NCBI RefSeq assembly: GCF_014200595.1
Contig: NZ_JACHCG010000007.1
Span: 98,094-162,093 of the forward strand
Length of the DNA stretch: 64,000 bases
DNA from: Pedobacter cryoconitis
GTDB lineage: Bacteria > Bacteroidota > Bacteroidia > Sphingobacteriales > Sphingobacteriaceae
Direction: 5' to 3'
The position numbers and the translations under genes are program-made. Shown here piece by piece: positions 1-64,000 of the stretch. The notes beneath the pieces were generated by a model that saw nothing but the letters and a program-made list of their open reading frames with translations, was not told the DNA's origin and searched no databases. The stretch's first letter is position 1. The number at the start of each line of letters is the position of its first letter.

Positions 1-942
1 GCGTTGTACCGATTTCAGGATTCTGGGCATATCAGCCATCGTTGCATCATATCCTTGCTTAATCAGTTCGGCAACAGGGCTGAAGTTACTGGAACTAAAA
101 TCCTGCAGATCGGGTTGGATGTAGATTCCATTTTTACCAACTAAAGTAGAATCTGATTTAGATAAAAACATGAATAGCATCAGCCTGTTGATCAGGCGTT
201 CATCCCCGGTTTTTGGATACTCCTTAAAATTTTTGGAAGACACATTTGCGCCGATAATATAATCGGGTTTGAACTCTTTTTGCATTACATCGGCAGGGAA
301 ATTATTATATAACCCACCGTCAAATACATATTTATTGTCCAGTTTAATTGGTCTGTAGATCATCGGGACAGTCATCGTAGCCCTTACAGCCTCGGCCAGA
401 CTGCCACTTTTTACCGTGATACTGGTTTGTGAAAATATATCAGATACCATGCAGCGGTAAGGCACAAAGAGATTGTTGAAATTATCTTTGGCTATGGCCG
501 ATGCTTGTGATAACAATTCAATTAAAGCGAAGTTTAAAGGGATGTCATTCACCAGGTTAGACCGGAAGTTTACCCGTAAAGCTGTGTCGATAGAAAGTTT
601 AGCCGTAATCAAAGAAGCATTGATACTGCTTTTCTGAAAGAAGAAACTATAGTCACTTTTAAACCTGCCGCTTACCCAATCCTGAAAATCAGTAGTGAGT
701 GCTATTTTTTCAATTTGTTCCGGAGAATAGCCCGATGCATAAAGCGCGCCTACAATTCCACCCATTGAAGTTCCGGTGATATAGTCAATCGGAATATGAT
801 TTTCTTCGAGTGCCTTCAATGTTCCGATATGCGCCAAACCTTTAGCCCCGCCTCCACTGAGAACTAGTCCAACCTTTTGCGCATTGGCCTGAAATGTGCA
901 AAAACAGAGTAAACCGAGAAAGATTTTCTTTAAGCAGATCAC
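1..942 (-). CDS. patatin-like phospholipase, partial (C-terminus beyond window start)
   Basis: The reading frame is open from a GTG at 942 down to base 1, so 314 N-terminal residues are visible and the C-terminus lies outside the window. A stop codon lies four codons upstream of the GTG. The first 21 residues form a signal peptide ending ANAQ. Patatin hallmarks follow: the oxyanion-hole motif GGGAKG, the nucleophile elbow GTSMGG, and the DGG catalytic Asp motif around residue 203. Proteins of this type hydrolyse lipid acyl chains at a Ser-Asp dyad. In Bacteroidota many long members carry a C-terminal outer-membrane barrel, but that part cannot be seen here. The GTG start is inferred from the signal peptide. 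Confidence 0.88.
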   Translation of the reverse strand, partial: MICLKKIFLGLLCFCTFQANAQKVGLVLSGGGAKGLAHIGTLKALEENHIPIDYITGTSMGGIVGALYASGYSPEQIEKIALTTDFQDWVSGRFKSDYSFFFQKSSINASLITAKLSIDTALRVNFRSNLVNDIPLNFALIELLSQASAIAKDNFNNLFVPYRCMVSDIFSQTSITVKSGSLAEAVRATMTVPMIYRPIKLDNKYVFDGGLYNNFPADVMQKEFKPDYIIGANVSSKNFKEYPKTGDERLINRLMLFMFLSKSDSTLVGKNGIYIQPDLQDFSSSNFSPVAELIKQGYDATMADMPRILKSVQR

Positions 943-974
943 TTTCCTAAATTACAGGTTTTCTTTTAGAAGCG

Positions 975-1463
975 CTAGTTTAACACGTAAATATTATAAG
1001 TAAGCAGCGTTGCAAAACTTACCCATAAAAAGTAAGGGATGTAAAGTAAGCCTGCGGTTTTGTCAATCTTATAGAAAACTATGCCATTCACCAGGATGGC
1101 TGCAAGCAAGAAGATCATCTCAATCAGCGCGGCACCGATCAGCTGATGGTAAAAGAATAAATATGACCAGCATAAATTCAGAATCAGCTGGATAAAGTAA
1201 AATGCGATCGTTCTTGGCAGATGTGTAATCTGTGCTCTTTTATTCCAGACCAGGTAAGCAGAAACTCCGGTCAGGATAAATAATAAAGACCATACTGGAG
1301 GAAATAGCCAGTCAGGCGGGTTAAAAGATGGCTTTTCCAGAAAAGGGTACCAGGATTTGATTGTCTTTTGCGTAATGTATCCCCCGATGGCACCAAAGGT
1401 TAACGGAATGAGCATATTGATCAGGAACGGAACAAATTTAAAGCGGCTTTCGGTGCTTGTCAT
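975..1463 (-). CDS. tspO: TspO/MBR family tryptophan-rich membrane protein
   Basis: This 162-residue protein has five hydrophobic segments and the Trp/Pro-rich TspO signature, with WYPFLEKPSFNPPDW near residue 35 and a WSLLF segment after it. TspO proteins are inner-membrane tetrapyrrole and cholesterol-like ligand binders of about 160 residues, so the length fits the ATG at 1463. An upstream in-frame ATG would add about a dozen polar residues not typical of the family. An AAGGAAA stretch lies about 13 bases before the chosen start. The gene is divergent from the thioesterase gene. The ligand cannot be read from sequence. Confidence 0.88.
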   Translation of the reverse strand: MTSTESRFKFVPFLINMLIPLTFGAIGGYITQKTIKSWYPFLEKPSFNPPDWLFPPVWSLLFILTGVSAYLVWNKRAQITHLPRTIAFYFIQLILNLCWSYLFFYHQLIGAALIEMIFLLAAILVNGIVFYKIDKTAGLLYIPYFLWVSFATLLTYNIYVLN

Positions 1464-1555
1464 GTACAAGTATTTATTTTCCTTCCGATCAATAATCATG
1501 CCCGCCAGATTTGTCTGTTTTACAAAAAAGGCTAAATTGCAATCAAAAAAACAGC

Positions 1556-2110
1556 ATGTCAGAATATAAGCCCGTTGCAAGTTCCCAGGTTACTTTAACA
1601 GAGCTGATGATTCCTTCTTACTCGAATTTCGGAGGTAAAATACACGGAGGTATTATCCTTGGCTTAATGGACAAAGTAGCCTACGTTTGTGCTGCAAAAC
1701 ACGCCGATGGATACTGTATTACAGCCTCTATTGATGTGGTTGATTTCCTTGCCCCGGTAGAAGTAGGGGAGATTGTTTCTTTGATGGCTTCGGTCAACTA
1801 TGTAGGAAGCAGTTCTATGATTATCGGCATCCGGGTCATTTCAGAAAATCTTAAAACCCATGTAATCAAGCATACCAATACCAGCTATTTTACGATGGTA
1901 GCTATAGGGGAGGATAATAAGCCTAAACAAGTTCCTGCATTGCTTTTGAAAAACAGAGAAGATATCAGGCGTTTCTTTCAGGCGATGAACAGGAAAGAGC
2001 TGAAGAACACTTATAAGAAAGACGAAGCTAGGTTAAAGCAAACCGCCTATGAACACCATAGCTTTATGGACGCGCTAAGCAGAGAACGTTGTAAAGTTGA
2101 ACTGGAATAA
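1556..2110 (+). CDS. acyl-CoA thioesterase, hotdog fold
   Basis: The 184-residue product matches the YciA/BACH-like acyl-CoA hydrolase group. It has a GGKIHGGIILGLMDKVAYVC segment (the hotdog central helix with the HGG turn, residues 26-45), then a beta-rich DVVDF..PVEVGEIV stretch typical of the second half of the fold. It should hydrolyse cytoplasmic acyl-CoA thioesters; chain-length preference is unknown. The ATG at 1556 is preferred over upstream starts because the family begins a few residues before the first strand. A weak promoter match, TTTG at 1510-1513 with a 19-base spacer to TAAATTG at 1533, lies just upstream. Confidence 0.85.
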   Translation: MSEYKPVASSQVTLTELMIPSYSNFGGKIHGGIILGLMDKVAYVCAAKHADGYCITASIDVVDFLAPVEVGEIVSLMASVNYVGSSSMIIGIRVISENLKTHVIKHTNTSYFTMVAIGEDNKPKQVPALLLKNREDIRRFFQAMNRKELKNTYKKDEARLKQTAYEHHSFMDALSRERCKVELE

Positions 2111-2124
2111 AATTCCCCTGAATT

Positions 2125-2895
2125 TTATTCCCTGACAATGGTCACGCTGATCCCTTTGTTCTCCATTAATTTAACCAGTGCCGGTGATATACCGTCATCG
2201 GTAATGACATGTTGAATCTGATCCAGAGAACAGATCTTTCCTAAGCCTCTTTTTCCCATTTTAGAGCTGTCTGCCAGTACAACTGTAATCTGTGCAGCAT
2301 TGATCATCTTTTGATTCAGTCGTGCTTCCATCAGGCTGGTTGTAGTCAGCCCGGTTTCAATATCAATTCCATCTACCCCTAAAAATAAGATGCTGCAAGA
2401 CACGTCTTCTAAAATCTGTTCCGCATAAGGCCCCATTACGGAAGATGAATTTTGTCTTAACTGACCGCCAAGCTGTAAAACCTCGACATGTAAATGGTGT
2501 GATAGTTCAAGGGCAACATTTAACGCTGAAGTTACTACAGTCAGATGTTTCTCTGGATGTATAGCTCTCGCTAAGGCTAACATGGAAGTTCCTGAGGCAA
2601 TAATGATAGAATCATTGTGACCAATCATATCGGCAGCTGCTTTAGCGATCTGTCTTTTTTTATCTGCATGGATCTGCTCTTTTTCCGCAACTGGTTTATC
2701 ATTGGTGTAGGGGTTCGTTTTGGAACCTCCGCCATGGGTACGGAAAAGTAATTTCTTATCTTCCAGAAGCTTCAGGTCCTTACGGATAGTAACATCAGAA
2801 ACTCTCATTTGTGTGCTTAGTTCCTGTACATTGACAAAACCTGTTTCCTGAAGTTTCTTTAAAATTAGCTGATGTCTTTCGGTGATACTCTTCAT
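2125..2895 (-). CDS. glpR: DeoR/GlpR-type transcriptional regulator of the glycerol operon
   Basis: The 256-residue protein has an N-terminal DeoR winged helix (residues 1-57, with VQELSTQMRVSDVTIRKDL as the helix-turn-helix and the family motif RTHGG after it). A C-terminal sugar-phosphate sensor domain (DeoRC) follows, with the GTS motif near residue 102. It is divergent from glpD, the standard arrangement for a GlpR repressor that is released by glycerol 3-phosphate. The assignment to glycerol rests on this context, because DeoR paralogues sense many phosphorylated sugars. Candidate half-sites TTTGTTTCG (2993-3001) and CGAAACAAA (3141-3149) lie in the shared intergenic region. Confidence 0.85.
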   Translation of the reverse strand: MKSITERHQLILKKLQETGFVNVQELSTQMRVSDVTIRKDLKLLEDKKLLFRTHGGGSKTNPYTNDKPVAEKEQIHADKKRQIAKAAADMIGHNDSIIIASGTSMLALARAIHPEKHLTVVTSALNVALELSHHLHVEVLQLGGQLRQNSSSVMGPYAEQILEDVSCSILFLGVDGIDIETGLTTTSLMEARLNQKMINAAQITVVLADSSKMGKRGLGKICSLDQIQHVITDDGISPALVKLMENKGISVTIVRE

Positions 2896-3098
2896 TCCGG
2901 TTTAGTTGTTTGGAGGTTGCGTTAACCAAAAATAAGAAAAAACCGGAAGTTTTTTCAGTTTAAGACCTTATATATTTCACCTGATGTTTCGTTTTGTTTC
3001 GGTTTCAGGTTATTGTTTTCTTCTCTTTGTAGATAAACATTCTTTATATGGTGTTTTTGAGAGTTTATGAAATAAATAAAGGTTCTTATTGATTTTTA

Positions 3099-3170
3099 TT
3101 TGTTTTGAAATGTTTTATTTTATAAATTTGATATAGAAAGCGAAACAAATCGTTAGCTCATATAAGGAGG
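3099..3170 (+). promoter_or_regulatory. glpD promoter, possible GlpR half-site and strong ribosome binding site
   Basis: TTTG at 3099-3102, a 20-base spacer and TAAATTTG at 3123-3130 match the Bacteroidota housekeeping promoter (TTTG, 19-21 bases, TAnnTTTG). CGAAACAAA at 3141-3149 sits just after the expected start of transcription and is the reverse complement of TTTGTTTCG at 2993-3001, so it could be a repressor half-site. AAGGAGG at 3164-3170 is a full Shine-Dalgarno sequence 9 bases before the ATG, unusual in this phylum. The operator role is inferred. Confidence 0.6.
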
Positions 3171-3179
3171 CCGTTACAC

Positions 3180-4766
3180 ATGAACACAAATAGAAAAGAA
3201 CTCATAGGAAATATTGTTGATCCGGAAAAGGTTTGGGATGTAATTGTAGTTGGTGGTGGAGCAACAGGCTTAGGTGCTGCGCTTGATGCAGCCAGCCGGG
3301 GTTATCAGACCTTATTATTAGAACAAGCTGATTTTGCGAAAGGAACATCCAGCCGGAGTACCAAATTAGTCCATGGAGGCGTGCGCTATCTGGCGCAGGG
3401 CGATATCGGACTGGTTAGGGAAGCCTTATATGAACGTGGTTTACTTTTAAAAAACGCAGCCCATTTAGTGAAAAACGAATCATTCATTATTCCAAATTAT
3501 GAATGGTGGGGCGGTGCTTTTTATACTATAGGATTAACATTATATGATTTGCTGGCTGGCAAACTGGGCTTCGGCCGTGCCAGACATATCTCTAAAAAAG
3601 AAGTCATCAGCAAACTTTCTACTATACAGCCTGAACATTTATACGGAGGAGTAGTTTACCACGACGGACAGTTTGATGATTCCCGTCTGGCGGTTAACCT
3701 TGCGCAGACTAGTCTGGAACAAGGGGCTACGATTTTAAATTATATCCGCGTCACGAGTTTAATTAAAGACGCGCAGGATAAAGTTGCCGGTGTTGTGGCC
3801 ACAGATATAGAATCTGGCGTTACTTATCAGCTGAAAGGTAAAACGGTCATTAATGCGACCGGTGTATTTGTAGATGATCTTTTACAAATGGATAAACCGG
3901 GTAAAAAACCACTGGTCAGATCAAGTCAGGGTGTCCATTTGGTGATTGAGCGTTCATTTATGCCAGGTGAAGATGCGATCATGATTCCTAAAACGGATGA
4001 TGGCAGGGTTTTATTTGTTGTGCCATGGCATGATAAACTGGTTGTGGGCACTACAGATACCCCATTAGATCAGCATAGCCTGGAGCCGGTAGCGTTAGAG
4101 GAAGAAATTGAATTCATTATGCGTACAGCAGCAAAATACCTGGTTAAAGCACCAACCCGTAAGGATGTGCTGAGTGTATTTGCAGGTTTGCGCCCTTTGG
4201 CAGCGCCAGAAGACGGATCTTCTAAAACAAAAGAAATTTCGAGAAGTCATAAACTGATCGTAACTACATCCGGGCTGATTACAATTACTGGTGGCAAGTG
4301 GACAACTTACCGCAGAATGGGTGAGGACACGATTAATAAAGCGATAGAAGTTGGTAAATTACCAGTCCGTCCTACCAAAACAAAAGAACTTTCTATTCAT
4401 GGCAGCAAAGCAGATGTAAACCGCAATGATCACCTTTACATTTACGGAAGTGATGAAGCGGCCGTGTTAGCCTTGGGAGATGAAAATCCAGCCTGGAAAG
4501 AAAAGCTGCATGTACGTTTACCTTATCTTAAAGCCGAAGTTGTCTGGGGTGTCAGGCATGAAATGGCACGTACTGTGGAGGATATTTTAGCCAGAAGAGT
4601 AAGAGCATTATTCCTGGATGCACGTGCTGCGATTGATATGGCGCCAGCTGTAGCCAAGCTGGTAGCGACAGAACTTCAGTATGATGAAACCTGGGAAAAA
4701 GAGCAGGTTAAAACTTTCAGAAAACTAGCTCAATCTTATTTATTAGAACCTTACACGCCTGAATAG
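3180..4766 (+). CDS. glpD: aerobic glycerol-3-phosphate dehydrogenase
   Basis: This 528-residue FAD enzyme oxidises glycerol 3-phosphate to dihydroxyacetone phosphate at the membrane and passes electrons to quinone. The N-terminal dinucleotide fold VGGGATGLGAALDA (residues 24-37) is followed by the GTSSRSTKLVHGGVRYL signature of the GlpD family. The central DAO domain has the TGG(K)WTTYR motif near residue 370, and a C-terminal helical domain completes the usual length. It is the first gene after a well-formed promoter and is followed at 43 bases by the kinase gene, so the two are probably co-transcribed. Confidence 0.96.
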   Translation: MNTNRKELIGNIVDPEKVWDVIVVGGGATGLGAALDAASRGYQTLLLEQADFAKGTSSRSTKLVHGGVRYLAQGDIGLVREALYERGLLLKNAAHLVKNESFIIPNYEWWGGAFYTIGLTLYDLLAGKLGFGRARHISKKEVISKLSTIQPEHLYGGVVYHDGQFDDSRLAVNLAQTSLEQGATILNYIRVTSLIKDAQDKVAGVVATDIESGVTYQLKGKTVINATGVFVDDLLQMDKPGKKPLVRSSQGVHLVIERSFMPGEDAIMIPKTDDGRVLFVVPWHDKLVVGTTDTPLDQHSLEPVALEEEIEFIMRTAAKYLVKAPTRKDVLSVFAGLRPLAAPEDGSSKTKEISRSHKLIVTTSGLITITGGKWTTYRRMGEDTINKAIEVGKLPVRPTKTKELSIHGSKADVNRNDHLYIYGSDEAAVLALGDENPAWKEKLHVRLPYLKAEVVWGVRHEMARTVEDILARRVRALFLDARAAIDMAPAVAKLVATELQYDETWEKEQVKTFRKLAQSYLLEPYTPE

Positions 4767-4809
4767 AAAATACTCAGCGTCAATTAAACCAATATAAATC
4801 AATAAAGTT

Positions 4810-6324
4810 ATGGAAGATTACATTTTGGCTCTGGATCAGGGCACAACGAGCTCTCGTGCAATTATTTTTGATCATAAAGGACAGATTAAATCAACGGCAC
4901 AGAAGGAATTTACCCAGATTTTTCCACAATCAGGATGGGTAGAACATGACCCGAATGAAATTTGGTCTACGCAGGCCAGTGTAGCGGCAGAGGCAACGGT
5001 GAAAATAGGGATCAACGGTTCTAATATCAAGGCAATTGGTATTACGAATCAACGTGAAACGACCATTGTATGGGATCGTGAAACTGGTGAACCTGTTTAC
5101 AATGCGATTGTCTGGCAAGACAGGCGTACCGCAGAATTCTGTGATCAGCTTAAAAAAGATGGTAAGACTGATATGGTCCGTGCCAAAACGGGATTGGTAA
5201 TTGACTCTTACTTTTCAGGTACAAAAATAAAATGGATTCTTGATAATGTAGAAGGCGCGCGTGACAGAGCAAATAAAGGAGAGCTGGCATTTGGAACAGT
5301 AGATAGCTGGCTGGTCTGGAAATTTACAAGGGGCCATGTACATGTGACCGATATTACCAATGCAAGCCGTACCATGTTGTTTAACATCAGAACGGAGGAG
5401 TGGGATGATGAATTACTGGAAATGCTGGATATCCCAAAAAGTATGCTCCCTGAAGTTAAACAATCCAGTGAAATCTACGGAGAAACGACCACCACTATTT
5501 TCGCTTCAAAAATACCGATCGCCGGAATTGCGGGAGATCAGCATGCTGCGCTTTTCGGACAGATGTGTATTGAAAAAGCCATGGTTAAAAACACTTATGG
5601 AACCGGCTGTTTTATGCTGATGAACATTGGTGATGAATTCATGGAATCAAAAAATAACTTATTGACTACAGTTGCCTGGAAAATTAACGGTAAAATACAA
5701 TATGCCTTTGAAGGAAGCATCTTCATTGGAGGAGCAGTTGTACAATGGCTCCGTGATGGCTTAGGTGTGATTAAAAAATCTGCTGATGTAGAAAAACTGG
5801 CTGCAAGTGTTAAAGACACGCAGGGAGTTTATTTTGTCCCTGCATTTGCTGGTTTAGGTGCGCCTTACTGGAAACCTGATGCAAGAGGTACTATTGTAGG
5901 ACTGAGCAGAGGCAGTACATCTGCACATATTGCGCTTGCTGCACTGGAATCTATAGCCTACCAGACCAGGGATGTTTTAAAAGCAATGGAGGCTGATGCT
6001 GGAATGGAAATTAAAGAATTAAGAGTCGATGGCGGGGCAACTGCAAACGATCTGCTGATGCAATTTCAATCTGACTTGCTGAATTGTAAAGTGATCCGTC
6101 CGAATGTAGTGGAAACTACAGCTTTAGGAGCTGCTTATTTAGCGGGATTAGCAGTTGGTTTCTGGGATAGCGTAGAAGAGATTCAACAGTTATGGAAGTC
6201 TGAAAAAGAGTTTGTTCCTACAGGAGATCAGACGGTGATTAAAAAGGGGATTAAGAATTGGAAGAGAGCTATTCATGCTGCACAAAGCTGGAATGAAGAG
6301 TTACCTGATGCAGATTCAAACTAA
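4810..6324 (+). CDS. glpK: glycerol kinase
   Basis: The 504-residue FGGY-family kinase phosphorylates glycerol with ATP, trapping it as the substrate of the upstream dehydrogenase. Visible signatures are [15 protein letters not shown] at the N-terminus (phosphate-1 loop), NQRETT and WQDRRTA (glycerol site), [13 protein letters not shown] near residue 240, and [16 protein letters not shown] near residue 408, the adenosine-binding part of the C-terminal lobe. Length equals that of other bacterial glycerol kinases. The gene lies in the glpD-glpK-glpF order, 24 bases before glpF. Confidence 0.97.
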
Positions 6325-6348
6325 TTATTCACCTTTAATTTTACCAGA

Positions 6349-7077
6349 ATGACTCCATTCATAGCAGAACTTATAGGTACAATGTTACTTATACTTTTAG
6401 GCGATGGCGTAGTAGCCAATGTCGTATTAAATGATACTAAAGGAAATAATAGCGGGTGGATGGTTATTACCACTGCCTGGGGACTGGCAGTTTTTGTAGG
6501 GGTAACAGTTGCCGGCCCTTATAGTGGTGCGCATTTAAATCCTGCGGTCACTATCGGTCTTGCAATAGCCGGAAAATTTGCCTGGGCAAGTGTGCTCCCT
6601 TATATAGCTGCACAGTTAATAGGAGCGGGGATGGGTGCATTCCTGGTTTGGGTGATGTATAAAGACCATTTTAACAAAGACAATGATCCGGCAGCTATGC
6701 TGGCCTGTTTTTGTACCGGCCCTGCTATCCGTAATTACACTTCAAATATAACCAGTGAAATTATCGGTGCATTTGTATTGGTATTTACAGTTTTCTATAT
6801 CACCGGAGCTGAAATTACACCCACTAAAATACCTGTTGGTTTAGGCTCTGTCGGAGCTGTTCCTGTTGCTTTTCTGGTTTGGGTGATTGGCCTTTCATTA
6901 GGAGGGACTACCGGATATGCGATTAACCCGGCACGTGATCTGGCGCCCAGAATTATTCATGCTTTAGTACCTATCAAAGGGAAGGGCACCAGTGACTGGA
7001 CTTATGCCTGGATTCCTATTCTCGGTCCGGTTGTGGGGGCAGCGATAGCAGCTTTTCTTTATTTACAGCTTCACTAA
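6349..7077 (+). CDS. glpF: glycerol facilitator, MIP/aquaporin family
   Basis: The 242-residue channel has six hydrophobic spans and both pore half-helices, GAHLNPAVT near residue 66 and YAINPARD near residue 190. The Asp directly after the second NPAR box is typical of glycerol-conducting aquaglyceroporins rather than water-only aquaporins. It should let glycerol diffuse into the cytoplasm, where GlpK traps it. The gene is 24 bases downstream of glpK and in the same orientation, consistent with one operon. Confidence 0.95.
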   Translation: MTPFIAELIGTMLLILLGDGVVANVVLNDTKGNNSGWMVITTAWGLAVFVGVTVAGPYSGAHLNPAVTIGLAIAGKFAWASVLPYIAAQLIGAGMGAFLVWVMYKDHFNKDNDPAAMLACFCTGPAIRNYTSNITSEIIGAFVLVFTVFYITGAEITPTKIPVGLGSVGAVPVAFLVWVIGLSLGGTTGYAINPARDLAPRIIHALVPIKGKGTSDWTYAWIPILGPVVGAAIAAFLYLQLH

Positions 7078-7117
7078 TCAGCAGTTAAACAAAACAGAAC
7101 TTCTTAAATAGATTTTT

Positions 7118-7894
7118 ATGAAAATGATTTATAAAGGTAGCCTTGGGGCTATACTAGGGCTATGCCTTTGCCTTTCTGCGGTGGCTCAGGACTTGACAAC
7201 GCCTAAAACTGATACTGTCGCAGTGAAAAAATATAAACCCTTTAATGTGAATCTGCAAGTGCGTAATTTATACTTGTGGCGCGGATTTAAGGTTTCAAAC
7301 AGTCCGATCACTGATGTAGATATGCATTATACCACTAAGGATGGAAGCTTTTCTGCTGGTTTTTGGGGCGGGGCCGGTTTTAACGGGGAATACAAGGAAT
7401 TCGATTATTATGTGAGTTATGTTAAAAAGGGTTTTAACTTTTCGGTTTGGGATATTAACAACGTAACGGATTTCCCTAATGCTAACCTGTTCGACTATAA
7501 AAGAGCTACTACTTCCCACTTTATTGACGTAACTGCCGGATATCAATTCGGAGACGCCTTTCCGATCAGTATTAACTGGAGTACAATTGTACAAGGCAGA
7601 GATACGCATGTAACGAGTAATGGAAGTCTGGCTAATAATTATTCCAATTATGTGGTGCTTGATTACAGAGTCTGGAAAGAGGAAGGAACGAATGTCCATC
7701 TTTTCGCAGGTGGCGGATTTGCGTTTGGCAGAGATGAAAATTTTTATGGTTCTAAACCCAATGTTGTCAATGCTGGTGTCACCTTAAATAAAGACCTGGT
7801 AGTTTTCAGTCACCATATGCCAATTGCAGCAACTGCAATGTTTAGCCCTGAGCATAATTACGGGGCGATCCAGTTAATCGTCAACGCGTTCTAA
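7118..7894 (+). CDS. outer-membrane beta-barrel protein at the end of the glp operon
   Basis: The 258-residue product begins with a signal peptide ending AVAQ (residue 24). The rest is alternating polar/aromatic strands with a repeated Tyr/Phe pattern and ends in a phenylalanine (VNAF), the usual last residue of outer-membrane barrels. I cannot name a specific family. The position, 40 bases after glpF and before a terminator, suggests an outer-membrane route or structural partner for glycerol or glycerophosphodiester uptake. That role is inferred from context only. Confidence 0.72.
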   Translation: MKMIYKGSLGAILGLCLCLSAVAQDLTTPKTDTVAVKKYKPFNVNLQVRNLYLWRGFKVSNSPITDVDMHYTTKDGSFSAGFWGGAGFNGEYKEFDYYVSYVKKGFNFSVWDINNVTDFPNANLFDYKRATTSHFIDVTAGYQFGDAFPISINWSTIVQGRDTHVTSNGSLANNYSNYVVLDYRVWKEEGTNVHLFAGGGFAFGRDENFYGSKPNVVNAGVTLNKDLVVFSHHMPIAATAMFSPEHNYGAIQLIVNAF

Positions 7895-7921
7895 CAAAAA
7901 ATCTTTTTTTCCTGTAAACAC

Positions 7922-7950
7922 AAAAAACCAGCCGGAAGGCTGGTTTTTTT
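7922..7950 (+). terminator. intrinsic terminator of the glp operon
   Basis: CCAGCC (7928-7933), a GGAA loop and GGCTGG (7938-7943) form a hairpin flanked by an A-run and seven Ts. It lies 28 bases after the outer-membrane protein stop codon and would end the glpDKF transcript. Confidence 0.9.
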
Positions 7951-8179
7951 GTAGTGTAAAATATATACATTACTGTTGTGTGTGTTCCATAGGTAGATGA
8001 TTCACAATTCAATATTAAGCTTATCAATTGACTTATCATTTCATTATTACACCAACACCCGTTTCCCCTACGTGAATGTGCTAAATAATTGATATTTATG
8101 TTGATAAATCGATAATTTTAAGCGCAAAGTGGTAACATTCGTGGGTTTTGTTACATGAAATATTTGGAAGATTCAGATT

Positions 8180-8548
8180 TTATCGTGGTATGGTCACTGA
8201 CATCCTCCCATCTTTAGTACCTCCAAAAAAGCTATTGGAACGTTTATCCAGTTTCTGACCTTTAAATTTGATGATGATTTCGCAATCACAGAACATGGTG
8301 TATATGATATCAATTTTGTCTCCCGGAAGAACATCTTCAGTTTCGTAATCTCCCGTTCTTCTCTCGCGGACGCTTAATATATTTTTTGCTGTTCTGTTAT
8401 TAAAAACGTCAATGACATAAGGGTCTCTGGAATTATAAGGATCATTGTTGCTCACTTCTACTTTTAATCTATTGGAATTCAAGTCTTCTTTTTTGCATCC
8501 GGTCAGAAAGAATAGCAGGATGGCTGAAATTGTAATCAGGTATTTCAT
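8180..8548 (-). CDS. small lipoprotein of unknown function
   Basis: The 122-residue protein has a lipoprotein signal peptide with the lipobox LTGC (Cys at residue 18) followed by KKEDLNSN. The mature part is short, mixed alpha/beta and charged, with no motif I recognise. It stands alone between two genes on the other strand. A 7-bp inverted repeat (TTGTAAT at 8561-8567, ATTACAA at 8580-8586) lies just before its start and could be a regulator site. No function is assigned. Confidence 0.7.
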   Translation of the reverse strand: MKYLITISAILLFFLTGCKKEDLNSNRLKVEVSNNDPYNSRDPYVIDVFNNRTAKNILSVRERRTGDYETEDVLPGDKIDIIYTMFCDCEIIIKFKGQKLDKRSNSFFGGTKDGRMSVTIPR

Positions 8549-8700
8549 TGCGTGTATAAATTGTAATTAATGTGTTTTGATTACAATAAAGACGATAAAT
8601 GTGTGAATACCCCTATATCTATTGGTAAAGCTTTTAAGGCAGCACGTGAAGCAGGTCTTTAAAATACCTTCTTGTAAAATATCTATCTTTGTTAAGACAT

Positions 8701-8946
8701 ATGCAACGGCAAACAGATATATTACACACCATTTTGTCCATCGCTATACAGCGGGGGCCTGAAAAAAGTACATGCCCATCTGAAATTGCTCGCATGCTAT
8801 TTCCTGAAGACTGGCGAAAACATATGAAAAACGTAGTCGACGCGGCTATTGATTTGCATAATCAAGGTAAAGTTGTGATTACACAAAAGGGGATACCAAT
8901 TGATGTGAATCAGATTAGGGGCCCTATCCGCATTAAAATTATTTGA
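8701..8946 (+). CDS. DUF3253 family small protein
   Basis: The 81-residue product resembles the DUF3253 family, which has a pattern of RG..KT.CPSEVAR followed by W and a basic helix, then a beta-wing ending in RGP(I/Y)R. Here the matching pieces are RGPEKSTCPSEIARMLFPEDW and IRGPIRIK. The shape suggests a small winged-helix-like fold; biochemical function is unknown. The ATG at 8701 is preferred to an upstream TTG at 8689 because the family starts close to this point. Confidence 0.75.
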   Translation: MQRQTDILHTILSIAIQRGPEKSTCPSEIARMLFPEDWRKHMKNVVDAAIDLHNQGKVVITQKGIPIDVNQIRGPIRIKII

Positions 8947-9062
8947 ACTTCATGTTTTGCAATGAAGTAAACTTAAACAAACAGTCTTAATTGGTGATTT
9001 ACGATGTTTTTTTCTTTTATCAGGCAGCTTGAGTAAATTGCGGATAATTATATAATTGAACT

Positions 9063-9650
9063 ATGTCCAATTTTGAAGTGTTTTTCGATTACATTCAGGA
9101 AATATCAGGCAAACTGCTTTCAGAGAATGATAAACATTTGTTGATGGTACATTTCAAGCCAAAAAAACTTCGAAAACGGCAATACTTTTTACAGGAAGGA
9201 GACGTATGCAAATATATAGGGTTTGTTATCAAAGGATCTGCCAGGACCTTTACAGTAGATGAAAAAGGGCATGAACATATACTGAAATTATCTGTGGAAA
9301 ATTGGTGGCTGGCCGATTTTGAAAGCTTTTACCTGTTAACGCCAAGTCGCTTTAATATTGAAGCGCTGGAAGATTTGGAGGTTCTGCAATCAACCAACAC
9401 CCAAATTGAAGAGTTTCTTAAGCATATACCTGCCTTTTCAGCGATGGCGAACGTAATCAATCAAAATTACACCATTGCAAACCAGAAAAGAATGCAAGCT
9501 GCTATGAGTTATACGGCTGAAGAGCGTTACGAGGATTTGATTAGCAATTATCCGCATTTTCTAAAACGGTTCCCGCAAAATATGATCGCTTCTTATCTGG
9601 GTTTATCCCGGGAAACCTTGAGCCGGATAAGGAAAAACTCTTTTAAATAG
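9063..9650 (+). CDS. Crp/Fnr family transcriptional regulator
   Basis: This 195-residue protein has an N-terminal cyclic-nucleotide-binding-like beta barrel (about residues 25-115, with QEGDVCKYIGFV matching the family's entry strand) and a C-terminal helix-turn-helix (IASYLGLSRETLSRIRK). It is the shorter Bacteroidota subtype and lacks the Arg/Ser pair that contacts cAMP in the enterobacterial protein, so the ligand is unclear. The recognition helix keeps the R-E-x-x-x-R pattern that reads GTGA half-sites in Crp. Two such sites lie downstream, before the SDR gene at 9901, which is a likely target. Confidence 0.85.
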   Translation: MSNFEVFFDYIQEISGKLLSENDKHLLMVHFKPKKLRKRQYFLQEGDVCKYIGFVIKGSARTFTVDEKGHEHILKLSVENWWLADFESFYLLTPSRFNIEALEDLEVLQSTNTQIEEFLKHIPAFSAMANVINQNYTIANQKRMQAAMSYTAEERYEDLISNYPHFLKRFPQNMIASYLGLSRETLSRIRKNSFK

Positions 9651-9758
9651 ATATTTATCTTTCAACTCAAATATGCAGTTGTAATCTTTCTGACTTTCTG
9701 CTGCCTGGTTTTTTCAGGTGTCTTAAGTTTCTTTTATACAATTAGTTATCCGATGAAC

Positions 9759-9848
9759 GTGATTCAGATCACAACCATGGATTATCATAAATCACAGGCA
9801 TTTAGTGATTCATGTCAATTAACAATTCGTTAAGGGGCTGCATCTTTG
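9759..9848 (+). promoter_or_regulatory. two Crp-like palindromes and a promoter ahead of the SDR gene
   Basis: Site 1 is GTGA-TTCAGA-TCAC (9759-9772), a perfect Crp-type core. Site 2 is GTGA-TTCATG-TCA (9805-9817). CATCTTTG at 9841-9848 differs from the TAnnTTTG element by one base, and no TTTG element sits at the usual upstream distance. Site 2 takes that place, centred about 40 bases before the expected transcription start, as for class II Crp activation. The sites are read directly; the regulator and the activation mode are inferred. Confidence 0.55.
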
Positions 9849-9900
9849 GATATACTTCAGAGCGGAAAATATGCCTGAAGAATATTAACAATTAGAAATC

Positions 9901-10659
9901 ATGAGTATATTAGAAAACAAAGTAGCGGTAGTTACAGGTGCAGCAAAAGGAATAGGTGCGTCTATTGCAAAACACTTTGCAGCAGCAGGCGCAAAAGTAG
10001 TTGTGAATTATGCCTCAAGTAAAGAAAGTGCAGACAGGGTGGTTAAGGAGATAACTGATAAAGGAGGCCTGGCCATTGCCGTACAAGCCGATGTCTCGGA
10101 CCAAGCCGATGTGATCAGGCTATTTGAAGAAACCAATACGGCTTTCGGCCCGTTGGATATTTTGGTAAATAACGCGGTCCATCAGGGATACTTACCTGTT
10201 GAACAGATATCGGTGGCAGCTTTTCATCAGCATTTCAACGTCAATGTTCTGGGGCCTATATTGACTATCCAGGCATCGTTAAAAGCATTTGGCGATAAGG
10301 GCGGCAATGTCATCAATATCAGCTCGGGTGCAAGCAAATACCCTCTTCCGGGCGCCTCGTTGTACTCTGCCACTAAAGCGGCATTAGACGCTATTACGAT
10401 TGCATTATCGAAAGAACTGGGTGCAAAGAACGTTCGTATCAATTCTATTTTGCCGGGTGCGACGGATACAGAAGGTGCGGCTAGCGCAGGTGTAACCTCT
10501 GGCAGTGATTACGAAAAGATGTTTATTGCCAAAACACCGCTTGGCCGCAGAGGTCAGCCCGAAGATATTGCGAAAGCTGTAGTATTTCTTGCTTCCGATG
10601 ACGCAGCCTGGATTACAGGTGAACAAATTAGCGTTTCGGGTGGAATGTATGGTTTTTAA
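9901..10659 (+). CDS. short-chain dehydrogenase/reductase (FabG-like)
   Basis: The 252-residue classical SDR has the cofactor motif TGAAKGIGASIA (residues 12-23), NNA near residue 90 (NNAVHQG instead of the usual NNAG), the catalytic Ser in NISSGAS and the YSATK active site, and ends with the usual GGMYGF-like tail. It most resembles 3-oxoacyl or sugar/alcohol reductases using NAD(P)H. Substrate is unknown. It is a single-gene unit downstream of two Crp-like sites and a Crp/Fnr regulator gene, so it is probably induced by that regulator. Confidence 0.85.
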   Translation: MSILENKVAVVTGAAKGIGASIAKHFAAAGAKVVVNYASSKESADRVVKEITDKGGLAIAVQADVSDQADVIRLFEETNTAFGPLDILVNNAVHQGYLPVEQISVAAFHQHFNVNVLGPILTIQASLKAFGDKGGNVINISSGASKYPLPGASLYSATKAALDAITIALSKELGAKNVRINSILPGATDTEGAASAGVTSGSDYEKMFIAKTPLGRRGQPEDIAKAVVFLASDDAAWITGEQISVSGGMYGF

Positions 10660-10802
10660 AATCTATAAAAAGAATAAAATTGCTTGTTAAAGCCTGTCCT
10701 TTGATGGATTGACGAGAATGAAAGCTACCCAAAGCAGTGGCGATTTACTGTAATTGGTACTGAGAATAAAGCGAAAATTTTAAACAACACACCATAATTG
10801 AG

Positions 10803-10834
10803 GCCCCACTACTAAATAGTAAGGGGCTTTTTTA
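10803..10834 (+). terminator. intrinsic terminator downstream of the SDR gene
   Basis: GCCCC and GGGGC arms with an inner TACT/AGTA stem form a hairpin followed by a T-run. It is 143 bases after the SDR stop codon. The intervening stretch shows no gene. Confidence 0.7.
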
Positions 10835-10855
10835 TTTTGGAAATGCTTAAAATAA

Positions 10856-10890
10856 AAAAGGGATACAATTTTAAAACTGTATCCCTTTTT
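10856..10890 (-). terminator. intrinsic terminator downstream of tRNA-Arg
   Basis: AAAAAGGGATACA and TGTATCCCTTTTT are perfect inverted arms around a short A/T loop. On the minus strand it directly follows the tRNA and would end its transcript; it can work in both directions. Confidence 0.8.
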
Positions 10891-10891
10891 G

Positions 10892-10963
10892 TGTCCCTGA
10901 AGGGATTCGAACCCCCATCGTTGGTACCGGAAACCAAAATTCTATCCATTGAACTACAAGGAC
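10892..10963 (-). tRNA. tRNA-Arg (anticodon CCG)
   Basis: The minus strand folds as a full cloverleaf. The acceptor stem is GTCCTTG with CAGGGAC plus discriminator A, the D-arm contains GTTCAATGGATAGAA, the anticodon stem TTGGT/ACCAA encloses a loop with CCG, and the T-arm has GGTTCGAATCC. The 3' CCA is not encoded. CCG reads the codon CGG. Confidence 0.95.
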
Positions 10964-11162
10964 ATTTCGGCAAATATATCAATTTGATTCATTTATTCTG
11001 AATTCTCCTGAAAAATAGATGCTCAAATTGTTTAAATCGCACGAAATAAATTGTTACCGATATCAAAAACAACATTTGAAATATCAGTTTCTACATTTTC
11101 TGCCCCGCTCCCAAAATTAACTTTACATCAATAGCTTATTATTCATCTTAATAATTCAGAAA

Positions 11163-12053
11163 TTGAAAGTAAAAAATGTACTTGCTTATTTCAAGCAAAG
11201 GTTCCCCCCGGTAAATATGGTATTGTTTGCTATTCTATTTATAAACGTATACTCCATAGCCTCCTATTTTTCTTCCCAGCCCATAAACTTCAGCGTTAAA
11301 ATTGGTCTGGGTATCATTGCTTTTATCTCTTTCTTTTTCAGGCTGCGGGTATTCGATGAGGTTAAAGACTATAAAATTGATCAGATCAACCATCCGGACA
11401 GAGTATTGCAATCTGGCCGCGTCACCTTAAACCAGTTATTTCTGCTCTCTGCCATACTCACGGTCTCAGAACTGGTCTGGAGTTACTGGAATGGGCCATT
11501 AACCTTAATCTGCTGGCTGGTAGCTGTAGGTTATAGTCTATTGATGCGCTATGAGTTTTTCATCGGCTCATTTTTAAGCAAGCGGCTATTGTTATATGCC
11601 TGTACCCATATGGTGATTATGCCATTTGTGATGGTCTGGATATGGTCTGCATTTAACTCTGATCTGCATCATACGGCATTGTATTTATTAGCGGGTATCA
11701 GTTTACTCTGCGGATTTAGTTTTGAACTTGCCCGTAAAATCCATGCTCCGGCAGCGGAAAGAGAAACCGTAGACTCTTATTCCAAATCTCTGGGCTATGT
11801 GACTTCGATCGTTTGCGTCTTGTTGGTTTTACTGATCGGTGTAATCGTACAATGCCGGATATTATACACTATCCAATCAAATTTATGGACGTACATCACC
11901 ATTTGCCTGTTATACCTGGCGATAGGCTTCCTCTTTATTAAAGTTGTTAAACGGCCGGACGAAAAAAAACTTCGCCTTGCCGAACTGCTGGTCTCTTTAT
12001 TTATGGTGATCAGCTATATCTCTGTAATCATTGAAATACATCTCAAATCATGA
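11163..12053 (+). CDS. UbiA-like membrane prenyltransferase
   Basis: The 296-residue protein has eight or so hydrophobic segments. Its first cytoplasmic loop carries an Asp-rich motif (FDEVKDYKIDQINHPDRVL, about residues 60-78) in the place where UbiA enzymes bind the Mg-diphosphate of the prenyl donor. A second acidic region, RKIHAPAAERETVDSYSK, lies near residue 195. It would attach an isoprenoid to an acceptor at the membrane; neither is known. The best start is a TTG at 11163, about 38 bases after a near-consensus TAACTTTA element (11118-11125). The stop overlaps the next gene by 4 bases. Confidence 0.72.
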   Translation: MKVKNVLAYFKQRFPPVNMVLFAILFINVYSIASYFSSQPINFSVKIGLGIIAFISFFFRLRVFDEVKDYKIDQINHPDRVLQSGRVTLNQLFLLSAILTVSELVWSYWNGPLTLICWLVAVGYSLLMRYEFFIGSFLSKRLLLYACTHMVIMPFVMVWIWSAFNSDLHHTALYLLAGISLLCGFSFELARKIHAPAAERETVDSYSKSLGYVTSIVCVLLVLLIGVIVQCRILYTIQSNLWTYITICLLYLAIGFLFIKVVKRPDEKKLRLAELLVSLFMVISYISVIIEIHLKS

Positions 12054-14602
12054 TAATCTACCCTGTTAAAAATGTGCCCGGATATACGATCGGAGGTAAA
12101 GCAAAAGGACTGCTTAAATTATTGGAAGCTCAGGTTACTGTACCCGATTTTTTAGTACTCCCTGCGGAGAACTTTGATCCTATCGTTAAAGCAAAGGATG
12201 CAACTACAGTATCCATATTAGATCAGCTGCTGCGTTTTACACTCAGCAAACCGGAAGAAGAAAAATTACGTCAGATTTTATCCGGATGGGACTTCCCCAA
12301 CCGGAGTATAATTGTCCGTTCTTCAATTGCCGATGAAGATGGAACACATGATGCATTTGCTGGTATCATGAGCTCTTATATGAATCTGAGAAATTATGAG
12401 GATGTCATTGAAGCCGTAGGAAAATGTGCTGCCAGTGCGTATTCGGCTGAAGCCGTAGCCTACAGACAGTACAAACAATTATCAGCTGTGGCAAGACCAG
12501 CGGTAATCTTGCAACAGCAGATCGATGCGGACGCCAGTGGGGTTGTTTTTTCAACCTATCCGCAATATCCACAGGAAATGGCTGTTCATGCAGTCTGGGG
12601 GCTGGGAGAGGGCCTGGTTAACGGAGAACTCGACCCTGATGAATTTTATCTTTCCAAAAAAGACGGAACAGTCGTTCATCAAAAGATAGCACTAAAAGAT
12701 AAACTTTATCAGATGCACGATGAAAAAGGTATTCAGCTGCTGGATGTGGAAGAGGATAAACAACAAATACACAGCCTGACCGAAGAACACCTGCGTGAAA
12801 TATTTACGATTTCAACCCGTCTGGAGAAAAGAAACGGTCATCCGCAGGATATAGAATACGTGATCTCCAGGAATAAACTTTACTTCGTTCAATCCCGTCA
12901 TATTACCCAGGAAATCCCGGATGTAATTGTCTATGACAATTCAAATATCCAGGAAAGTTATTGTGGGGTAACTACGCCTTTAACTTTCAGCTTCGCTCAG
13001 CATGCCTACGCAACGGTTTATTTCCAGACTATTATTCTGTTAGCTATTCCTGAGCAGGTCATCACGACTTACACACCTGTTGTCAACAATTTACTCGGAC
13101 TGGTTCAGGGCCGAATTTATTATAATATCAATAACTGGTACCGTTGTTTGCAGCTATTTCCTTCTTTTAAACAGAATAAAGAAGATATGGAGCGCATGAT
13201 GGGGCTGGAAGAGCCTGTTGACTTTATTACCGATACGGAAAAATCCTTCACTGAAAAACTCAGCATGATCTTTCCAACCTTTTTTAATCTATTAAGGTTG
13301 TTCTCTGCTTTTAGAAAACTAGAGAAAAGTGTAGCTGAATTTCATAGCCACATCACCAAACACTACGAGCGGTTTTACAAATTGCCAGGTGCATTTGCTA
13401 ATCCTGTACAGTTGCTGGAAGAAAAAAATCTGCTGGATAAAGAGCTGATGGGCAACTGGACTACCCCGATTATCAATGATCTGTATGTGATGATGATGAA
13501 CGGGAAAGTAAGACGTAAACTACTCAAAGCAGGTATTTTGGATACTGATGAATTTCTAAGCAGGTATTTAGCAGGTAACCAGGAAATCGAAAGTGCCCAA
13601 CCTGCGATATTGATGCAAAAACTTTCTTTAAAAGCGATGGAGCAGGAGGCACTGAAAGCGCTGATTATTCTTTTGCCTGATGATGTGCACATGCAAATTA
13701 AAGCGCAGTTTCCAGCATTTTACAAAGAGGTGGAAGGTTTTATCCATGTCTATGGTGACCGTACTGTAGGAGAGTTAAAACTGGAAACGATTACAATGCG
13801 TTTGTCGCCTAAAATCTTTTATAGTTACCTGCGCAATTATCTGACCACGTCTAACTCTTTTCAAACCTCAGCTTTGTCTCATTTACATGAATCGGCAGTA
13901 AAAGATCTGGAAGAGAAACTTAAAGAGCATTCTGTATTCTTTAAAAAGACAGTCTACAAAAGTCTGGGTAAACTGCAAAAGTCAATTCAATACCGGGAAG
14001 CCTTGCGTTTAGAAAGAACAAGACTTTTCGGGATGTACCGTACTTTATACCTGGCTGCGGGTGAATTATTGAAGGAGAAAAAAGTATTGACGGAGGCACG
14101 TGATATCTTTTATCTGACTCAGAATGAAATAGAAATATTATTACTGGATAAACCAGGATTTGAAATCGCTGGTGTGATAACGGAGCGGATAGCCACATTT
14201 GAACAATATAAAAAGGAAGAAGTGGCCGCTCAGGTTACGATCCCGCCTTTACGCAGTACTAAACCAGAGCCCGTAGATGAAGATCCTTCTGTTTTGCGGG
14301 GTACAGGCTGCGTTCCCGGTCAGATTACTGCGGAGATCATTGTAATAGACGGGCCGGATAGCGATTTGGATGTGAGTGGTAAAATTGTTTGTGCTTTACG
14401 TACAGATCCTGGCTGGGTGGCACTTTTCCCGACTTGCAAAGGCGTACTGATTGAAAAGGGATCTGCTTTATCCCACTCCGTTATTTTGCTGAGAGAATTT
14501 GGAATCCCGGCGATTATCAATATTCCGGGGCTGACCAAAAAGTTAAGCAGCGGGCAACAAATCAGTATGGATGGTTCAACCGGAGAGATTAAATTATTAT
14601 AA
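12050..14602 (+). CDS. PEP-synthase-like/rifampicin-phosphotransferase-like dikinase
   Basis: The 850-residue enzyme begins with a pyruvate-phosphate-dikinase type ATP-grasp domain (residues 1-290; the SSIADEDG..AFAGI and EYVISRNKLYFVQSR segments are the markers). A long helical middle domain (about 300-740) and a swivelling phosphohistidine domain end the protein; GSALSHSVILLREFGIPA places the catalytic His at residue 809. There is no pyruvate/PEP TIM barrel after it, so this is not a true PEP synthase. The order matches rifampicin phosphotransferase, which uses ATP to phosphorylate a small molecule bound by the middle domain. The substrate is unknown. ATGA overlap with the UbiA-like gene indicates coupling. 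Confidence 0.8.
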   Translation: MIIYPVKNVPGYTIGGKAKGLLKLLEAQVTVPDFLVLPAENFDPIVKAKDATTVSILDQLLRFTLSKPEEEKLRQILSGWDFPNRSIIVRSSIADEDGTHDAFAGIMSSYMNLRNYEDVIEAVGKCAASAYSAEAVAYRQYKQLSAVARPAVILQQQIDADASGVVFSTYPQYPQEMAVHAVWGLGEGLVNGELDPDEFYLSKKDGTVVHQKIALKDKLYQMHDEKGIQLLDVEEDKQQIHSLTEEHLREIFTISTRLEKRNGHPQDIEYVISRNKLYFVQSRHITQEIPDVIVYDNSNIQESYCGVTTPLTFSFAQHAYATVYFQTIILLAIPEQVITTYTPVVNNLLGLVQGRIYYNINNWYRCLQLFPSFKQNKEDMERMMGLEEPVDFITDTEKSFTEKLSMIFPTFFNLLRLFSAFRKLEKSVAEFHSHITKHYERFYKLPGAFANPVQLLEEKNLLDKELMGNWTTPIINDLYVMMMNGKVRRKLLKAGILDTDEFLSRYLAGNQEIESAQPAILMQKLSLKAMEQEALKALIILLPDDVHMQIKAQFPAFYKEVEGFIHVYGDRTVGELKLETITMRLSPKIFYSYLRNYLTTSNSFQTSALSHLHESAVKDLEEKLKEHSVFFKKTVYKSLGKLQKSIQYREALRLERTRLFGMYRTLYLAAGELLKEKKVLTEARDIFYLTQNEIEILLLDKPGFEIAGVITERIATFEQYKKEEVAAQVTIPPLRSTKPEPVDEDPSVLRGTGCVPGQITAEIIVIDGPDSDLDVSGKIVCALRTDPGWVALFPTCKGVLIEKGSALSHSVILLREFGIPAIINIPGLTKKLSSGQQISMDGSTGEIKLL

Positions 14603-14603
14603 A

Positions 14604-15674
14604 ATGGGCTTAGTCGAACGTATTGTCTATAAAGGCTCCATCCCTGATAGTTTTTTCACTGTACCGGGGAAGATTTATGAAGAATTAACCATTAAATTAA
14701 CAGAAGACAGGGCAATGATTGCTGCCCTGTTCAAATTAGAGGCAGAAAAAAACGAGATCATCATCTATACAGACCATCAGCATATCCGGCTGGTGGGTAT
14801 ATTCCCCCACAACGAGGACGCTGCTTATTTTGGATTCTGGGAATCTGCTGATGATCTGGCACTCAATATCGAAGCATTCGGACTACTGGAAAGCGATACC
14901 AGTGTAAGGAAGCTGGCTAGTATGACCGGGCCAATCAACTTTAATACTTATAACCGGTACCGCATCCGGGCGGGCAGTTTACCAAGCTGGAACAGATTTG
15001 ATAGTGAACCAGTTAATCCAGTTTATTATTCCTCTCTTCTGGCTCAGGTGAATTTTAAAGAAAAGCTGACCTTCGAAAGCCGGTACATTACCCAAAACAC
15101 ACTTCCGGTACTTTATGCTGATTACGCAGCCTTAATGGATGAGCAAAGCAAAATTCCTTTTGAAGTGATTGCTTTAAACGAGCAGAGCTGGATGCAATAT
15201 GAAAAGGAATTGTTTGAGCTGATTGAAATCGTTTTTAATCAAAATCCTTTTTATAAAGCGATCTCTTTTGAACAGTTCCGCTTGCTGTACGGCACTAAAT
15301 TCCTGCGTAAAATCTGCCCTCACAGCTCGGTTATCTTAATAGATCCGCAGAGCGGAAGGCTGGCTGCCATGAGCATTTGTTATCCGGATTATCAGTCCTT
15401 GCCTGCAACCGCAGATGGCTATGACTTTAACAGGGATTATCCACTGCTGAAAAAGAGAAGATTATTAGGAAAGACAGTTGGGGTGCACCCTGATTTCAGA
15501 AGACAGGGATTAATGAATTATATCTGTACACATTACATCAGGGCGGCGAACCAATATTATGAAGACACTATTTTCTGTTTGATGCGCTCAGACAATTATT
15601 CAGTACATTTTACTGACCATACACCGTATGAATCAGTAAAATATATCCTGTATGAGAAAGAATTGGTTAGTTAA
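14604..15674 (+). CDS. GNAT-like acyltransferase domain protein
   Basis: The 356-residue product has a C-terminal GNAT-like half, where KTVGVHPDFRRQGLMNYI (about residues 290-307) matches the acetyl-CoA pyrophosphate-binding loop (V..RxQGL). The N-terminal 180 residues resemble a second, degenerate GNAT lobe. The ATG at 14604 begins two bases after the upstream stop codon and is preferred to an in-frame GTG at 14571 inside that gene. It is the third gene of the UbiA/dikinase operon, and its end overlaps the end of the opposite operon by 8 bases. Acceptor unknown. Confidence 0.7.
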   Translation: MGLVERIVYKGSIPDSFFTVPGKIYEELTIKLTEDRAMIAALFKLEAEKNEIIIYTDHQHIRLVGIFPHNEDAAYFGFWESADDLALNIEAFGLLESDTSVRKLASMTGPINFNTYNRYRIRAGSLPSWNRFDSEPVNPVYYSSLLAQVNFKEKLTFESRYITQNTLPVLYADYAALMDEQSKIPFEVIALNEQSWMQYEKELFELIEIVFNQNPFYKAISFEQFRLLYGTKFLRKICPHSSVILIDPQSGRLAAMSICYPDYQSLPATADGYDFNRDYPLLKKRRLLGKTVGVHPDFRRQGLMNYICTHYIRAANQYYEDTIFCLMRSDNYSVHFTDHTPYESVKYILYEKELVS

Positions 15675-16827
15675 GGCTGTGTCCTGAAATCGCGTCAAAA
15701 AAGCTATTCACTACGCGGGGGAGAAATGGATAAGGGCTCACACTGTGGCCCATCATATACAAACCCACGCGGTGGATACCAAAATCTAAAGTTGCCATAT
15801 ACAGCTCCTGATGAAAAGAGGGAGCTGAATTATATTTTCCTGTTAGCCTGGCCAGTTCTTCCCGGTAATATTCAGTATACGCATAACGCTGATCATACCT
15901 GTCCTGATCCAGAATAAAGCATAAGAATTCTGCCAGATCATACTGAGGGATGTGGAAGGTCGCAAGTTCCCAGTCATATAAACAAAATTCGATCTCACCG
16001 TTTTGAGTTTTAAAGCAACTGTTTCTTGGATTAAAGTCGTTATGGACCAGGGTTTTCGGTAGCTTTTCCAGTTGTTGCCAGTAATTTGGGATTTCCTGTA
16101 TAGCGTTGCGCATGGTTTTTACCCTTAAAGGATCATAAAGCTCCGGGAACTTATCAGCAGCATTGTTTAATAAAGCATTCCATAAAGGAAGCAAGTCTGT
16201 CATTTGCTGTAAAGAAGGGGCATCTTTCCATATTTCAAGGTCTACATTTTCCACTTTATTCAACATCTTGCTATGCCAGGCTGCCATCTGCTTTAACGCA
16301 GATTTGATATGCTGATCGCTCCATTTTTCAGGCGCCATGACTGTGTTCAGCAAATCCACATCATCCAGATATTCCATTAAGATGATGTAAATGTTCTCCT
16401 GTTCATTGGTATACAGGCCGTAAATGACCGGCGTGAATAATGGATGCAGCTTTTTATAAATCTCCTGCTCTTTTAAATGGGTATAATAAAAGCCTGTTAA
16501 ATGCTTAAACTGTTCGTAAACACTATTGAGCTCGCCTCCGCATAATTGCGAAAGCATATTCAGCATATTCACAATTTCCTGACCATGAGGTTTGATTTTC
16601 ATGACCATTCTCTTGCTTTGCGGCAATCCATTGAGCGTGTAATTGACTTCCAGGCCAAAATGACCAATGGTGCTTTCTGTTTGCGTAGCGGTAAGGGCTA
16701 CCAATATACTGGCTGAATTATCTACGTCCAGCAAGGTAATGTCCTGCACAGCGATAGTCTGGTCAGGAAACTGGTCTTGCATGATTTGCTGAACAAAGGT
16801 GGTGTTAAGATAATCGGTGGTTTTCAT
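15667..16827 (-). CDS. aminoglycoside/choline-kinase-like phosphotransferase
   Basis: The 386-residue protein has the protein-kinase-like fold of the APH/ecdysteroid-kinase group. The catalytic loop LVHNDFNPRNSCF (about residues 268-280) holds HxDxxxxN, and the Mg-binding LYDWELATF follows, as in small-molecule kinases. The N-terminal lobe has an MVMKIKPHG strand with the ATP-anchoring Lys. It probably phosphorylates a hydroxyl or amino-alcohol intermediate of the neighbouring pathway. It is the last gene of a four-gene operon and lies 5 bases after the BtaA-like gene. Substrate unknown. Confidence 0.75.
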   Translation of the reverse strand: MKTTDYLNTTFVQQIMQDQFPDQTIAVQDITLLDVDNSASILVALTATQTESTIGHFGLEVNYTLNGLPQSKRMVMKIKPHGQEIVNMLNMLSQLCGGELNSVYEQFKHLTGFYYTHLKEQEIYKKLHPLFTPVIYGLYTNEQENIYIILMEYLDDVDLLNTVMAPEKWSDQHIKSALKQMAAWHSKMLNKVENVDLEIWKDAPSLQQMTDLLPLWNALLNNAADKFPELYDPLRVKTMRNAIQEIPNYWQQLEKLPKTLVHNDFNPRNSCFKTQNGEIEFCLYDWELATFHIPQYDLAEFLCFILDQDRYDQRYAYTEYYREELARLTGKYNSAPSFHQELYMATLDFGIHRVGLYMMGHSVSPYPFLPRVVNSFFDAISGHSLN

Positions 16828-16832
16828 GGTCT

Positions 16833-17942
16833 TTAGGTTAGATGTAATGACATAACCGGAACAAACTGTATTTGTACTTTATTCTTGAAGTAAAAACAGC
16901 TTTCCTGTGATAGATTTTGACTTTCCAGTTTGATCCGGTTTGCTGATGGAAAGAAATTCTCTCCCTGGATATTAAGTAAGTTCCAGAAGATCAGCTGTAA
17001 ATCGCGCTCCGGATGTTTAGCCAGAGACAAACAGACTTCCTGGAATTCTTCATGACTGATGTATTCAAAAATATTAGACAGACTGGCTTTTGTGATCTTC
17101 AAACCGGGTGCTGATAAAAGATATGCTATTGCTTCTCCCTGGATAACCTGCAACCTGTCCATGTTTTCTCTCAGCTTGCTATAATTTTCTCTTCTATAAC
17201 ATGGAGGCAGCACCTGATCTGGAAGATCTTGCAGACCAAAAAAGATAAAACGGAAATAGAAGTTATCTTTTAATAAGCTTGAACTTGCCTGCAAAAGAAG
17301 GCGTTGATAAAAGACTATTCCACCCGATTCATCCACATGTTTTAATAATTTAGGATCTCTGCCATTGCTCAGGTTTTCATCGCTGTAATAAGTGATAAAT
17401 GTTTGCTTGAAACTGCTTTTATCCAATTTTTCAACGAAGAATTTGTATTGTTCCTCAATTGTATCAAACGTAATTAGTTGATGAATCAGCTCTTGCTGCT
17501 CCTGGCTGAGCGACTGATGAAATCCCATCATGAATTTCTCCAGTTTTCCTGAAAGCAGCAGTCCTCCGGGATTTTCTTCCAGAAAAGCTGCCCAGAAAGC
17601 CTGATCTGCTGTGGGTAAAGTAGGTAAAATCCGTTGTTTCGCTTCTTTTACAGCTGTTTCTCCTGCTAACCCCAGTAAATCATGGTAAAGCTCATAATCG
17701 AAGTTCAGGATGATGTGCTGTTTGAGCAGCAGCAGCTTGTTTTGAACAGGATTTAAATCGGCAGCAGTAACACTTGCCGGATCCTTCAGCAGCATATTTA
17801 AAGCATTACAACCTGCCGAAGTAATGACCAGTAAATGATCATTTGTACTGATCTTAAGCGATCTGTAAAGTGTTTGACTATCTTCCCACACCAGCGAATA
17901 ACGGATGCGGTCAAGGTCCAGGTTATAAAACTCTGAGTTCAT
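16833..17942 (-). CDS. DUF3419/BtaA-like S-adenosylmethionine aminocarboxypropyl transferase
   Basis: The 369-residue protein matches the DUF3419 family, whose known member BtaA moves the 3-amino-3-carboxypropyl group of SAM to diacylglycerol in betaine-lipid synthesis. The family start SLVWEDSQTLYRSL is followed by the SAM-binding motif VITSAGCNALNMLL (residues 39-52) and AADLNPVQNKLL. There is no BtaB-like N-methyltransferase nearby, so a finished betaine lipid is not supported. It could instead make a homoserine-type lipid, or decorate another acceptor. Its start overlaps the ligase gene by 20 bases. Confidence 0.78.
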   Translation of the reverse strand: MNSEFYNLDLDRIRYSLVWEDSQTLYRSLKISTNDHLLVITSAGCNALNMLLKDPASVTAADLNPVQNKLLLLKQHIILNFDYELYHDLLGLAGETAVKEAKQRILPTLPTADQAFWAAFLEENPGGLLLSGKLEKFMMGFHQSLSQEQQELIHQLITFDTIEEQYKFFVEKLDKSSFKQTFITYYSDENLSNGRDPKLLKHVDESGGIVFYQRLLLQASSSLLKDNFYFRFIFFGLQDLPDQVLPPCYRRENYSKLRENMDRLQVIQGEAIAYLLSAPGLKITKASLSNIFEYISHEEFQEVCLSLAKHPERDLQLIFWNLLNIQGENFFPSANRIKLESQNLSQESCFYFKNKVQIQFVPVMSLHLT

Positions 17943-19356
17943 TTATTTTGTGGTATAAAATTTTAGAATGATGTCTGTTATCAACCTGAATTTCGGTCTG
18001 AAACTGTACACTGTTAATTAACCCGGCAGGGAAGTTTTTGGCTAAAATCCGTTCTGCTTCTTCCTGCGTTATAGTACCCTGAATAAAAATATCAAAGCCA
18101 TCCTCAGCAGCTATTGCAGCTACCTGGACAATCTGGTGATGCAGGGTAAGTAAATGTTCGATCTGGTAATGTTGTATACCCTGATGTGCTTTTTCATTTC
18201 CTATTCTGGCGGTGAGATAAAGTTCTTTATCGGCCGACAGATAACCGATATCACCTGTTCTGAGCCAGCCGTCCTGATGCGAAGTGGCTACATGCGCACC
18301 TTTGACCTCTATTTCGCCCGAATTAAATGATCCGGCAGCAGTATGTACCGTTGCAGCTTCATTAATCCTGAGTTCCAATGTTTCTACCGGCTTTCCTACA
18401 CCATAGCCGTTAATTGGGTTTTTAGCTGTTCCGTTTATTTTTCTTACCGCGATAGGCTCTGCTTCGGAGGAACCATAAATAATATGAAATTCTGCTTCAG
18501 GAAAATAAAGACGGAGTTCGGGCAGAAGATTCTCAGGTACGGGAGAGCCTCCGGCACCAATTTGCATCACCTTTGGGAAAGATTGCGGATGTGCTTTCAA
18601 ATAAGCAAGGATAGTCTTAAAATAAAACACATTGCCCATTAATGTCCCAATATGCTGAGCCGACAGTTGCCGGATGATGTTTTCAGCTTTTAACTGGCTC
18701 ATTTGAAATCCCGGAATAGCAGGCACTACCGTAGTAATTCCTGCTGCAATATTATGCAGGATCACATTAGGAAATATGGGGAAATCACGCAGGTTTACTT
18801 GTGGTGGAAATACTTTTTTGAGAATCTGGTGTTGCGCAGCAATTACGCGGTGACTTCTGAGCACACTCTTTGGTTCTCCGGTTGTACCTGAACTAAAAGT
18901 AACCAGTGCAGGCTGATCCGGGTTTACTAAAACAGCTTCCCAATCAGTTTCTCTGTTGCTTTTCTGTTTTAGAAAAAGGCATTGAATACCCGCTGCTGCT
19001 AATTCAGTTCCCAATTGCTGGTGCATTTGCTCTTCCGCAATGATCACATTTATTTTTTGTGATTTCAATAGTTTAAACAGCGCAGGCAGATCTGATCTGG
19101 CAGGAGGCAGCACCGGGATTGCGCCAATACTTTGTATAGCCAGCAATGCGCTGATAGAAACAGGACTTACAGCGATAGCCAGTAAAACAGAATCACCGGG
19201 CAGCACATGCTGCTGTAGTAAATACCGGTAATTGGAGATATTTTGCAATAGCTCCTGATTGGTAATTGGCGGCTCCTGTGGATTAGCAGGGATAATTAGC
19301 TCCCGGTTTCCTGGTCTGGTGAGCGCGGTATGGATAACGTTGTAGAAATTGATCAC
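17923..19356 (-). CDS. AMP-dependent acyl/aryl ligase
   Basis: The 477-residue adenylate-forming enzyme shows the core motifs in order: A3 TFSSGTTGEPKSV (residues 153-165), A5 YGSSEAEPIAV, A7 GWLRTGDIGYL, and a C-terminal DNRHHSKILYHK motif that provides the A10 lysine. The A8 hinge (LTARIGNEKAHQG) departs from the usual GRxKDxIK. The tail resembles the RHNAKI ending of long-chain acyl ligases linked to lipid and beta-lactone pathways. It would activate a carboxylic acid to its acyl-AMP and probably a thioester. Starts in a 4-base overlap with the reductase gene. Confidence 0.82.
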   Translation of the reverse strand: MINFYNVIHTALTRPGNRELIIPANPQEPPITNQELLQNISNYRYLLQQHVLPGDSVLLAIAVSPVSISALLAIQSIGAIPVLPPARSDLPALFKLLKSQKINVIIAEEQMHQQLGTELAAAGIQCLFLKQKSNRETDWEAVLVNPDQPALVTFSSGTTGEPKSVLRSHRVIAAQHQILKKVFPPQVNLRDFPIFPNVILHNIAAGITTVVPAIPGFQMSQLKAENIIRQLSAQHIGTLMGNVFYFKTILAYLKAHPQSFPKVMQIGAGGSPVPENLLPELRLYFPEAEFHIIYGSSEAEPIAVRKINGTAKNPINGYGVGKPVETLELRINEAATVHTAAGSFNSGEIEVKGAHVATSHQDGWLRTGDIGYLSADKELYLTARIGNEKAHQGIQHYQIEHLLTLHHQIVQVAAIAAEDGFDIFIQGTITQEEAERILAKNFPAGLINSVQFQTEIQVDNRHHSKILYHKINELRVL

Positions 19357-20537
19357 AGGGCAGAGGTACTTAGTGAAAGTTCAGGGTTTTCGAAATTGTG
19401 CTGTAAAGCATAATCATACAGTTCTTCGAAAGTGTTTTGAATATCCGGTTCAGGAATATGCAGAATGAGCTTTCGCAGCGGAGCAGCATCAAAGTTATAA
19501 GAGGTCGTATTCAGATAACGTGAAAGCCATTTTCCGGCTCTTTTATAATACCATTCTTCCAGCAGGTTCATGTTTTCGGGAGTTGAATCCACGAGTTCAC
19601 ATTCAAGGCCCAGTCTGTGGATAGAATGTTTGATCAGATAGGCATTGCTCAGTGGTGCTGAATTTACAATACTGAGCTGTTTAACATCATCCCGGCGGAA
19701 TACCGCTAAAATCGTTTTGGCAACATAATCAACCGGAACAATATTCAAAGTGCTTTTATGGTCACCCATGATCCGGATTTTTTTAATATCATGCTCTTTG
19801 TGGCGTTGTATGCCCTTATTGATAATTCTGCCTACTTCGTAAAATACATTGAACAGGGGCAGGTAGTATAAAGGTGCATCTAACAATCTGCCGCAAATCA
19901 CCGAAGGACGCAGAATCTGCCAGGTGATCTGATTGTCTTCACAATGTTTAATAACCTGGTACTCGGCCATTGCCTTGTAAAACTCATAATGATTCCGGTA
20001 AGCGGACAGGCTGCTGAAAGGTAATAGCTCTCCGCCTGACCCAAAGCGACGGTAATTACTATCAATTAATCCAGTTTGTATACCACATGAAAATGCAGAA
20101 CTGATAAAGATGAATTTGTGCGGTATATGTTTCAGCTGTTCCATTAACTCCAGCGTAGTTAAGTAGTTGAAATCATGGACGTCTTGTAAAGCTGAGTCGG
20201 CCGTATTTAAGTTGGTGATCGCTGCAATATGGATCACATGAAGATAGTCACCCAATTTTGACTTCAATAGCGGACTTTTCTTCAGGTCTCTTAAATCAGA
20301 ATCAATAACCTCAATAAATGATAGCAACTCTTCTACAGGATAAACATCCAGATAGGCTGGTTTAAACGGATTTGATAATAAAGAACTGATCCGCTCACTG
20401 GCACTTTCTTTGGCACCAGACCTGACAACGAGAAATAACCTGCCATTTCTTGTCCCGCTGGCATATTCGGCTAATAATTCATACAGTACATGACGGCCAA
20501 GTATGCCGGTAACGCCAGTAATCAGTAAATTTTCCAT
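19353..20537 (-). CDS. extended SDR / thioester-reductase-like protein
   Basis: The 394-residue product has the NAD(P) motif TGVTGILGRHVLYELL (residues 7-22), a YEFYK active-site pair preceded by a Ser in ISSAFS, and the RPSVICGRL segment seen in male-sterility/NRPS thioester reductases. It could reduce the acyl thioester made by the ligase encoded next to it to an aldehyde or alcohol, or act on a 3-oxoacyl intermediate. It is the first gene of the minus-strand operon; CAAATTTA at 20600-20607 gives a promoter about 60 bases upstream. Confidence 0.78.
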   Translation of the reverse strand: MENLLITGVTGILGRHVLYELLAEYASGTRNGRLFLVVRSGAKESASERISSLLSNPFKPAYLDVYPVEELLSFIEVIDSDLRDLKKSPLLKSKLGDYLHVIHIAAITNLNTADSALQDVHDFNYLTTLELMEQLKHIPHKFIFISSAFSCGIQTGLIDSNYRRFGSGGELLPFSSLSAYRNHYEFYKAMAEYQVIKHCEDNQITWQILRPSVICGRLLDAPLYYLPLFNVFYEVGRIINKGIQRHKEHDIKKIRIMGDHKSTLNIVPVDYVAKTILAVFRRDDVKQLSIVNSAPLSNAYLIKHSIHRLGLECELVDSTPENMNLLEEWYYKRAGKWLSRYLNTTSYNFDAAPLRKLILHIPEPDIQNTFEELYDYALQHNFENPELSLSTSAL

Positions 20538-20599
20538 AGATGATATTTGATAGATAGGTTGTAATTGTTCAATCGCTATTCAGTTAACTAGCTGCTATC

Positions 20600-20607
20600 C
20601 AAATTTA
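20600..20607 (-). promoter_or_regulatory. promoter element (TAAATTTG) of the reductase-ligase operon
   Basis: On the minus strand this is TAAATTTG, an exact TAnnTTTG match, with TTTA about 18 bases further upstream. The expected leader is about 55 bases. The rest of the 20538-20950 gap is A/T-rich and shows no gene. Confidence 0.5.
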
Positions 20608-20950
20608 TTTATCTAATACTGCTGGTAAATAGATGATTTGATATTTACTATGTACTTTTTGATTTTATTATGGGTGTAACACTTTCTTTAAAGAGATATT
20701 TTGTGTGATTTATATTCTTTTTCAGTTGAAATATGTAATCACATGCGGGTATGAGATTTATAGTGAAATTAGTTCTGTGATGATGAATTAAAGGAGTTAG
20801 AACATCTAATTCGATTTTACAGAAAAAATCTATTTTTTAGTAAAGATAACAGCGCATCCATTTTTGTTTAATTTAATATTTTTAATAAAACTTTCTAATC
20901 ATAACCTAGTCCGTGGCCTTCATCAGGTACGTGCTGAATATCAAAGCCGC

Positions 20951-21832
20951 ATGAAAAACGAATATTACAAATATTTGTGTGTGAGTGAGGAGGATGCTAA
21001 CTGGGGCCTGTATGTTTTATACGTTGGCTATACCAGTGTCGCTGCCCATGCTCAATATCCACAGGAATATTATCCATCGCACCATTATTTTACCTGGAAA
21101 TCAGGTCGTATACTCGATGAGTATCAAATTTTGTACATTACCCGTGGTGAGGGTTATTTTGAATCGGACAGCCATAAGCAAAAGGTAACCGCCGGCACAA
21201 TAATAATTCTGTTCCCTGGCGAGAAACACCGGTATATACCTGATCCGGATATTGGATGGGATGAATACTGGATTGGGATCAGGGGCAGTATTATTGATAA
21301 CCATGTACATCACAAGTTTTTTAACCGGGAGAACCCCTGTATCAATATAGGGGTCAATGAAAAGGTGGTCGATCTTTTTAATCTGATCATCGATAAAACC
21401 AGGGGTAAAAATAAAGAAGACCAGCCCATGATGTCGGGTGTTGCTTTACATCTGCTGGGAATACTTTATTATATGGTCAAACAGAAAAGTCAGGAAAGTG
21501 AACAGAAAGATTTGATTATTAACCAGGCGAGGGACTTGTTCAGTTCTAATATCTCCAAAGATTTTTCTCCTAAAATGGCTGCGGACCAATTGAAAATTGG
21601 GTACTCTTTATTCCGCAAACTCTTTAAGAATTATACCGGTTTATCACCTGGACAGTATTTTATCCAGGTAAAAATAGAAAAAGCTAAAAACCTGCTGGAA
21701 GATCAAAGTTTATCTATCAAAGAAATTGCCTATGACCTGAAATTCGACTCTTGTTTTTACTTCTCCAAATTATTCAAGCAGAAAACCGGCATGAGCCCAA
21801 CCATCTATAGAAAGAAGGCAGATACCTGCTAA
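20951..21832 (+). CDS. AraC family transcriptional regulator
   Basis: The 293-residue regulator has an N-terminal cupin-like sensor (residues 20-150, with the GTIIILFPGEKHRY strand motif) and a C-terminal pair of helix-turn-helix motifs. The second contains IKEIAYDLKFDSCFYFSKLFKQKTGMSPTIYRK, the AraC signature. The ATG at 20951 fits family length; upstream in-frame starts would add 29 residues of hydrophobic leader not seen in relatives. It is divergent from the lipid-type operon and could control it. Its end overlaps the ku gene by 4 bases. Effector unknown. Confidence 0.85.
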   Translation: MKNEYYKYLCVSEEDANWGLYVLYVGYTSVAAHAQYPQEYYPSHHYFTWKSGRILDEYQILYITRGEGYFESDSHKQKVTAGTIIILFPGEKHRYIPDPDIGWDEYWIGIRGSIIDNHVHHKFFNRENPCINIGVNEKVVDLFNLIIDKTRGKNKEDQPMMSGVALHLLGILYYMVKQKSQESEQKDLIINQARDLFSSNISKDFSPKMAADQLKIGYSLFRKLFKNYTGLSPGQYFIQVKIEKAKNLLEDQSLSIKEIAYDLKFDSCFYFSKLFKQKTGMSPTIYRKKADTC

Positions 21833-22599
21833 GCTCCTTTTCTGCCTTCCAGGCTTTGCATTAGCTGGCTGTACAGATCATCATTCGTATCTTCCCGGGG
21901 TTTCAATTTTTTTACAGTAGCTCTTTTGCCCCTGGCTTTCGCCTTGATAATTTTCAAAAGTTCTTTACTGTATTCATCTTTGAAACCCCTGATGTCGAAT
22001 GCTGAACTATACTGTTTAATCAGTGCCATGCCCACTTCCAGCTCCTTTTTAGTGATAGTATCGGTTTCGGGGATCTTAAGTTCTTCGCCAGACCTGATTT
22101 CTTCAGCGAACCTGATTTTTGTGACTACCAGAATATCATTTAAAGGATGGATGATACATAAATTCTCCGTATTCCTCAATACAAACCGGGCCACGCCGGC
22201 TTTTTTAGATTTCACTAAAGCTTTCAATAATAAAGCATAAGCTTTTTTACCCTGTTTCTCTGGCTGGGCATAATAAGAAGTCTCATAATAGATAGGATTG
22301 ATTTCCTGTAAATCCACAAAATTCTCCAGTGAGATCATCTTGCTTTTATCCGGAGCCGCATCTTCAAAATCCTGTTCATCGAGTACTACATAATTATCAT
22401 TCAGCAGATAACCTTTTACAATTTTATCAAAAGGGACTTCTTTTCTTGTTTTTTCATTGATGCGCTGAAACTTGATCCTGGAATGATCTTTACTGTCCAG
22501 CATATCTAAATCAAGATGACTCTGCTGTACAGCAGAGAAAAGTTTAACCGGGATATTTACCAATCCAAATCCAATAGCTCCATTCCAAAGTGATCTCAT
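21829..22599 (-). CDS. ku: Ku protein of non-homologous end joining
   Basis: The 256-residue protein begins with the Ku signature MRSLWNGAIGFGLVNIPVKLF and contains the beta-barrel core with VPFDKIVKGY and the YYAQPEKQGKKAYALL segment. Bacterial Ku forms a homodimeric ring on DNA ends and recruits LigD. The basic C-terminal tail (KAKARGKRATVKKLK) is typical and extends DNA contact. It is divergent from ligD with a 120-base gap, a common arrangement for the end-joining pair. Confidence 0.95.
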   Translation of the reverse strand: MRSLWNGAIGFGLVNIPVKLFSAVQQSHLDLDMLDSKDHSRIKFQRINEKTRKEVPFDKIVKGYLLNDNYVVLDEQDFEDAAPDKSKMISLENFVDLQEINPIYYETSYYAQPEKQGKKAYALLLKALVKSKKAGVARFVLRNTENLCIIHPLNDILVVTKIRFAEEIRSGEELKIPETDTITKKELEVGMALIKQYSSAFDIRGFKDEYSKELLKIIKAKARGKRATVKKLKPREDTNDDLYSQLMQSLEGRKGA

Positions 22600-22719
22600 C
22601 CTAAATGCTTTAATTGTTAATCTAACAACGCGCCATTTCTTTTGTTTTCTGTTCCTGAAAACTTTGAAACTTTCTTATTGTTATCATCCGGAATCAGGTC
22701 ATCATTTAAAATTTTAGCG

Positions 22720-25323
22720 ATGAGTTTAACAGCCTATAAAAAGAAACGGTCTTTCAAGCAGACACCCGAACCCAAAGGTGGTAAAGGAAGTGGAAAAGAA
22801 TTGCGCTTTGTCATTCAGAAACATGATGCTTCACATCTTCATTATGATTTCAGATTGGAAATGGGCGGAGTATTGAAAAGCTGGGCTGTTCCCAAAGGGC
22901 CTTCCACTGATCCTGAAGTTAAACGGCTTGCGATGATGGTTGAAGATCATCCTTACGATTACAAAGATTTTGAAGGTAGTATTCCTAAAGGAGAGTACGG
23001 TGGGGGGACAGTTATTGTTTGGGATGAGGGGACTTATGAGCCTGAAGAGCCGGTAAATGGCACTATAGAAGACCAGGATAGAAACCTCAGACATCAGCTG
23101 CATAGCGGTAAAATCAGTTTTATTTTGCATGGCAAAAAGCTGAAAGGATCTTTTGCACTGGTCAAAACTCATGGAATGGGTGAAAATAGCTGGCTTTTGA
23201 TCAAGCATAAAGATAAATATGCCAAAAGCGAAAATATCTTGCTGAAAGATAAATCGGTGATTTCCAGAAAGACGATTGAACAAATGGAAAAGAAACCAGT
23301 TCAGGTTTATGGAAAAAAGACGATTAAACCTAAAAAGCCTGAAACGGTTGAACCCAAGAAGATTAGAACTGTAAAAACTCCTTTTTACGATCAGGTAAAA
23401 CCTATGCTGGCGACGTTGGTAAATAAGCCATTCGATGAAGAAGGATGGTTATATGAAGTTAAATGGGATGGTTACCGGGCGGTTGCCTTTATGAATAAAG
23501 GGACTGTAGCATTCCAGTCCCGGAACAATAAATCTTTTCAGGAGAAGTTTTATCCGATTTACCAGGCATTGGAAGAATGGAATATTAATGCAATTGTAGA
23601 TGGTGAGGTTGTTGTCGTAGATCAAAAAGGAACAGCTAGTTTCGGAGCTTTACAGAATTGGCATAGTAACCAGGGCGGGGAGTTGTTGTACTATGTTTTT
23701 GATATTTTGTGGTATGATGGGTATGACCTTACAGTTTTACCTCTAACACAAAGAAAGGCGATACTGACTCAGCTGATCCCGGAAAACTCCCCGGTAAGGC
23801 TCAGTAAAGATTTTGAAACTTCAGGAATAGAATTTCTGGCAGCTGCAAAAAAAGCAGGGCTGGAAGGGATCGTTGCTAAAAGAAAAGACAGTTTGTACGT
23901 GGTTGGTGAACGCACCAGTGATTGGCTCAAAATTAAAGCTGCCAGACGTCAGGAAGTCGTGATTGGCGGGTATACAAAGAATGCGGATACCAGCAAACCA
24001 TTCAGTTCCTTGCTGGTTGGTGTGTTTGATGACGGGAAATTTATTTATACCGGAAAGATTGGGACGGGATTTAGTGTGGAGATGCAGCAGCAATTGTTAA
24101 CCCGGTTTGAACCTTTGCTGATTGCTAAACCAGCTTTTACAGACAAGCCCGATTTTAATAAAGCTAACCCGTTCAGAGCTGGTTCGGCAAAGGCGAAGGC
24201 ATTCTGGTTAAAACCGGAGCTGATCTGTGAAGTCAATTTTACAGAAATGACCGCAGATGGTTTGATGCGGCACCCATCTTTTGCAGGCATGCGGGAAGAT
24301 AAAAACGCTGAAGAAGTTGTTCTTGAAAAAGAAGCAGATACGCCGGCTGTTTTGACTGAAACTGATAAAGGTTTGACTAAGCTCAAAGGAATGAAAGAAT
24401 TACTGAATCCAAAAGAAGAAACTCAGGTGAAAAAAGTAAACGGGCATGCACTGGAATTTACTAACCTGAATAAGTTATACTGGCCTGTTGAAAAAATAAC
24501 GAAACGTGAGCTGATCAATTATTATGAGCAGATGGCGTCATTTATATTACCTTATATGAAAGACCGGCCTTTGTCTTTAAACCGTTATCCAAACGGAATT
24601 ACAGCACAGAGTTTCTATCAGAAAGATGTGACCGGAAAAGTTCCTGACTGGATCAAAACTTATCTTTATCATGCCGAAGGAGATGATTCAGATAAGCATT
24701 TCATGGTAGGGGATGATAAAGCAACCTTATTGTACACGGCCGGGCTTGGGTGTATTGAAGTTCATCCCTGGAGCAGTACTATTAAAAAACCTAATTATCC
24801 CACCTGGTGTATTATTGATCTTGATCCGGGTAAAAATTCTTTTCAGCAGGTAATCGAAGCGGCGCAGGTCACTAAAACTATTCTGGATGATATGGGTGTC
24901 CCTTGTTATTGTAAAACCAGCGGTTCTACAGGTTTACATATCTATATTCCCTTAGGAAACAAATATACTTATGAACAGAGCAAGGAGTTTGCGCGGATTA
25001 TTGTAACGCTGGTTAATCGCGAAATACCGTCATATACAAGTCTGGAACGTGCGGTTTCTAAACGGAGAGGAAAAATGTACCTGGATTTTTTACAGAACCG
25101 CCCTCAGGCTACCATAGCCGCTCCGTATTCGCTGCGTCCAAAGCCTGGCGCTACGGTTTCTATGCCATTACACTGGGAAGAAGTGAAAAAGGGATTGGAA
25201 ATGAAAGATTTTACAATTTACAATGCGCTGTCAAGGGTTAAAGAAACCGGTGATATTTTTAAACCCGTACTAGGTAAAGGGATCGATCTTAAGAAAGTTA
25301 TAACAGGAATGCAATTGAAATAA
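22720..25323 (+). CDS. ligD: multifunctional DNA ligase D (phosphoesterase-ligase-polymerase)
   Basis: The 867-residue protein combines three end-joining activities. The 3'-phosphoesterase domain (residues 1-170) holds HDASHLHYDFRLE. The ATP-dependent ligase domain (about 220-530) has YEVKWDGYRAV with the adenylated Lys in KWDG. The C-terminal primase-polymerase domain (about 570-867) carries DLDPG as the metal-binding motif and SGSTGLHIYIP. The order PE-LIG-POL is that of Pseudomonas rather than Mycobacterium. The ATG at 22720 fits the family; an upstream TTG would add 26 residues. A terminator follows. Confidence 0.95.
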   Translation: MSLTAYKKKRSFKQTPEPKGGKGSGKELRFVIQKHDASHLHYDFRLEMGGVLKSWAVPKGPSTDPEVKRLAMMVEDHPYDYKDFEGSIPKGEYGGGTVIVWDEGTYEPEEPVNGTIEDQDRNLRHQLHSGKISFILHGKKLKGSFALVKTHGMGENSWLLIKHKDKYAKSENILLKDKSVISRKTIEQMEKKPVQVYGKKTIKPKKPETVEPKKIRTVKTPFYDQVKPMLATLVNKPFDEEGWLYEVKWDGYRAVAFMNKGTVAFQSRNNKSFQEKFYPIYQALEEWNINAIVDGEVVVVDQKGTASFGALQNWHSNQGGELLYYVFDILWYDGYDLTVLPLTQRKAILTQLIPENSPVRLSKDFETSGIEFLAAAKKAGLEGIVAKRKDSLYVVGERTSDWLKIKAARRQEVVIGGYTKNADTSKPFSSLLVGVFDDGKFIYTGKIGTGFSVEMQQQLLTRFEPLLIAKPAFTDKPDFNKANPFRAGSAKAKAFWLKPELICEVNFTEMTADGLMRHPSFAGMREDKNAEEVVLEKEADTPAVLTETDKGLTKLKGMKELLNPKEETQVKKVNGHALEFTNLNKLYWPVEKITKRELINYYEQMASFILPYMKDRPLSLNRYPNGITAQSFYQKDVTGKVPDWIKTYLYHAEGDDSDKHFMVGDDKATLLYTAGLGCIEVHPWSSTIKKPNYPTWCIIDLDPGKNSFQQVIEAAQVTKTILDDMGVPCYCKTSGSTGLHIYIPLGNKYTYEQSKEFARIIVTLVNREIPSYTSLERAVSKRRGKMYLDFLQNRPQATIAAPYSLRPKPGATVSMPLHWEEVKKGLEMKDFTIYNALSRVKETGDIFKPVLGKGIDLKKVITGMQLK

Positions 25324-25360
25324 CCAGGATATTCTTATGGAATATCCTGGTATTGTTTTT
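25324..25360 (+). terminator. bidirectional intrinsic terminator between ligD and the 25359 gene
   Basis: CCAGGATATTC (25324-25334) and GAATATCCTGG (25340-25350) form an 11-bp stem with a TTATG loop. A T-rich stretch follows on the plus strand, so it can end ligD and perhaps also the opposing gene. Confidence 0.85.
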
Positions 25361-25934
25361 AAGATTGTTTACCCAGATTTCCTGTGATAGATAGAATCTC
25401 AAAAGTATAAGTAAGCTGTGTTTTATTTTTCTCGTAACATTGCAAAGCATCCCATAAGCTTTTAAACTTTATTGGCTTCAGATTATTCTTCACATCCCTG
25501 CAAAAAGCAATTACACCATGGTCTTTCCATTCGTTATTACTTGTCGAAAGTTCTACAAACGGATAAGATTCCCCTTTTGATAATAATGATATTTTGAAGC
25601 TATCCAGAATATCTTTAAGCAGCCTGAAAGAAGACTCGCTGTCTCTGTATAAATCAGGGTACAAACCATCTTTATGGATCTCATCAATGTTTTGTTCAAG
25701 GGCCATGACCTGTTTTAAAAAAGCTACCCTGATGTCGTCAGCAGATTCATCAGGAGCAGACAATTCATCTTGCAGTTCCTTTACTGTTTGCAGTGATTGC
25801 GCCATTGATTTTCTGGAGTCCTCCGTATTTTTTTTAAGAAAAACCTTGTGGGCGGATTGAAAGCTTTCGATTGCTTCGAGGCTTTTGATCAATACTGAAG
25901 GAGCGTTATAATAATTTTTAATTGAAGGTTTCAT
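25359..25934 (-). CDS. hypothetical helical protein
   Basis: The 191-residue protein has no signal peptide or membrane span. The first 110 residues are charged and helix-prone (KSLEAIESF, SLQTVKELQDEL); the rest is mixed. I do not recognise the family. It lies between the ligD terminator and the lanB-like gene in the same orientation as the latter, with a 163-base gap, so it may be independent of it. No catalytic motif is visible. Confidence 0.6.
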   Translation of the reverse strand: MKPSIKNYYNAPSVLIKSLEAIESFQSAHKVFLKKNTEDSRKSMAQSLQTVKELQDELSAPDESADDIRVAFLKQVMALEQNIDEIHKDGLYPDLYRDSESSFRLLKDILDSFKISLLSKGESYPFVELSTSNNEWKDHGVIAFCRDVKNNLKPIKFKSLWDALQCYEKNKTQLTYTFEILSITGNLGKQS

Positions 25935-26097
25935 AGATTATCTATTAATAGAGCTTCATTTGAATTTTTATAGAGAAAATACTCATGTTACCACTTACGT
26001 AAAAATAGTAATTTTGTTCAATGCATAGCTTGTTTTTTAAATTATTTTTTAACAGAACTTATTGTTTTTGAGTCGTCTAACGTAAAAGATGCGGAAA

Positions 26098-28929
26098 CTA
26101 AATAGGTTGAGGCAAATTTTGATTCTGTAACCTCCCAATTTTCATCTTGATCCGTTTAGTCAGGAAATTATAAATGATCATTTCATGCATGCGCTGGTCA
26201 TTGTGAAAAATTCTGTTGGCATGCATATGGAACAGGTCTGAAAGCATATTATTTTTCTCAGTTTCCGGGCAGGCATTTAGACTATTCAAAAATGCATGCA
26301 CTGTTTGCTCAGCTTTTTTCTGCTGTAATTTAGTCGGTACTATAGTCAGCGCGTCAATGTTAAAATCTTTATAACTCTGATTAATCTTTTTGGTCGAATC
26401 AGACTGGACATTAAATTCAGCAGCAAAACTGGTGTGCATCCTTTCTGCAAATTGTAATTGTTGCTCCATTGTATACAGGGCTCTGTACATTACATTTTCG
26501 ATCAAGCTAATAGATAAGATATAGAGATCATTAATCTCAACCGGTCTGGCAATAATCGTTACTACATAATCACTATCTGCTGCGAAACATTTTTCTGCCA
26601 GATCCATCCTTTCCAGTCCATATCTTTCAGTTTCCTGCCGGTAAGTTTTAAGTTGCAAATCTGCAACGACTCCCGAGGTGATGTAAGGTGCAACAATTTG
26701 GGAGAGACTTGAAATCAGCTCATATCCGTCTTTAATTTCCTTTAATTGAAATCTTAAACGGATATGATCGGCGGGATCATTGTATCGGATAAAGAACCAT
26801 TTTTTTATTTTCTTTCTCCAGGGACGAATAAAATACCTGTTAATTTCAAGAAGAATGGCATTGGATTTAGAAGGATGACAGTAGATTTCGAAATAAAGCC
26901 ACTCCTCTCCCGGTAAATATAAATTAGAAAAATACTGCATGTTGTTCCAGGTGCCTCTGAACGGATAAGGCAGGTAAAGCTGTTCTGTATGTTCCAGGTT
27001 GATAATGAATTCCGGTAAATAAGGTGCATTATTTTCATCAGTTACCTGGGGCAGGGCAGAGATAAAAGCCTCTTCAATATATAAGTCTGTTTTATTCTTA
27101 CAGAAAAGCGCAAATGAGTGCATGTCTTCTTGTATTTCGGGGTTAAAAACCAAGGTTTGATCTCCGTCTCCACCTTTAAAAGGCTTTTGTAAATTGATTG
27201 TGTTCAGCCAATCGTACAATTTATTTAACAACTGGTTGCTATTAACTTCCTGACAGATGGATTTGGGAACCAGCCATTTTTCCGGACATAGAATCACATT
27301 TTTATACTGTACTCTTGGATAATGTAACAACCCTGGGAAAATGTTAGAGAGGTTGATACCTAAACTGGAATGCAGACCCTGATGTTGTAAGTCCGAAAGG
27401 AACCGGTAAACTGCGAGATCCGAACGCGCATAATTATAGGCTGAAGCTAGTTTTGGAATAAGCCTTTTACCATACTTTTCAGAATGAAGTATCAATTCTT
27501 CACCTCGCACGCTAACCATAATATCATTGAGGGCTAAAATATGTTTACTTTCGGGCCAGCTTAAAATGGGTAATTCATAATTGTAAATTGCTTTTCTCCG
27601 GTTAATATTGTCTGCATGTTTTTCAATCTGATAGCCAATATCAAAGAATAAGATATCGGGATTAGCTTCCTGTTCAATCTGAACAAACCGGTGACCTATT
27701 GCCGTAACTTCTTCACTTGCTAAAGAAAACCTTCCTAAAAGCGAATTTGCTGTACTTCCGCCAATATTTTCTATGATGATGTTATCTTCTGTGCATTGCA
27801 GCAATACGCTGATCGTATTGGCGACGGGGTGCTGTGAATTTGTTCCCTGCTCCTTAAAATCATACAACTGGATAGTTTGATGTTGTATCATTTGGTTCAG
27901 AATGAACTGATGTAAAGGGGTATAAGCTATCTGGTGTATTTGTTTGTATGCCCTGTTCTTTTTCAAATCCTGAATTAACAGGCCTTCGTCTTTATTGAGG
28001 CTCATAGACCGGTAGCCGATACCAATTTCGGGATCCATGGCAATCTGGAGCGGAACTTCTTTGTGTTCAAACTTCTTCACGAATTTGTGCCTGAAATCAT
28101 CCAGCGAAGCACTTTTACTAACCTCTGTATGCTTAGAAAGGAAGTCGGTCAGTTCTGCCAGCACCTGGAGCCTTCTCTCTGATAACTGGCCTTTTATTCT
28201 TTTTCTTTCCGAAATAATGTAATCGTTTTTCTTTTCTGGTTGTGAATACCCAATCCGTCCATAGTAATCAGGGCCGATAATATTCGGTTGAAAATTGGTA
28301 ATTAAAAGCTGAAAGGTGACAAGCTGCTCCAAAAAGTAGGCGGTCATTGCTTTGCTCAAACTATATTCATTGCGCAGAAAATCTTGTATTTCTTCTACAG
28401 TTCGTTTGGTGCGGCAAAAATCCAGGGTAAGCTGGGTGGTTTCTTCTGCATCAATCGCTGACAGTTCAAAGGAGCCATCTTCGGTATTTAAGTAGCGTAA
28501 TTCCCCGCCTCCGATATAGGCAGTGGTGTTGGTTGTGAGGAAGCGTGCATGGTTGATTAACCATTTCGGATCAGTGTTGAAGTGTTCCTTTTCCTGCCAG
28601 TTGATAAAACGATGGACAATGTGTTTTTTTGACAGGGTGACTGGCTCAGTACTGTTTTGATTTTCAATAGGAATGATTGAAAATGCAGCGAAATTCCCAT
28701 AGGGTGTAGCCCGGAATTTTGCCCGGTTGAAATACTTCCAGATGGTAAATTTGATTTTGGGATCAAGCGCTTTTAAGTCGGAATATTCATAGGCGCTGAT
28801 CATTTCGAAAAAGGAAGGGGAAGACTCATGGATATAATCTTTGAGTTCATCCCAGACGTTACAGAGTTCTTCTGTGTGGGAAAATACTGGCGTACGGGTG
28901 ATACTGACGGGGGAGATCGTTAATTTCAT
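26098..28929 (-). CDS. full-length lantibiotic dehydratase (LanB)
   Basis: The 943-residue protein spans both LanB parts. The N-terminal glutamylation domain carries the family mark FRATPYGNFAAF (residues 72-83). The C-terminal elimination (SpaB_C / thiopeptide-type) domain from about 680 has WFFIRYNDPADHIRLRF and the ERYGLERMDLAEKCFAADS segment. Such enzymes use glutamyl-tRNA to activate Ser/Thr of a leader-bearing peptide, then eliminate glutamate to give dehydroalanine and dehydrobutyrine. It lies 66 bases after the kinase gene in the same orientation. No cyclase (LanC) gene is nearby. Confidence 0.9.
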   Translation of the reverse strand: MKLTISPVSITRTPVFSHTEELCNVWDELKDYIHESSPSFFEMISAYEYSDLKALDPKIKFTIWKYFNRAKFRATPYGNFAAFSIIPIENQNSTEPVTLSKKHIVHRFINWQEKEHFNTDPKWLINHARFLTTNTTAYIGGGELRYLNTEDGSFELSAIDAEETTQLTLDFCRTKRTVEEIQDFLRNEYSLSKAMTAYFLEQLVTFQLLITNFQPNIIGPDYYGRIGYSQPEKKNDYIISERKRIKGQLSERRLQVLAELTDFLSKHTEVSKSASLDDFRHKFVKKFEHKEVPLQIAMDPEIGIGYRSMSLNKDEGLLIQDLKKNRAYKQIHQIAYTPLHQFILNQMIQHQTIQLYDFKEQGTNSQHPVANTISVLLQCTEDNIIIENIGGSTANSLLGRFSLASEEVTAIGHRFVQIEQEANPDILFFDIGYQIEKHADNINRRKAIYNYELPILSWPESKHILALNDIMVSVRGEELILHSEKYGKRLIPKLASAYNYARSDLAVYRFLSDLQHQGLHSSLGINLSNIFPGLLHYPRVQYKNVILCPEKWLVPKSICQEVNSNQLLNKLYDWLNTINLQKPFKGGDGDQTLVFNPEIQEDMHSFALFCKNKTDLYIEEAFISALPQVTDENNAPYLPEFIINLEHTEQLYLPYPFRGTWNNMQYFSNLYLPGEEWLYFEIYCHPSKSNAILLEINRYFIRPWRKKIKKWFFIRYNDPADHIRLRFQLKEIKDGYELISSLSQIVAPYITSGVVADLQLKTYRQETERYGLERMDLAEKCFAADSDYVVTIIARPVEINDLYILSISLIENVMYRALYTMEQQLQFAERMHTSFAAEFNVQSDSTKKINQSYKDFNIDALTIVPTKLQQKKAEQTVHAFLNSLNACPETEKNNMLSDLFHMHANRIFHNDQRMHEMIIYNFLTKRIKMKIGRLQNQNLPQPI

Positions 28930-28995
28930 ACAATAATGTTTAGATATTTAATAAATAATTAAACAATAAGATACTGGTTTAACGCAAAGGTTTAG

Positions 28996-30057
28996 CTAGT
29001 CTTTCAGCTTCAGCACGAGCTCCACTTTAAATAATTTACCTGCCATTTCGTGACTGAATTTGTAGTTGTTTTTATAGAACTGATCTAACCTGGAGGTGAT
29101 ATTTGCCAATCCTGTTTTACCACTTTCTACATTGCTGTCATAATTTGGAAGATTGCTGGTTTGAATGGTTAAATATTCAGCTGTGGATTCTACCCTGATT
29201 TCTGCCGGGTAATCCTTGTCGAGCAGGTTTCCGTGTTTAAAAACGTTCTCTACCAGAGTTAGTAAAATGATGGGAATGATTGTAACCTGAGCGTTATTGA
29301 GTTGGGTAATGTAATTGATATGCAAGGTATGATTGAACCGCAATTGGTTCAGCTTGATTATGTTGTCAACTTGTTCCAGCTCTTTGGCAACGAGAATGGT
29401 TTGGCTATTGTTTTCCAGAGCAAACCCCATGATGCTTGATAATCTCATAATAGCTTCGTTCGCTTCTTCCGGTTTTTTCTTAGCCGCGTATTTGATAAAA
29501 CTTAAGGTATTGAATAATAAGTGAGGGTTGATTTGTGCACGCAGGAAATCTTGTTCCGCACGCAGAAGTTCGTTTTGCAGTTGCTCGTTTTCTATGGTTT
29601 TGGTTAGTGCCGCTTGTCTTTTTCTGTGGTAGCGAAGAAAAATATAATACGCAGAGGCATAGAGTATAAAATAGATGCCGCGCCAAAGTGTAATCCCGAA
29701 AAATTTACTGTTGAAATATTCAATTTTTATGGCATCACCAGAGAATGCCATTATCATACAGCTTATCGCTACGGCAATTGTACAATAAACTACAAGCTCC
29801 AGAGCTGTTAATAAAGGAATGAGCCATAGATAAGATATTGACTTGGTTGATATGCGTGGTAGTACTAGCTGTGAATGAACATAAAACAGGATAATGTTCA
29901 ATAAATAGTATAATACTGTGTGCAGTAAGGGACGCGGATTTCCGTATATAATTTCTAAAAGACTTATTTCATACAAGATGAATATAAACCAGCATAACAC
30001 ATGTATACGGATGGTTTTTGTCGGTTTTAACAGGTCTTTATATAATAATTTTAGCAT
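28996..30057 (-). CDS. LytS-type sensor histidine kinase
   Basis: The 353-residue kinase has four or five N-terminal membrane segments (residues 18-165), a short coiled coil, and the His_kinase domain with INPHLLFNTLSFIKYA, whose His is the phosphorylation site. A C-terminal HATPase follows, with LVENVFKHG as the N-box and KTGLANITSRL as the G-box. The start at 30057 is preferred: the longer frame from 30141 adds a hydrophobic run and overlaps the peptide gene on the other strand. The partner is the LytTR regulator at 30357. Together they probably control the lanB-like locus. Confidence 0.85.
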   Translation of the reverse strand: MLKLLYKDLLKPTKTIRIHVLCWFIFILYEISLLEIIYGNPRPLLHTVLYYLLNIILFYVHSQLVLPRISTKSISYLWLIPLLTALELVVYCTIAVAISCMIMAFSGDAIKIEYFNSKFFGITLWRGIYFILYASAYYIFLRYHRKRQAALTKTIENEQLQNELLRAEQDFLRAQINPHLLFNTLSFIKYAAKKKPEEANEAIMRLSSIMGFALENNSQTILVAKELEQVDNIIKLNQLRFNHTLHINYITQLNNAQVTIIPIILLTLVENVFKHGNLLDKDYPAEIRVESTAEYLTIQTSNLPNYDSNVESGKTGLANITSRLDQFYKNNYKFSHEMAGKLFKVELVLKLKD

Positions 30058-30101
30058 GTAATATAATAAAGGTGTGTAGGGTTTTTTGACGGGATAACAT
30101 T

Positions 30102-30127
30102 GGCTATAAACTAAAAAAAATATAGCC
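30102..30127 (+). promoter_or_regulatory. 7-bp inverted repeat abutting the precursor start codon
   Basis: GGCTATA (30102-30108) and TATAGCC (30121-30127) are perfect arms 12 bases apart; the right arm touches the ATG at 30128. It may be an operator or an RNA hairpin that limits ribosome access. It lies in the 70-base region shared by the peptide gene and the kinase-lanB unit. Confidence 0.5.
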
Positions 30128-30274
30128 ATGAGTTTGACCAAAAAGAAACTAACACTGACAAAAAAAACCTTGTTTTTATATCAAAAACAATCTGATCGTC
30201 GCCCTACAGTTGCACCAGCTGATCCGACCGGGACATTTGCAGGAACTAGTATGTCAGGATTCGTACAAGTATAA
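30128..30274 (+). CDS. lanthipeptide-like precursor peptide without cysteine
   Basis: This 48-residue open frame is too short for ordinary gene calling. Residues 1-20 are Lys/Leu/Thr-rich (KKLTLTKKTL), the kind of leader I associate with Bacteroidota class I lanthipeptides. The C-terminal part is Pro/Gly-rich with six Ser/Thr (T27, T34, T36, T40, S41, S43) and no Cys. It lies between the LytTR regulator and kinase genes on the opposite strand and ends 28 bases before a strong terminator. If the LanB modifies it, the product would carry dehydro-residues but no thioether rings of its own. Translation is not proven. Confidence 0.68.
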   Translation: MSLTKKKLTLTKKTLFLYQKQSDRRPTVAPADPTGTFAGTSMSGFVQV

Positions 30275-30302
30275 ATCTCCTGAAAAATGAATCTATCTAA
30301 GT

Positions 30303-30357
30303 ATAAAAGTGTGTTTCTGAACTTGATGATGAAACACGCTTTTATATTTTAATTTTT
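30303..30357 (+). terminator. terminator of the precursor gene (possibly bidirectional)
   Basis: Arms 30303-30317 and 30331-30345 pair over 15 bp around a 13-base loop and are followed by a T-rich run (TATTTTAATTTTTT). It ends the short precursor transcript and faces the LytTR gene end. Confidence 0.85.
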
Positions 30358-31076
30358 TAAGATTTCAAAGTATGTTTCCTTAGAAAATCGAGGAACACAC
30401 TTTTGTACTTGTCACCTATCTGATAACTTTGTCCCGGTGCCAGTCTTGCAATATTTCCATCCACACGATCCAGGTAATTCAAAGAGATAATAATCGACTT
30501 GTTAATCCTGAAAAAGATATCCATGATCTGTAATTTATCTTCCATTGCTTTAAGACCAATATAAGTTATTTCATGACCAGTAGTGGTATGGATCATGATA
30601 TAATTTAACATCGCCTCGATATATACAATATCACTATATTTTATCTTTATAAAACTGCTCTTCTGACCGCCTTTAATAAACAAAAATTGTTGTTCGTCCC
30701 TTTGCAGTTTAATAATATCCTGATGCTTAAGTGTCAGGTCTTCCACTTTCTGTGTAAAGGAAATATAACTGACTGGTTTAAGCAGGTAGCCATCGGCTTT
30801 CGCTTGAAAAGCTTCCGGAGCATAACCCCTGTGCGCAGTTACATAAATCAGGAAATGGCAATAGTTATTATATATTTCAGCAGCATCTATTCCGTTAAGG
30901 ACAGCCATACTGATATCTGAAAAGATAATATCAACATGTTCTGCTTCCTGCAAATAGGCAATCGCCTGCCTGGCATCCGGAAAACTCTGTACTAAGTTCA
31001 GATGAGGCACCTGTGCAATCAACTCACTTAACTCATCAATAGCATGAGGTTCGTCGTCAATAACAATACAGCTCAT
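30357..31076 (-). CDS. LytTR family response regulator
   Basis: The 239-residue regulator has a receiver domain with the acidic pair in VIDDEPHA and the phospho-acceptor Asp in FSDIS (about residue 57), and a C-terminal LytTR DNA-binding domain with FIKIKYSDIVYIEA. LytTR proteins bind pairs of short direct repeats spaced by about two helical turns. Just such a pair lies upstream (31180-31210). Start at 31076 is taken over the ATG two codons before it. It is paired with the LytS-type kinase and flanks the precursor gene. Confidence 0.88.
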   Translation of the reverse strand: MSCIVIDDEPHAIDELSELIAQVPHLNLVQSFPDARQAIAYLQEAEHVDIIFSDISMAVLNGIDAAEIYNNYCHFLIYVTAHRGYAPEAFQAKADGYLLKPVSYISFTQKVEDLTLKHQDIIKLQRDEQQFLFIKGGQKSSFIKIKYSDIVYIEAMLNYIMIHTTTGHEITYIGLKAMEDKLQIMDIFFRINKSIIISLNYLDRVDGNIARLAPGQSYQIGDKYKSVFLDFLRKHTLKS

Positions 31077-31179
31077 TATCATACGCTATTATTTTTATTG
31101 TTTAAGTTCTAATCAAAGCACATAAATATACAAGCATTAATGTAATGATAGATGCTTTTTAGTGAAATATGACCCTTTT

Positions 31180-31210
31180 ATATAAAATTATACCCGCTTA
31201 ATATAAAATT
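31180..31210. promoter_or_regulatory. direct repeats at 21-bp spacing, candidate LytTR site
   Basis: ATATAAAATT occurs at 31180-31189 and again at 31201-31210, exactly 21 bp apart, each followed by a C-rich run (ACCC, TTCCCC). The spacing is that of LytTR-type binding sites. They lie 104 bases ahead of the LytTR gene in the 31083-31425 gap, which otherwise shows no gene. Confidence 0.45.
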
Positions 31211-31425
31211 TTCCCCTTCCATAGGTCTGACACATACCTTGGGTTTAAACAACTAAATTAATTGTAAGACGCTATTGCGACATATCTTTTTTTTTACATA
31301 TCACATCAATTATAACTTGCCTGGTTATATAGATAAATACTGATGAAGAACAATAAATGGAACTGCATGAGTATGCAAATTGCTACGCTCATGCACATTT
31401 CATTTATAAGGAAGCAACATCGACC

Positions 31426-32028
31426 ATGAAAAATATCCGACCTATGAAAAACAAGGAAAATACAAAAAGAAAGTTATTAGATGCAGTAGGTGTGATCCTT
31501 AAAAAGGATGGCTTTGGCGGATTGGGTGTTAATAAAGTAGCTAAATTAGCAGGGGTTTCAAAAATCCTTATTTACCGTTATTTTGGAGATTTCAATGAAC
31601 TCGTGAAATCTTGCGTAGTGGAAAATAACTTTTGGACAAACAATCTGACAGAGCCAGCTGCGTCTAAAGATCCTTCGCTTTCGATGCAGCAATCAATCAA
31701 TGTGCTGCTCAAAGAGAGGTTTAATTATTTTTATGACCATTGTCAAATGCAGGCAGCATTATTAAATGATACTTCTGATTACAATATCATAATTAAGAAA
31801 AGAGCTGGCAGCAACCGGTCACTCAAAAGAAAATTACAGCCAGCAAAGGAGCAGGGGTTTGATAATTGTATTACTTATTTTAATATAGTTTCTACGCTGC
31901 TTGTTGCAGGTACTAACCATCTTGTTTTAGGAAGTCCTGTTGAAACTAAAAATGAATTGCAGCATTCTATGGAAAAGATTGTAGAATGGACATTCGGAGA
32001 TGTTATAAACGATAAGGATTACAATTAA
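31426..32028 (+). CDS. TetR family transcriptional regulator
   Basis: The 200-residue protein has a TetR-type N-terminal helix-turn-helix (GGLGVNKVAKLAGVSKILIYRYFGDFNELV) near residues 28-57 and a helical ligand domain. The start at 31426 places the helix-turn-helix at the usual distance and is preceded by AAGGAAG; a longer frame from 31357 exists. It is divergent from the LytTR gene across 349 bases. The ligand and targets are unknown. Confidence 0.8.
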   Translation: MKNIRPMKNKENTKRKLLDAVGVILKKDGFGGLGVNKVAKLAGVSKILIYRYFGDFNELVKSCVVENNFWTNNLTEPAASKDPSLSMQQSINVLLKERFNYFYDHCQMQAALLNDTSDYNIIIKKRAGSNRSLKRKLQPAKEQGFDNCITYFNIVSTLLVAGTNHLVLGSPVETKNELQHSMEKIVEWTFGDVINDKDYN

Positions 32029-32121
32029 TTATAGTTTACGTAATGCGTTTTTAAAAATAAAACATCACTTTTGCAATCTTGGTAAAGCAAAAGAAACATG
32101 TAAATAATAAAAGCGCTATTT

Positions 32122-33495
32122 ATGGAAGAAAAGGTTGTTGAAGAAGTTGTTGAACTAATTGAGCGTGAAGGCGATGAACAGTTAAGGGAATATTTAGACG
32201 CGCTTAATATCTCGGACGTTGAACATCTTATAGACGAACTTCCTCAATATGCGGTTAAATTCATAGATACACTGTCTATTAAAAGGGCAGTTAACGTTTT
32301 TAGAATTCTGGATTTTCCTACTCAGGAAAAAATCATAAAAAAACTTCCCGGAGAAAAGCTTGCGCAGCTTATTAATTTACTGCCTCCTGATGACAGAACT
32401 TCGTTGTTCTCTGAACTCAAAGGAGATGCGGTAAAGAAATTAATCATTTTATTACCAGCTAAAGACAGGGTAGAAGCCTTATCTCTGCTTGGTTATAAGG
32501 AAGATAGTGTCGGGCGGTTAATGACGCCTGATTATATAGCTGTGAAAACTGACTGGACTGTTAAAAGGGTTCTGGAACACATCAGGAAATACGGAAAGGA
32601 TTCGGAAACGATTGATGTGATTTACGTCATAGACGAAAATGGTATTTTACTGGATGATATCAGGATCAGGGAGATTTTACTCGCTAATCCTGAGGTTCCG
32701 GTCGGAGAACTTACCGATAACAGATCTATCGCGCTGAATGCAAATGACCCGCAGGAAGAAGCTATTAATGTCTTCAGAATGAATAACAGAGTGGCTTTGC
32801 CGGTAACAGATGATAATCATGTGTTGCTTGGTATTGTAACTGTTGATGATATTTTGTGGATTGCGAATGAAGAGTATACAGAAGATATGCACAAAATAGG
32901 GGGTACCCAGGCACTGGATGAACCTTATCTTGATATGCCTATTTTCGGGCTGTTTAAAAGACGGATTGGCTGGCTGGTTGTACTTTTCCTTGGAGAGATG
33001 CTGACTGCGACAGCAATGGCTCATTTTGAGGCTGATATCGCTAAAGCGGTTGTGCTTGCAATGTTTGTTCCATTGATTATCTCCAGTGGTGGTAACAGTG
33101 GTTCTCAGGCTTCAACGCTGATTATTCAGGCAATGGCACTGGGAGAAATCACGATAGGAGACTGGTGGCGTGTAATGCGCAGGGAGATTATTTCGGGATT
33201 AATGCTGGGACTGGTGTTAGGTTCAATAGGTTTCCTGAGGATTTTTATCTGGACATTGTTCTCTAATTTATATGGACCACATTGGGCATTGATTGGTGTT
33301 ACCGTAGGTGTAGCCCTTGTAGGTGTTGTCTTATGGGGTTCTCTTGCAGGTTCTATGTTACCGTTATTGCTTAAAAAGCTGGGCGCTGACCCTGCAACTT
33401 CATCGGCTCCTTTTGTAGCTACGCTGGTTGACGTTACCGGACTGATTATTTATTTCTCAGTAGCGGTTATGTTCCTGACCGGGGTCTTATTGTAA
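32122..33495 (+). CDS. mgtE: magnesium transporter MgtE
   Basis: The 457-residue protein has the MgtE layout: an N-terminal helical domain (residues 1-130) with repeated LP..K pieces, paired CBS domains (about 135-265; the RLMTPDYIAV and GIVTVDDI motifs), and five membrane spans from about 290. The ion-pore sequence SSGGNSGSQAS (about residues 328-338) is the MgtE hallmark. It imports Mg2+, gated by the CBS domains. Single gene, closed by a terminator at 33530. Confidence 0.95.
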   Translation: MEEKVVEEVVELIEREGDEQLREYLDALNISDVEHLIDELPQYAVKFIDTLSIKRAVNVFRILDFPTQEKIIKKLPGEKLAQLINLLPPDDRTSLFSELKGDAVKKLIILLPAKDRVEALSLLGYKEDSVGRLMTPDYIAVKTDWTVKRVLEHIRKYGKDSETIDVIYVIDENGILLDDIRIREILLANPEVPVGELTDNRSIALNANDPQEEAINVFRMNNRVALPVTDDNHVLLGIVTVDDILWIANEEYTEDMHKIGGTQALDEPYLDMPIFGLFKRRIGWLVVLFLGEMLTATAMAHFEADIAKAVVLAMFVPLIISSGGNSGSQASTLIIQAMALGEITIGDWWRVMRREIISGLMLGLVLGSIGFLRIFIWTLFSNLYGPHWALIGVTVGVALVGVVLWGSLAGSMLPLLLKKLGADPATSSAPFVATLVDVTGLIIYFSVAVMFLTGVLL

Positions 33496-33529
33496 ATAAA
33501 GACTGATTTTAATAAAAAATACTTTTCTG

Positions 33530-33568
33530 ATAACCGCATCAATTCCTTTGATGCGGTTATTTTTTTTC
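33530..33568 (+). terminator. intrinsic terminator of mgtE
   Basis: ATAACCGCATCAA and TTGATGCGGTTAT pair around a short loop and are followed by eight Ts. It lies about 35 bases after the stop codon. Confidence 0.92.
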
Positions 33569-33772
33569 TTTGGAAGCTCTCCTTCCATTCTGTATAATAC
33601 AGAAAGCATTTTATTCCTGAGTATGAGCAAAAATATCTATGATTTAAGCCTTTCTAAATGTTGGTTTAACTGTGTTTTTGCATAAATAACAAATTCCTAC
33701 ACTCGCAAGACAGACGTTCAGTTCGATTGTAAGACGATTATATTTCAACAAGGTATTTGACGGGTTCTGGTT

Positions 33773-33828
33773 GCAGTTTGAAGCGGGTTTGATACGGGTT
33801 TGAAACGCCTCGACCCGTATCAAACTGC
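33773..33828. repeat. 11-bp tandem repeats with two competing inverted repeats
   Basis: Three 11-base units follow one another: GTTTGAAGCGG (33776), GTTTGATACGG (33787), GTTTGAAACGC (33798). The right end ACCCGTATCAAACTGC (33813-33828) can pair either with GTTTGATACGGGT (33787-33799) or, by its last nine bases, with GCAGTTTGA (33773-33781). The 33496-34039 gap holds this, the mgtE terminator, and a CTCCGGCC/GGCCGGAG hairpin (33994-34023), but no convincing gene. Confidence 0.7.
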
Positions 33829-34039
33829 TGGAGAACATAGCCAGTAACTAGCTTCTGATATTCGTTAAAGGTATGGAGGTTGATTAGAAAATAACAAATG
33901 ATTTGCAAATAGCCGGATTGCTATTAAAGGAAATTTGCAATACCCACAAAGGACTATGGATAAATCTGCCTCAGGAGACCGCAGCTACAATAACTCCGGC
34001 CTGCCTGAACAACAGGGCCGGAGCTCATTTATAAATTAA

Positions 34040-35134
34040 TTATACGTTGAAACGGAAGTGCATAATATCACCATCCTCAACTACGTAAGTTTTACCTTCA
34101 ACACCAAGTTTTCCGGCATCCTTACAAGCATTTTCTGACCCTAAAGTAATGAAGTCATTATATTTAATTACCTCAGCACGGATAAATCCTTTTTCAAAAT
34201 CTGTGTGGATTACACCGGCAGCCTGAGGCGCAGTAAAACCTTTAGTAATTGTCCATGCTCTTACTTCCTGAACACCTGAAGTGAAATAAGTATATAAGTT
34301 TAACAAACGGTAAGCCGCAAGGATCAGTTTATTTACACCAGATTCAGTTAATCCTAAATCAGATAAAAACTCCTGACGTTCTTCATAGCTTTCTAGTTCA
34401 GCAATTTCAGATTCAATTTTAGCAGAAATAATCAATACTTCTGCGTTTTCGCCTTTTACATTTTCCTTTACCAGGTCAACATAAGCGTTTCCGTTAATTA
34501 CAGAATTCTCATCTACATTACAAACGTACATAACAGGTTTCTGTGTTAACAGTCCTAAATCCTGGATAAAGTCGAAATCTTCTTCAGTCAAAGCTGCCGA
34601 ACGAACAGATTGTCCGCTTTCCAGATGAGGTTTGATCACACTTAGAATTTCGAAAGTCTTTTTAGCTTCTTTATCTGTTTTAGCCAGTTTCTCCACTTTC
34701 TGGATACGTTTTTCTACCGTATCCAAATCCTTAAGCTGTAATTCAGTATCGATAATCTCTTTATCACGGATAGGATCAACAGAACCATCCACATGGATTA
34801 CATTTCCATCGTCAAAACAACGAAGAACGTGAATGATTGCATTAGTAGCTCTGATGTTTCCTAAGAACTGGTTTCCCAACCCTTCACCTTTGGATGCACC
34901 TTTTACCAAACCAGCGATGTCAACAATTTCGATTGTATTCGGAACTACGCGATTTGGTTTTACCAGCTCAGCAAGCTTGGTTAAACGCTCATCAGGAACC
35001 GTAATGATACCAATATTAGGTTCGATTGTACAGAAAGGAAAATTTGCAGCCTGAGCTTTTGCGTTTGATAAACAGTTAAATAAGGTGGATTTTCCAACAT
35101 TTGGTAAACCAACTATCCCACATTGTAATGCCAT
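34040..35134 (-). CDS. ychF: redox-regulated ribosome-binding ATPase YchF
   Basis: The 364-residue protein is a typical Obg-like YchF. It starts with the P-loop [12 protein letters not shown], followed by switch motifs and [17 protein letters not shown]; the NVDE motif occurs where GTPases have NKxD, which gives YchF its ATP preference. The C-terminal TGS domain has [22 protein letters not shown]. It binds ribosomes and is involved in stress response. A TACCTTTG promoter element (minus strand, 35160-35167) lies 26 bases ahead of the ATG. Confidence 0.97.
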
Positions 35135-35159
35135 GAATGATTTTTTTCTTGATTTGGCG

Positions 35160-35167
35160 CAAAGGTA
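35160..35167 (-). promoter_or_regulatory. promoter element (TACCTTTG) of ychF
   Basis: Exact TAnnTTTG match on the minus strand, giving a leader of about 20 bases before the ychF ATG at 35134. Confidence 0.55.
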
Positions 35168-35266
35168 TCAAATTTTTTAAATCCATCCCGCAATAAACTT
35201 GTGGTACACCCAAATATTCTTTATGTTTAAAAAATTAAAATAGATTTTTCAATACAATACAAGATC

Positions 35267-35749
35267 ATGGACAACTTTGAAGAAATAAAACCAGAATTGC
35301 AGGAAGATGCGGAGGTTGATGCATTATGGATTACCGAAGATATACGCAGTTATATCTATCAGGCGGCGAAGTGGACAAGATTTCTATCAATTGTAGGCTT
35401 TGTATTCGCAGCTATGTTTGTGATGTCTGCGTTTAGCGTAGGGGCGATCTATTCGACTTTAAGCTCAACTATGCCGGGTAACCCCTTACTAAAATTAGGG
35501 CCAACTGTACTCACTGTCTTTTATCTGTTAATCGGACTTTTACAGTTTTACCCTAGCTTTTTACTTTATAAATTCTCTACTTCGGCTAATAAAGCTGTTT
35601 TATTTGCTGATCAGCCAAGCTTAGGCGAAGCCATAAGCAAATTGAAATCATTCTTTAAATTCTGGGGAGTACTGACTATCGTACTTATCGCAATGTATAT
35701 TCTGATGATTATCATGGTAGTCGCTTTTGCAGGACAAGCACCAGCTTAA
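35267..35749 (+). CDS. DUF5362 family membrane protein
   Basis: The 160-residue protein has an acidic N-terminus, then the pattern of the DUF5362 family (YIYQAAKWTRFLSIVGF at residues 28-44). There are three hydrophobic spans at about 38-60, 78-100 and 130-152, and an amphipathic SLGEAISKLKSFFKFWG between the last two. Function is unknown. It is a single gene divergent from ychF and convergent with the next gene. Confidence 0.8.
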   Translation: MDNFEEIKPELQEDAEVDALWITEDIRSYIYQAAKWTRFLSIVGFVFAAMFVMSAFSVGAIYSTLSSTMPGNPLLKLGPTVLTVFYLLIGLLQFYPSFLLYKFSTSANKAVLFADQPSLGEAISKLKSFFKFWGVLTIVLIAMYILMIIMVVAFAGQAPA

Positions 35750-35776
35750 TCATTTATAAAATTACCTGTATAAATA

Positions 35777-36463
35777 TTATACAGGTAATTCTACCTGGTG
35801 TTTGAAAGTTTTAATTTCCTTAGTCAGCAAATGCTCTAAATAAGGGTTTAATAACCTGGCGACACCTATTCCAAGACCTCCAGCGGGTGGATGATAAGAA
35901 ATAACAATCTTAAGAACAGTACCCAATCCATCCGGAGTCTCTTCAAATTCTACTCTTCCAACATGACGCAGTACAGAATCAGCAGTTGATTTCCAGCCGA
36001 TCAAATGTCCCGGTTCATCTTTTACAATCTCTGCCTTCCAGTCAACCGGGATTAAATTTCCCAGCACCTTACTCTTCCAGAGTGATAAATGTTCATCGAT
36101 CATCTTCACGTCCATCAGGTAATTCAAACTTCCTGGCAGGTTTTTCAGATTTCTCCAGTAACTGTATACTTCGGCAGCAGGTCTGTCGATCACAAACTCT
36201 CCACGCACATTAATTGCCTGTGGTCTTCTGGCATCAATACCTAATTGCTCGTAGAACAGACAATGTCCGGTAAACCCCCGATAGGTAAGGTAGGCGCCGT
36301 ATAAAAACCTTGGTCTGAAAGGATTGCTCAAACTTCTGCTTAATAAAACAGCCCCGGCAAATACAGAAACAAACCGTTCTGTTAAACCCACATTAGAATA
36401 TTCATGTTTTTCAATAGAGAACCTACCTGAACGTAATTTAAGATGTGTCTTTGGCGCTTCCAT
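35777..36463 (-). CDS. SRPBCC/polyketide-cyclase domain protein with N-terminal DUF2892-like hairpin
   Basis: The 228-residue product has an N-terminal two-span hydrophobic region (about residues 28-70, NVGLTERFVSVFAGAVLL, then GFTGHCLFY) like DUF2892. A START-like SRPBCC domain (about 82-225) follows, with VIDRPAAEVYSYWRNLKNLP at its entry. Ligand unknown. It overlaps nothing and lies 2 bases after the 81-residue gene upstream, so the two are a unit. Confidence 0.78.
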   Translation of the reverse strand: MEAPKTHLKLRSGRFSIEKHEYSNVGLTERFVSVFAGAVLLSRSLSNPFRPRFLYGAYLTYRGFTGHCLFYEQLGIDARRPQAINVRGEFVIDRPAAEVYSYWRNLKNLPGSLNYLMDVKMIDEHLSLWKSKVLGNLIPVDWKAEIVKDEPGHLIGWKSTADSVLRHVGRVEFEETPDGLGTVLKIVISYHPPAGGLGIGVARLLNPYLEHLLTKEIKTFKHQVELPV

Positions 36464-36465
36464 AG

Positions 36466-36711
36466 TTATGATTTATTTTCAATTTTATATCCAATACTGT
36501 CAACATCTTCCTGACTCAGTTCGCCCCACATTTGCTCCCATTTACTATCCTCGTCTTTTCTGATCTGGGTAAGCTGCTGACCTTCCGATTTACAGATAAA
36601 ATACTCCACCCCATCGCTTGTTTCATCTGGTTGTACCTGGATGGTTTGATTTGCTCCATTTATTGCTGCTGTAATTTCAAATTCCGGATTGTGTAATTCT
36701 AAATCTGCCAT
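36466..36711 (-). CDS. hypothetical 81-residue acidic protein
   Basis: The protein is hydrophilic and acidic with no signal or span. A beta-like N-terminal half (FEITAAINGANQTIQVQ) is followed by a helix-prone tail with KWEQMWGELSQEDVDSIG. I do not recognise a named family. It is directly upstream of the SRPBCC gene in a two-gene unit. Confidence 0.65.
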   Translation of the reverse strand: MADLELHNPEFEITAAINGANQTIQVQPDETSDGVEYFICKSEGQQLTQIRKDEDSKWEQMWGELSQEDVDSIGYKIENKS

Positions 36712-36784
36712 AGTTTAATTGCTTATTCTAATTACTTAACACCTCAACCGCGGTACTGTTTCACAAAAGATGCATAAAAATTAA

Positions 36785-36874
36785 AAAGGGGTAGCCGCTT
36801 TCGCGGTACCCCTTTAAAGTGTTTGCACAATTGAGCTTCAAAAATCTGCCAATCCTTTGGCTCAATGCAAACAC
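36785..36874 (-). other. structured region with a terminator after the RND operon
   Basis: Read on the minus strand, a large stem (GTGTTTGCA/TGCAAACAC arms at 36819-36827 and 36866-36874, extended by TTGAGC/GCTCAA) is followed by the terminator hairpin AAAGGGGTA..TACCCCTTT (36785-36818) with a T-run. It ends the czcCBA transcript and could leave a stable 3' RNA fragment. A separate small RNA is possible but not shown. Confidence 0.6.
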
Positions 36875-36916
36875 AACCCTAACCAACTGAAAAAAAAGTT
36901 TTTAGGATTGCGCACC

Positions 36917-39900
36917 TTAATGATGCGCTACTCCTGCCGTATCCCTGGTTTCTGTCAGGTGTCTGGCTTTTTTATGATAAGCCCAATAAAATACAATCGG
37001 GTAGACAAACAAACTGAATAAAGTATTCGTAATTAAACCTCCGATTACTACAATCGCTAAAGGTTTTGAAGCCTCAGAACCAATTCCTGTTGACAATGCA
37101 GCAGGCATAAGGCCGATTGCGGCCATCATGGCGGTCATAATTACCGGACGCAGCCTGGTGGCAATACCATCCTTCAAGGCATCAGGAAATGACCAGGTGG
37201 GGTGGTACTTCAGCTCCGCTATATTTGACTTGAACTTCGTCAGTAAAATCACCCCGTTCTGTACGCAGATCCCAAATAAGGCTATAAAACCGATACCTGC
37301 CGAGATGTTAAAGTTGACGCCAGAGGCAAGCAGGGCTAAAACCCCTCCAACCATTGCAAAAGGAACATTGTTCAGTACCAGCAATGAATCTTTAATATTC
37401 CCGAATAAAACAAACAGGATAAAGAAGATCAGCAATAAACTGATTGGAACTGCCTGAGACAATCTTGCAGTTGCACGCTGCTGATTTTCAAAATCTCCTG
37501 CCCATTGTAATTTATATTCTTTAGGCAATTTGATTGCTGCGTTTACTTTTGCCTGTGCTTCTGCAATAGTACTTCCCATATCTCTTCCTCTGATCGAGAA
37601 TTTAATCGCGCCATACCGCTGGTGTTTATCACGGTATATAATACTCGGGCCAGTTACTTTTTTAATCGTGGAAATTTCACTCAATGGTACTTTTGCACCC
37701 GAAAGACTTTGTATTCTCAGGTTACCAATAGATTCCTCATTTTGTCTGAAGGAATCCGGATACCTGATCCTCAGGTCAAACTTACGTTCACCTTCATAGA
37801 TCTGGGTCGCTGCTTTTCCACCGATTGCCATTTCAATAACCGCGTTCGCATCTTCAGTTCTTACCCCATAAAGTGCCATTTTAGTCTGATCAAGATTGAT
37901 CTGCAATTCAGGCTGTCCTAAGTTTCTTAAGATCCCTAAATCTTCAATTCCTTTCACTGTTTTCAGGATATTTTCGATCTTCTCTTCCTGTTTCTCAATG
38001 AAATGGAAGTCATTACCAAACATCTTCACTACGATTGATCCTTTTACACCAGAGACCGCTTCTTCTACGTTGTCAGAGATTGGCTGAGAAAAGTTAAGAC
38101 TAATCCCCGGATAACCTTTTAACCGCTCTTGCATGCGCTCAATCAGCTGCTCTTTACTCTCTTTACGCTTCCATTCATCCTTCGGATAAATATCAACCAG
38201 GAATTCCATATTGTAAAAACCAGTAGCATCTGTACCATCATTAGGTCTTCCGGTTTGAGAGACCACTTGTTTGACCTCATCAAAGTGAAGGAAGATCTTG
38301 CGGATCTCATTAGATAGTTTTTTAGTTTCATCTAAGGATATACTCAGCGGCGCACTTGCACGAACATAAATAGAGCCTTCATCAAGCGATGGTAAAAACT
38401 CTGTACCCAGGAATTTGAAGCTGAATAAACCTAAGACCAGAATAACCAGTGAAATTCCGAATACCAGTTTTCTCGCTTTGAAACAGGTATTGTAAAACCT
38501 GATTGTTCCATTGGTAATTGCACGCAGAAAGAAATTGTGTTTTTCTTTTACATTTTTATTTAACAGGACACTTGCCAGTGCAGGTACCAGAGTAAAAGTG
38601 AGGATCAATGCACCCAGTAAGGCAAAACTTAATGTCCATGCCAATGGTGAGAACATTTTCCCCTCAACTTTCTCAAAGGTAAAAATAGGTAGTAACCCTG
38701 TAATGATAATTAGTTTGGCAAAGAATATACCTTTACCATTCTCCAAACAAGCTCTTTTAATGATCCCGAGTTTACTCAGGCCATTGAATCTTTGCATTCC
38801 GGTAGCCTGTGCACGGTGGTCCAGGGCAACAAAAATCCCCTCGACCATCACCACGGCCCCATCTATAATAATACCGAAGTCAATCGCCCCCATCGACAAT
38901 AAGTTGGCAGACATTCCCTTTAATTTCAAACAAATAAAGGCGAACAGTAAAGCCAGGGGAATGATAATCGACACAATCAGCGTAGTCCGCCAGTCTGCCA
39001 TAAATAAGAACACAATAACGGTAACGAAGATAATCCCCTCCATCATATTGTGCATTACTGTATGGATTGCAAAGTTAACCAGGTTCTCTCTGTCATAGAA
39101 AGTACTGATCTTCACATCCGGCGGCAGGATATTATCATTGATATCTTTAATCTTCTCTTTTAACCGGGTCAGTACTTCGCTCGGGTTTTCGCCTTTACGC
39201 ATAACTACAATCCCCTCAACGACATCGGGGTCATTATCGCGGCCTACTTGTCCTAATCTTGGTAAAGCGCTCTCTGTGACGTCGGCAATAGTTTTTACAT
39301 AAACTGGTGTTCCGTTTACATTGTCTACAATCACATTATTGATCTCATCAATGTTATTGAGTACGCCAATTCCACGGACTACATAAGCCTGACCACCCTG
39401 GTTGATCACATCACCACCTACGTTGATATTACTTTTTGATACCGCGTCGAAAAGTTCAGAAGCAGTTACGCCATATTGTATAGATTTCTGTGGGTCTACG
39501 GTGATCTGGTAGGTTTTAACCTCTCCACCAAAGCTCACTACATCGGCGATGCCAGGTACAGAAAGCAACTCTCTCTGAACTACCCAATCCTGCAATGTTT
39601 TTAATTCCCGGATTGATTTCTTGTCACTTTTTAAAGTGTAACGGAAAATTTCTCCCGTTGGCCCGTATGGCGGTTCAACCTCAGGATTTACACCTGCGGG
39701 GATATCTGCTTCAGCAATGTGATTGTTTACCTGAACTCTCGCAAAGGCATAATCTACATCATCTTCAAAGGTTATTTTAACGATAGATAAACCGAATAGT
39801 GAAGAAGAACGGATACTGGTTCTTTTCTCAGTCGGGTTCATCGCTATTTCAAGCGGCCTGGTCACAAACTTTTCTACCTCTTCGGCACTACGGCCCGGCC

Positions 39901-40066
39901 ATTGTGTAATGATCGTAACATTCGTATTGGTTACGTCTGGAAAAGCCTCGATGGTGGTGTGCTTAAAGCTCAGGTAACCAGCCACGATCATCACCAGGGT
40001 AGCAAAGAAAATGAAGATCTTGTTTTTTAGGGAAAAACCTATGATCGTCTTAATGAATTTATTCAT
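36917..40066 (-). CDS. czcA: heavy-metal efflux RND transporter, CzcA/CusA family
   Basis: The 1,049-residue pump has the RND layout of two halves, each with six spans and large periplasmic loops. VDYAFARVQVNNHI near residue 110 and the fourth-span motif DFGIIIDGAVVMVEG (about 394-408) are signatures of the heavy-metal (HME) subgroup, which exports ions such as Zn, Co, Cd, Cu or Ag using the proton gradient. The exact metal is not readable with confidence. It is the third gene after the outer-membrane and adaptor genes in one operon. Confidence 0.93.
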   Translation of the reverse strand: MNKFIKTIIGFSLKNKIFIFFATLVMIVAGYLSFKHTTIEAFPDVTNTNVTIITQWPGRSAEEVEKFVTRPLEIAMNPTEKRTSIRSSSLFGLSIVKITFEDDVDYAFARVQVNNHIAEADIPAGVNPEVEPPYGPTGEIFRYTLKSDKKSIRELKTLQDWVVQRELLSVPGIADVVSFGGEVKTYQITVDPQKSIQYGVTASELFDAVSKSNINVGGDVINQGGQAYVVRGIGVLNNIDEINNVIVDNVNGTPVYVKTIADVTESALPRLGQVGRDNDPDVVEGIVVMRKGENPSEVLTRLKEKIKDINDNILPPDVKISTFYDRENLVNFAIHTVMHNMMEGIIFVTVIVFLFMADWRTTLIVSIIIPLALLFAFICLKLKGMSANLLSMGAIDFGIIIDGAVVMVEGIFVALDHRAQATGMQRFNGLSKLGIIKRACLENGKGIFFAKLIIITGLLPIFTFEKVEGKMFSPLAWTLSFALLGALILTFTLVPALASVLLNKNVKEKHNFFLRAITNGTIRFYNTCFKARKLVFGISLVILVLGLFSFKFLGTEFLPSLDEGSIYVRASAPLSISLDETKKLSNEIRKIFLHFDEVKQVVSQTGRPNDGTDATGFYNMEFLVDIYPKDEWKRKESKEQLIERMQERLKGYPGISLNFSQPISDNVEEAVSGVKGSIVVKMFGNDFHFIEKQEEKIENILKTVKGIEDLGILRNLGQPELQINLDQTKMALYGVRTEDANAVIEMAIGGKAATQIYEGERKFDLRIRYPDSFRQNEESIGNLRIQSLSGAKVPLSEISTIKKVTGPSIIYRDKHQRYGAIKFSIRGRDMGSTIAEAQAKVNAAIKLPKEYKLQWAGDFENQQRATARLSQAVPISLLLIFFILFVLFGNIKDSLLVLNNVPFAMVGGVLALLASGVNFNISAGIGFIALFGICVQNGVILLTKFKSNIAELKYHPTWSFPDALKDGIATRLRPVIMTAMMAAIGLMPAALSTGIGSEASKPLAIVVIGGLITNTLFSLFVYPIVFYWAYHKKARHLTETRDTAGVAHH

Positions 40067-40096
40067 TATAGTGGATTTTTATCTGGTGTAAGAAAA

Positions 40097-41200
40097 TTAG
40101 TCTTTAAGGCTTTCATAAAGGAATACTTGTTTAGAGGCAACAATACGGTCACCTGGTTGAAGTCCTTTGCTGATATAAGCCTTATCGCCTGATTTTCTCC
40201 CTATTTCTATTTCTTGTATACGTACTTTTTTTACTTTATCCAGTACCAGTACATAATTTTTATTTTCGTCAAAAATGATGTTGTTCGCATTGATAGACGG
40301 CAGGTTCACATCAGATTTTGAAGCAATCTGTACCGTGGCCATCATGCCTGGTTTTAATAAATAACCAGGATTCGGAATGCTTACTCTGGCATGCATTACT
40401 TTACTGTCTTCGTCAAGGATATTGTAAATCTTATCAATCTTTCCTGTGAAAACTTTGTCAGGGTAGGAGAGGATAGAAATTTTTACCTCATCACCTTGTT
40501 TAACACTGGAAATATCAGATTCATAGATATTGATCAGTCCCCATACAGTCGATAAATCGGCTACGGTAAACAAACTCTGGCTATTGTCTGGTCTGAGCTG
40601 CATATTGCTGTTTACATTTTTCTCAATGACGAATCCCGAAATCGGTGATTTCAAAGTATAAGTTCCATTGGTGCTGCCACCGTTCAGGTTCAGCACTGCT
40701 TTACTGCGTTTTTCCTCTGCTTGTTTAACCAGGTAATTGTTTTTAGCTTCTTCCAGATCTCTGGCAGATGATAAGCCGCTTTTATATAAATCTTCAGCAA
40801 GTTTCATGCTTCTTGCTGCGTTTCTCAGCTCGGCAGAAGAGCTGATCGCTTCTTTATCAAATCCGGCCATTTCAGCGCTTCCCATAGTAGCTAATACTTG
40901 TCCTTTAGACACGCGGTCACCCAGTTTAACTGGAACTGAACGTACATTACCACTTACCATCGGAAATATTTTCGCTGTGGTTTCTTCATTTGGAGCTATC
41001 TTGGCAGAGAAGCTTAAATCGGTTTCACTATTCGGGTTTCTGACCGTGTCAATCAGTAATCTGTGGATCAGGGAATCAGTAACGACGAATTGTTCATCTT
41101 TAGGCGGTTCTTTAACGTGTTCTGTACAACTTTGTAAAAATACCAAAGCGGCTATTACGCCAATGGTCAGCCTGGTAAATTGTTTGGTTTGGGTTTGCAT
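40097..41200 (-). CDS. czcB: RND efflux periplasmic adaptor (membrane fusion) lipoprotein
   Basis: The 367-residue adaptor has a lipoprotein signal ending LQSC (Cys at residue 25). A barrel-sandwich (lipoyl) domain with VKLGDRVSKGQVLATMGSAEM, a coiled-coil hairpin (about residues 120-170), the second lipoyl half, and a beta-barrel with PGMMATVQI follow. It bridges the pump and the outer-membrane channel across the periplasm. It lies 30 bases before czcA and 7 bases after the channel gene. Confidence 0.9.
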   Translation of the reverse strand: MQTQTKQFTRLTIGVIAALVFLQSCTEHVKEPPKDEQFVVTDSLIHRLLIDTVRNPNSETDLSFSAKIAPNEETTAKIFPMVSGNVRSVPVKLGDRVSKGQVLATMGSAEMAGFDKEAISSSAELRNAARSMKLAEDLYKSGLSSARDLEEAKNNYLVKQAEEKRSKAVLNLNGGSTNGTYTLKSPISGFVIEKNVNSNMQLRPDNSQSLFTVADLSTVWGLINIYESDISSVKQGDEVKISILSYPDKVFTGKIDKIYNILDEDSKVMHARVSIPNPGYLLKPGMMATVQIASKSDVNLPSINANNIIFDENKNYVLVLDKVKKVRIQEIEIGRKSGDKAYISKGLQPGDRIVASKQVFLYESLKD

Positions 41201-41207
41201 GTTTGTA

Positions 41208-42497
41208 TTATTTGAAAATTGTAGTACCGGTTACATAATTGATTTCTTCCTTGGCATTCATTCGCTGGTATTTCAGGTCATTCATTTGCAGCGTGCTTTC
41301 TTTGTAGGAGTCATAGAAGTCCATAAACTCCAGCAGGCTCAGGTTTCTGCTTTTGAAGTTCTTAATCACTTCGCCGATCAGTTTATCAAAGTCACTGCTA
41401 AAGCTTTTATCGAAACCTTTATACAGGCCCTCTGTTCTTAAAGCTGATTTATAGCTGTTGAAGACTTCATTTTGTAAGGCAGATTCTTGCTGGTTCAATT
41501 GGTTTTTTCCAGCATCAATAGCAATTTTCGCTTTTTTAATCTCTCCCTGGTTTCTGTTAAATAAAGGCAGTGGGATATGCATGCCTAGTCCGGTATAATT
41601 ATTCGGATAACTTCCTTGCAAATCGTAGGTTAAAGAAAATTGTACATCAGGTACGGCATTCGCTTTTTGTACGCTGAGTGCTTTTTGTGCGTAATCAATT
41701 CCGGTTTGTGTCATTTTCAAATCCGCACGGTTAGTACGGGCTGAATCCAGCAGGTTGGTATAAACTGCTTTATCTAATTGATAAGCTTGTTCTTCTGAAG
41801 GATCCATAACCAGTTCAAGATTTGCATCTGGTTTAAGGTTGGTCATCAGTTTAAGGTCTGTTTCCATATCCTCAATACTGTTTTCCAGGTTATTGTACTC
41901 TGTTTGCAGGCTGTATACCAGCGATTTGATCCTGATAATATCTTTCATCGCCAGATTTCCCATTTTCAATTGCTGTTCTGAAGCAGAAAGCAGTTTTTGC
42001 AAAGAGCCTATTTGTTGTTGATAAAGCTTTGCAGATTGTTGTGCGAAATAAGTTTTATAGAAGTTAGAGCGCAGGTTAAATCTTAAAGTGCGCATCAGAT
42101 CGAAATATTGGTATTCTGCTAATTTTACACCTGATTTAGCGAGCTGAATATTTTTATTTCTTTTTCCTGCGAGTTTAACCAGCTGAGAAATAGAGGCCTG
42201 ATATTCTCCGTTTGTTTTAGAAGTCTCGAAGAACCTTTTAGTTTTAGAGTTATATAACTGGGTTTCTACATTTAATTCAGGATTATCAAAAAGTTTGGCA
42301 GTAATGATTTCTGCCCTGGCCTGATCTGTCTGATAGTTTTGGGCAATTAATTGATAATTGTTCTGTATAAATAGCTTTTCTGCTTTGGGCAGACTGATTT
42401 TGAGCGTGTCAGTTGCCTGAGCTGCTGCATTTTCGGAGAAGCCTAGCAGAGCGAAGCCGAAGATTAACAGTTGATATTTCAGGAAGTTAGAGGTCAT
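41208..42497 (-). CDS. czcC: TolC-family outer-membrane efflux protein
   Basis: The 429-residue protein begins with a signal peptide ending AAAQA (about residue 27). Two repeats of the outer-membrane-efflux domain follow, rich in long helices with conserved LFDNPELNVE and FNRNQGEIKKAKI segments. It forms the trimeric channel of the tripartite pump. It is the first gene of the operon, behind a TAGATTTG element and a four-unit TTAAA array that overlaps the end of the sensor-kinase gene. Confidence 0.9.
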   Translation of the reverse strand: MTSNFLKYQLLIFGFALLGFSENAAAQATDTLKISLPKAEKLFIQNNYQLIAQNYQTDQARAEIITAKLFDNPELNVETQLYNSKTKRFFETSKTNGEYQASISQLVKLAGKRNKNIQLAKSGVKLAEYQYFDLMRTLRFNLRSNFYKTYFAQQSAKLYQQQIGSLQKLLSASEQQLKMGNLAMKDIIRIKSLVYSLQTEYNNLENSIEDMETDLKLMTNLKPDANLELVMDPSEEQAYQLDKAVYTNLLDSARTNRADLKMTQTGIDYAQKALSVQKANAVPDVQFSLTYDLQGSYPNNYTGLGMHIPLPLFNRNQGEIKKAKIAIDAGKNQLNQQESALQNEVFNSYKSALRTEGLYKGFDKSFSSDFDKLIGEVIKNFKSRNLSLLEFMDFYDSYKESTLQMNDLKYQRMNAKEEINYVTGTTIFK

Positions 42498-42514
42498 TTG
42501 CTTAATATTTTAAA

Positions 42515-42572
42515 CAAATCTAATTTCGAGAAATTAAAGGTGAATTAAAGGGGTATTAAAAACTGATTAAAA
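42515..42572 (-). promoter_or_regulatory. czcCBA promoter with four phased TTAAA repeats
   Basis: TTAAA(A/G) begins at 42534, 42545, 42556 and 42567, exactly 11 bp apart. On the minus strand the TAnnTTTG element TAGATTTG (42515-42522) comes next, 12 bases from the nearest unit. OmpR-type regulators often bind 11-bp direct repeats in this position. The same layout occurs ahead of tatA. The array reaches into the kinase stop codon. Confidence 0.75.
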
Positions 42573-43931
42573 TGAATGAAATTCAATGCGGAAAGTAGTG
42601 CCGATAGCATTAGATGACGTTACTGTGATTTTTCCGTTAAACAGCGTAATGATTTTATGTGCCATATATAAGCCCATGCCATTACCCGCATGTTCTACTT
42701 TATGTGAAGAACTGTAAAATGGTTTGAAGATTTCCTTCAATTTAGCTTCAGGTATGCCTACGCCATGGTCACTGATGGTTACAGTCATTCCAGCAGGAGA
42801 AATATCCAGATTGCAGCTTACTTGCTGGTCATCTGAAAATTTAAAAGCATTGCTGATGATATTGTCCAGGGCGATTTGTAGTAAAGTAGGATTTGCAGTA
42901 ATGATTAACGGGGCATCGTCTGTCATCGGCAGATTTGTCATTTCTACCAGCAGTTTGTTTGGGCCTTTATGCTTGTTCCATTCTGCCTGCAACTGCCAGA
43001 TCAGTTCATCCATACGGATCTGCTCAGCGAGTGAAGAACTATATTCGAGATCAGCTTGTGCGAGATTAAAAAGCGCAGTAATTATATTTTCTAATTTTTC
43101 CGCATCTTCCAGTACCGAGTGAAGTGCTTTTTCATAATCTTGTTTCTGGCGTTCTTTGGAAAGTGCAATTTCAGCTCCGATAATCATCCTGGTAACTGGT
43201 GTCCGCAGTTCATGAGAAGCGTTGGCAACAAATGTCTTCTGCAAAATAAAAGAGTGTTCCAGATGCTCCATCAGGTTATTGAAATTCTGTGCGAGTAAAG
43301 TAATTTCGTCTTTATTCGTTCCTTCTTCTACTCTGAAATGAAGATTATTCGACTTGATTAATTTGACCTGGTCAATGAATACATCAAGCGGAGATAATAT
43401 TCTTTTAGCGATCCATCTGCCAGAAAGCAGCAGGCCAAGAAAGATGATGATGAATACACCAATCATCACTTTCAATAATTTATGGATTCTTAGCGTTGTA
43501 CCTTGATCTATCGCAGAGGCGAGGATCACAAAATCACCCTGATTGTCTTTATAGAAAATTCCGACTACCTGTCTTTCTCCTTCTTTGAAACGTAACTTTC
43601 CTAATTCTCTTACCTTATCAATAGTCTGGCTGCTCCAGAATTGCTGGTCATCGCCAATAAAAGCGGCACTGTTGCGCTCATTGTAAATGCGGATAACTTC
43701 TCCGTTCAGCTTTTCCAGATATTGTGTCCTTACTTTATTTAAAGCTTCATCCGAAATTTCATCTGCTTCGAGGTAGAGTTTGGCCGTAACCATAGTCCGG
43801 TCAGTCAGGCGGTCAAAAAACTCAGACTCCATCACTTTTTTGAAGGTGAAATAGGTAACTGATAATACACATAACAGTGTAATTGTACTGATCAGCGTGA
43901 AATATAAAGCCAGGCGGTCTTTGATTTTCAT
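42567..43931 (-). CDS. sensor histidine kinase, metal-efflux locus
   Basis: The 454-residue kinase has a first span (residues 8-30), a periplasmic sensor loop, and a second span near 153-170. HAMP, HisKA (FVANASHELRTPVTRM, phospho-His near residue 239) and HATPase (LDNIISNAFKFS, GNGMGLYMAHKI) domains follow. The layout is that of CusS-type metal sensors. It lies 8 bases after the response-regulator gene and immediately before the efflux operon. Confidence 0.9.
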   Translation of the reverse strand: MKIKDRLALYFTLISTITLLCVLSVTYFTFKKVMESEFFDRLTDRTMVTAKLYLEADEISDEALNKVRTQYLEKLNGEVIRIYNERNSAAFIGDDQQFWSSQTIDKVRELGKLRFKEGERQVVGIFYKDNQGDFVILASAIDQGTTLRIHKLLKVMIGVFIIIFLGLLLSGRWIAKRILSPLDVFIDQVKLIKSNNLHFRVEEGTNKDEITLLAQNFNNLMEHLEHSFILQKTFVANASHELRTPVTRMIIGAEIALSKERQKQDYEKALHSVLEDAEKLENIITALFNLAQADLEYSSSLAEQIRMDELIWQLQAEWNKHKGPNKLLVEMTNLPMTDDAPLIITANPTLLQIALDNIISNAFKFSDDQQVSCNLDISPAGMTVTISDHGVGIPEAKLKEIFKPFYSSSHKVEHAGNGMGLYMAHKIITLFNGKITVTSSNAIGTTFRIEFHSF

Positions 43932-43939
43932 GGAATTGT

Positions 43940-44617
43940 TTACTTCATGATATAGCCCATACCAATTTTCGTATGGATTATTTTCTTGTCAAATCCTTTT
44001 TCGATCTTATTGCGCAGGAAGTTTACATAAACATCAATCACATTGGTGCCGGTATCAAAACTGATATCCCAGGCATTTTCTGCAATGTACTGTCTGGATA
44101 AAAGACGGTTTGGGTTTTTAAGGAAGAGTTCAAGCAGCGTGAATTCTTTTGCGGTAAGTGTAATGTCTTTACCTGCACGCTGAACAGTTTTGGAATAGGT
44201 ATCCATCAGGATATCTTCAAAACTAAGGGTGTGTTTAAGCTGGCTTTGTACGGTTTGCTGTCTTCTGAGCATCGCCTCAATACGGGCCAGTAATTCTTTG
44301 AAGTGGAAAGGTTTGACCAGGTAATCATCCGCACCGGAATTGAGTCCCAGTACTTTATCATCAATGGAACCTAATGCAGTTAACATCAGGATCGGAACTT
44401 CTTTATTGGTTTGTCTGATCTGACGGCAAACTTCAATCCCGTTCATTCCGGGCATCATGACATCGAGGATCAACAGATCGAATTGCTCTTCCTGAAAGGT
44501 ATAAAGGGCCATTATGCCATCAGGGATAGTAGTGACATTATAATTATGTTCTTCCAGTCCGGTCTTAACCAGGCTGGCTATTTTTACATCATCTTCTGCT
44601 AATCCGATATTAAACAT
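43940..44617 (-). CDS. OmpR-family response regulator, metal-efflux locus
   Basis: The 225-residue regulator has a receiver domain with NIGLAEDDVKI and the acceptor Asp in LLILDVMMPG (about residue 51), and a C-terminal winged helix with LLSRQYIAENAW and the DVYVNFLRNKI recognition stretch. It probably binds the phased TTAAA arrays at 42534 and 44934. The ATG at 44617 is chosen because a TACCTTTG promoter element (44643-44650) lies between it and an upstream in-frame ATG at 44671. Confidence 0.92.
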   Translation of the reverse strand: MFNIGLAEDDVKIASLVKTGLEEHNYNVTTIPDGIMALYTFQEEQFDLLILDVMMPGMNGIEVCRQIRQTNKEVPILMLTALGSIDDKVLGLNSGADDYLVKPFHFKELLARIEAMLRRQQTVQSQLKHTLSFEDILMDTYSKTVQRAGKDITLTAKEFTLLELFLKNPNRLLSRQYIAENAWDISFDTGTNVIDVYVNFLRNKIEKGFDKKIIHTKIGMGYIMK

Positions 44618-44642
44618 TTGCTGCTCAGGGTTTGTTGAGCCA

Positions 44643-44650
44643 CAAAGGTA
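44643..44650 (-). promoter_or_regulatory. promoter element (TACCTTTG) of the response-regulator gene
   Basis: Exact TAnnTTTG match on the minus strand, about 26 bases before the ATG at 44617. It supports separate basal transcription of the two-component genes. Confidence 0.5.
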
Positions 44651-44667
44651 ACTATCTAAATCCAAAC

Positions 44668-44829
44668 TCATTCATTCCCTTTTTGACCGTCTTTAAACTC
44701 TTTAACGCCCTGGCCCAGGCCTTTCATTAGTTCAGGAATTTTTTTACCTCCAAAAAGGAGTAATACAACGACCAGGATAACAAGGATTTCTGGTGTGCCC
44801 AATGCGGCTAAAATAGGGTGCTGAAGCAT
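44668..44829 (-). CDS. tatA: Sec-independent translocase subunit TatA
   Basis: This 53-residue protein is below the size usually reported. It has the TatA layout: a short N-terminus with GTPEILVIL, one span ([10 protein letters not shown]), the hinge [14 protein letters not shown] and an amphipathic helix ending KEFKDGQKG. TatA forms the pore for folded twin-arginine proteins. It lies 50 bases upstream of the response-regulator gene. Its promoter region has the same phased repeats as the efflux operon, which suggests metal-dependent control. No tatC is in the window. Confidence 0.93.
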
Positions 44830-44855
44830 ATTATTTTGGTTAGTGGTTTAATTTA

Positions 44856-44895
44856 AAGCCTGTCCGGGTTTTATAAATATGGCCCGGACAGGCTT
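44856..44895. other. 13-bp hairpin in the tatA leader
   Basis: AAGCCTGTCCGGG (44856-44868) and CCCGGACAGGCTT (44883-44895) pair perfectly with a 14-base loop. The predicted tatA transcript starts near 44910, so this lies within its leader. There is no good T-run, so an attenuator is uncertain. Confidence 0.6.
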
Positions 44896-44914
44896 ATGGT
44901 GTGTTTTGTTTGAG

Positions 44915-44972
44915 CAAAAGTAAAATGGGGTAATTAAAGTCTTGTTAAAACTGGATTAAAATGGGGTTAAAA
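44915..44972 (-). promoter_or_regulatory. tatA promoter with four phased TTAAA repeats
   Basis: TTAAA(A/G) begins at 44934, 44945, 44956 and 44967, exactly 11 bp apart. TACTTTTG (minus strand, 44915-44922) fits TAnnTTTG and lies at the same 12-base distance from the array as in the czcCBA promoter. The same regulator is therefore likely. Confidence 0.72.
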
Positions 44973-45048
44973 TATTATAAATTAAGGGGTTTGTTTGTTT
45001 TGTGAAATTAAATTAACTCCAGTTAAGGGATGTGGGGTAAATTGAATT

Positions 45049-46066
45049 ATGAGTAATTACATAGAAGAAATCAAGTTAATCTTAAGTAAGGCAAGGCAGA
45101 AAGCTTATACAGCTGTAAATACAGCGATGGTTGATGCATATTGGCTAATAGGTAAACGTATTGTAGAACAAGAGCAACACGGAGAAGAAAAAGCAGTTTA
45201 TGGAGAAGCGATATTGAAAGAACTTTCTAAGGCTTTGACTTTTGAATTTGGGAAAGGGTTTTCATATGCGAACCTTCGTAATTTCCGGCAATTTTATCTT
45301 ATTTATCCTGAAAATGAGATTTGCTACACACTGTGTAGCAATTTGACATGGAGTCATGACAGGCTTATTATGAGGATTGAAAATTAGGGATGCAAGAACT
45401 TATTATTTAAATGAAGCGTCAGCGCAAGGTTGGAGTGTTCGTACTCTTGAACGCAATATTAATACATTCTATTATCAAAGACTTTTGTCGTCGGATAATA
45501 AGCCTGGGAAATTAGGAAAAAGCCAACAGTTAAAACAAAGTCCGGAAGATTTTATTAAGGATCCATTTATCTTTGAGTTTTTAAATATTCAACAGTCAAC
45601 TGCTGTCAATGAGTCAGAAATTGAAGCTGCTTTAATTGAAAATCTTCAGCAATTTTTATTGGAATTAGGAAAAGGCTTTACTTTTGCTGGACGACAATTT
45701 AGGATTGGTACAGAAACCGAACATTTTTATGTTGACCTGGTTTTTTATAATTATCTGCTGAAGTGTTTTGTTTTGATTGATTTGAAAACTTGTAAACTTA
45801 CGCACCAGCACGTTGGTCAAATGGATATGTATCGTCGTATGTTTGAGGATTTAAAGAAGCCAGAAGGCGATAATCCAACAATTGGTATCATTCTTTGCAC
45901 GGAAAAAAGTGAGACGGTGGTTAAATATTCAGTAATTAATGATAACCCGCGGCTTTTTGCAACCAAGTATATGAGGTATCTCCCTACAGAAGAAGAGCTG
46001 ATTGCAGAAGTTGAGCGTGAAAAAGTAAAATTAAATCTGTTTAACAGTGACAAAGAAGTGGATTAA
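45049..46066 (+). pseudogene. DUF1016/YhcG-type nuclease gene split by a frameshift
   Basis: Residues 1-112 (45049-45387) match the DUF1016 N-terminal domain (VDAYWLIGKRIVEQEQ, then LTWSHDRLIMRIEN) and end at a TAG. The following frame (45377-46066) continues with RDARTYYLNEASAQGWSVRTLERNI and the PDDEXK nuclease half (VDLVFYNYLLKCFVLIDLKT). A normal relative runs straight from RIEN into the RDAR part, so a one-base frame change lies near 45380. It may be a broken gene, a sequencing error, or a reversible change at a short A-run. Confidence 0.8.
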
Positions 46067-46143
46067 AAGCCTGATCAAACCACATTAAAATATTGTTAAT
46101 CACTATTAATCAAACCTTAATCTTTCTTTCCCATATAAAATTG

Positions 46144-46151
46144 TACCTTTG
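46144..46151 (+). promoter_or_regulatory. promoter element (TACCTTTG) ahead of the J-domain/KTSC gene
   Basis: Exact TAnnTTTG match with TTTC about 17 bases upstream; transcription would start about 75 bases before the ATG at 46232. Confidence 0.5.
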
Positions 46152-46231
46152 CAAAATTGTTAGCCATTATTATGGGTTGATCCTGAATTTCAGCCTGTTA
46201 AATGTCGACAATAATTGCATTAAATATATTT

Positions 46232-46678
46232 ATGAAGAAGATTGTCGATTACAGAAAATTGTTAGGTGTTCAAAAAGATGCCGAGCTAAAAGAGCTTAAA
46301 ACTGTTTACAGAAATTTAATGAAGGAATATCATCCTGATAAATTTCAGGAAAGTGATGAGGCTAAATTAGCTGCTGAAACAAAAAGTAAAGAAATTATTG
46401 AAGCCTATCATTTCCTGGTTAGCATTGCTCCTGAAACACTTGCTGGCTCAATTGAAGAATATACAAGTACAATCACTTCATGTGGTATTGCTGATTATAA
46501 CTGGGCTGGCCTGGTACTTACAGTTCATTTCCTTGATGGAAGCGGATATGAGTATTTTGAAGTTCCAAAAGCAATTTATGTGAAATTGGTCAATGCAGAT
46601 TCTCCAGGAAGATTTGCACGTCGCCATATCTTTAATTCTTTTCCTTACAGAAACATAGTAAAATTAGAAACAGCTTAA
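46232..46678 (+). CDS. J-domain and KTSC-domain fusion protein
   Basis: The 148-residue protein has an N-terminal J-domain (about residues 4-65) with the catalytic HPDK-type motif YHPDKF, and a C-terminal KTSC domain (about 85-145) with YNWAGLVLTVHFLDGSGYEYFEVP. J-domains stimulate Hsp70 ATPase. KTSC is a small domain of uncertain role, often attached to nucleic-acid proteins. The ATG at 46232 is preferred to one at 46202 because it gives a normal J-domain N-terminus. Confidence 0.85.
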   Translation: MKKIVDYRKLLGVQKDAELKELKTVYRNLMKEYHPDKFQESDEAKLAAETKSKEIIEAYHFLVSIAPETLAGSIEEYTSTITSCGIADYNWAGLVLTVHFLDGSGYEYFEVPKAIYVKLVNADSPGRFARRHIFNSFPYRNIVKLETA

Positions 46679-46882
46679 TCCCTGTTCTGATTTAACGAAT
46701 AGATTCACTTATCCTGTTTGAACAGGGTAAGCTATACCCATCGGTCAGCGTGCTTTTTGTAGCCTCCTATAAAGAACATACTGGCCGATAATTTTAGTAT
46801 TTTCCCTCAACAATATGATCTGGATGATTGTTCAGCATAAAATACGTTATTTGATGGTGCAAAGTATCTCAATTCGTACCTT

Positions 46883-47509
46883 ATGCAACATCTGATTGAC
46901 GCAGATCACCACAATATCCTTCCATCACATGGAGAGGCAGTGTTATTCCCCGATTTCTTTACCACACAAGAAAGCGATACTTATTTTGACCACTTTAAGA
47001 ATGATGTTTCCTGGATACAGGAACCTGCTCTTCAATTTGGTAAAAAGAGAGTACAACCCCGTTTGACTGCTTTTTTGGGAGATGAACATGCCGAATATCA
47101 TGCTGAAGGCTTAACCCTGAAAGCCCAATACTGGACAGTGCCTTTGTTAAGTATCAAAGCGAAGCTTGAAGCTAAATTTGAGACTTCATTTAACGAATGT
47201 TTACTGAATTATTATCGGGACGGAAAAGATTACATGGGGTGGCACCGGGATAATGCACACGCATTAGGTGAATATCCTGTTATTGTTATGGTGAGTTTTG
47301 GAGCAACGAGAATTTTTCAGTTCAGAGATTATAAAGAAAAGGTGCCTGTGATTTCTTTAGAACTGGATCATGGCAGCGCTCTGCTTGTGAAAAAACAAAC
47401 TCAGGAGTTTTGGGAACAACGTTCGCCAAAAACAACACGCGCTTTAACCCCAAGAATTAATTTAACTTTCAGATTGGTGCTGAAAAAGGGATTTTCTGAT
47501 CATCTCTAA
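46883..47509 (+). CDS. alkB: AlkB-like 2-oxoglutarate/Fe(II) dioxygenase
   Basis: The 208-residue enzyme has the dioxygenase core with NYYRDGKDYMGWHRDNAHALG (HxD iron ligands His and Asp near residue 117), a distal metal His in LDHGSALLV and the 2-oxoglutarate-binding Arg in RINLTFR. It matches the ALKBH2/3-like bacterial group that repairs alkylated bases by oxidative demethylation. It is a single gene; no adaptive-response regulator is beside it. Confidence 0.88.
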   Translation: MQHLIDADHHNILPSHGEAVLFPDFFTTQESDTYFDHFKNDVSWIQEPALQFGKKRVQPRLTAFLGDEHAEYHAEGLTLKAQYWTVPLLSIKAKLEAKFETSFNECLLNYYRDGKDYMGWHRDNAHALGEYPVIVMVSFGATRIFQFRDYKEKVPVISLELDHGSALLVKKQTQEFWEQRSPKTTRALTPRINLTFRLVLKKGFSDHL

Positions 47510-47603
47510 TCATTCCTTCACAAACTATCAGGTTCATCAATCTGCGATTGTTGCAGCTAAGTCAAAATTCCCCGTCCTTTTCAAAATGATAAAATAATAG
47601 GCT

Positions 47604-47611
47604 TATATTTG
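47604..47611 (+). promoter_or_regulatory. promoter element (TATATTTG) of the TetR-DoxX unit
   Basis: Exact TAnnTTTG match, 28 bases before the ATG at 47639. TAAC-GGT-GTTA (47613-47623) directly after it is a small palindrome that could be an autoregulatory site. Confidence 0.5.
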
Positions 47612-47638
47612 CTAACGGTGTTAACTTAGGTAGATTAA

Positions 47639-48241
47639 ATGGGAATAGTGGAGCGCAAAATGCGTCATAAAGAAGAAATCCGTACTGGAATTCTGGGTGC
47701 CGCATGGCATATGGTAGTAACTGATGGCTGGCAATCACTTTCCATCCGGAAGATCGCTGATGCGATAGAATACAGTATTCCGGTGATCTACAATCATTTT
47801 GAAAATAAAGAAGCAATACTGCTTGAATTCTCCAAAGAAGGCTATCAGAAATTGGCTTTAGCCTTACAGGAAGCGAAAAAATCGGTGGCTTTACCAGCAG
47901 ATCAGCTCGAAGTGATGGCAATTGCCTATTGGGATTTTGCTTTTGAAAACAAAGAGTACTATCAATTGATGTTTGGTCTGGGAATTCCAGCCTGTGAAAT
48001 GGTCAATCAGATCACAGAAATCAAGGAAATGACTAGTATCCTGGTTTCTACTATACGGGAAGCTTTAATTCAGAACAAGAATGAAGAAGCTGATTATTTC
48101 CTGAAATATCATGGCTACTGGTCTATTCTGCATGGCCTTGTTTCTATACAAATGATTGAAAACAGTGGTAAAACTGATGCTTTTAAAAAGATGATTTTAA
48201 AGGATGCCATCAGCGGGTTCTGTAAATCCCTGGCACTATAA
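47639..48241 (+). CDS. TetR family transcriptional regulator
   Basis: The 200-residue protein has a TetR helix-turn-helix (WQSLSIRKIADAIEYSIPVIYNHFENKEAIL, about residues 31-61) and a helical ligand domain of the TetR_C_33-like kind (YWDFAFENKEYYQLMFGLG). It lies 72 bases before the doxX gene in the same direction and may repress it. The ligand is unknown. Confidence 0.85.
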   Translation: MGIVERKMRHKEEIRTGILGAAWHMVVTDGWQSLSIRKIADAIEYSIPVIYNHFENKEAILLEFSKEGYQKLALALQEAKKSVALPADQLEVMAIAYWDFAFENKEYYQLMFGLGIPACEMVNQITEIKEMTSILVSTIREALIQNKNEEADYFLKYHGYWSILHGLVSIQMIENSGKTDAFKKMILKDAISGFCKSLAL

Positions 48242-48313
48242 GAAGCGGCAGGATTGTTGTTGGTTCAGAGAAAAATATTAAGTTTACGCTTAAATTAAAA
48301 CTCATACAGACCA

Positions 48314-48751
48314 ATGAACAGATTATTTAACACCAATTACAATCACAGAGGCCTTGATTTTGTTTTACTGATCTTAAGGATTGGTATCGCAGGCCTGATG
48401 CTTTCTCATGGAATACCTAAACTTGAAATGCTCCTTGCTGGTGGTGAAATCAAATTTATGGATCCTATTGGTCTTGGTAATACTGCAACATTAGCTTTAG
48501 CTGTTTTTGCAGAAGTAATCTGTTCTGTATTGATTCTTTTGGGGCTTGCAGTACGTTTAGCTGTTTTGCCGTTAATGGTCACTATGCTGATCGCTATCTT
48601 TATTGCCCATGGGAATGATGGACTAGCAGAAAAAGAGCTGGCTATTCATTATCTGCTCACTTACATTGTATTACTATTTGCCGGTGGCGGAAGATTGAGC
48701 ATCGATAGTTTAATCAGTCAGAAGTCTGCCAGATCAAGAAGAGGTTACTAG
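48314..48751 (+). CDS. DoxX family membrane protein
   Basis: The 145-residue protein has four spans and the DoxX pattern (LRIGIAGLMLSHGIPKLEML near residues 20-39). Members are linked to quinol oxidases or to unknown redox stress roles. It follows a TetR regulator gene. Confidence 0.85.
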   Translation: MNRLFNTNYNHRGLDFVLLILRIGIAGLMLSHGIPKLEMLLAGGEIKFMDPIGLGNTATLALAVFAEVICSVLILLGLAVRLAVLPLMVTMLIAIFIAHGNDGLAEKELAIHYLLTYIVLLFAGGGRLSIDSLISQKSARSRRGY

Positions 48752-48805
48752 CTGGACAATAATTTCAGGTTAAACCGTTATTAGTAGAATATTAAAGACA
48801 TACAT

Positions 48806-49408
48806 ATGAAAAGGATAGTATTGATTTGCCTGACGGTAATGACAGTGATGGGATGCGGCGTGAATAAACAAGCACAGCAAATCAAAGCACTTGAAAATTG
48901 TAAATACAGAATCGTTTCGGCTGAGAATCTTTCAGTGGCCGGAGCAGATGTGAAAAAAATAGTGAATGGTCAGGATATCAATCTGGCGAGTCTGCCAGGT
49001 TTGGCATTTGGCCTTTTAAGAAGAGATGTCCCTTTTCGTGCAAGACTAAATATGGAAATTTCTAATCCATCGGGTAACCTTGCTGCAATCAATCAGTTTG
49101 AATATAAAGTACTGATCAATAAACAAGAACTGGCTAATGGTTTTGTGAATCAGCAGGTAAGTATTCCCGCAGGTCAGTCTGTAGTAGTACCAGTAGATTT
49201 AAATGTGAACGTTTACCAATTTATCTCTAATCAGAAAGTGATGTCCGAAATCTCAGATTTTCTGCGTGGCGGTGCAAATGGCGGTTCAGAAAGAAAAGGA
49301 TTGGTAACACTTAAAATCAGACCTAGTATTATGGTAGGAGGGGTTTTAGTGAAATATCCTGGTTTTATCAGCATTGATAAAGAAGTGAGCAGTAAAATCC
49401 TGCTATAA
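48806..49408 (+). CDS. LEA-like lipoprotein
   Basis: The 200-residue product has a lipoprotein signal (VMGC, Cys at residue 17). The mature part is beta-rich with repeating strands (FRARLNMEISNPSGNLAAINQFEYKV), in the style of LEA type 2 immunoglobulin-like domains. Function unknown; outer-membrane or periplasmic anchoring is expected. Confidence 0.65.
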   Translation: MKRIVLICLTVMTVMGCGVNKQAQQIKALENCKYRIVSAENLSVAGADVKKIVNGQDINLASLPGLAFGLLRRDVPFRARLNMEISNPSGNLAAINQFEYKVLINKQELANGFVNQQVSIPAGQSVVVPVDLNVNVYQFISNQKVMSEISDFLRGGANGGSERKGLVTLKIRPSIMVGGVLVKYPGFISIDKEVSSKILL

Positions 49409-49497
49409 TTTGACAACATTGTTACCAATATTTATTTCCAAATAAACGGATAGACAGGGTTATTTTAATTATTTTCGACAATTGATCTAACCCTGTT

Positions 49498-51927
49498 ATG
49501 CGGAATCGTCTGTTTTTTCTTTGTTTACTATCCTATGCCCCATTTTTTGGAAAAGCCCAGCAAGTTGAATTAAATGCTGCGGAAATCAGGCAGGGATTAG
49601 CCAGTTTAAACGTTACTGGAAGTGTTTTATACATTGCTGCACATCCTGATGACGAAAATACCCGGCTATTGGCTTATCTCGCTAAGGAGAGAAAAGTAAG
49701 AACAGGTTATTTATCATTGACCAGGGGCGATGGCGGACAAAATCTGATTGGTACCGAACAAGGAGAACTATTAGGATTGATTCGTACACAGGAACTCTTA
49801 GCTGCAAGGCGGATGGATGGTGCAGAACAGTTTTTTACCCGGGCAAACGACTTCGGTTTCTCTAAAAATTCAGCAGAAAGCTTTAAGATATGGAATAAAG
49901 AACAGATCCTTTCGGATGTGGTCTGGGTAATCCGTAAATTTCAGCCAGACGTGATTATTACCCGTTTCCCGGAAGATGCACGTGCAGGTCATGGGCATCA
50001 TGCCGCTTCGGCAATTCTTGCCAGAGAAGCTTTTACCGCCGCCGCAGATCCCGGACGTTTTCCTGAACAGCTTAAACAAGTTAAAGTCTGGCAAGCGAAA
50101 CGGATTTTATGGAATACCTTTAATTTTGGGTCTACCAATACTACTGCTGATGATCAGCTGAAAATCGACGTTGGTGTTTTTAATCCTTTATTAGGTAAAG
50201 GTTATGGTGAAATTGCAGCCGAAAGTCGCTCTAATCATAAAAGCCAGGGCTTTGGATCTGCAAAACAGCGTGGCTCAGCTATAGAGTTTTTTAGCCCGGT
50301 AGGTGGTCAGGCAGCCAAAACAGATCTTTTTGACGGAGTGGACCTGAACCTCGATAGAAATAAGGGAACAGAAAAAGCACAGCAAATACTTAATGGAGTG
50401 ATTGCTGACTATGATTCTTCAGATCCTTCAAAATCCATCAATGCGTTATTGCAATTAAAAAAAGAGGTCAAAGATTTGCCTTTTAAACATCAGCAGCTGG
50501 ATGAACTGATTTTGGCCTGTGCAGGCATCTGGATAGAAACTACGGTTCCAGAGCCGTCTTATGCCATTAATGATTCAATCCCTGTCACGATCAATGCAAT
50601 ATCAAGAGTACGGAAATATTTTCCGATCAGGATCTCTTTACAAGAATTAAATCCGGACCATACGGCAGAACTGACCCCTGATCGTATGCTAACTGAAGAA
50701 ACTAAGATTGCAGCTCGTCAAATCGGTTTGACACAGCCTTACTGGTTGGAGAAAAAGCATCCTATAGGTAGCTATATCATTGATTCTTTAAAAAATCTGA
50801 GTTTACCCGAAGCTGTGGCCCCATCTGCCGGAGTGTTCAGGGTATTGTTTGGCAATCAGGCTATTGAAGTTACACGGCCACTGGTCTATAAACATACGGA
50901 TCCGGTAAAAGGAGAACTCTATCAGCCTTTGGTGGTTGCACCTCCTGCTACAGCTACGCTGGCCGAACATTCTTTTGTATTTACCAATAATTCTCCTAAA
51001 ACAGTTACTGTACAGCTAAAGAGCTTTGAAGCAAATGCTAAAGGTGTGCTTCAGCCGGCTATTCCTTCCGGATGGAAAGTTACTCCGGAAAATGTTGATT
51101 TTGAACTTCGTGAAAAAGGGGAGGAGAGAAACGTTGAATTCACAGTTACACCTGCTGGTCAGATTTCTGGTGGTCAATTTTCTTTATCCGTAAAGGTGGA
51201 TGGAGAAACCTATCAAAAGGGGTTGAAGGTGATCGGATATGATCATATTCCTGTACAGACTTTGTTTCCTGTAGCAGAAGCCCGTGTAGAAAGAGTTGAC
51301 TTGAAGTTTGCCGGCAAAAAAATAGGATATATCGCAGGAGCCGGAGATTTAATCCCCGAGTCACTGACACAAATCGGCTACCAGGTGACCAGGCTAACTG
51401 AAAATCAGGTGATCAACGGTAATCTTGCTGGCTATGATGCGATTATTACTGGTGTACGTTTATATAACATCAATGAAAAAATAGCACTCATGCAACCAAA
51501 GCTGATGAGTTATGTTAAAGATGGTGGCGTTTTACTGGTTCAGTACAATGTGAATACGCCGTTGAAAATTACAGATCTGGGCCCTTATCCTTTTCAGCTT
51601 AGCCGTGACAGGGTTACTGAAGAAGATGCAAAAGTTACTTTCCTGAAACCTGCTCATCCGGCATTAAACTTCCCTAATCAAATTACAGCGAAAGATTTTG
51701 ACGGCTGGATTCAGGAACGCGGTTTATATTTTGCCACTGGTATTGATGCACATTATACCCCGATTTTGCAGATGAATGATACTGGAGAACAGGCAAGCAA
51801 TGGTTCATTACTAGTTACTGATTTTGGAAAAGGTAAATTTGTATATACTTCTCTGGCCTTTTTCAGAGAACTGCCAGCTGGTGTTCCCGGGGCATACAGA
51901 TTATTCGTAAACCTGATCTCTAAATAA
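49498..51927 (+). CDS. secreted PIG-L family deacetylase with C-terminal GATase-like domain
   Basis: The 809-residue protein has a signal peptide ending GKAQQ, then a PIG-L deacetylase domain (about residues 40-300) with AHPDDE as the zinc-binding motif and a later HGHHAA. A middle beta-rich part (about 480-570) resembles NPCBM-associated NEW3 domains. The C-terminal part (about 595-805) resembles a glutamine-amidotransferase-like fold without an evident catalytic Cys. It probably removes acetyl from an amino sugar outside the cytoplasm. It is followed by a small membrane protein and a symporter. Confidence 0.85.
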   Translation: MRNRLFFLCLLSYAPFFGKAQQVELNAAEIRQGLASLNVTGSVLYIAAHPDDENTRLLAYLAKERKVRTGYLSLTRGDGGQNLIGTEQGELLGLIRTQELLAARRMDGAEQFFTRANDFGFSKNSAESFKIWNKEQILSDVVWVIRKFQPDVIITRFPEDARAGHGHHAASAILAREAFTAAADPGRFPEQLKQVKVWQAKRILWNTFNFGSTNTTADDQLKIDVGVFNPLLGKGYGEIAAESRSNHKSQGFGSAKQRGSAIEFFSPVGGQAAKTDLFDGVDLNLDRNKGTEKAQQILNGVIADYDSSDPSKSINALLQLKKEVKDLPFKHQQLDELILACAGIWIETTVPEPSYAINDSIPVTINAISRVRKYFPIRISLQELNPDHTAELTPDRMLTEETKIAARQIGLTQPYWLEKKHPIGSYIIDSLKNLSLPEAVAPSAGVFRVLFGNQAIEVTRPLVYKHTDPVKGELYQPLVVAPPATATLAEHSFVFTNNSPKTVTVQLKSFEANAKGVLQPAIPSGWKVTPENVDFELREKGEERNVEFTVTPAGQISGGQFSLSVKVDGETYQKGLKVIGYDHIPVQTLFPVAEARVERVDLKFAGKKIGYIAGAGDLIPESLTQIGYQVTRLTENQVINGNLAGYDAIITGVRLYNINEKIALMQPKLMSYVKDGGVLLVQYNVNTPLKITDLGPYPFQLSRDRVTEEDAKVTFLKPAHPALNFPNQITAKDFDGWIQERGLYFATGIDAHYTPILQMNDTGEQASNGSLLVTDFGKGKFVYTSLAFFRELPAGVPGAYRLFVNLISK

Positions 51928-51938
51928 TACAGCACAAA

Positions 51939-52070
51939 ATGAAAACTGAAAAACGCAGCACTGAATTGCCACCTTTTGTGAAAAGCTGGAAACAGTTTTA
52001 CTGGTTGCTTGCAGGCTGGCTGGTTTTCCTGATCCTGTGCTTTTACCTATTTACCCGATACTTTGAATGA
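51939..52070 (+). CDS. 43-residue membrane protein preceding the SSS symporter
   Basis: The frame encodes a charged N-terminus, WKQFYWLLAGW and one span (LVFLILCFYLF), ending TRYFE. Its stop overlaps the symporter start by ATGA, so the two are translationally coupled. Small partners of this kind occur before sodium:solute symporters in several phyla (for example YhdT with PanF). It is too short for ordinary gene calls. The role as a transporter subunit is inferred. Confidence 0.72.
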   Translation: MKTEKRSTELPPFVKSWKQFYWLLAGWLVFLILCFYLFTRYFE

Positions 52071-53788
52071 GTTATATTGACTGGGCAGTTTTATGCTGTA
52101 CACTGATTGCAATTGTCGCTTATGGCGTTTACAAAAGCAGGGGTGCAAAAGACATTGATGGATATTTATTGGGGAACCGGTCTTTGCCATGGTACAGCGT
52201 ATGCCTGTCTGTGATGGCTACCCAGGCCAGTGCCATTACTTTTTTATCTGCTCCTGGACTGGCTTATTCTTCAGGAATGAGCTTTGTACAATTTTACTTT
52301 GGTTTGCCACTGGCCATGATTGTGCTGTGTGTAACCTTTGTTCCTATATTTCACAGGCTAAAAGTTTATACAGCTTACGAATATCTGGAACAGCGGTTTG
52401 ATTTAAATACCAGGGCATTAACTGCTTTTCTGTTCTTAATACAAAGAGGGCTGTCCACAGGGATTACTATTTATGCACCTTCTATTATCCTGTCTACTAT
52501 TCTGGATATCAATACAACCTATACCACTTTAGTTATTGGTGGTATTGTGGTCGCCTATACCGTTTATGGAGGTACCAAAGCTGTTTCCTATACACAAATG
52601 CTGCAAATGAGTATTATCTTCTGCGGATTATTTGCAGCGGGAATTATGGTTGTTCATTTACTTCCGGGAAATATCGGCTTTGGTAAAGCTATTAGTATCG
52701 CCGGAAAGATGGGCAGAACCAATGCGATAGATTTTAAGTTTGACTGGAATAATCCTTATACCGTCTGGAGTGGATTAATAGGTGGTTTTTTCCTCCAGCT
52801 ATCTTACTTCGGAACAGATCAGAGCCAGGTTGGCCGGTACTTAACCGGTGCATCGGTCAGCGAAAGCCGGCTGGGGTTACTGATGAACGGACTGGTGAAA
52901 ATACCAATGCAGTTTCTGATCCTTTTGATCGGGGTATTGGTTTTTACTTTTTATCAGTATAATAAACCGCCGGTATTCTTTAATAGTTTTGAGCTGAATA
53001 AACTGGAGAAAAGTAAATATAATCCGCAGCTGAACCAGCTGAAAAAGGATTATGAGAAAGCCTTTGAAGAGAAACAAACCGAGGTTAATAAATTGGATGC
53101 TGCTTTAGACCAGCAGAATAAACCAGTAATTGATCAGCAAAGAATTGCATTAAAGAAAGCTGATGAACAAACCAAGGTTGTTCGTAAGCAAGTCACCGAT
53201 CTGATGCTGCAAAATGATCCCGGTGCTGATGTTAATGATAACAATTATATCTTTCTAAGCTTCGTGACCAAGTATCTGCCTAAGGGGCTGATAGGGCTGC
53301 TCATTGCAATTATATTCCTGGCTTCTATGGGTTCTACTGCAAGTGCGCTGAATTCACTGGCCTCTACCAGTGTAATTGATATTTATAAAAGATTGATCAA
53401 TAAGAATGCGACCGAACAAAACTACTTGAAAGCATCAAGGTGGTCAACGGTCATCTGGGGGCTGGTTTGTATTGCAATGGCCTTATATGCCAGTAAAATA
53501 GGGAACCTGATTGAAGCTGTTAATATCCTGGGTTCTTATATCTATGGAACTATCCTTGGGGTATTCTTAGTAGCTTTTTATTTAAAACATGTCAATGGCA
53601 GAGCCGTGTTTTACGCCGCTATTGCAACTGAAGTTGTGGTTTGTATTTGTGGTTATCAGAAAGTTGTCGCTTATTTATGGCTGAACGTGATCGGCTGTTT
53701 ACTTGTCGTATTGCTTTCTTTGTTGTTTCAGGTGTTCGTAAAGAAAAAAGTGGAAACTAGTAAAGGGGAAGTTCCACATAAAATATAG
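52067..53788 (+). CDS. sodium:solute symporter (SSS family)
   Basis: The 573-residue transporter has about 13 spans and the SSS signature regions (GNRSLPWYSVCLSVMATQASAITFLSAPG near residue 38, and GLLIAIIFLASMGSTASALNSLASTS near residue 415, part of the Na2 site). Between two spans a hydrophilic, coiled-coil-like insert of roughly 80 residues (about 310-390) is rich in Lys, Glu and Gln. The substrate may be a product of the neighbouring deacetylase. Its last 32 bases overlap the end of the convergent kinase gene. Confidence 0.87.
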   Translation: MSYIDWAVLCCTLIAIVAYGVYKSRGAKDIDGYLLGNRSLPWYSVCLSVMATQASAITFLSAPGLAYSSGMSFVQFYFGLPLAMIVLCVTFVPIFHRLKVYTAYEYLEQRFDLNTRALTAFLFLIQRGLSTGITIYAPSIILSTILDINTTYTTLVIGGIVVAYTVYGGTKAVSYTQMLQMSIIFCGLFAAGIMVVHLLPGNIGFGKAISIAGKMGRTNAIDFKFDWNNPYTVWSGLIGGFFLQLSYFGTDQSQVGRYLTGASVSESRLGLLMNGLVKIPMQFLILLIGVLVFTFYQYNKPPVFFNSFELNKLEKSKYNPQLNQLKKDYEKAFEEKQTEVNKLDAALDQQNKPVIDQQRIALKKADEQTKVVRKQVTDLMLQNDPGADVNDNNYIFLSFVTKYLPKGLIGLLIAIIFLASMGSTASALNSLASTSVIDIYKRLINKNATEQNYLKASRWSTVIWGLVCIAMALYASKIGNLIEAVNILGSYIYGTILGVFLVAFYLKHVNGRAVFYAAIATEVVVCICGYQKVVAYLWLNVIGCLLVVLLSLLFQVFVKKKVETSKGEVPHKI

Positions 53789-55829
53789 AACCTTTGCCCG
53801 CCTCGCTTTCTACCCATATCTTTCCACCATGTGTCTCAATAATTTGTTTAGAGATAGCCAGCCCCAGTCCAAAGGGCTGTTCGCCCGCTGTACCAGATCT
53901 TTTGGCCTGACCAAACATGTCAAAGATCTTGTCTTGAATAGCGGTTGGCACGCCTATGCCATGATCCGCTACAGCAATTAATACGGAGTCCTGCTTTTCT
54001 TTCATACGCACAGTAATCGTAGCTGATTCGGGACTGAACTTAATCGCATTACCAATCAGATTGCTCATTACCCGCCACATTTTCTCCATATTCAGTGGAA
54101 TAGTGACCTGTTCTGCATGCAGAACCAATTGCTGGTTTTTCTCCTTTGCTTTGTGGCGGAGCAAGTTCACACAGTAATTTAGCAGCACATATAAATCAAC
54201 AGGTTCTTTCTGAAGATTTTCTATTTTGCTGTTTGATTTTAACAAGTCATTCACCAAAAAGAGAGAGTTTTGTCCTGAAGTCTTAATCATACCCAGCATT
54301 TCCAGATCATCTTCAGAACGCCCTTGTTCTGTGAGCATTAAATTAGCGATGGAAGTGATGTTCCCAATCGGGTTCCGAAGATCATGCGCCACGATCATCA
54401 TTACCCTGACATTTTCTTCCTGACTTTGTTCCAGTGAATCCAATGTCTGCTGCATATTTATATTTTGTTCACTGATTTGTTTATTCAATTTCCTCGAACG
54501 TTTCAGGTTATGCCAGATAAAAAAGAGAATAATCATAACCATCAGCATACAAATAATTGCAGCTGAGAGATAGGCTGTTTTTAACTGATTGTCCTTATTT
54601 AACAGAGTCATCCGGTACTTTTGTGCAGTATCTTTAAAAGCCTGGTCTATATCTATATTCTTTTGATGTTTATCAATCTTATAAATGGAATCGCGGCCTT
54701 TATGATACTTTTTCAGATAAGGATAAGCTGTTAAAGGTTCTTTTCTTTTATCATGATATTCATACCTCAGTCTGAACCAGTTTAAACGGGTATCAAAGTT
54801 CAGTTGATTCGTACCTGCTTTACTGGATAAATAAACCTGCAACTCATTCAAAAGGCGATCTGCTTTTTCAAAATCTGAATGCCTGATATACAATTCTGCT
54901 AATTTAAGTTTAGCAGTTTGCGCATCCTGAATATCATAACCCGGATGGTCATTAATTGCAATACTCTGTGTCAGGTATTTTTCGGCCTGGTCATAATTGT
55001 TGTTTTTGGAATAGATCCCCCCGAGATTGCCATAGATTACCCCGCTGGCAGAAGAGATGAAAGTTTCCCTTTTGGGAAAATGACCCTTTTTTTCTGCGAT
55101 AAATGTTAAGGCTTTCTGGTAATAAAAAATGGCACTATCAGGATGACCCGACCTTTCAAAACACATAGCTATGGTATTCATGTAGGCTTGCGGAGAAATA
55201 AAGAGGTAATCAAATCCCATGTTCGGTTTGCAGTCTTTATTTTCCTCGATAGCTTCTTTAAAATAGGGAATAGCCTTGTGATATTGTTCCTGTGAAAATC
55301 TCACTAAGCCCATCTTATTGCTGAAAATAGAGAGCGAACAATCTTCCAGGTTCTTTAGTGCAAAAGACCTTCCATCATAATAGCTTTTAAATGCTTCAGT
55401 ATACCTTTTTTCTGCCATGAACACTTCCCCAAGAAAGAAAAGACCATTTGCGTATTCTTCTTTATATAGTGTCTCCCGGCCTTTTAAAATATGAAATATA
55501 CTATCGGTATAGAGCCGGGCTTTATCTGTATCGAAATCATAATGCAAGTAAATGTTAATCAGGTTTTCATATTTTCTATAAGTGTCTTTAACGCCCGGAT
55601 TTGCGAAGGAATGGTAAGCAGAATCCAGATATACCGCAGCTTGTTTAGGCTGGCCATTGCCAATGAAGGTGGACGCCTGGTTGATTACTGTATCAAAATG
55701 TGCTTTATGATTCTGAGGCGGCTCAGGTACAGGATTGCAGGATACAGCGATTAGGGTATAGGCTAAACACAGCAATAAAATTAGGCTTTTACATATTCCT
55801 TGAGTACGGCGGGTAGATTGGAAGAACAT
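53757..55829 (-). CDS. TPR-containing sensor histidine kinase
   Basis: The 690-residue protein has a lipoprotein-type or secretion signal (AVSC near residue 31) and several tetratricopeptide repeats (about residues 40-370) outside the membrane. One span (about 410-432) and a coiled coil lead into HisKA (VMMIVAHDLRNPIGNITSIANLM) and HATPase (NLIGNAIKFS, GLGLAISKQI) domains. The layout is the periplasmic-TPR kinase common in Bacteroidota. No response regulator is next to it, so the partner is unknown. Confidence 0.88.
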   Translation of the reverse strand: MFFQSTRRTQGICKSLILLLCLAYTLIAVSCNPVPEPPQNHKAHFDTVINQASTFIGNGQPKQAAVYLDSAYHSFANPGVKDTYRKYENLINIYLHYDFDTDKARLYTDSIFHILKGRETLYKEEYANGLFFLGEVFMAEKRYTEAFKSYYDGRSFALKNLEDCSLSIFSNKMGLVRFSQEQYHKAIPYFKEAIEENKDCKPNMGFDYLFISPQAYMNTIAMCFERSGHPDSAIFYYQKALTFIAEKKGHFPKRETFISSASGVIYGNLGGIYSKNNNYDQAEKYLTQSIAINDHPGYDIQDAQTAKLKLAELYIRHSDFEKADRLLNELQVYLSSKAGTNQLNFDTRLNWFRLRYEYHDKRKEPLTAYPYLKKYHKGRDSIYKIDKHQKNIDIDQAFKDTAQKYRMTLLNKDNQLKTAYLSAAIICMLMVMIILFFIWHNLKRSRKLNKQISEQNINMQQTLDSLEQSQEENVRVMMIVAHDLRNPIGNITSIANLMLTEQGRSEDDLEMLGMIKTSGQNSLFLVNDLLKSNSKIENLQKEPVDLYVLLNYCVNLLRHKAKEKNQQLVLHAEQVTIPLNMEKMWRVMSNLIGNAIKFSPESATITVRMKEKQDSVLIAVADHGIGVPTAIQDKIFDMFGQAKRSGTAGEQPFGLGLAISKQIIETHGGKIWVESEAGKGSIFYVELPLY

Positions 55830-55926
55830 GATATAGGTAGGGTAGTTAATGTAATGGGAAGTTATACATTAATCATTCCATTTGATAGGAATCTCTGAAA
55901 GAGTTTATCTCTTTCAGAGATTCGGG

Positions 55927-56274
55927 TTAATTAAAATCTAATAATGGTTGTTCATAAATATTCAGCGTTGTGGGTGTCCCATTGTCCGAATACGTAATCT
56001 TAAGTGTTGCCAAACCTGAAGAAATAAAGCCATTGGTAACTGTTGCAGGAAGAGATTTCTGCTGAATGTTATCATACAGTTGAATTACTTCGATTTTGCC
56101 AGTGCGCCTTTCTCCGAAGAGAGCAATTCTAAATTGCCCGTATTCTATATCGCCGAAATAAACCCTTTCTCTTTTTGATTCTGCAAAGGATCTGGTTTTA
56201 GCATTTGCAGTTTGTATGGAAAGAGATCCAAGCATACTGCAAACTAATACTGATGTTAAAATTAATCTTTTCAT
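55927..56274 (-). CDS. small exported hypothetical protein
   Basis: The 115-residue product has a signal peptide ending TANAK (about residue 25) and a beta-rich mature part (EYGQFRIALFGERRTGKIEVIQLYD, LKITYSDNGT). I do not recognise the family. It lies between the TPR kinase and PorP/SprF genes, same strand as both. Confidence 0.65.
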   Translation of the reverse strand: MKRLILTSVLVCSMLGSLSIQTANAKTRSFAESKRERVYFGDIEYGQFRIALFGERRTGKIEVIQLYDNIQQKSLPATVTNGFISSGLATLKITYSDNGTPTTLNIYEQPLLDFN

Positions 56275-56360
56275 ATATTCTTCTTTATCTATATTGAAGA
56301 TAATGAATTTTAATTATTGTTAAAGTAGTTGTTGATTGATTATTTTAAAATTCACTTTAA

Positions 56361-57386
56361 TTAAAAATAGCGGGGGTTGCTTGTTCTTTCTCCTCTTCTT
56401 TTGTTAAACAACAAGTATCCAATAGAGATTTCATGTGTACCGCTTTGATAGTTGGCCAGTTTACTTGTTGTAAAGTCATAAGCATAGCCTAAACGTAATC
56501 TGTCGGTTGCCATAACTTCTGCCATTATACTAAAAGCATCTGCATTTTCTAAATTACTCTGCAAGGCGCTTTTGCTCCATAAGTTAACTCCTGTACGGTA
56601 AGAGCCGCCTAACCAGAAGCGATCAGCATATAAAAAGAAAACATTGAAATCAAGATTGGTTGGCCCTTTAAAATCGTCTTTGATCATAATTGAAGGTTTC
56701 ATTTTGATATCTTCTTTTAAGGTCAGCATAGTACCCGCTGTAAAATAATAATGGCGGGTTTTCTTAATGGAAAGGTTGCCGTAGTCATTGCTTCCTATAA
56801 ATATATTGTCATACATATTGTTTGGAAACAGATCCAGTACCGATAAACCGGCATAGAATGTTGGATTATAATAGTAGATACCAAAGTTGGCATTAGGTTT
56901 CAGTGTACTCACTTTACCAATCGGGATATTCGGATCATTCTGGTCAATAGGTGAGAATTTGTTCCCATCAATGGAATATTGATTAACCCCGATACCCAGT
57001 CCCAGAGATAACCTGCTATCATCTTCATCATTCAATCTTATTCTATAAGCATAGGAGCCATAGAATGATAAAGATTGCTGAGGCCCTAATTTATCATATA
57101 ATACCTGGGCACCCAGTCCTACAGTTTTACTACCGGATAAGTTTGCCACTCCGTCTATCGAAGCCGTTCCTGTTTCCGGGGCCCCGGGGAAACTGACCCA
57201 CTGTTTCCGGTAGGTGGTATTCAGATACATGTCTTCTTTGTAACCCGCATAAGCAGGGTTGACGCTTAAACCATTAAATATATACTGGCTGAACTGTATG
57301 TCCTGTTGCGCAGTAGCTACCAGACTGGAAGTTGTCAAGAACAACAGCAAAAATAGTTTCGATCTCATTAATCTAACCTTTCTCAT
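56361..57386 (-). CDS. type IX secretion system membrane protein, PorP/SprF family
   Basis: The 341-residue protein begins with a signal peptide ending ATAQ and the strongly typical QQDIQFSQYIFNGLSVNPAYAGYK segment of PorP/SprF. The remainder is an outer-membrane barrel of alternating strands. PorP/SprF proteins pair with T9SS substrates that have gliding-type (type B) C-terminal domains, usually encoded next door, as here. The ATG at 57386 is chosen for its signal peptide; an upstream ATG at 57428 is possible. Confidence 0.9.
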   Translation of the reverse strand: MRKVRLMRSKLFLLLFLTTSSLVATAQQDIQFSQYIFNGLSVNPAYAGYKEDMYLNTTYRKQWVSFPGAPETGTASIDGVANLSGSKTVGLGAQVLYDKLGPQQSLSFYGSYAYRIRLNDEDDSRLSLGLGIGVNQYSIDGNKFSPIDQNDPNIPIGKVSTLKPNANFGIYYYNPTFYAGLSVLDLFPNNMYDNIFIGSNDYGNLSIKKTRHYYFTAGTMLTLKEDIKMKPSIMIKDDFKGPTNLDFNVFFLYADRFWLGGSYRTGVNLWSKSALQSNLENADAFSIMAEVMATDRLRLGYAYDFTTSKLANYQSGTHEISIGYLLFNKRRGERTSNPRYF

Positions 57387-57440
57387 AATATAAGTCTTTA
57401 TAAGAGTCCCGGTAACCCCGGGACTCAATCTATCGTTCTG

Positions 57441-60400
57441 TTATTTTAATAATTCAATCCAACCTTTATAGCTTTTGGTATTCTGGCCTGTTTTCAACTG
57501 AAGTACATAGTAGTAAGTACCTCCGCTTAAGCCTTCGCCCGTCCAGCTGTTATCGTAATTTGTGGCCCTGTAAACCTGGTTACCCCATCTGTTATAAATC
57601 AGCAGTACAGATCCTGGATAATGTTCAATTCCAGGAATGACAAGCCTGTCATTTTTACCATCACCGTCTGGTGTGATTACGTTTGGAATGATGATATCAG
57701 GCAGAACTGAACTCAATGGGTTAGTAGTACAGTTAGGACAATCAGAAGAATTAGGATTATTCGTTCTGCTATTGACTACTACTGTATTGATTAAACTACC
57801 TGTAAAGGTTACCGGTGTCTGAACAGTTACCTCATAAACTGCTGTTAATCCGTTTGGCAGCACAGCTATAGTTTCATTGAGATCAGTTGTTCCGCCAATG
57901 TTAGGGTAGGTTAATCCGGTTACTGGTATGGCTGCCCATTTGGTAATCCTGGTTCCTGCCGGAGCCACATCTTTGATGTTCACATCAAGTGCGTCATTTG
58001 GCCCGTTATTGGTCACCTTGATGGTATAAATCACTGCATCTCCTGTAACAAAGTTTTGCTGTGCAGGATCTTTCAGTGTTTTAACCACCACCAGTGATGC
58101 TTGCGGACTAGAGCTGATCGGTGCAGTAGTGCAAGTGGTACAAGGTCCTGGAGTAGGGTCAGGTGTTGTACTGGTTGCAGTTACCGAGTTACTCAGGTTA
58201 CCTGTAAAGGTTGCCGGTGTCTGAACAGTAACTTCATAAGTAGCAGTTTTTCCGTTCGCTAAAGTAGCCAGTGTCTCATTCAGATTTCCGTTACCCGATG
58301 TATTCGGATAAGTTACACCCGCAGCAGTTATTGCTGTCCAGCTGCTGATTGTCGTTCCTGCCGGAGCGGTATCCGTAATAGTTACCGCAGCAGCATCACT
58401 TGGGCCGTTGTTGGTCACATTGATTCTGTAAACAACTGCCTGACCCGGAACAAAGCTTGTTTGTGCTGGGTCTTTCAGTGTTTTGACAGTATTCAGATGT
58501 GCCATTGCACTGGCAGCAGCAGGGAGTGGGGCCGTGGTACAAGTTGTACAAGGGCCCGGAGTAGGATCAGTTGTTGTACTGGTAGCTGTTACCGAGTTAC
58601 TCAGGTTACCAGTGAAGCTGGCCGGTGTCTGAACAGTTACTTCATAAGTTGCAATCTGGCCATTGCCTAAGGTTGCAATTGTCTCGTTCAGATTACCTGT
58701 GCCCGATGCATTCGGATAAGTAACTCCCGCAGAAGCTATAGCAGTCCAGCTGCTGATTGTCGTTCCTGCCGGAGCGGTATCCGTAATAGTTACCGCAGCA
58801 GCATCACTTGGGCCGTTGTTGGTCACATTGATTCTGTAAACAACTGCCTGACCAGGAACAAAGCTGGTTTGCGCTGGGTCTTTCAGTGTTTTGACAGTAT
58901 TCAGATGTGCCATTGCACTGGCAGCAGCAGGGAGTGGAGCCGTGGTACAAGTTGTACAAGGGCCCGGAGTAGGATCAGTTGTTGTACTGGTAGCTGTTAC
59001 CGAGTTACTCAGGTTACCAGTGAAGCTGGCCGGTGTCTGAACAGTTACTTCGTAAGTCGCAGTGAGGCCGTTGCCTAAAGTTGCAATTGTTTCGTTCAAA
59101 TTACCTGTACCAGAAGTATTCGGATAAGTAACTCCCGCAGAAGCTATAGCAGTCCAGCTGCTGATTGTCGTTCCTGCCGGAGCAGTATCAGTAATGGTTA
59201 CCGCAGCAGCATCACTCGGGCCGTTGTTGGTTACGTTGATTCTGTATACGACTGCCTGACCAGGAACAAAGCTGGTTTGCGCTGGGTCTTTCAGTGTTTT
59301 GACAGTATTCAGATGAGCCATTGCACTGGCAGCAGCAGGGAGTGGAGCCGTGGTACAAGTTGTACAAGGGCCCGGAGTAGGGTCGGTTGTTGTACTTGTA
59401 GCCGTTACTGAGTTACTCAGGTTACCAGTGAAGCTGGCCGGTGTCTGAACAGTTACTTCGTAAGTCGCAGTGAGGCCGTTGCCTAAAGTTGCAATTATTT
59501 CGTTCAGATTACCTGTGCCGGATGCATTCGGATAAGTAACTCCCGCAGAAGCTATAGCAGTCCAGCTGCTGATTGTCGTTCCTGTCGGAGCAGTATCCGT
59601 AATGGTTACCGCAGCAGCATCACTCGGGCCGTTATTAGTCACGTTGATTCTGTAAACAACTGACTGACCAGGGACAAAACTGGTTTGCGCTGGGTCTTTC
59701 AGTGTTTTGACAGTATTCAGATGAGCCTGGCCGCTTGCAGGTAGTGGAGTCGTGGTACAAGTTGTACAAGGGCCCGGAGTAGGGTCGGTTGTTGTGCTTG
59801 TAGCCGTTACTGAATTGCTCAGGTTACCTGTAAAGCTGGTTGGTGTCTGAACAGTTACTTCGTAAGTTGCAGTCAATCCGTTGGCTAAGGTAGTCAGCGT
59901 TTCAGTCAGGTTACCAGTACCCGAAGCATTCGGATAAGTTACCCCTGGTGAAGTGATGGCAGTCCAGCTGCTGATTGTCGTTCCTACCGGAGCAGTATCA
60001 GCAATGTTTACCGCAGCAGCATCACTTGGGCCGTTGTTGGTTACGTTAATAGTATAAACGACTGCCTGACCAGGAACAAAGTTAGCTTGCGCTGGATTTT
60101 TCAACGCTTTCACGATGTTCAGATGCGCTCTTGTTCCCGGTGTTGTTGTTGCTGTAGAAGTGTTATTACCTGAAGCCGGATCGTTTTCGTTACCGGTAAT
60201 GGTTGCTGTATTGGCATAAGAACCAATTGCATTTACGGTAGCGGTAATGGTTAGCGTAGAGGTAGCAGCATTATTTAATGTACCAATTGTCCACAGTCCT
60301 GTCGCAGGAACATAAGTTGTACCCGCTGGCGGAGTTGAACTTACGTAAGTGTAACCAGAAGGAAGCAGATCTGTTACGACGATACCTGTACCATTACTCG

Positions 60401-63400
60401 GGCCATTGTTAGTGGCAACCAGTGTAAACACGACGTTACTTCCAACTGCCGGGTTGGCATTGTCTACGGTTTTCACCAGGTCTAAGTTGGTGGTTGCTGT
60501 AGGCGTTGTTATTGCTGTTGAGGTATTGTTACCTGGCGTCGGATCATTCTCATTACCTGTAATTGTTGCTGTATTGGCATAAGAACCAGTTCCATTTACG
60601 GTAGCGGTAATGGTTAACGTCGAAGTTGCAGCATTTGTTAAAGTACCGATTGTCCACAGACCAGTGGCAGGAACATAAGTGGTGCCCGCTGGTGGCGTAG
60701 AACTTACGTAAGTGTAACCAGAAGGAAGCAGGTCTGTTACGACGATACCTGTACCATTACTTGGGCCATTGTTAGTGGCAACCAGTGTAAACACGACGTT
60801 GCTGCCTACTGTAGGTGTAGGGTTATCTACCGTTTTCACCAAGTCTAAGTTAGTGGTTGCTGTAGGCGTTGTTGTTGCCGTTGAGGTATTGTTGCCCGGC
60901 GTCGGATCATTCTCGTTACCTGTGATTGTTGCCGTATTGGTATAAGTACCAGTTGCATTCACGGTAGCGGTAATAGTCAGTGTCGATGTAGCGGCATTTG
61001 TTAAAGTACCGATTGTCCACAGTCCGGTTGCAGGAACATAAGTGGTGCCCGCTGGTGGCGTAGAGCCCACGTAAGTGTAACCAGAAGGAAGCAGGTCTGT
61101 TACCACGATTCCTGTACCGTTACTTGGGCCATTATTGGTGGCAACTAAGGTGAAGATTACGTCTGTGCCTACTACAGGAGTGGCGTTGTTTACAGTTTTC
61201 ACCAGGTCTAAATTGGTAGTTGCTGTAGGAACTGGCGTTGCCGTAGAGGTATTGTTACCCGGTGTCGGATCATTCTCGTTACCGTTAATCGTTGCCGTAT
61301 TGGCATAAGAACCAGCTGCATTTACCGTGGCGGTAATGGTCAGCGTAGAGGTTGCAGCATTTGTTAAAGTACCGATTGTCCACAGACCTGTTGCAGGAAC
61401 ATAAGTGGTACCCGCTGGCGGCGTAGAACTTACGTAAGTGTAACCAGAAGGAAGCAGGTCTGTTACCACGATTCCTGTACCATTACTTGGGCCATTGTTG
61501 GTGGCAACCAGTGTAAACACGACGTTGCTGCCTACTGTAGGTGTAGGATTATCTACCGTTTTCACCAGGTCTAAATTGGTGGTTGCTATAGGAGCCGGTG
61601 TTGCCGTAGAGGTATTGTTACCCGGCGTCGGATCATTTTCGTTACCTGTGATCGTTGCTGTATTGGCATAAGAACCAGTTGCATTTACCGTAGCAGTAAT
61701 GGTCAGTGTCGAGGTAGCGGCATTTGTTAAAGTACCGATTGTCCACAGTCCGGTTACAGGAGCATAAGTAGTACCAGCCGGAGGCGTAGAACTTACATAG
61801 GTGTAACCAGCAGGAAGCAGATCTGTTACGACTATGCTTGTACCATCACTTGGGCCATTGTTAGTGGCAACAAGTGTAAAGACTACGTTGTTTCCAACCG
61901 CAGGCGTAAGGTTATCTACCGTTTTTACCAGGTCTAAATTGGTGGTTGCTGTAGGAACCGGAGTCGCTGTCGAGGTATTGTTACCCGGAGTCGGATCATT
62001 CTCGTTACCGGTAATCGTTGCCGTATTGGCATAAGAACCAGTTGCATTCACGGTAGCGGTAATGGTCAGTGTCGAGGTAGCGGCATTTGTTAAAGTACCG
62101 ATTGTCCACAGACCAGTTGCAGGAACATAAGTCGTACCCGCTGGCGGCGTAGAACTTACGTAAGTGTAACCAGCAGGAAGCAGATCAGTAACTACTATAC
62201 CTGTACCATCACTTGGGCCATTGTTGGTGGCAACCAGTGTAAACACGACGTTGCTGCCTACTGTAGGTGTAAGGTTATTAACCGTTTTCACCAGGTCTAA
62301 GTTGGTGGTTGCTGTAGGAACTGGTGTTGCCGTAGAGGTATTGTTACCCGGTGTCGGATCATTCTCGTTACCGGTAATACTAGCAGTATTGGCATAAGAA
62401 CCAGCTGCATTTACGGTGGCGGTAATGGTTAGTGTCGAGGTAGTGCCATTAGCCAGTGTACCGATTGTCCACAGACCGGTTGCAGGAACATAAGTCGTAC
62501 CAGCCGGAGGCGTAGAACTTACATAAGTGTAACCAGCAGGAAGCAGATCTGTTACAGCTATTCCTGTACCATCACTCGGGCCATTGTTAGTAGCAACCAG
62601 TGTAAAGACTACGTTATTTCCAATAGCAGGGGTAGGATTATCTACCGTTTTCACCAGTGCTAAATTGGTGGTTGCTGTAGGAGTACTAGTAGCTGTTGAA
62701 GTATTATTGCCCGGAATCGGATCATTCTCGTTACCTGTGATCGTTGCTGTATTGGCATAAGTACCAGTTGCATTTACGGTAGCGGTAATGGTCAGTGTTG
62801 AGGTCGCAGCATTTGTTAAAGTACCGATTGTCCACAGTCCGGTTGCAGGAGCATAAGTCGTACCCGCTGGTGGCGTAGAGCTCACGTAGGTGTAACCTGC
62901 CGGAAGCAGATCAGTAACTACGATACCTGTACCATCACTTGGGCCATTGTTGGTGGCAACCAGTGTAAACACGACATTATTCCCAACAGCAGGAGTGGGG
63001 TTGTCTACCGTTTTCACCAGTGCTAAATTCGTAGTTGCTATAGGAACCGGTGTTGCTGTTGAGGTATTGTTACCCGGAGTCGGATCATTCTCGTTACCAG
63101 TAATATTAGCAGTATTGGCATAAGTACCAGCTGCATTTACGGTAGCGGTAATGGTCATTGTTGAGGTCGCAGCATTTGTTAAAGTACCGATTGTCCATAA
63201 TCCGGTTGCAGGAACATAAGTCGTACCAGCCGGAGGCGTAGAACTTACATAAGTGTAACCAGCAGGAAGCAGATCTGTAACCACGATACCCGTACCATCA
63301 CTTGGGCCATTGTTGGTCGCAACGAGTGTAAACACGACGTTATTTCCAACAGCAGGTGTAGGATTATCTACTGTTTTCACCAGTGCTAAATTGGTGGTTG

Positions 63401-64000
63401 CTGTAGGAGTGCTAGTAGCTGTTGAAGTATTATTACCCGGAATCGGATCATTCTCGTTACCAGTAATACTAGCAGTATTGGCATAAGAACCAGCTGCATT
63501 TACGGTAGCGGTAATGGTCAGTGTAGAGGTTGCAGCATTTGTTAAAGTACCGATTGTCCACAGACCGCTTGCAGGAACATAAGTCGTACCCGCTGGTGGC
63601 GTAGAGCTCACGTAGGTGTAACCAGCCGGAAGCAGATCAGTAACTACGATACCCGTACCATCACTCGGGCCATTATTAGTAGCCACCAGGGTAAACACGA
63701 CGTTATTTCCAACAGCAGGGGTAGGATTATCCACGGTTTTTACCAGTGCTAAATTGGTGGTTGCTGTAGGAGCTGGTGTGGCTGTCGAGGTATTGTTACC
63801 CGGTGTCGGATCATTCTCGTTACCGGTAATCGTTGCCGTATTGGCATAAGAACCAGCTGCATTTACGGTAGCGGTAATGGTCAGTGTCGAGGCCGTACCA
63901 TTAGTCAGTGTACCGATTGTCCACAGACCGGTTGCAGGAACATAAACCGTACCCGCTGGTGGCGTAGAACTTACGTAAGTGTAACCAGAAGGAAGCAGAT
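57441..64000 (-). CDS. giant repeat protein with gliding-motility C-terminal domain, partial
   Basis: At least 2,186 residues are open from the window edge to 57441; the N-terminus is outside. Ten complete DUF11-type repeats of exactly 121 residues and part of another (type A: LVKTVDNPTP...TITGNENDP) are followed by six repeats of 134-136 residues (type B: VKTLKDPAQ...CTTC). The last 85 residues (NVITPDGDGKNDRL ... GWIELLK) are the T9SS type B sorting domain. It should be secreted and anchored on the surface by the neighbouring PorP/SprF. A start called at 63734 is an internal GTG, not the true start. Confidence 0.93.
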   Translation of the reverse strand, partial: LLPSGYTYVSSTPPAGTVYVPATGLWTIGTLTNGTASTLTITATVNAAGSYANTATITGNENDPTPGNNTSTATPAPTATTNLALVKTVDNPTPAVGNNVVFTLVATNNGPSDGTGIVVTDLLPAGYTYVSSTPPAGTTYVPASGLWTIGTLTNAATSTLTITATVNAAGSYANTASITGNENDPIPGNNTSTATSTPTATTNLALVKTVDNPTPAVGNNVVFTLVATNNGPSDGTGIVVTDLLPAGYTYVSSTPPAGTTYVPATGLWTIGTLTNAATSTMTITATVNAAGTYANTANITGNENDPTPGNNTSTATPVPIATTNLALVKTVDNPTPAVGNNVVFTLVATNNGPSDGTGIVVTDLLPAGYTYVSSTPPAGTTYAPATGLWTIGTLTNAATSTLTITATVNATGTYANTATITGNENDPIPGNNTSTATSTPTATTNLALVKTVDNPTPAIGNNVVFTLVATNNGPSDGTGIAVTDLLPAGYTYVSSTPPAGTTYVPATGLWTIGTLANGTTSTLTITATVNAAGSYANTASITGNENDPTPGNNTSTATPVPTATTNLDLVKTVNNLTPTVGSNVVFTLVATNNGPSDGTGIVVTDLLPAGYTYVSSTPPAGTTYVPATGLWTIGTLTNAATSTLTITATVNATGSYANTATITGNENDPTPGNNTSTATPVPTATTNLDLVKTVDNLTPAVGNNVVFTLVATNNGPSDGTSIVVTDLLPAGYTYVSSTPPAGTTYAPVTGLWTIGTLTNAATSTLTITATVNATGSYANTATITGNENDPTPGNNTSTATPAPIATTNLDLVKTVDNPTPTVGSNVVFTLVATNNGPSNGTGIVVTDLLPSGYTYVSSTPPAGTTYVPATGLWTIGTLTNAATSTLTITATVNAAGSYANTATINGNENDPTPGNNTSTATPVPTATTNLDLVKTVNNATPVVGTDVIFTLVATNNGPSNGTGIVVTDLLPSGYTYVGSTPPAGTTYVPATGLWTIGTLTNAATSTLTITATVNATGTYTNTATITGNENDPTPGNNTSTATTTPTATTNLDLVKTVDNPTPTVGSNVVFTLVATNNGPSNGTGIVVTDLLPSGYTYVSSTPPAGTTYVPATGLWTIGTLTNAATSTLTITATVNGTGSYANTATITGNENDPTPGNNTSTAITTPTATTNLDLVKTVDNANPAVGSNVVFTLVATNNGPSNGTGIVVTDLLPSGYTYVSSTPPAGTTYVPATGLWTIGTLNNAATSTLTITATVNAIGSYANTATITGNENDPASGNNTSTATTTPGTRAHLNIVKALKNPAQANFVPGQAVVYTINVTNNGPSDAAAVNIADTAPVGTTISSWTAITSPGVTYPNASGTGNLTETLTTLANGLTATYEVTVQTPTSFTGNLSNSVTATSTTTDPTPGPCTTCTTTPLPASGQAHLNTVKTLKDPAQTSFVPGQSVVYRINVTNNGPSDAAAVTITDTAPTGTTISSWTAIASAGVTYPNASGTGNLNEIIATLGNGLTATYEVTVQTPASFTGNLSNSVTATSTTTDPTPGPCTTCTTAPLPAAASAMAHLNTVKTLKDPAQTSFVPGQAVVYRINVTNNGPSDAAAVTITDTAPAGTTISSWTAIASAGVTYPNTSGTGNLNETIATLGNGLTATYEVTVQTPASFTGNLSNSVTATSTTTDPTPGPCTTCTTAPLPAAASAMAHLNTVKTLKDPAQTSFVPGQAVVYRINVTNNGPSDAAAVTITDTAPAGTTISSWTAIASAGVTYPNASGTGNLNETIATLGNGQIATYEVTVQTPASFTGNLSNSVTATSTTTDPTPGPCTTCTTAPLPAAASAMAHLNTVKTLKDPAQTSFVPGQAVVYRINVTNNGPSDAAAVTITDTAPAGTTISSWTAITAAGVTYPNTSGNGNLNETLATLANGKTATYEVTVQTPATFTGNLSNSVTATSTTPDPTPGPCTTCTTAPISSSPQASLVVVKTLKDPAQQNFVTGDAVIYTIKVTNNGPNDALDVNIKDVAPAGTRITKWAAIPVTGLTYPNIGGTTDLNETIAVLPNGLTAVYEVTVQTPVTFTGSLINTVVVNSRTNNPNSSDCPNCTTNPLSSVLPDIIIPNVITPDGDGKNDRLVIPGIEHYPGSVLLIYNRWGNQVYRATNYDNSWTGEGLSGGTYYYVLQLKTGQNTKSYKGWIELLK
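57715..60130 (-). repeat. six type-B repeats (134-136 residues)
   Basis: The TTTCAGTG-type landmark of each unit falls at 58069, 58471, 58879, 59287, 59695 and 60097, spacings 402, 408, 408, 408, 402 bp. Units 58471-59695 are nearly identical at DNA level. Each ends with a CTTCTT or close variant of paired cysteines. Confidence 0.9.
60131..64000 (-). repeat. type-A DUF11 repeats at exact 363-bp spacing
   Basis: The landmark encoding KTV falls at 60469, 60832, 61195, 61558, 61921, 62284, 62647, 63010, 63373 and 63736; every spacing is 363 bp without a single indel. The array continues past the window end. Confidence 0.95.

Follow-up and report, generated by a model that had tools for sequence, protein, structure and literature searches.

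What does a lantibiotic-type dehydratase make when the precursor beside it has no cysteine, and what is the product for? The question is raised by a locus in a 64,000-nucleotide stretch of Pedobacter cryoconitis DNA (the window), which belongs to a genome of 6.35 Mb. Here a very short gene for a cysteine-free peptide stands with the genes of a lantibiotic-type enzyme (LanB) and a sensor–regulator pair, and the unit is conserved across many Pedobacter and Mucilaginibacter species. We propose, with a probability of about 0.55, that this unit is a self-contained autoinduction circuit, in which a peptide dehydrated by LanB, with no ring closure, would signal to the adjacent LytS/LytTR pair.

Layout of the locus

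Three genes of the unit lie on the minus strand, in the order LytTR regulator, PF06580 kinase and LanB. A 48-codon gene is placed on the opposite strand between the regulator and kinase genes. It is divergent from the kinase gene, across a gap of 70 bases, and convergent with the regulator gene. Inspection by eye had suggested a terminator between peptide and regulator genes, but a scan did not find one. The features are as follows.

26098..28929, minus strand: LanB, 943 aa, a full-length lantibiotic dehydratase that has both the glutamylation and the elimination domain (Pfam PF04738 and PF14028; TIGR03891; NisB catalytic positions conserved in 81 LanBs)
28996..30057, minus strand, probable extent: LytS-like histidine kinase with an N-terminal membrane domain (PF06580; in 21 of 21 neighbourhoods)
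30128..30274, plus strand: cysteine-free precursor peptide, 48 aa (family alignment; profile matches in 76 of 81 loci; pS/pN)
30357..31082, minus strand: LytTR response regulator (PF00072 and PF04397; in 21 of 21 neighbourhoods)
30040..30069, plus strand: LytTR-type direct repeat (9-12-9), 5' of the peptide gene and overlapping the kinase start (same position in relatives L060-L068, 0 or 1 mismatch)
30095..30102, plus strand: -7-like box TAACATTG in the promoter of the peptide gene, 25 bases past the repeat (box scan)
31180..31209, plus strand: second repeat, between the regulator and the TetR-type gene (in L060-L068, 0 to 2 mismatches)
31235..31242, plus strand: -7-like box TACCTTGG, 25 bases past the second repeat, facing the TetR-type gene (box scan)
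31444..32028, plus strand: TetR-type regulator, a possible circuit output in the window's clade, its role being inferred (PF00440; longest ORF from 31357)

A longer kinase ORF, to 30141, needs a TTG start and overlaps the peptide gene, so the ATG at 30057 is the more likely start. The N-terminal part of the kinase contains three hydrophobic segments above threshold. The nearest named relative of the window LanB is that of P. cryoconitis DSM 14825 (L060), at 89% identity.

ORF coordinates and Pfam matches confirm the first-pass annotation, which had placed a LanB gene, a LytS/LytTR pair and a 48-residue peptide gene together. The interval it quoted, 28930..31076, does contain the peptide and kinase genes; LanB lies just outside. 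Its statement that the window has neither LanC nor an exporter gene also holds: LanC matches are on other contigs, and a domain search gave no ABC_tran match anywhere in the window.

The peptide family, its enzyme and the missing LanC

The window peptide has no cysteine and carries six Ser/Thr within its last 22 residues, as had been described. Its leader lacks a GG motif. The peptide has no Pfam or NCBIfam match, and 0 of 22 family members match an NCBIfam model. Of 301 genomes sampled within the same family group, 150 contain LanB relatives, and 20 neighbourhoods were fetched from relatives. Among the matches listed, small Lys-rich ORFs occupy the same place in these neighbourhoods. An alignment of 22 relatives gave a leader consensus K-L-x-K-K-T-x-F-V-Y-K and a core consensus T-D-P-T-T; the cores are Thr-rich and often TDPTT-like.

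Conservation of the peptide between the regulator genes of relatives had been set as a test beforehand, and it was found. A profile built from the 22 members detected at least one precursor in 76 of 81 LanB loci (the window and 80 named loci, E up to 0.1), a figure that is partly circular, as several loci are from the same species as profile members. In all 76 of these loci the peptide and kinase genes are divergent, and in 74 the peptide gene has the kinase gene on one side and the regulator gene on the other. Four of the remaining five loci show a similar peptide by eye, with one or two cysteines; in L129 no such peptide was found by profile or by eye. Against the database, the profile matched 167 proteins at E<=0.01, and among the best 120 of these the named proteins are nearly all 'hypothetical protein'. 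The peptide gene family is therefore large and unannotated.

Codon comparison points the same way. Compared with its counterpart in P. cryoconitis DSM 14825, the window peptide gene has a pS of 0.38 and a pN of 0.09, with a pN of 0 across the first 20 codons. Nonsynonymous change was lower in the first 20 codons than in the rest in 20 of 20 species pairs shown, these being the pairs with pN below 0.35 out of 45 in all. We regard it as practically certain that the 48-codon gene is real. Seven loci (L087, L090, L094, L097, L098, L113 and L131) have tandem precursors, with five to eight profile matches per locus. Whereas their leaders differ, their cores are the same or almost the same, which suggests concerted evolution or dosage.

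The LanB matches both Lant_dehydr_N and Lant_dehydr_C and aligns by sequence with NisB, whose structure is known. Equivalent positions were counted by hand along this alignment. NisB R83, R87, R784, R786, E823, R826 and H961 correspond to window R69, R73, R724, R726, E766, R769 and H901, residues that do not vary among the 81 LanBs; R69 is a glutamylation position and H901 an elimination position. R786, E823 and R826 also have roles in NisB catalysis. The position of NisB T89 is kept in 79 of 81 LanBs, and that of Y80 (window Y66) is invariant in 14 of 14. At the position of NisB D121 the window has Asn, as do 13 of the 81 LanBs overall. In NisB, Y80F and H961A abolished dehydration, R83A and R87A reduced it, R784A reduced it slightly and D121A had little effect, according to part of the published account (PMC4341554). 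The window LanB thus looks active, as judged from its residues. The peptide is very likely the substrate of this adjacent enzyme.

Cysteine is rare in the family. It occurs in 13 of 132 distinct profile matches and lies in the core in seven, from five loci (L099, L109, L111, L128 and L133); the other six have it either in the leader or within an extension upstream. Four further cysteine loci (L124, L130, L132 and L136) fall outside the profile and were seen by eye. With the core-cysteine matches and these four loci, we describe the family as mostly, not wholly, cysteine-free. The four are more distant LanB loci, from Mucilaginibacter pineti, Pedobacter frigoris, a Bacteroidetes MAG and Taibaiella, respectively. 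Their peptides have a similar leader and one or two cysteines, one of them near the C-terminus. Thioredoxin-like genes lie near the variants in L130 and L124, and 506-aa ORFs with no assigned identity near those in L132 and L136. Within the peptide family, either loss or gain of cysteine may have occurred.

LanC is frequently missing as well. A LanC-like gene was absent in 49 and present in 27 of 76 genomes with this LanB (all but the window's own with a best listed LanB match above 500 bits, each at least 96% complete). Seven of the eight genomes behind cysteine-containing cores have no LanC, and the same holds for the one genome searched in which no peptide was recognised. Two LanC matches occur in the window's genome, both on other contigs and each near another LanB; there is none in the window or on its contig. 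The product is quite likely to lack rings in most species. The LanC-free genomes and the cysteine-free state of most family cores weaken the first-pass option of a thiol partner supplied from elsewhere, and likewise that of a LanC in trans. No exporter, leader protease or immunity gene is conserved across the 21 neighbourhoods. The genome encodes eight C39 peptidase domains, none of them on the window's contig.

Three other LanB loci of the same genome are of interest here. In L234 (G000:C3:547000-565000) there is a second LanB-kinase-LytTR group, with genes at 4127-4288(-), 4649-5779(+), 5822-6547(+), 6815-6964(+) and 7453-10614(+). It includes two short Lys-rich, Thr-rich peptides, one cysteine-free and the other with a single cysteine, with TTTGGTCGAAG and ACATATTTGT upstream of both peptides, and is possibly a parallel circuit. 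A third LanB-kinase-LytTR group, L233 (G000:C1:3058000-3073000; 3788-3928(-), 4047-5117(+), 5123-5845(+) and 5829-8825(-)), has a 46-aa cysteine-free ORF divergent from the kinase gene. L236 (G000:C1:340000-359000) forms a natural contrast. Its five tandem precursors (6906-8063(+)) have a GG motif and several cysteines and adjoin a LanB, a LanC and a C39 peptidase match, as in a conventional class I lanthipeptide cluster.

Peptide–sensor covariation and promoter repeats

No genes accompany the peptide more constantly than those of the kinase and the LytTR regulator. LanB, the PF06580 kinase and the LytTR regulator are the sole families common to all 21 neighbourhoods, and the next commonest family occurs in 6. 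The orientation of LanB varies (facing the kinase in 60 loci, downstream of it in 12). The first-pass annotation was right about a cysteine-free leader–core precursor at a LanB locus, which proved to be conserved in relatives; absent from its account were the constancy of the kinase/LytTR pair and a signalling circuit, to which promoter repeats and peptide–sensor covariation point.

The kinase membrane domain diverges much faster than the kinase domain. An argument for a hypervariable receptor from this divergence was dropped, as one of two control kinases was equally fast. At kinase distances of 0.03-0.06, 0.06-0.10 and 0.10-0.15, sensor divergence was 0.35, 0.36 and 0.49 in the module kinase, and 0.37, 0.49 and 0.55 in the first control, a LytS-type paralogue (30 orthologues). 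The second control (16 of 17 loci usable) was slower in the same bins (0.07, 0.15 and 0.28, from few pairs). Fast sensor divergence alone is ordinary.

The covariation of this domain with the peptide is a separate matter. Across 73 loci, with LanB, kinase-domain and regulator distances removed, core distance was correlated with membrane-domain distance (partial Mantel r 0.364, p 0.0005); core against LanB gave 0.09 (p 0.035). With fast-site controls, the core–sensor r was 0.234 overall, 0.594 within one 32-locus clade and 0.173 among the remaining 41, and core against fast LanB sites was weak (r 0.129, p 0.001, all loci). The leader–sensor correlation was 0.142 over all 73 loci (p 0.001), 0.106 and not significant in the 32-locus clade (p 0.09), and 0.015 in the other 41.

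Shared ancestry inflates Mantel-type tests. Therefore, we used 36 pairs with disjoint tree paths. Here the core–sensor partial r was 0.686 (p 0.0001), with 0.008 for core–kinase domain and -0.20 for core–LanB. Leader–sensor gave 0.514 (p 0.0004), and core–regulator gave 0.311 (p 0.03) in a pair test made before one peptide copy was corrected. Among 83 pairs with a kinase-domain distance below 0.1, the mean core distance was 0.22 where sensors were similar versus 0.44 where they were dissimilar, while LanB distances were alike in the two groups (0.22 and 0.25). L102 and L135 have a LanB distance of 0.06 and a regulator distance of 0.00, yet their sensors are 0.49 and their cores 0.43 apart. There are counter-examples: in L094/L113 and L087/L109 the cores are 0.13 and 0.07 apart and the sensors 0.40 and 0.41. 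In these comparisons, peptide divergence tracks the kinase membrane domain, not the kinase domain or LanB. The exchange of one DNA block carrying peptide and sensor could mimic their co-evolution and would make the leader covary with the sensor too; because the leader-control designs disagree, such exchange may account for the pattern.

The promoter region adds a link to the regulator. LytTR sites are 9-bp repeats, mostly 12 bp apart, just upstream of a promoter, as stated in part of a published description (PMC6193735). The window peptide gene is preceded by ATATAATAA-12-ATATAATAA, with a period of 21 bp. Upstream of the peptide gene in 76 loci, this period has the largest excess among periods 10 to 33, with 7.43 matches of 10 versus 6.27 in shuffles (z 6.7). 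The signal stays without the window's clade (7.15 versus 6.21, z 10.4; 66 loci, periods 16 to 27).

The pattern ATATAAWAW-N12-ATATAAWAW has two perfect copies genome-wide, and both flank the module. Within the window, at up to two mismatches, it occurs twice versus 0.32 expected, and 6 of 100 shuffles reach two. As the pattern was derived from the window's own two sites, independent support comes from relatives. Nine of these hold ten perfect copies, nine of the ten at the module, and three of the reversed pattern. At one mismatch the genome has 5 matches to the pattern versus 10 to its reverse, and for this reason we claim no regulon targets beyond the module.

The Bacteroidetes -7 box is TAnnTTTG. 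A -7-like box stands exactly 25 bases past the repeat at 19 of 20 promoters (ten genomes; peptide and TetR-facing promoters). The shared repeat and box spacing suggest that one regulator acts on both the peptide and the TetR-type promoters, and the LytTR regulator is likely to act at these repeats. Since the first repeat overlaps the kinase start, an effect on the kinase gene is also possible. An ORF of 183-223 aa occupies the TetR-type position in 9 of 9 close relatives, and the TetR-type gene is a possible output of the circuit in the window's clade.

Proposed mechanism, alternatives and known systems

The mechanism that we propose starts from what is read in the sequences: gene set and order, LanB catalytic residues, cysteine-poor cores, LanC absence, repeats and covariation. 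The adjacent LanB would recognise the 48-aa precursor via its conserved leader and dehydrate core Thr and Ser through glutamyl intermediates. Because no LanC would act and cysteine is usually absent, the product would be a mostly linear, dehydrobutyrine-rich peptide. Once matured, this peptide would be the ligand of the neighbouring LytS-like kinase; that the kinase senses it is a view to which we lean slightly. The kinase would activate the LytTR regulator, which would bind the paired repeats and increase transcription of the peptide gene (positive feedback). In the window's clade, the regulator would also raise transcription of the TetR-type output gene. Dehydration, leader removal, export, ligand binding, the direction of regulation and the TetR-type gene as output are the steps that we infer.

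Could the locus be read otherwise? As a chance reading frame or a regulatory RNA, the 48-codon ORF would be expected to look as it does in two respects, being short and without a Pfam or NCBIfam match. Family-wide conservation and synteny contradict this, as does the restrained nonsynonymous change in its first 20 codons, and we give the idea almost no weight. PEARLs are LanB-like proteins without an elimination domain; the window LanB has one (Lant_dehydr_C), with key positions conserved throughout the 81 LanBs. Stable glutamylation, or a PEARL-like tRNA-dependent amino acid addition, in place of dehydration is thus very improbable here, although LanB-like enzymes with such chemistry exist, as part of PMC11212132 describes. 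A lanthipeptide completed elsewhere, with LanC in trans or the thiol of glutathione or another peptide closing thioethers on the dehydrated core, would suit the 27 LanC-bearing genomes, the two LanCs of the window's genome and the minority of cores with cysteine. It is at odds with the 49 LanC-free genomes and with the lack of LanC behind seven of eight cysteine-containing cores, and both LanCs of the window's genome lie near other LanBs. We consider completion elsewhere improbable.

The product might also be a dehydropeptide, made without LanC, whose role is external (as an antimicrobial or otherwise); the pair would then sense something else, for instance envelope stress or competitors, and only switch production on. 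LanB products are mostly known as antimicrobials, and cores that differ between species, with several near-identical copies at some loci, suit a bacteriocin too. However, no exporter or immunity gene is conserved in the 21 neighbourhoods, the peptide covaries with the kinase membrane domain, and, judging by the promoter repeat, the peptide gene may itself be under feedback. An external role is unlikely on this balance, and we favour a LanB-dehydrated signal read by the adjacent pair. More tentatively, and with some doubt, such signals may be widespread pheromones of the Gram-negative Bacteroidota: short, usually cysteine-free, linear dehydroamino-acid peptides made by LanB alone, each with an adjacent LytS/LytTR reader, with species-specific alleles of peptide and kinase membrane domain that change together and with several parallel circuits per genome.

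A literature search by title and start of abstract, with the Pedobacter lusitanus lanthipeptide papers outside its scope, gave no description of the peptide family. Genome mining anchored on LanC is blind to such loci. A large survey began from LANC_like matches, according to part of its text (PMC7268733). Should LanB suffice to make the product, nature would have a simple way here to linear dehydropeptides that bear reactive alkenes; should the kinase bind that product as its ligand, a Gram-negative phylum would have a peptide pheromone circuit.

How does the locus compare with known systems? As in thiopeptides and goadsporin, LanB-type dehydration would proceed without LanC. Those products need azole-forming enzymes, whereas no further family occurs here in more than 6 of 21 neighbourhoods. 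Pinensins and the lanthipeptides of P. lusitanus NL19 share the Bacteroidota phylum, a LanB enzyme and a Lys-rich leader with this locus; unlike the window peptide, they have cysteine and are made with LanC. The P. lusitanus peptides are known to us via citations in part of PMC12328550.

A leader–core precursor is conserved beside LanB, as in LanB-dependent RiPPs. The glutamylation and elimination domains are those of a class I lanthipeptide enzyme; LanC, a core cysteine and a dedicated exporter or processing protease are missing from the cluster. Nisin, a LanB-modified peptide, can likewise induce its own synthesis via a two-component pair, and its NisB is of the same family as the window LanB. 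The window locus differs in having no LanC, NisT or NisP and no core cysteine, and LytS/LytTR replaces NisK/NisR. In agr and com systems, too, a small precursor adjoins a membrane kinase and a LytTR regulator. Here a kinase with a membrane sensor and a LytTR regulator stand next to the precursor, and LytTR-type repeats, as read in the DNA, precede its promoter, with the 9-12-9 spacing (from part of PMC6193735) seen at signal gene promoters of the agr/com kind. The differences are that the maturation enzyme is a LanB, the phylum is the Gram-negative Bacteroidota and the unit has no exporter. Taken together, the locus appears to behave like an autoinducing peptide circuit with an enzyme of the nisin kind, from which two defining features of class I, LanC and the core cysteine, are absent.
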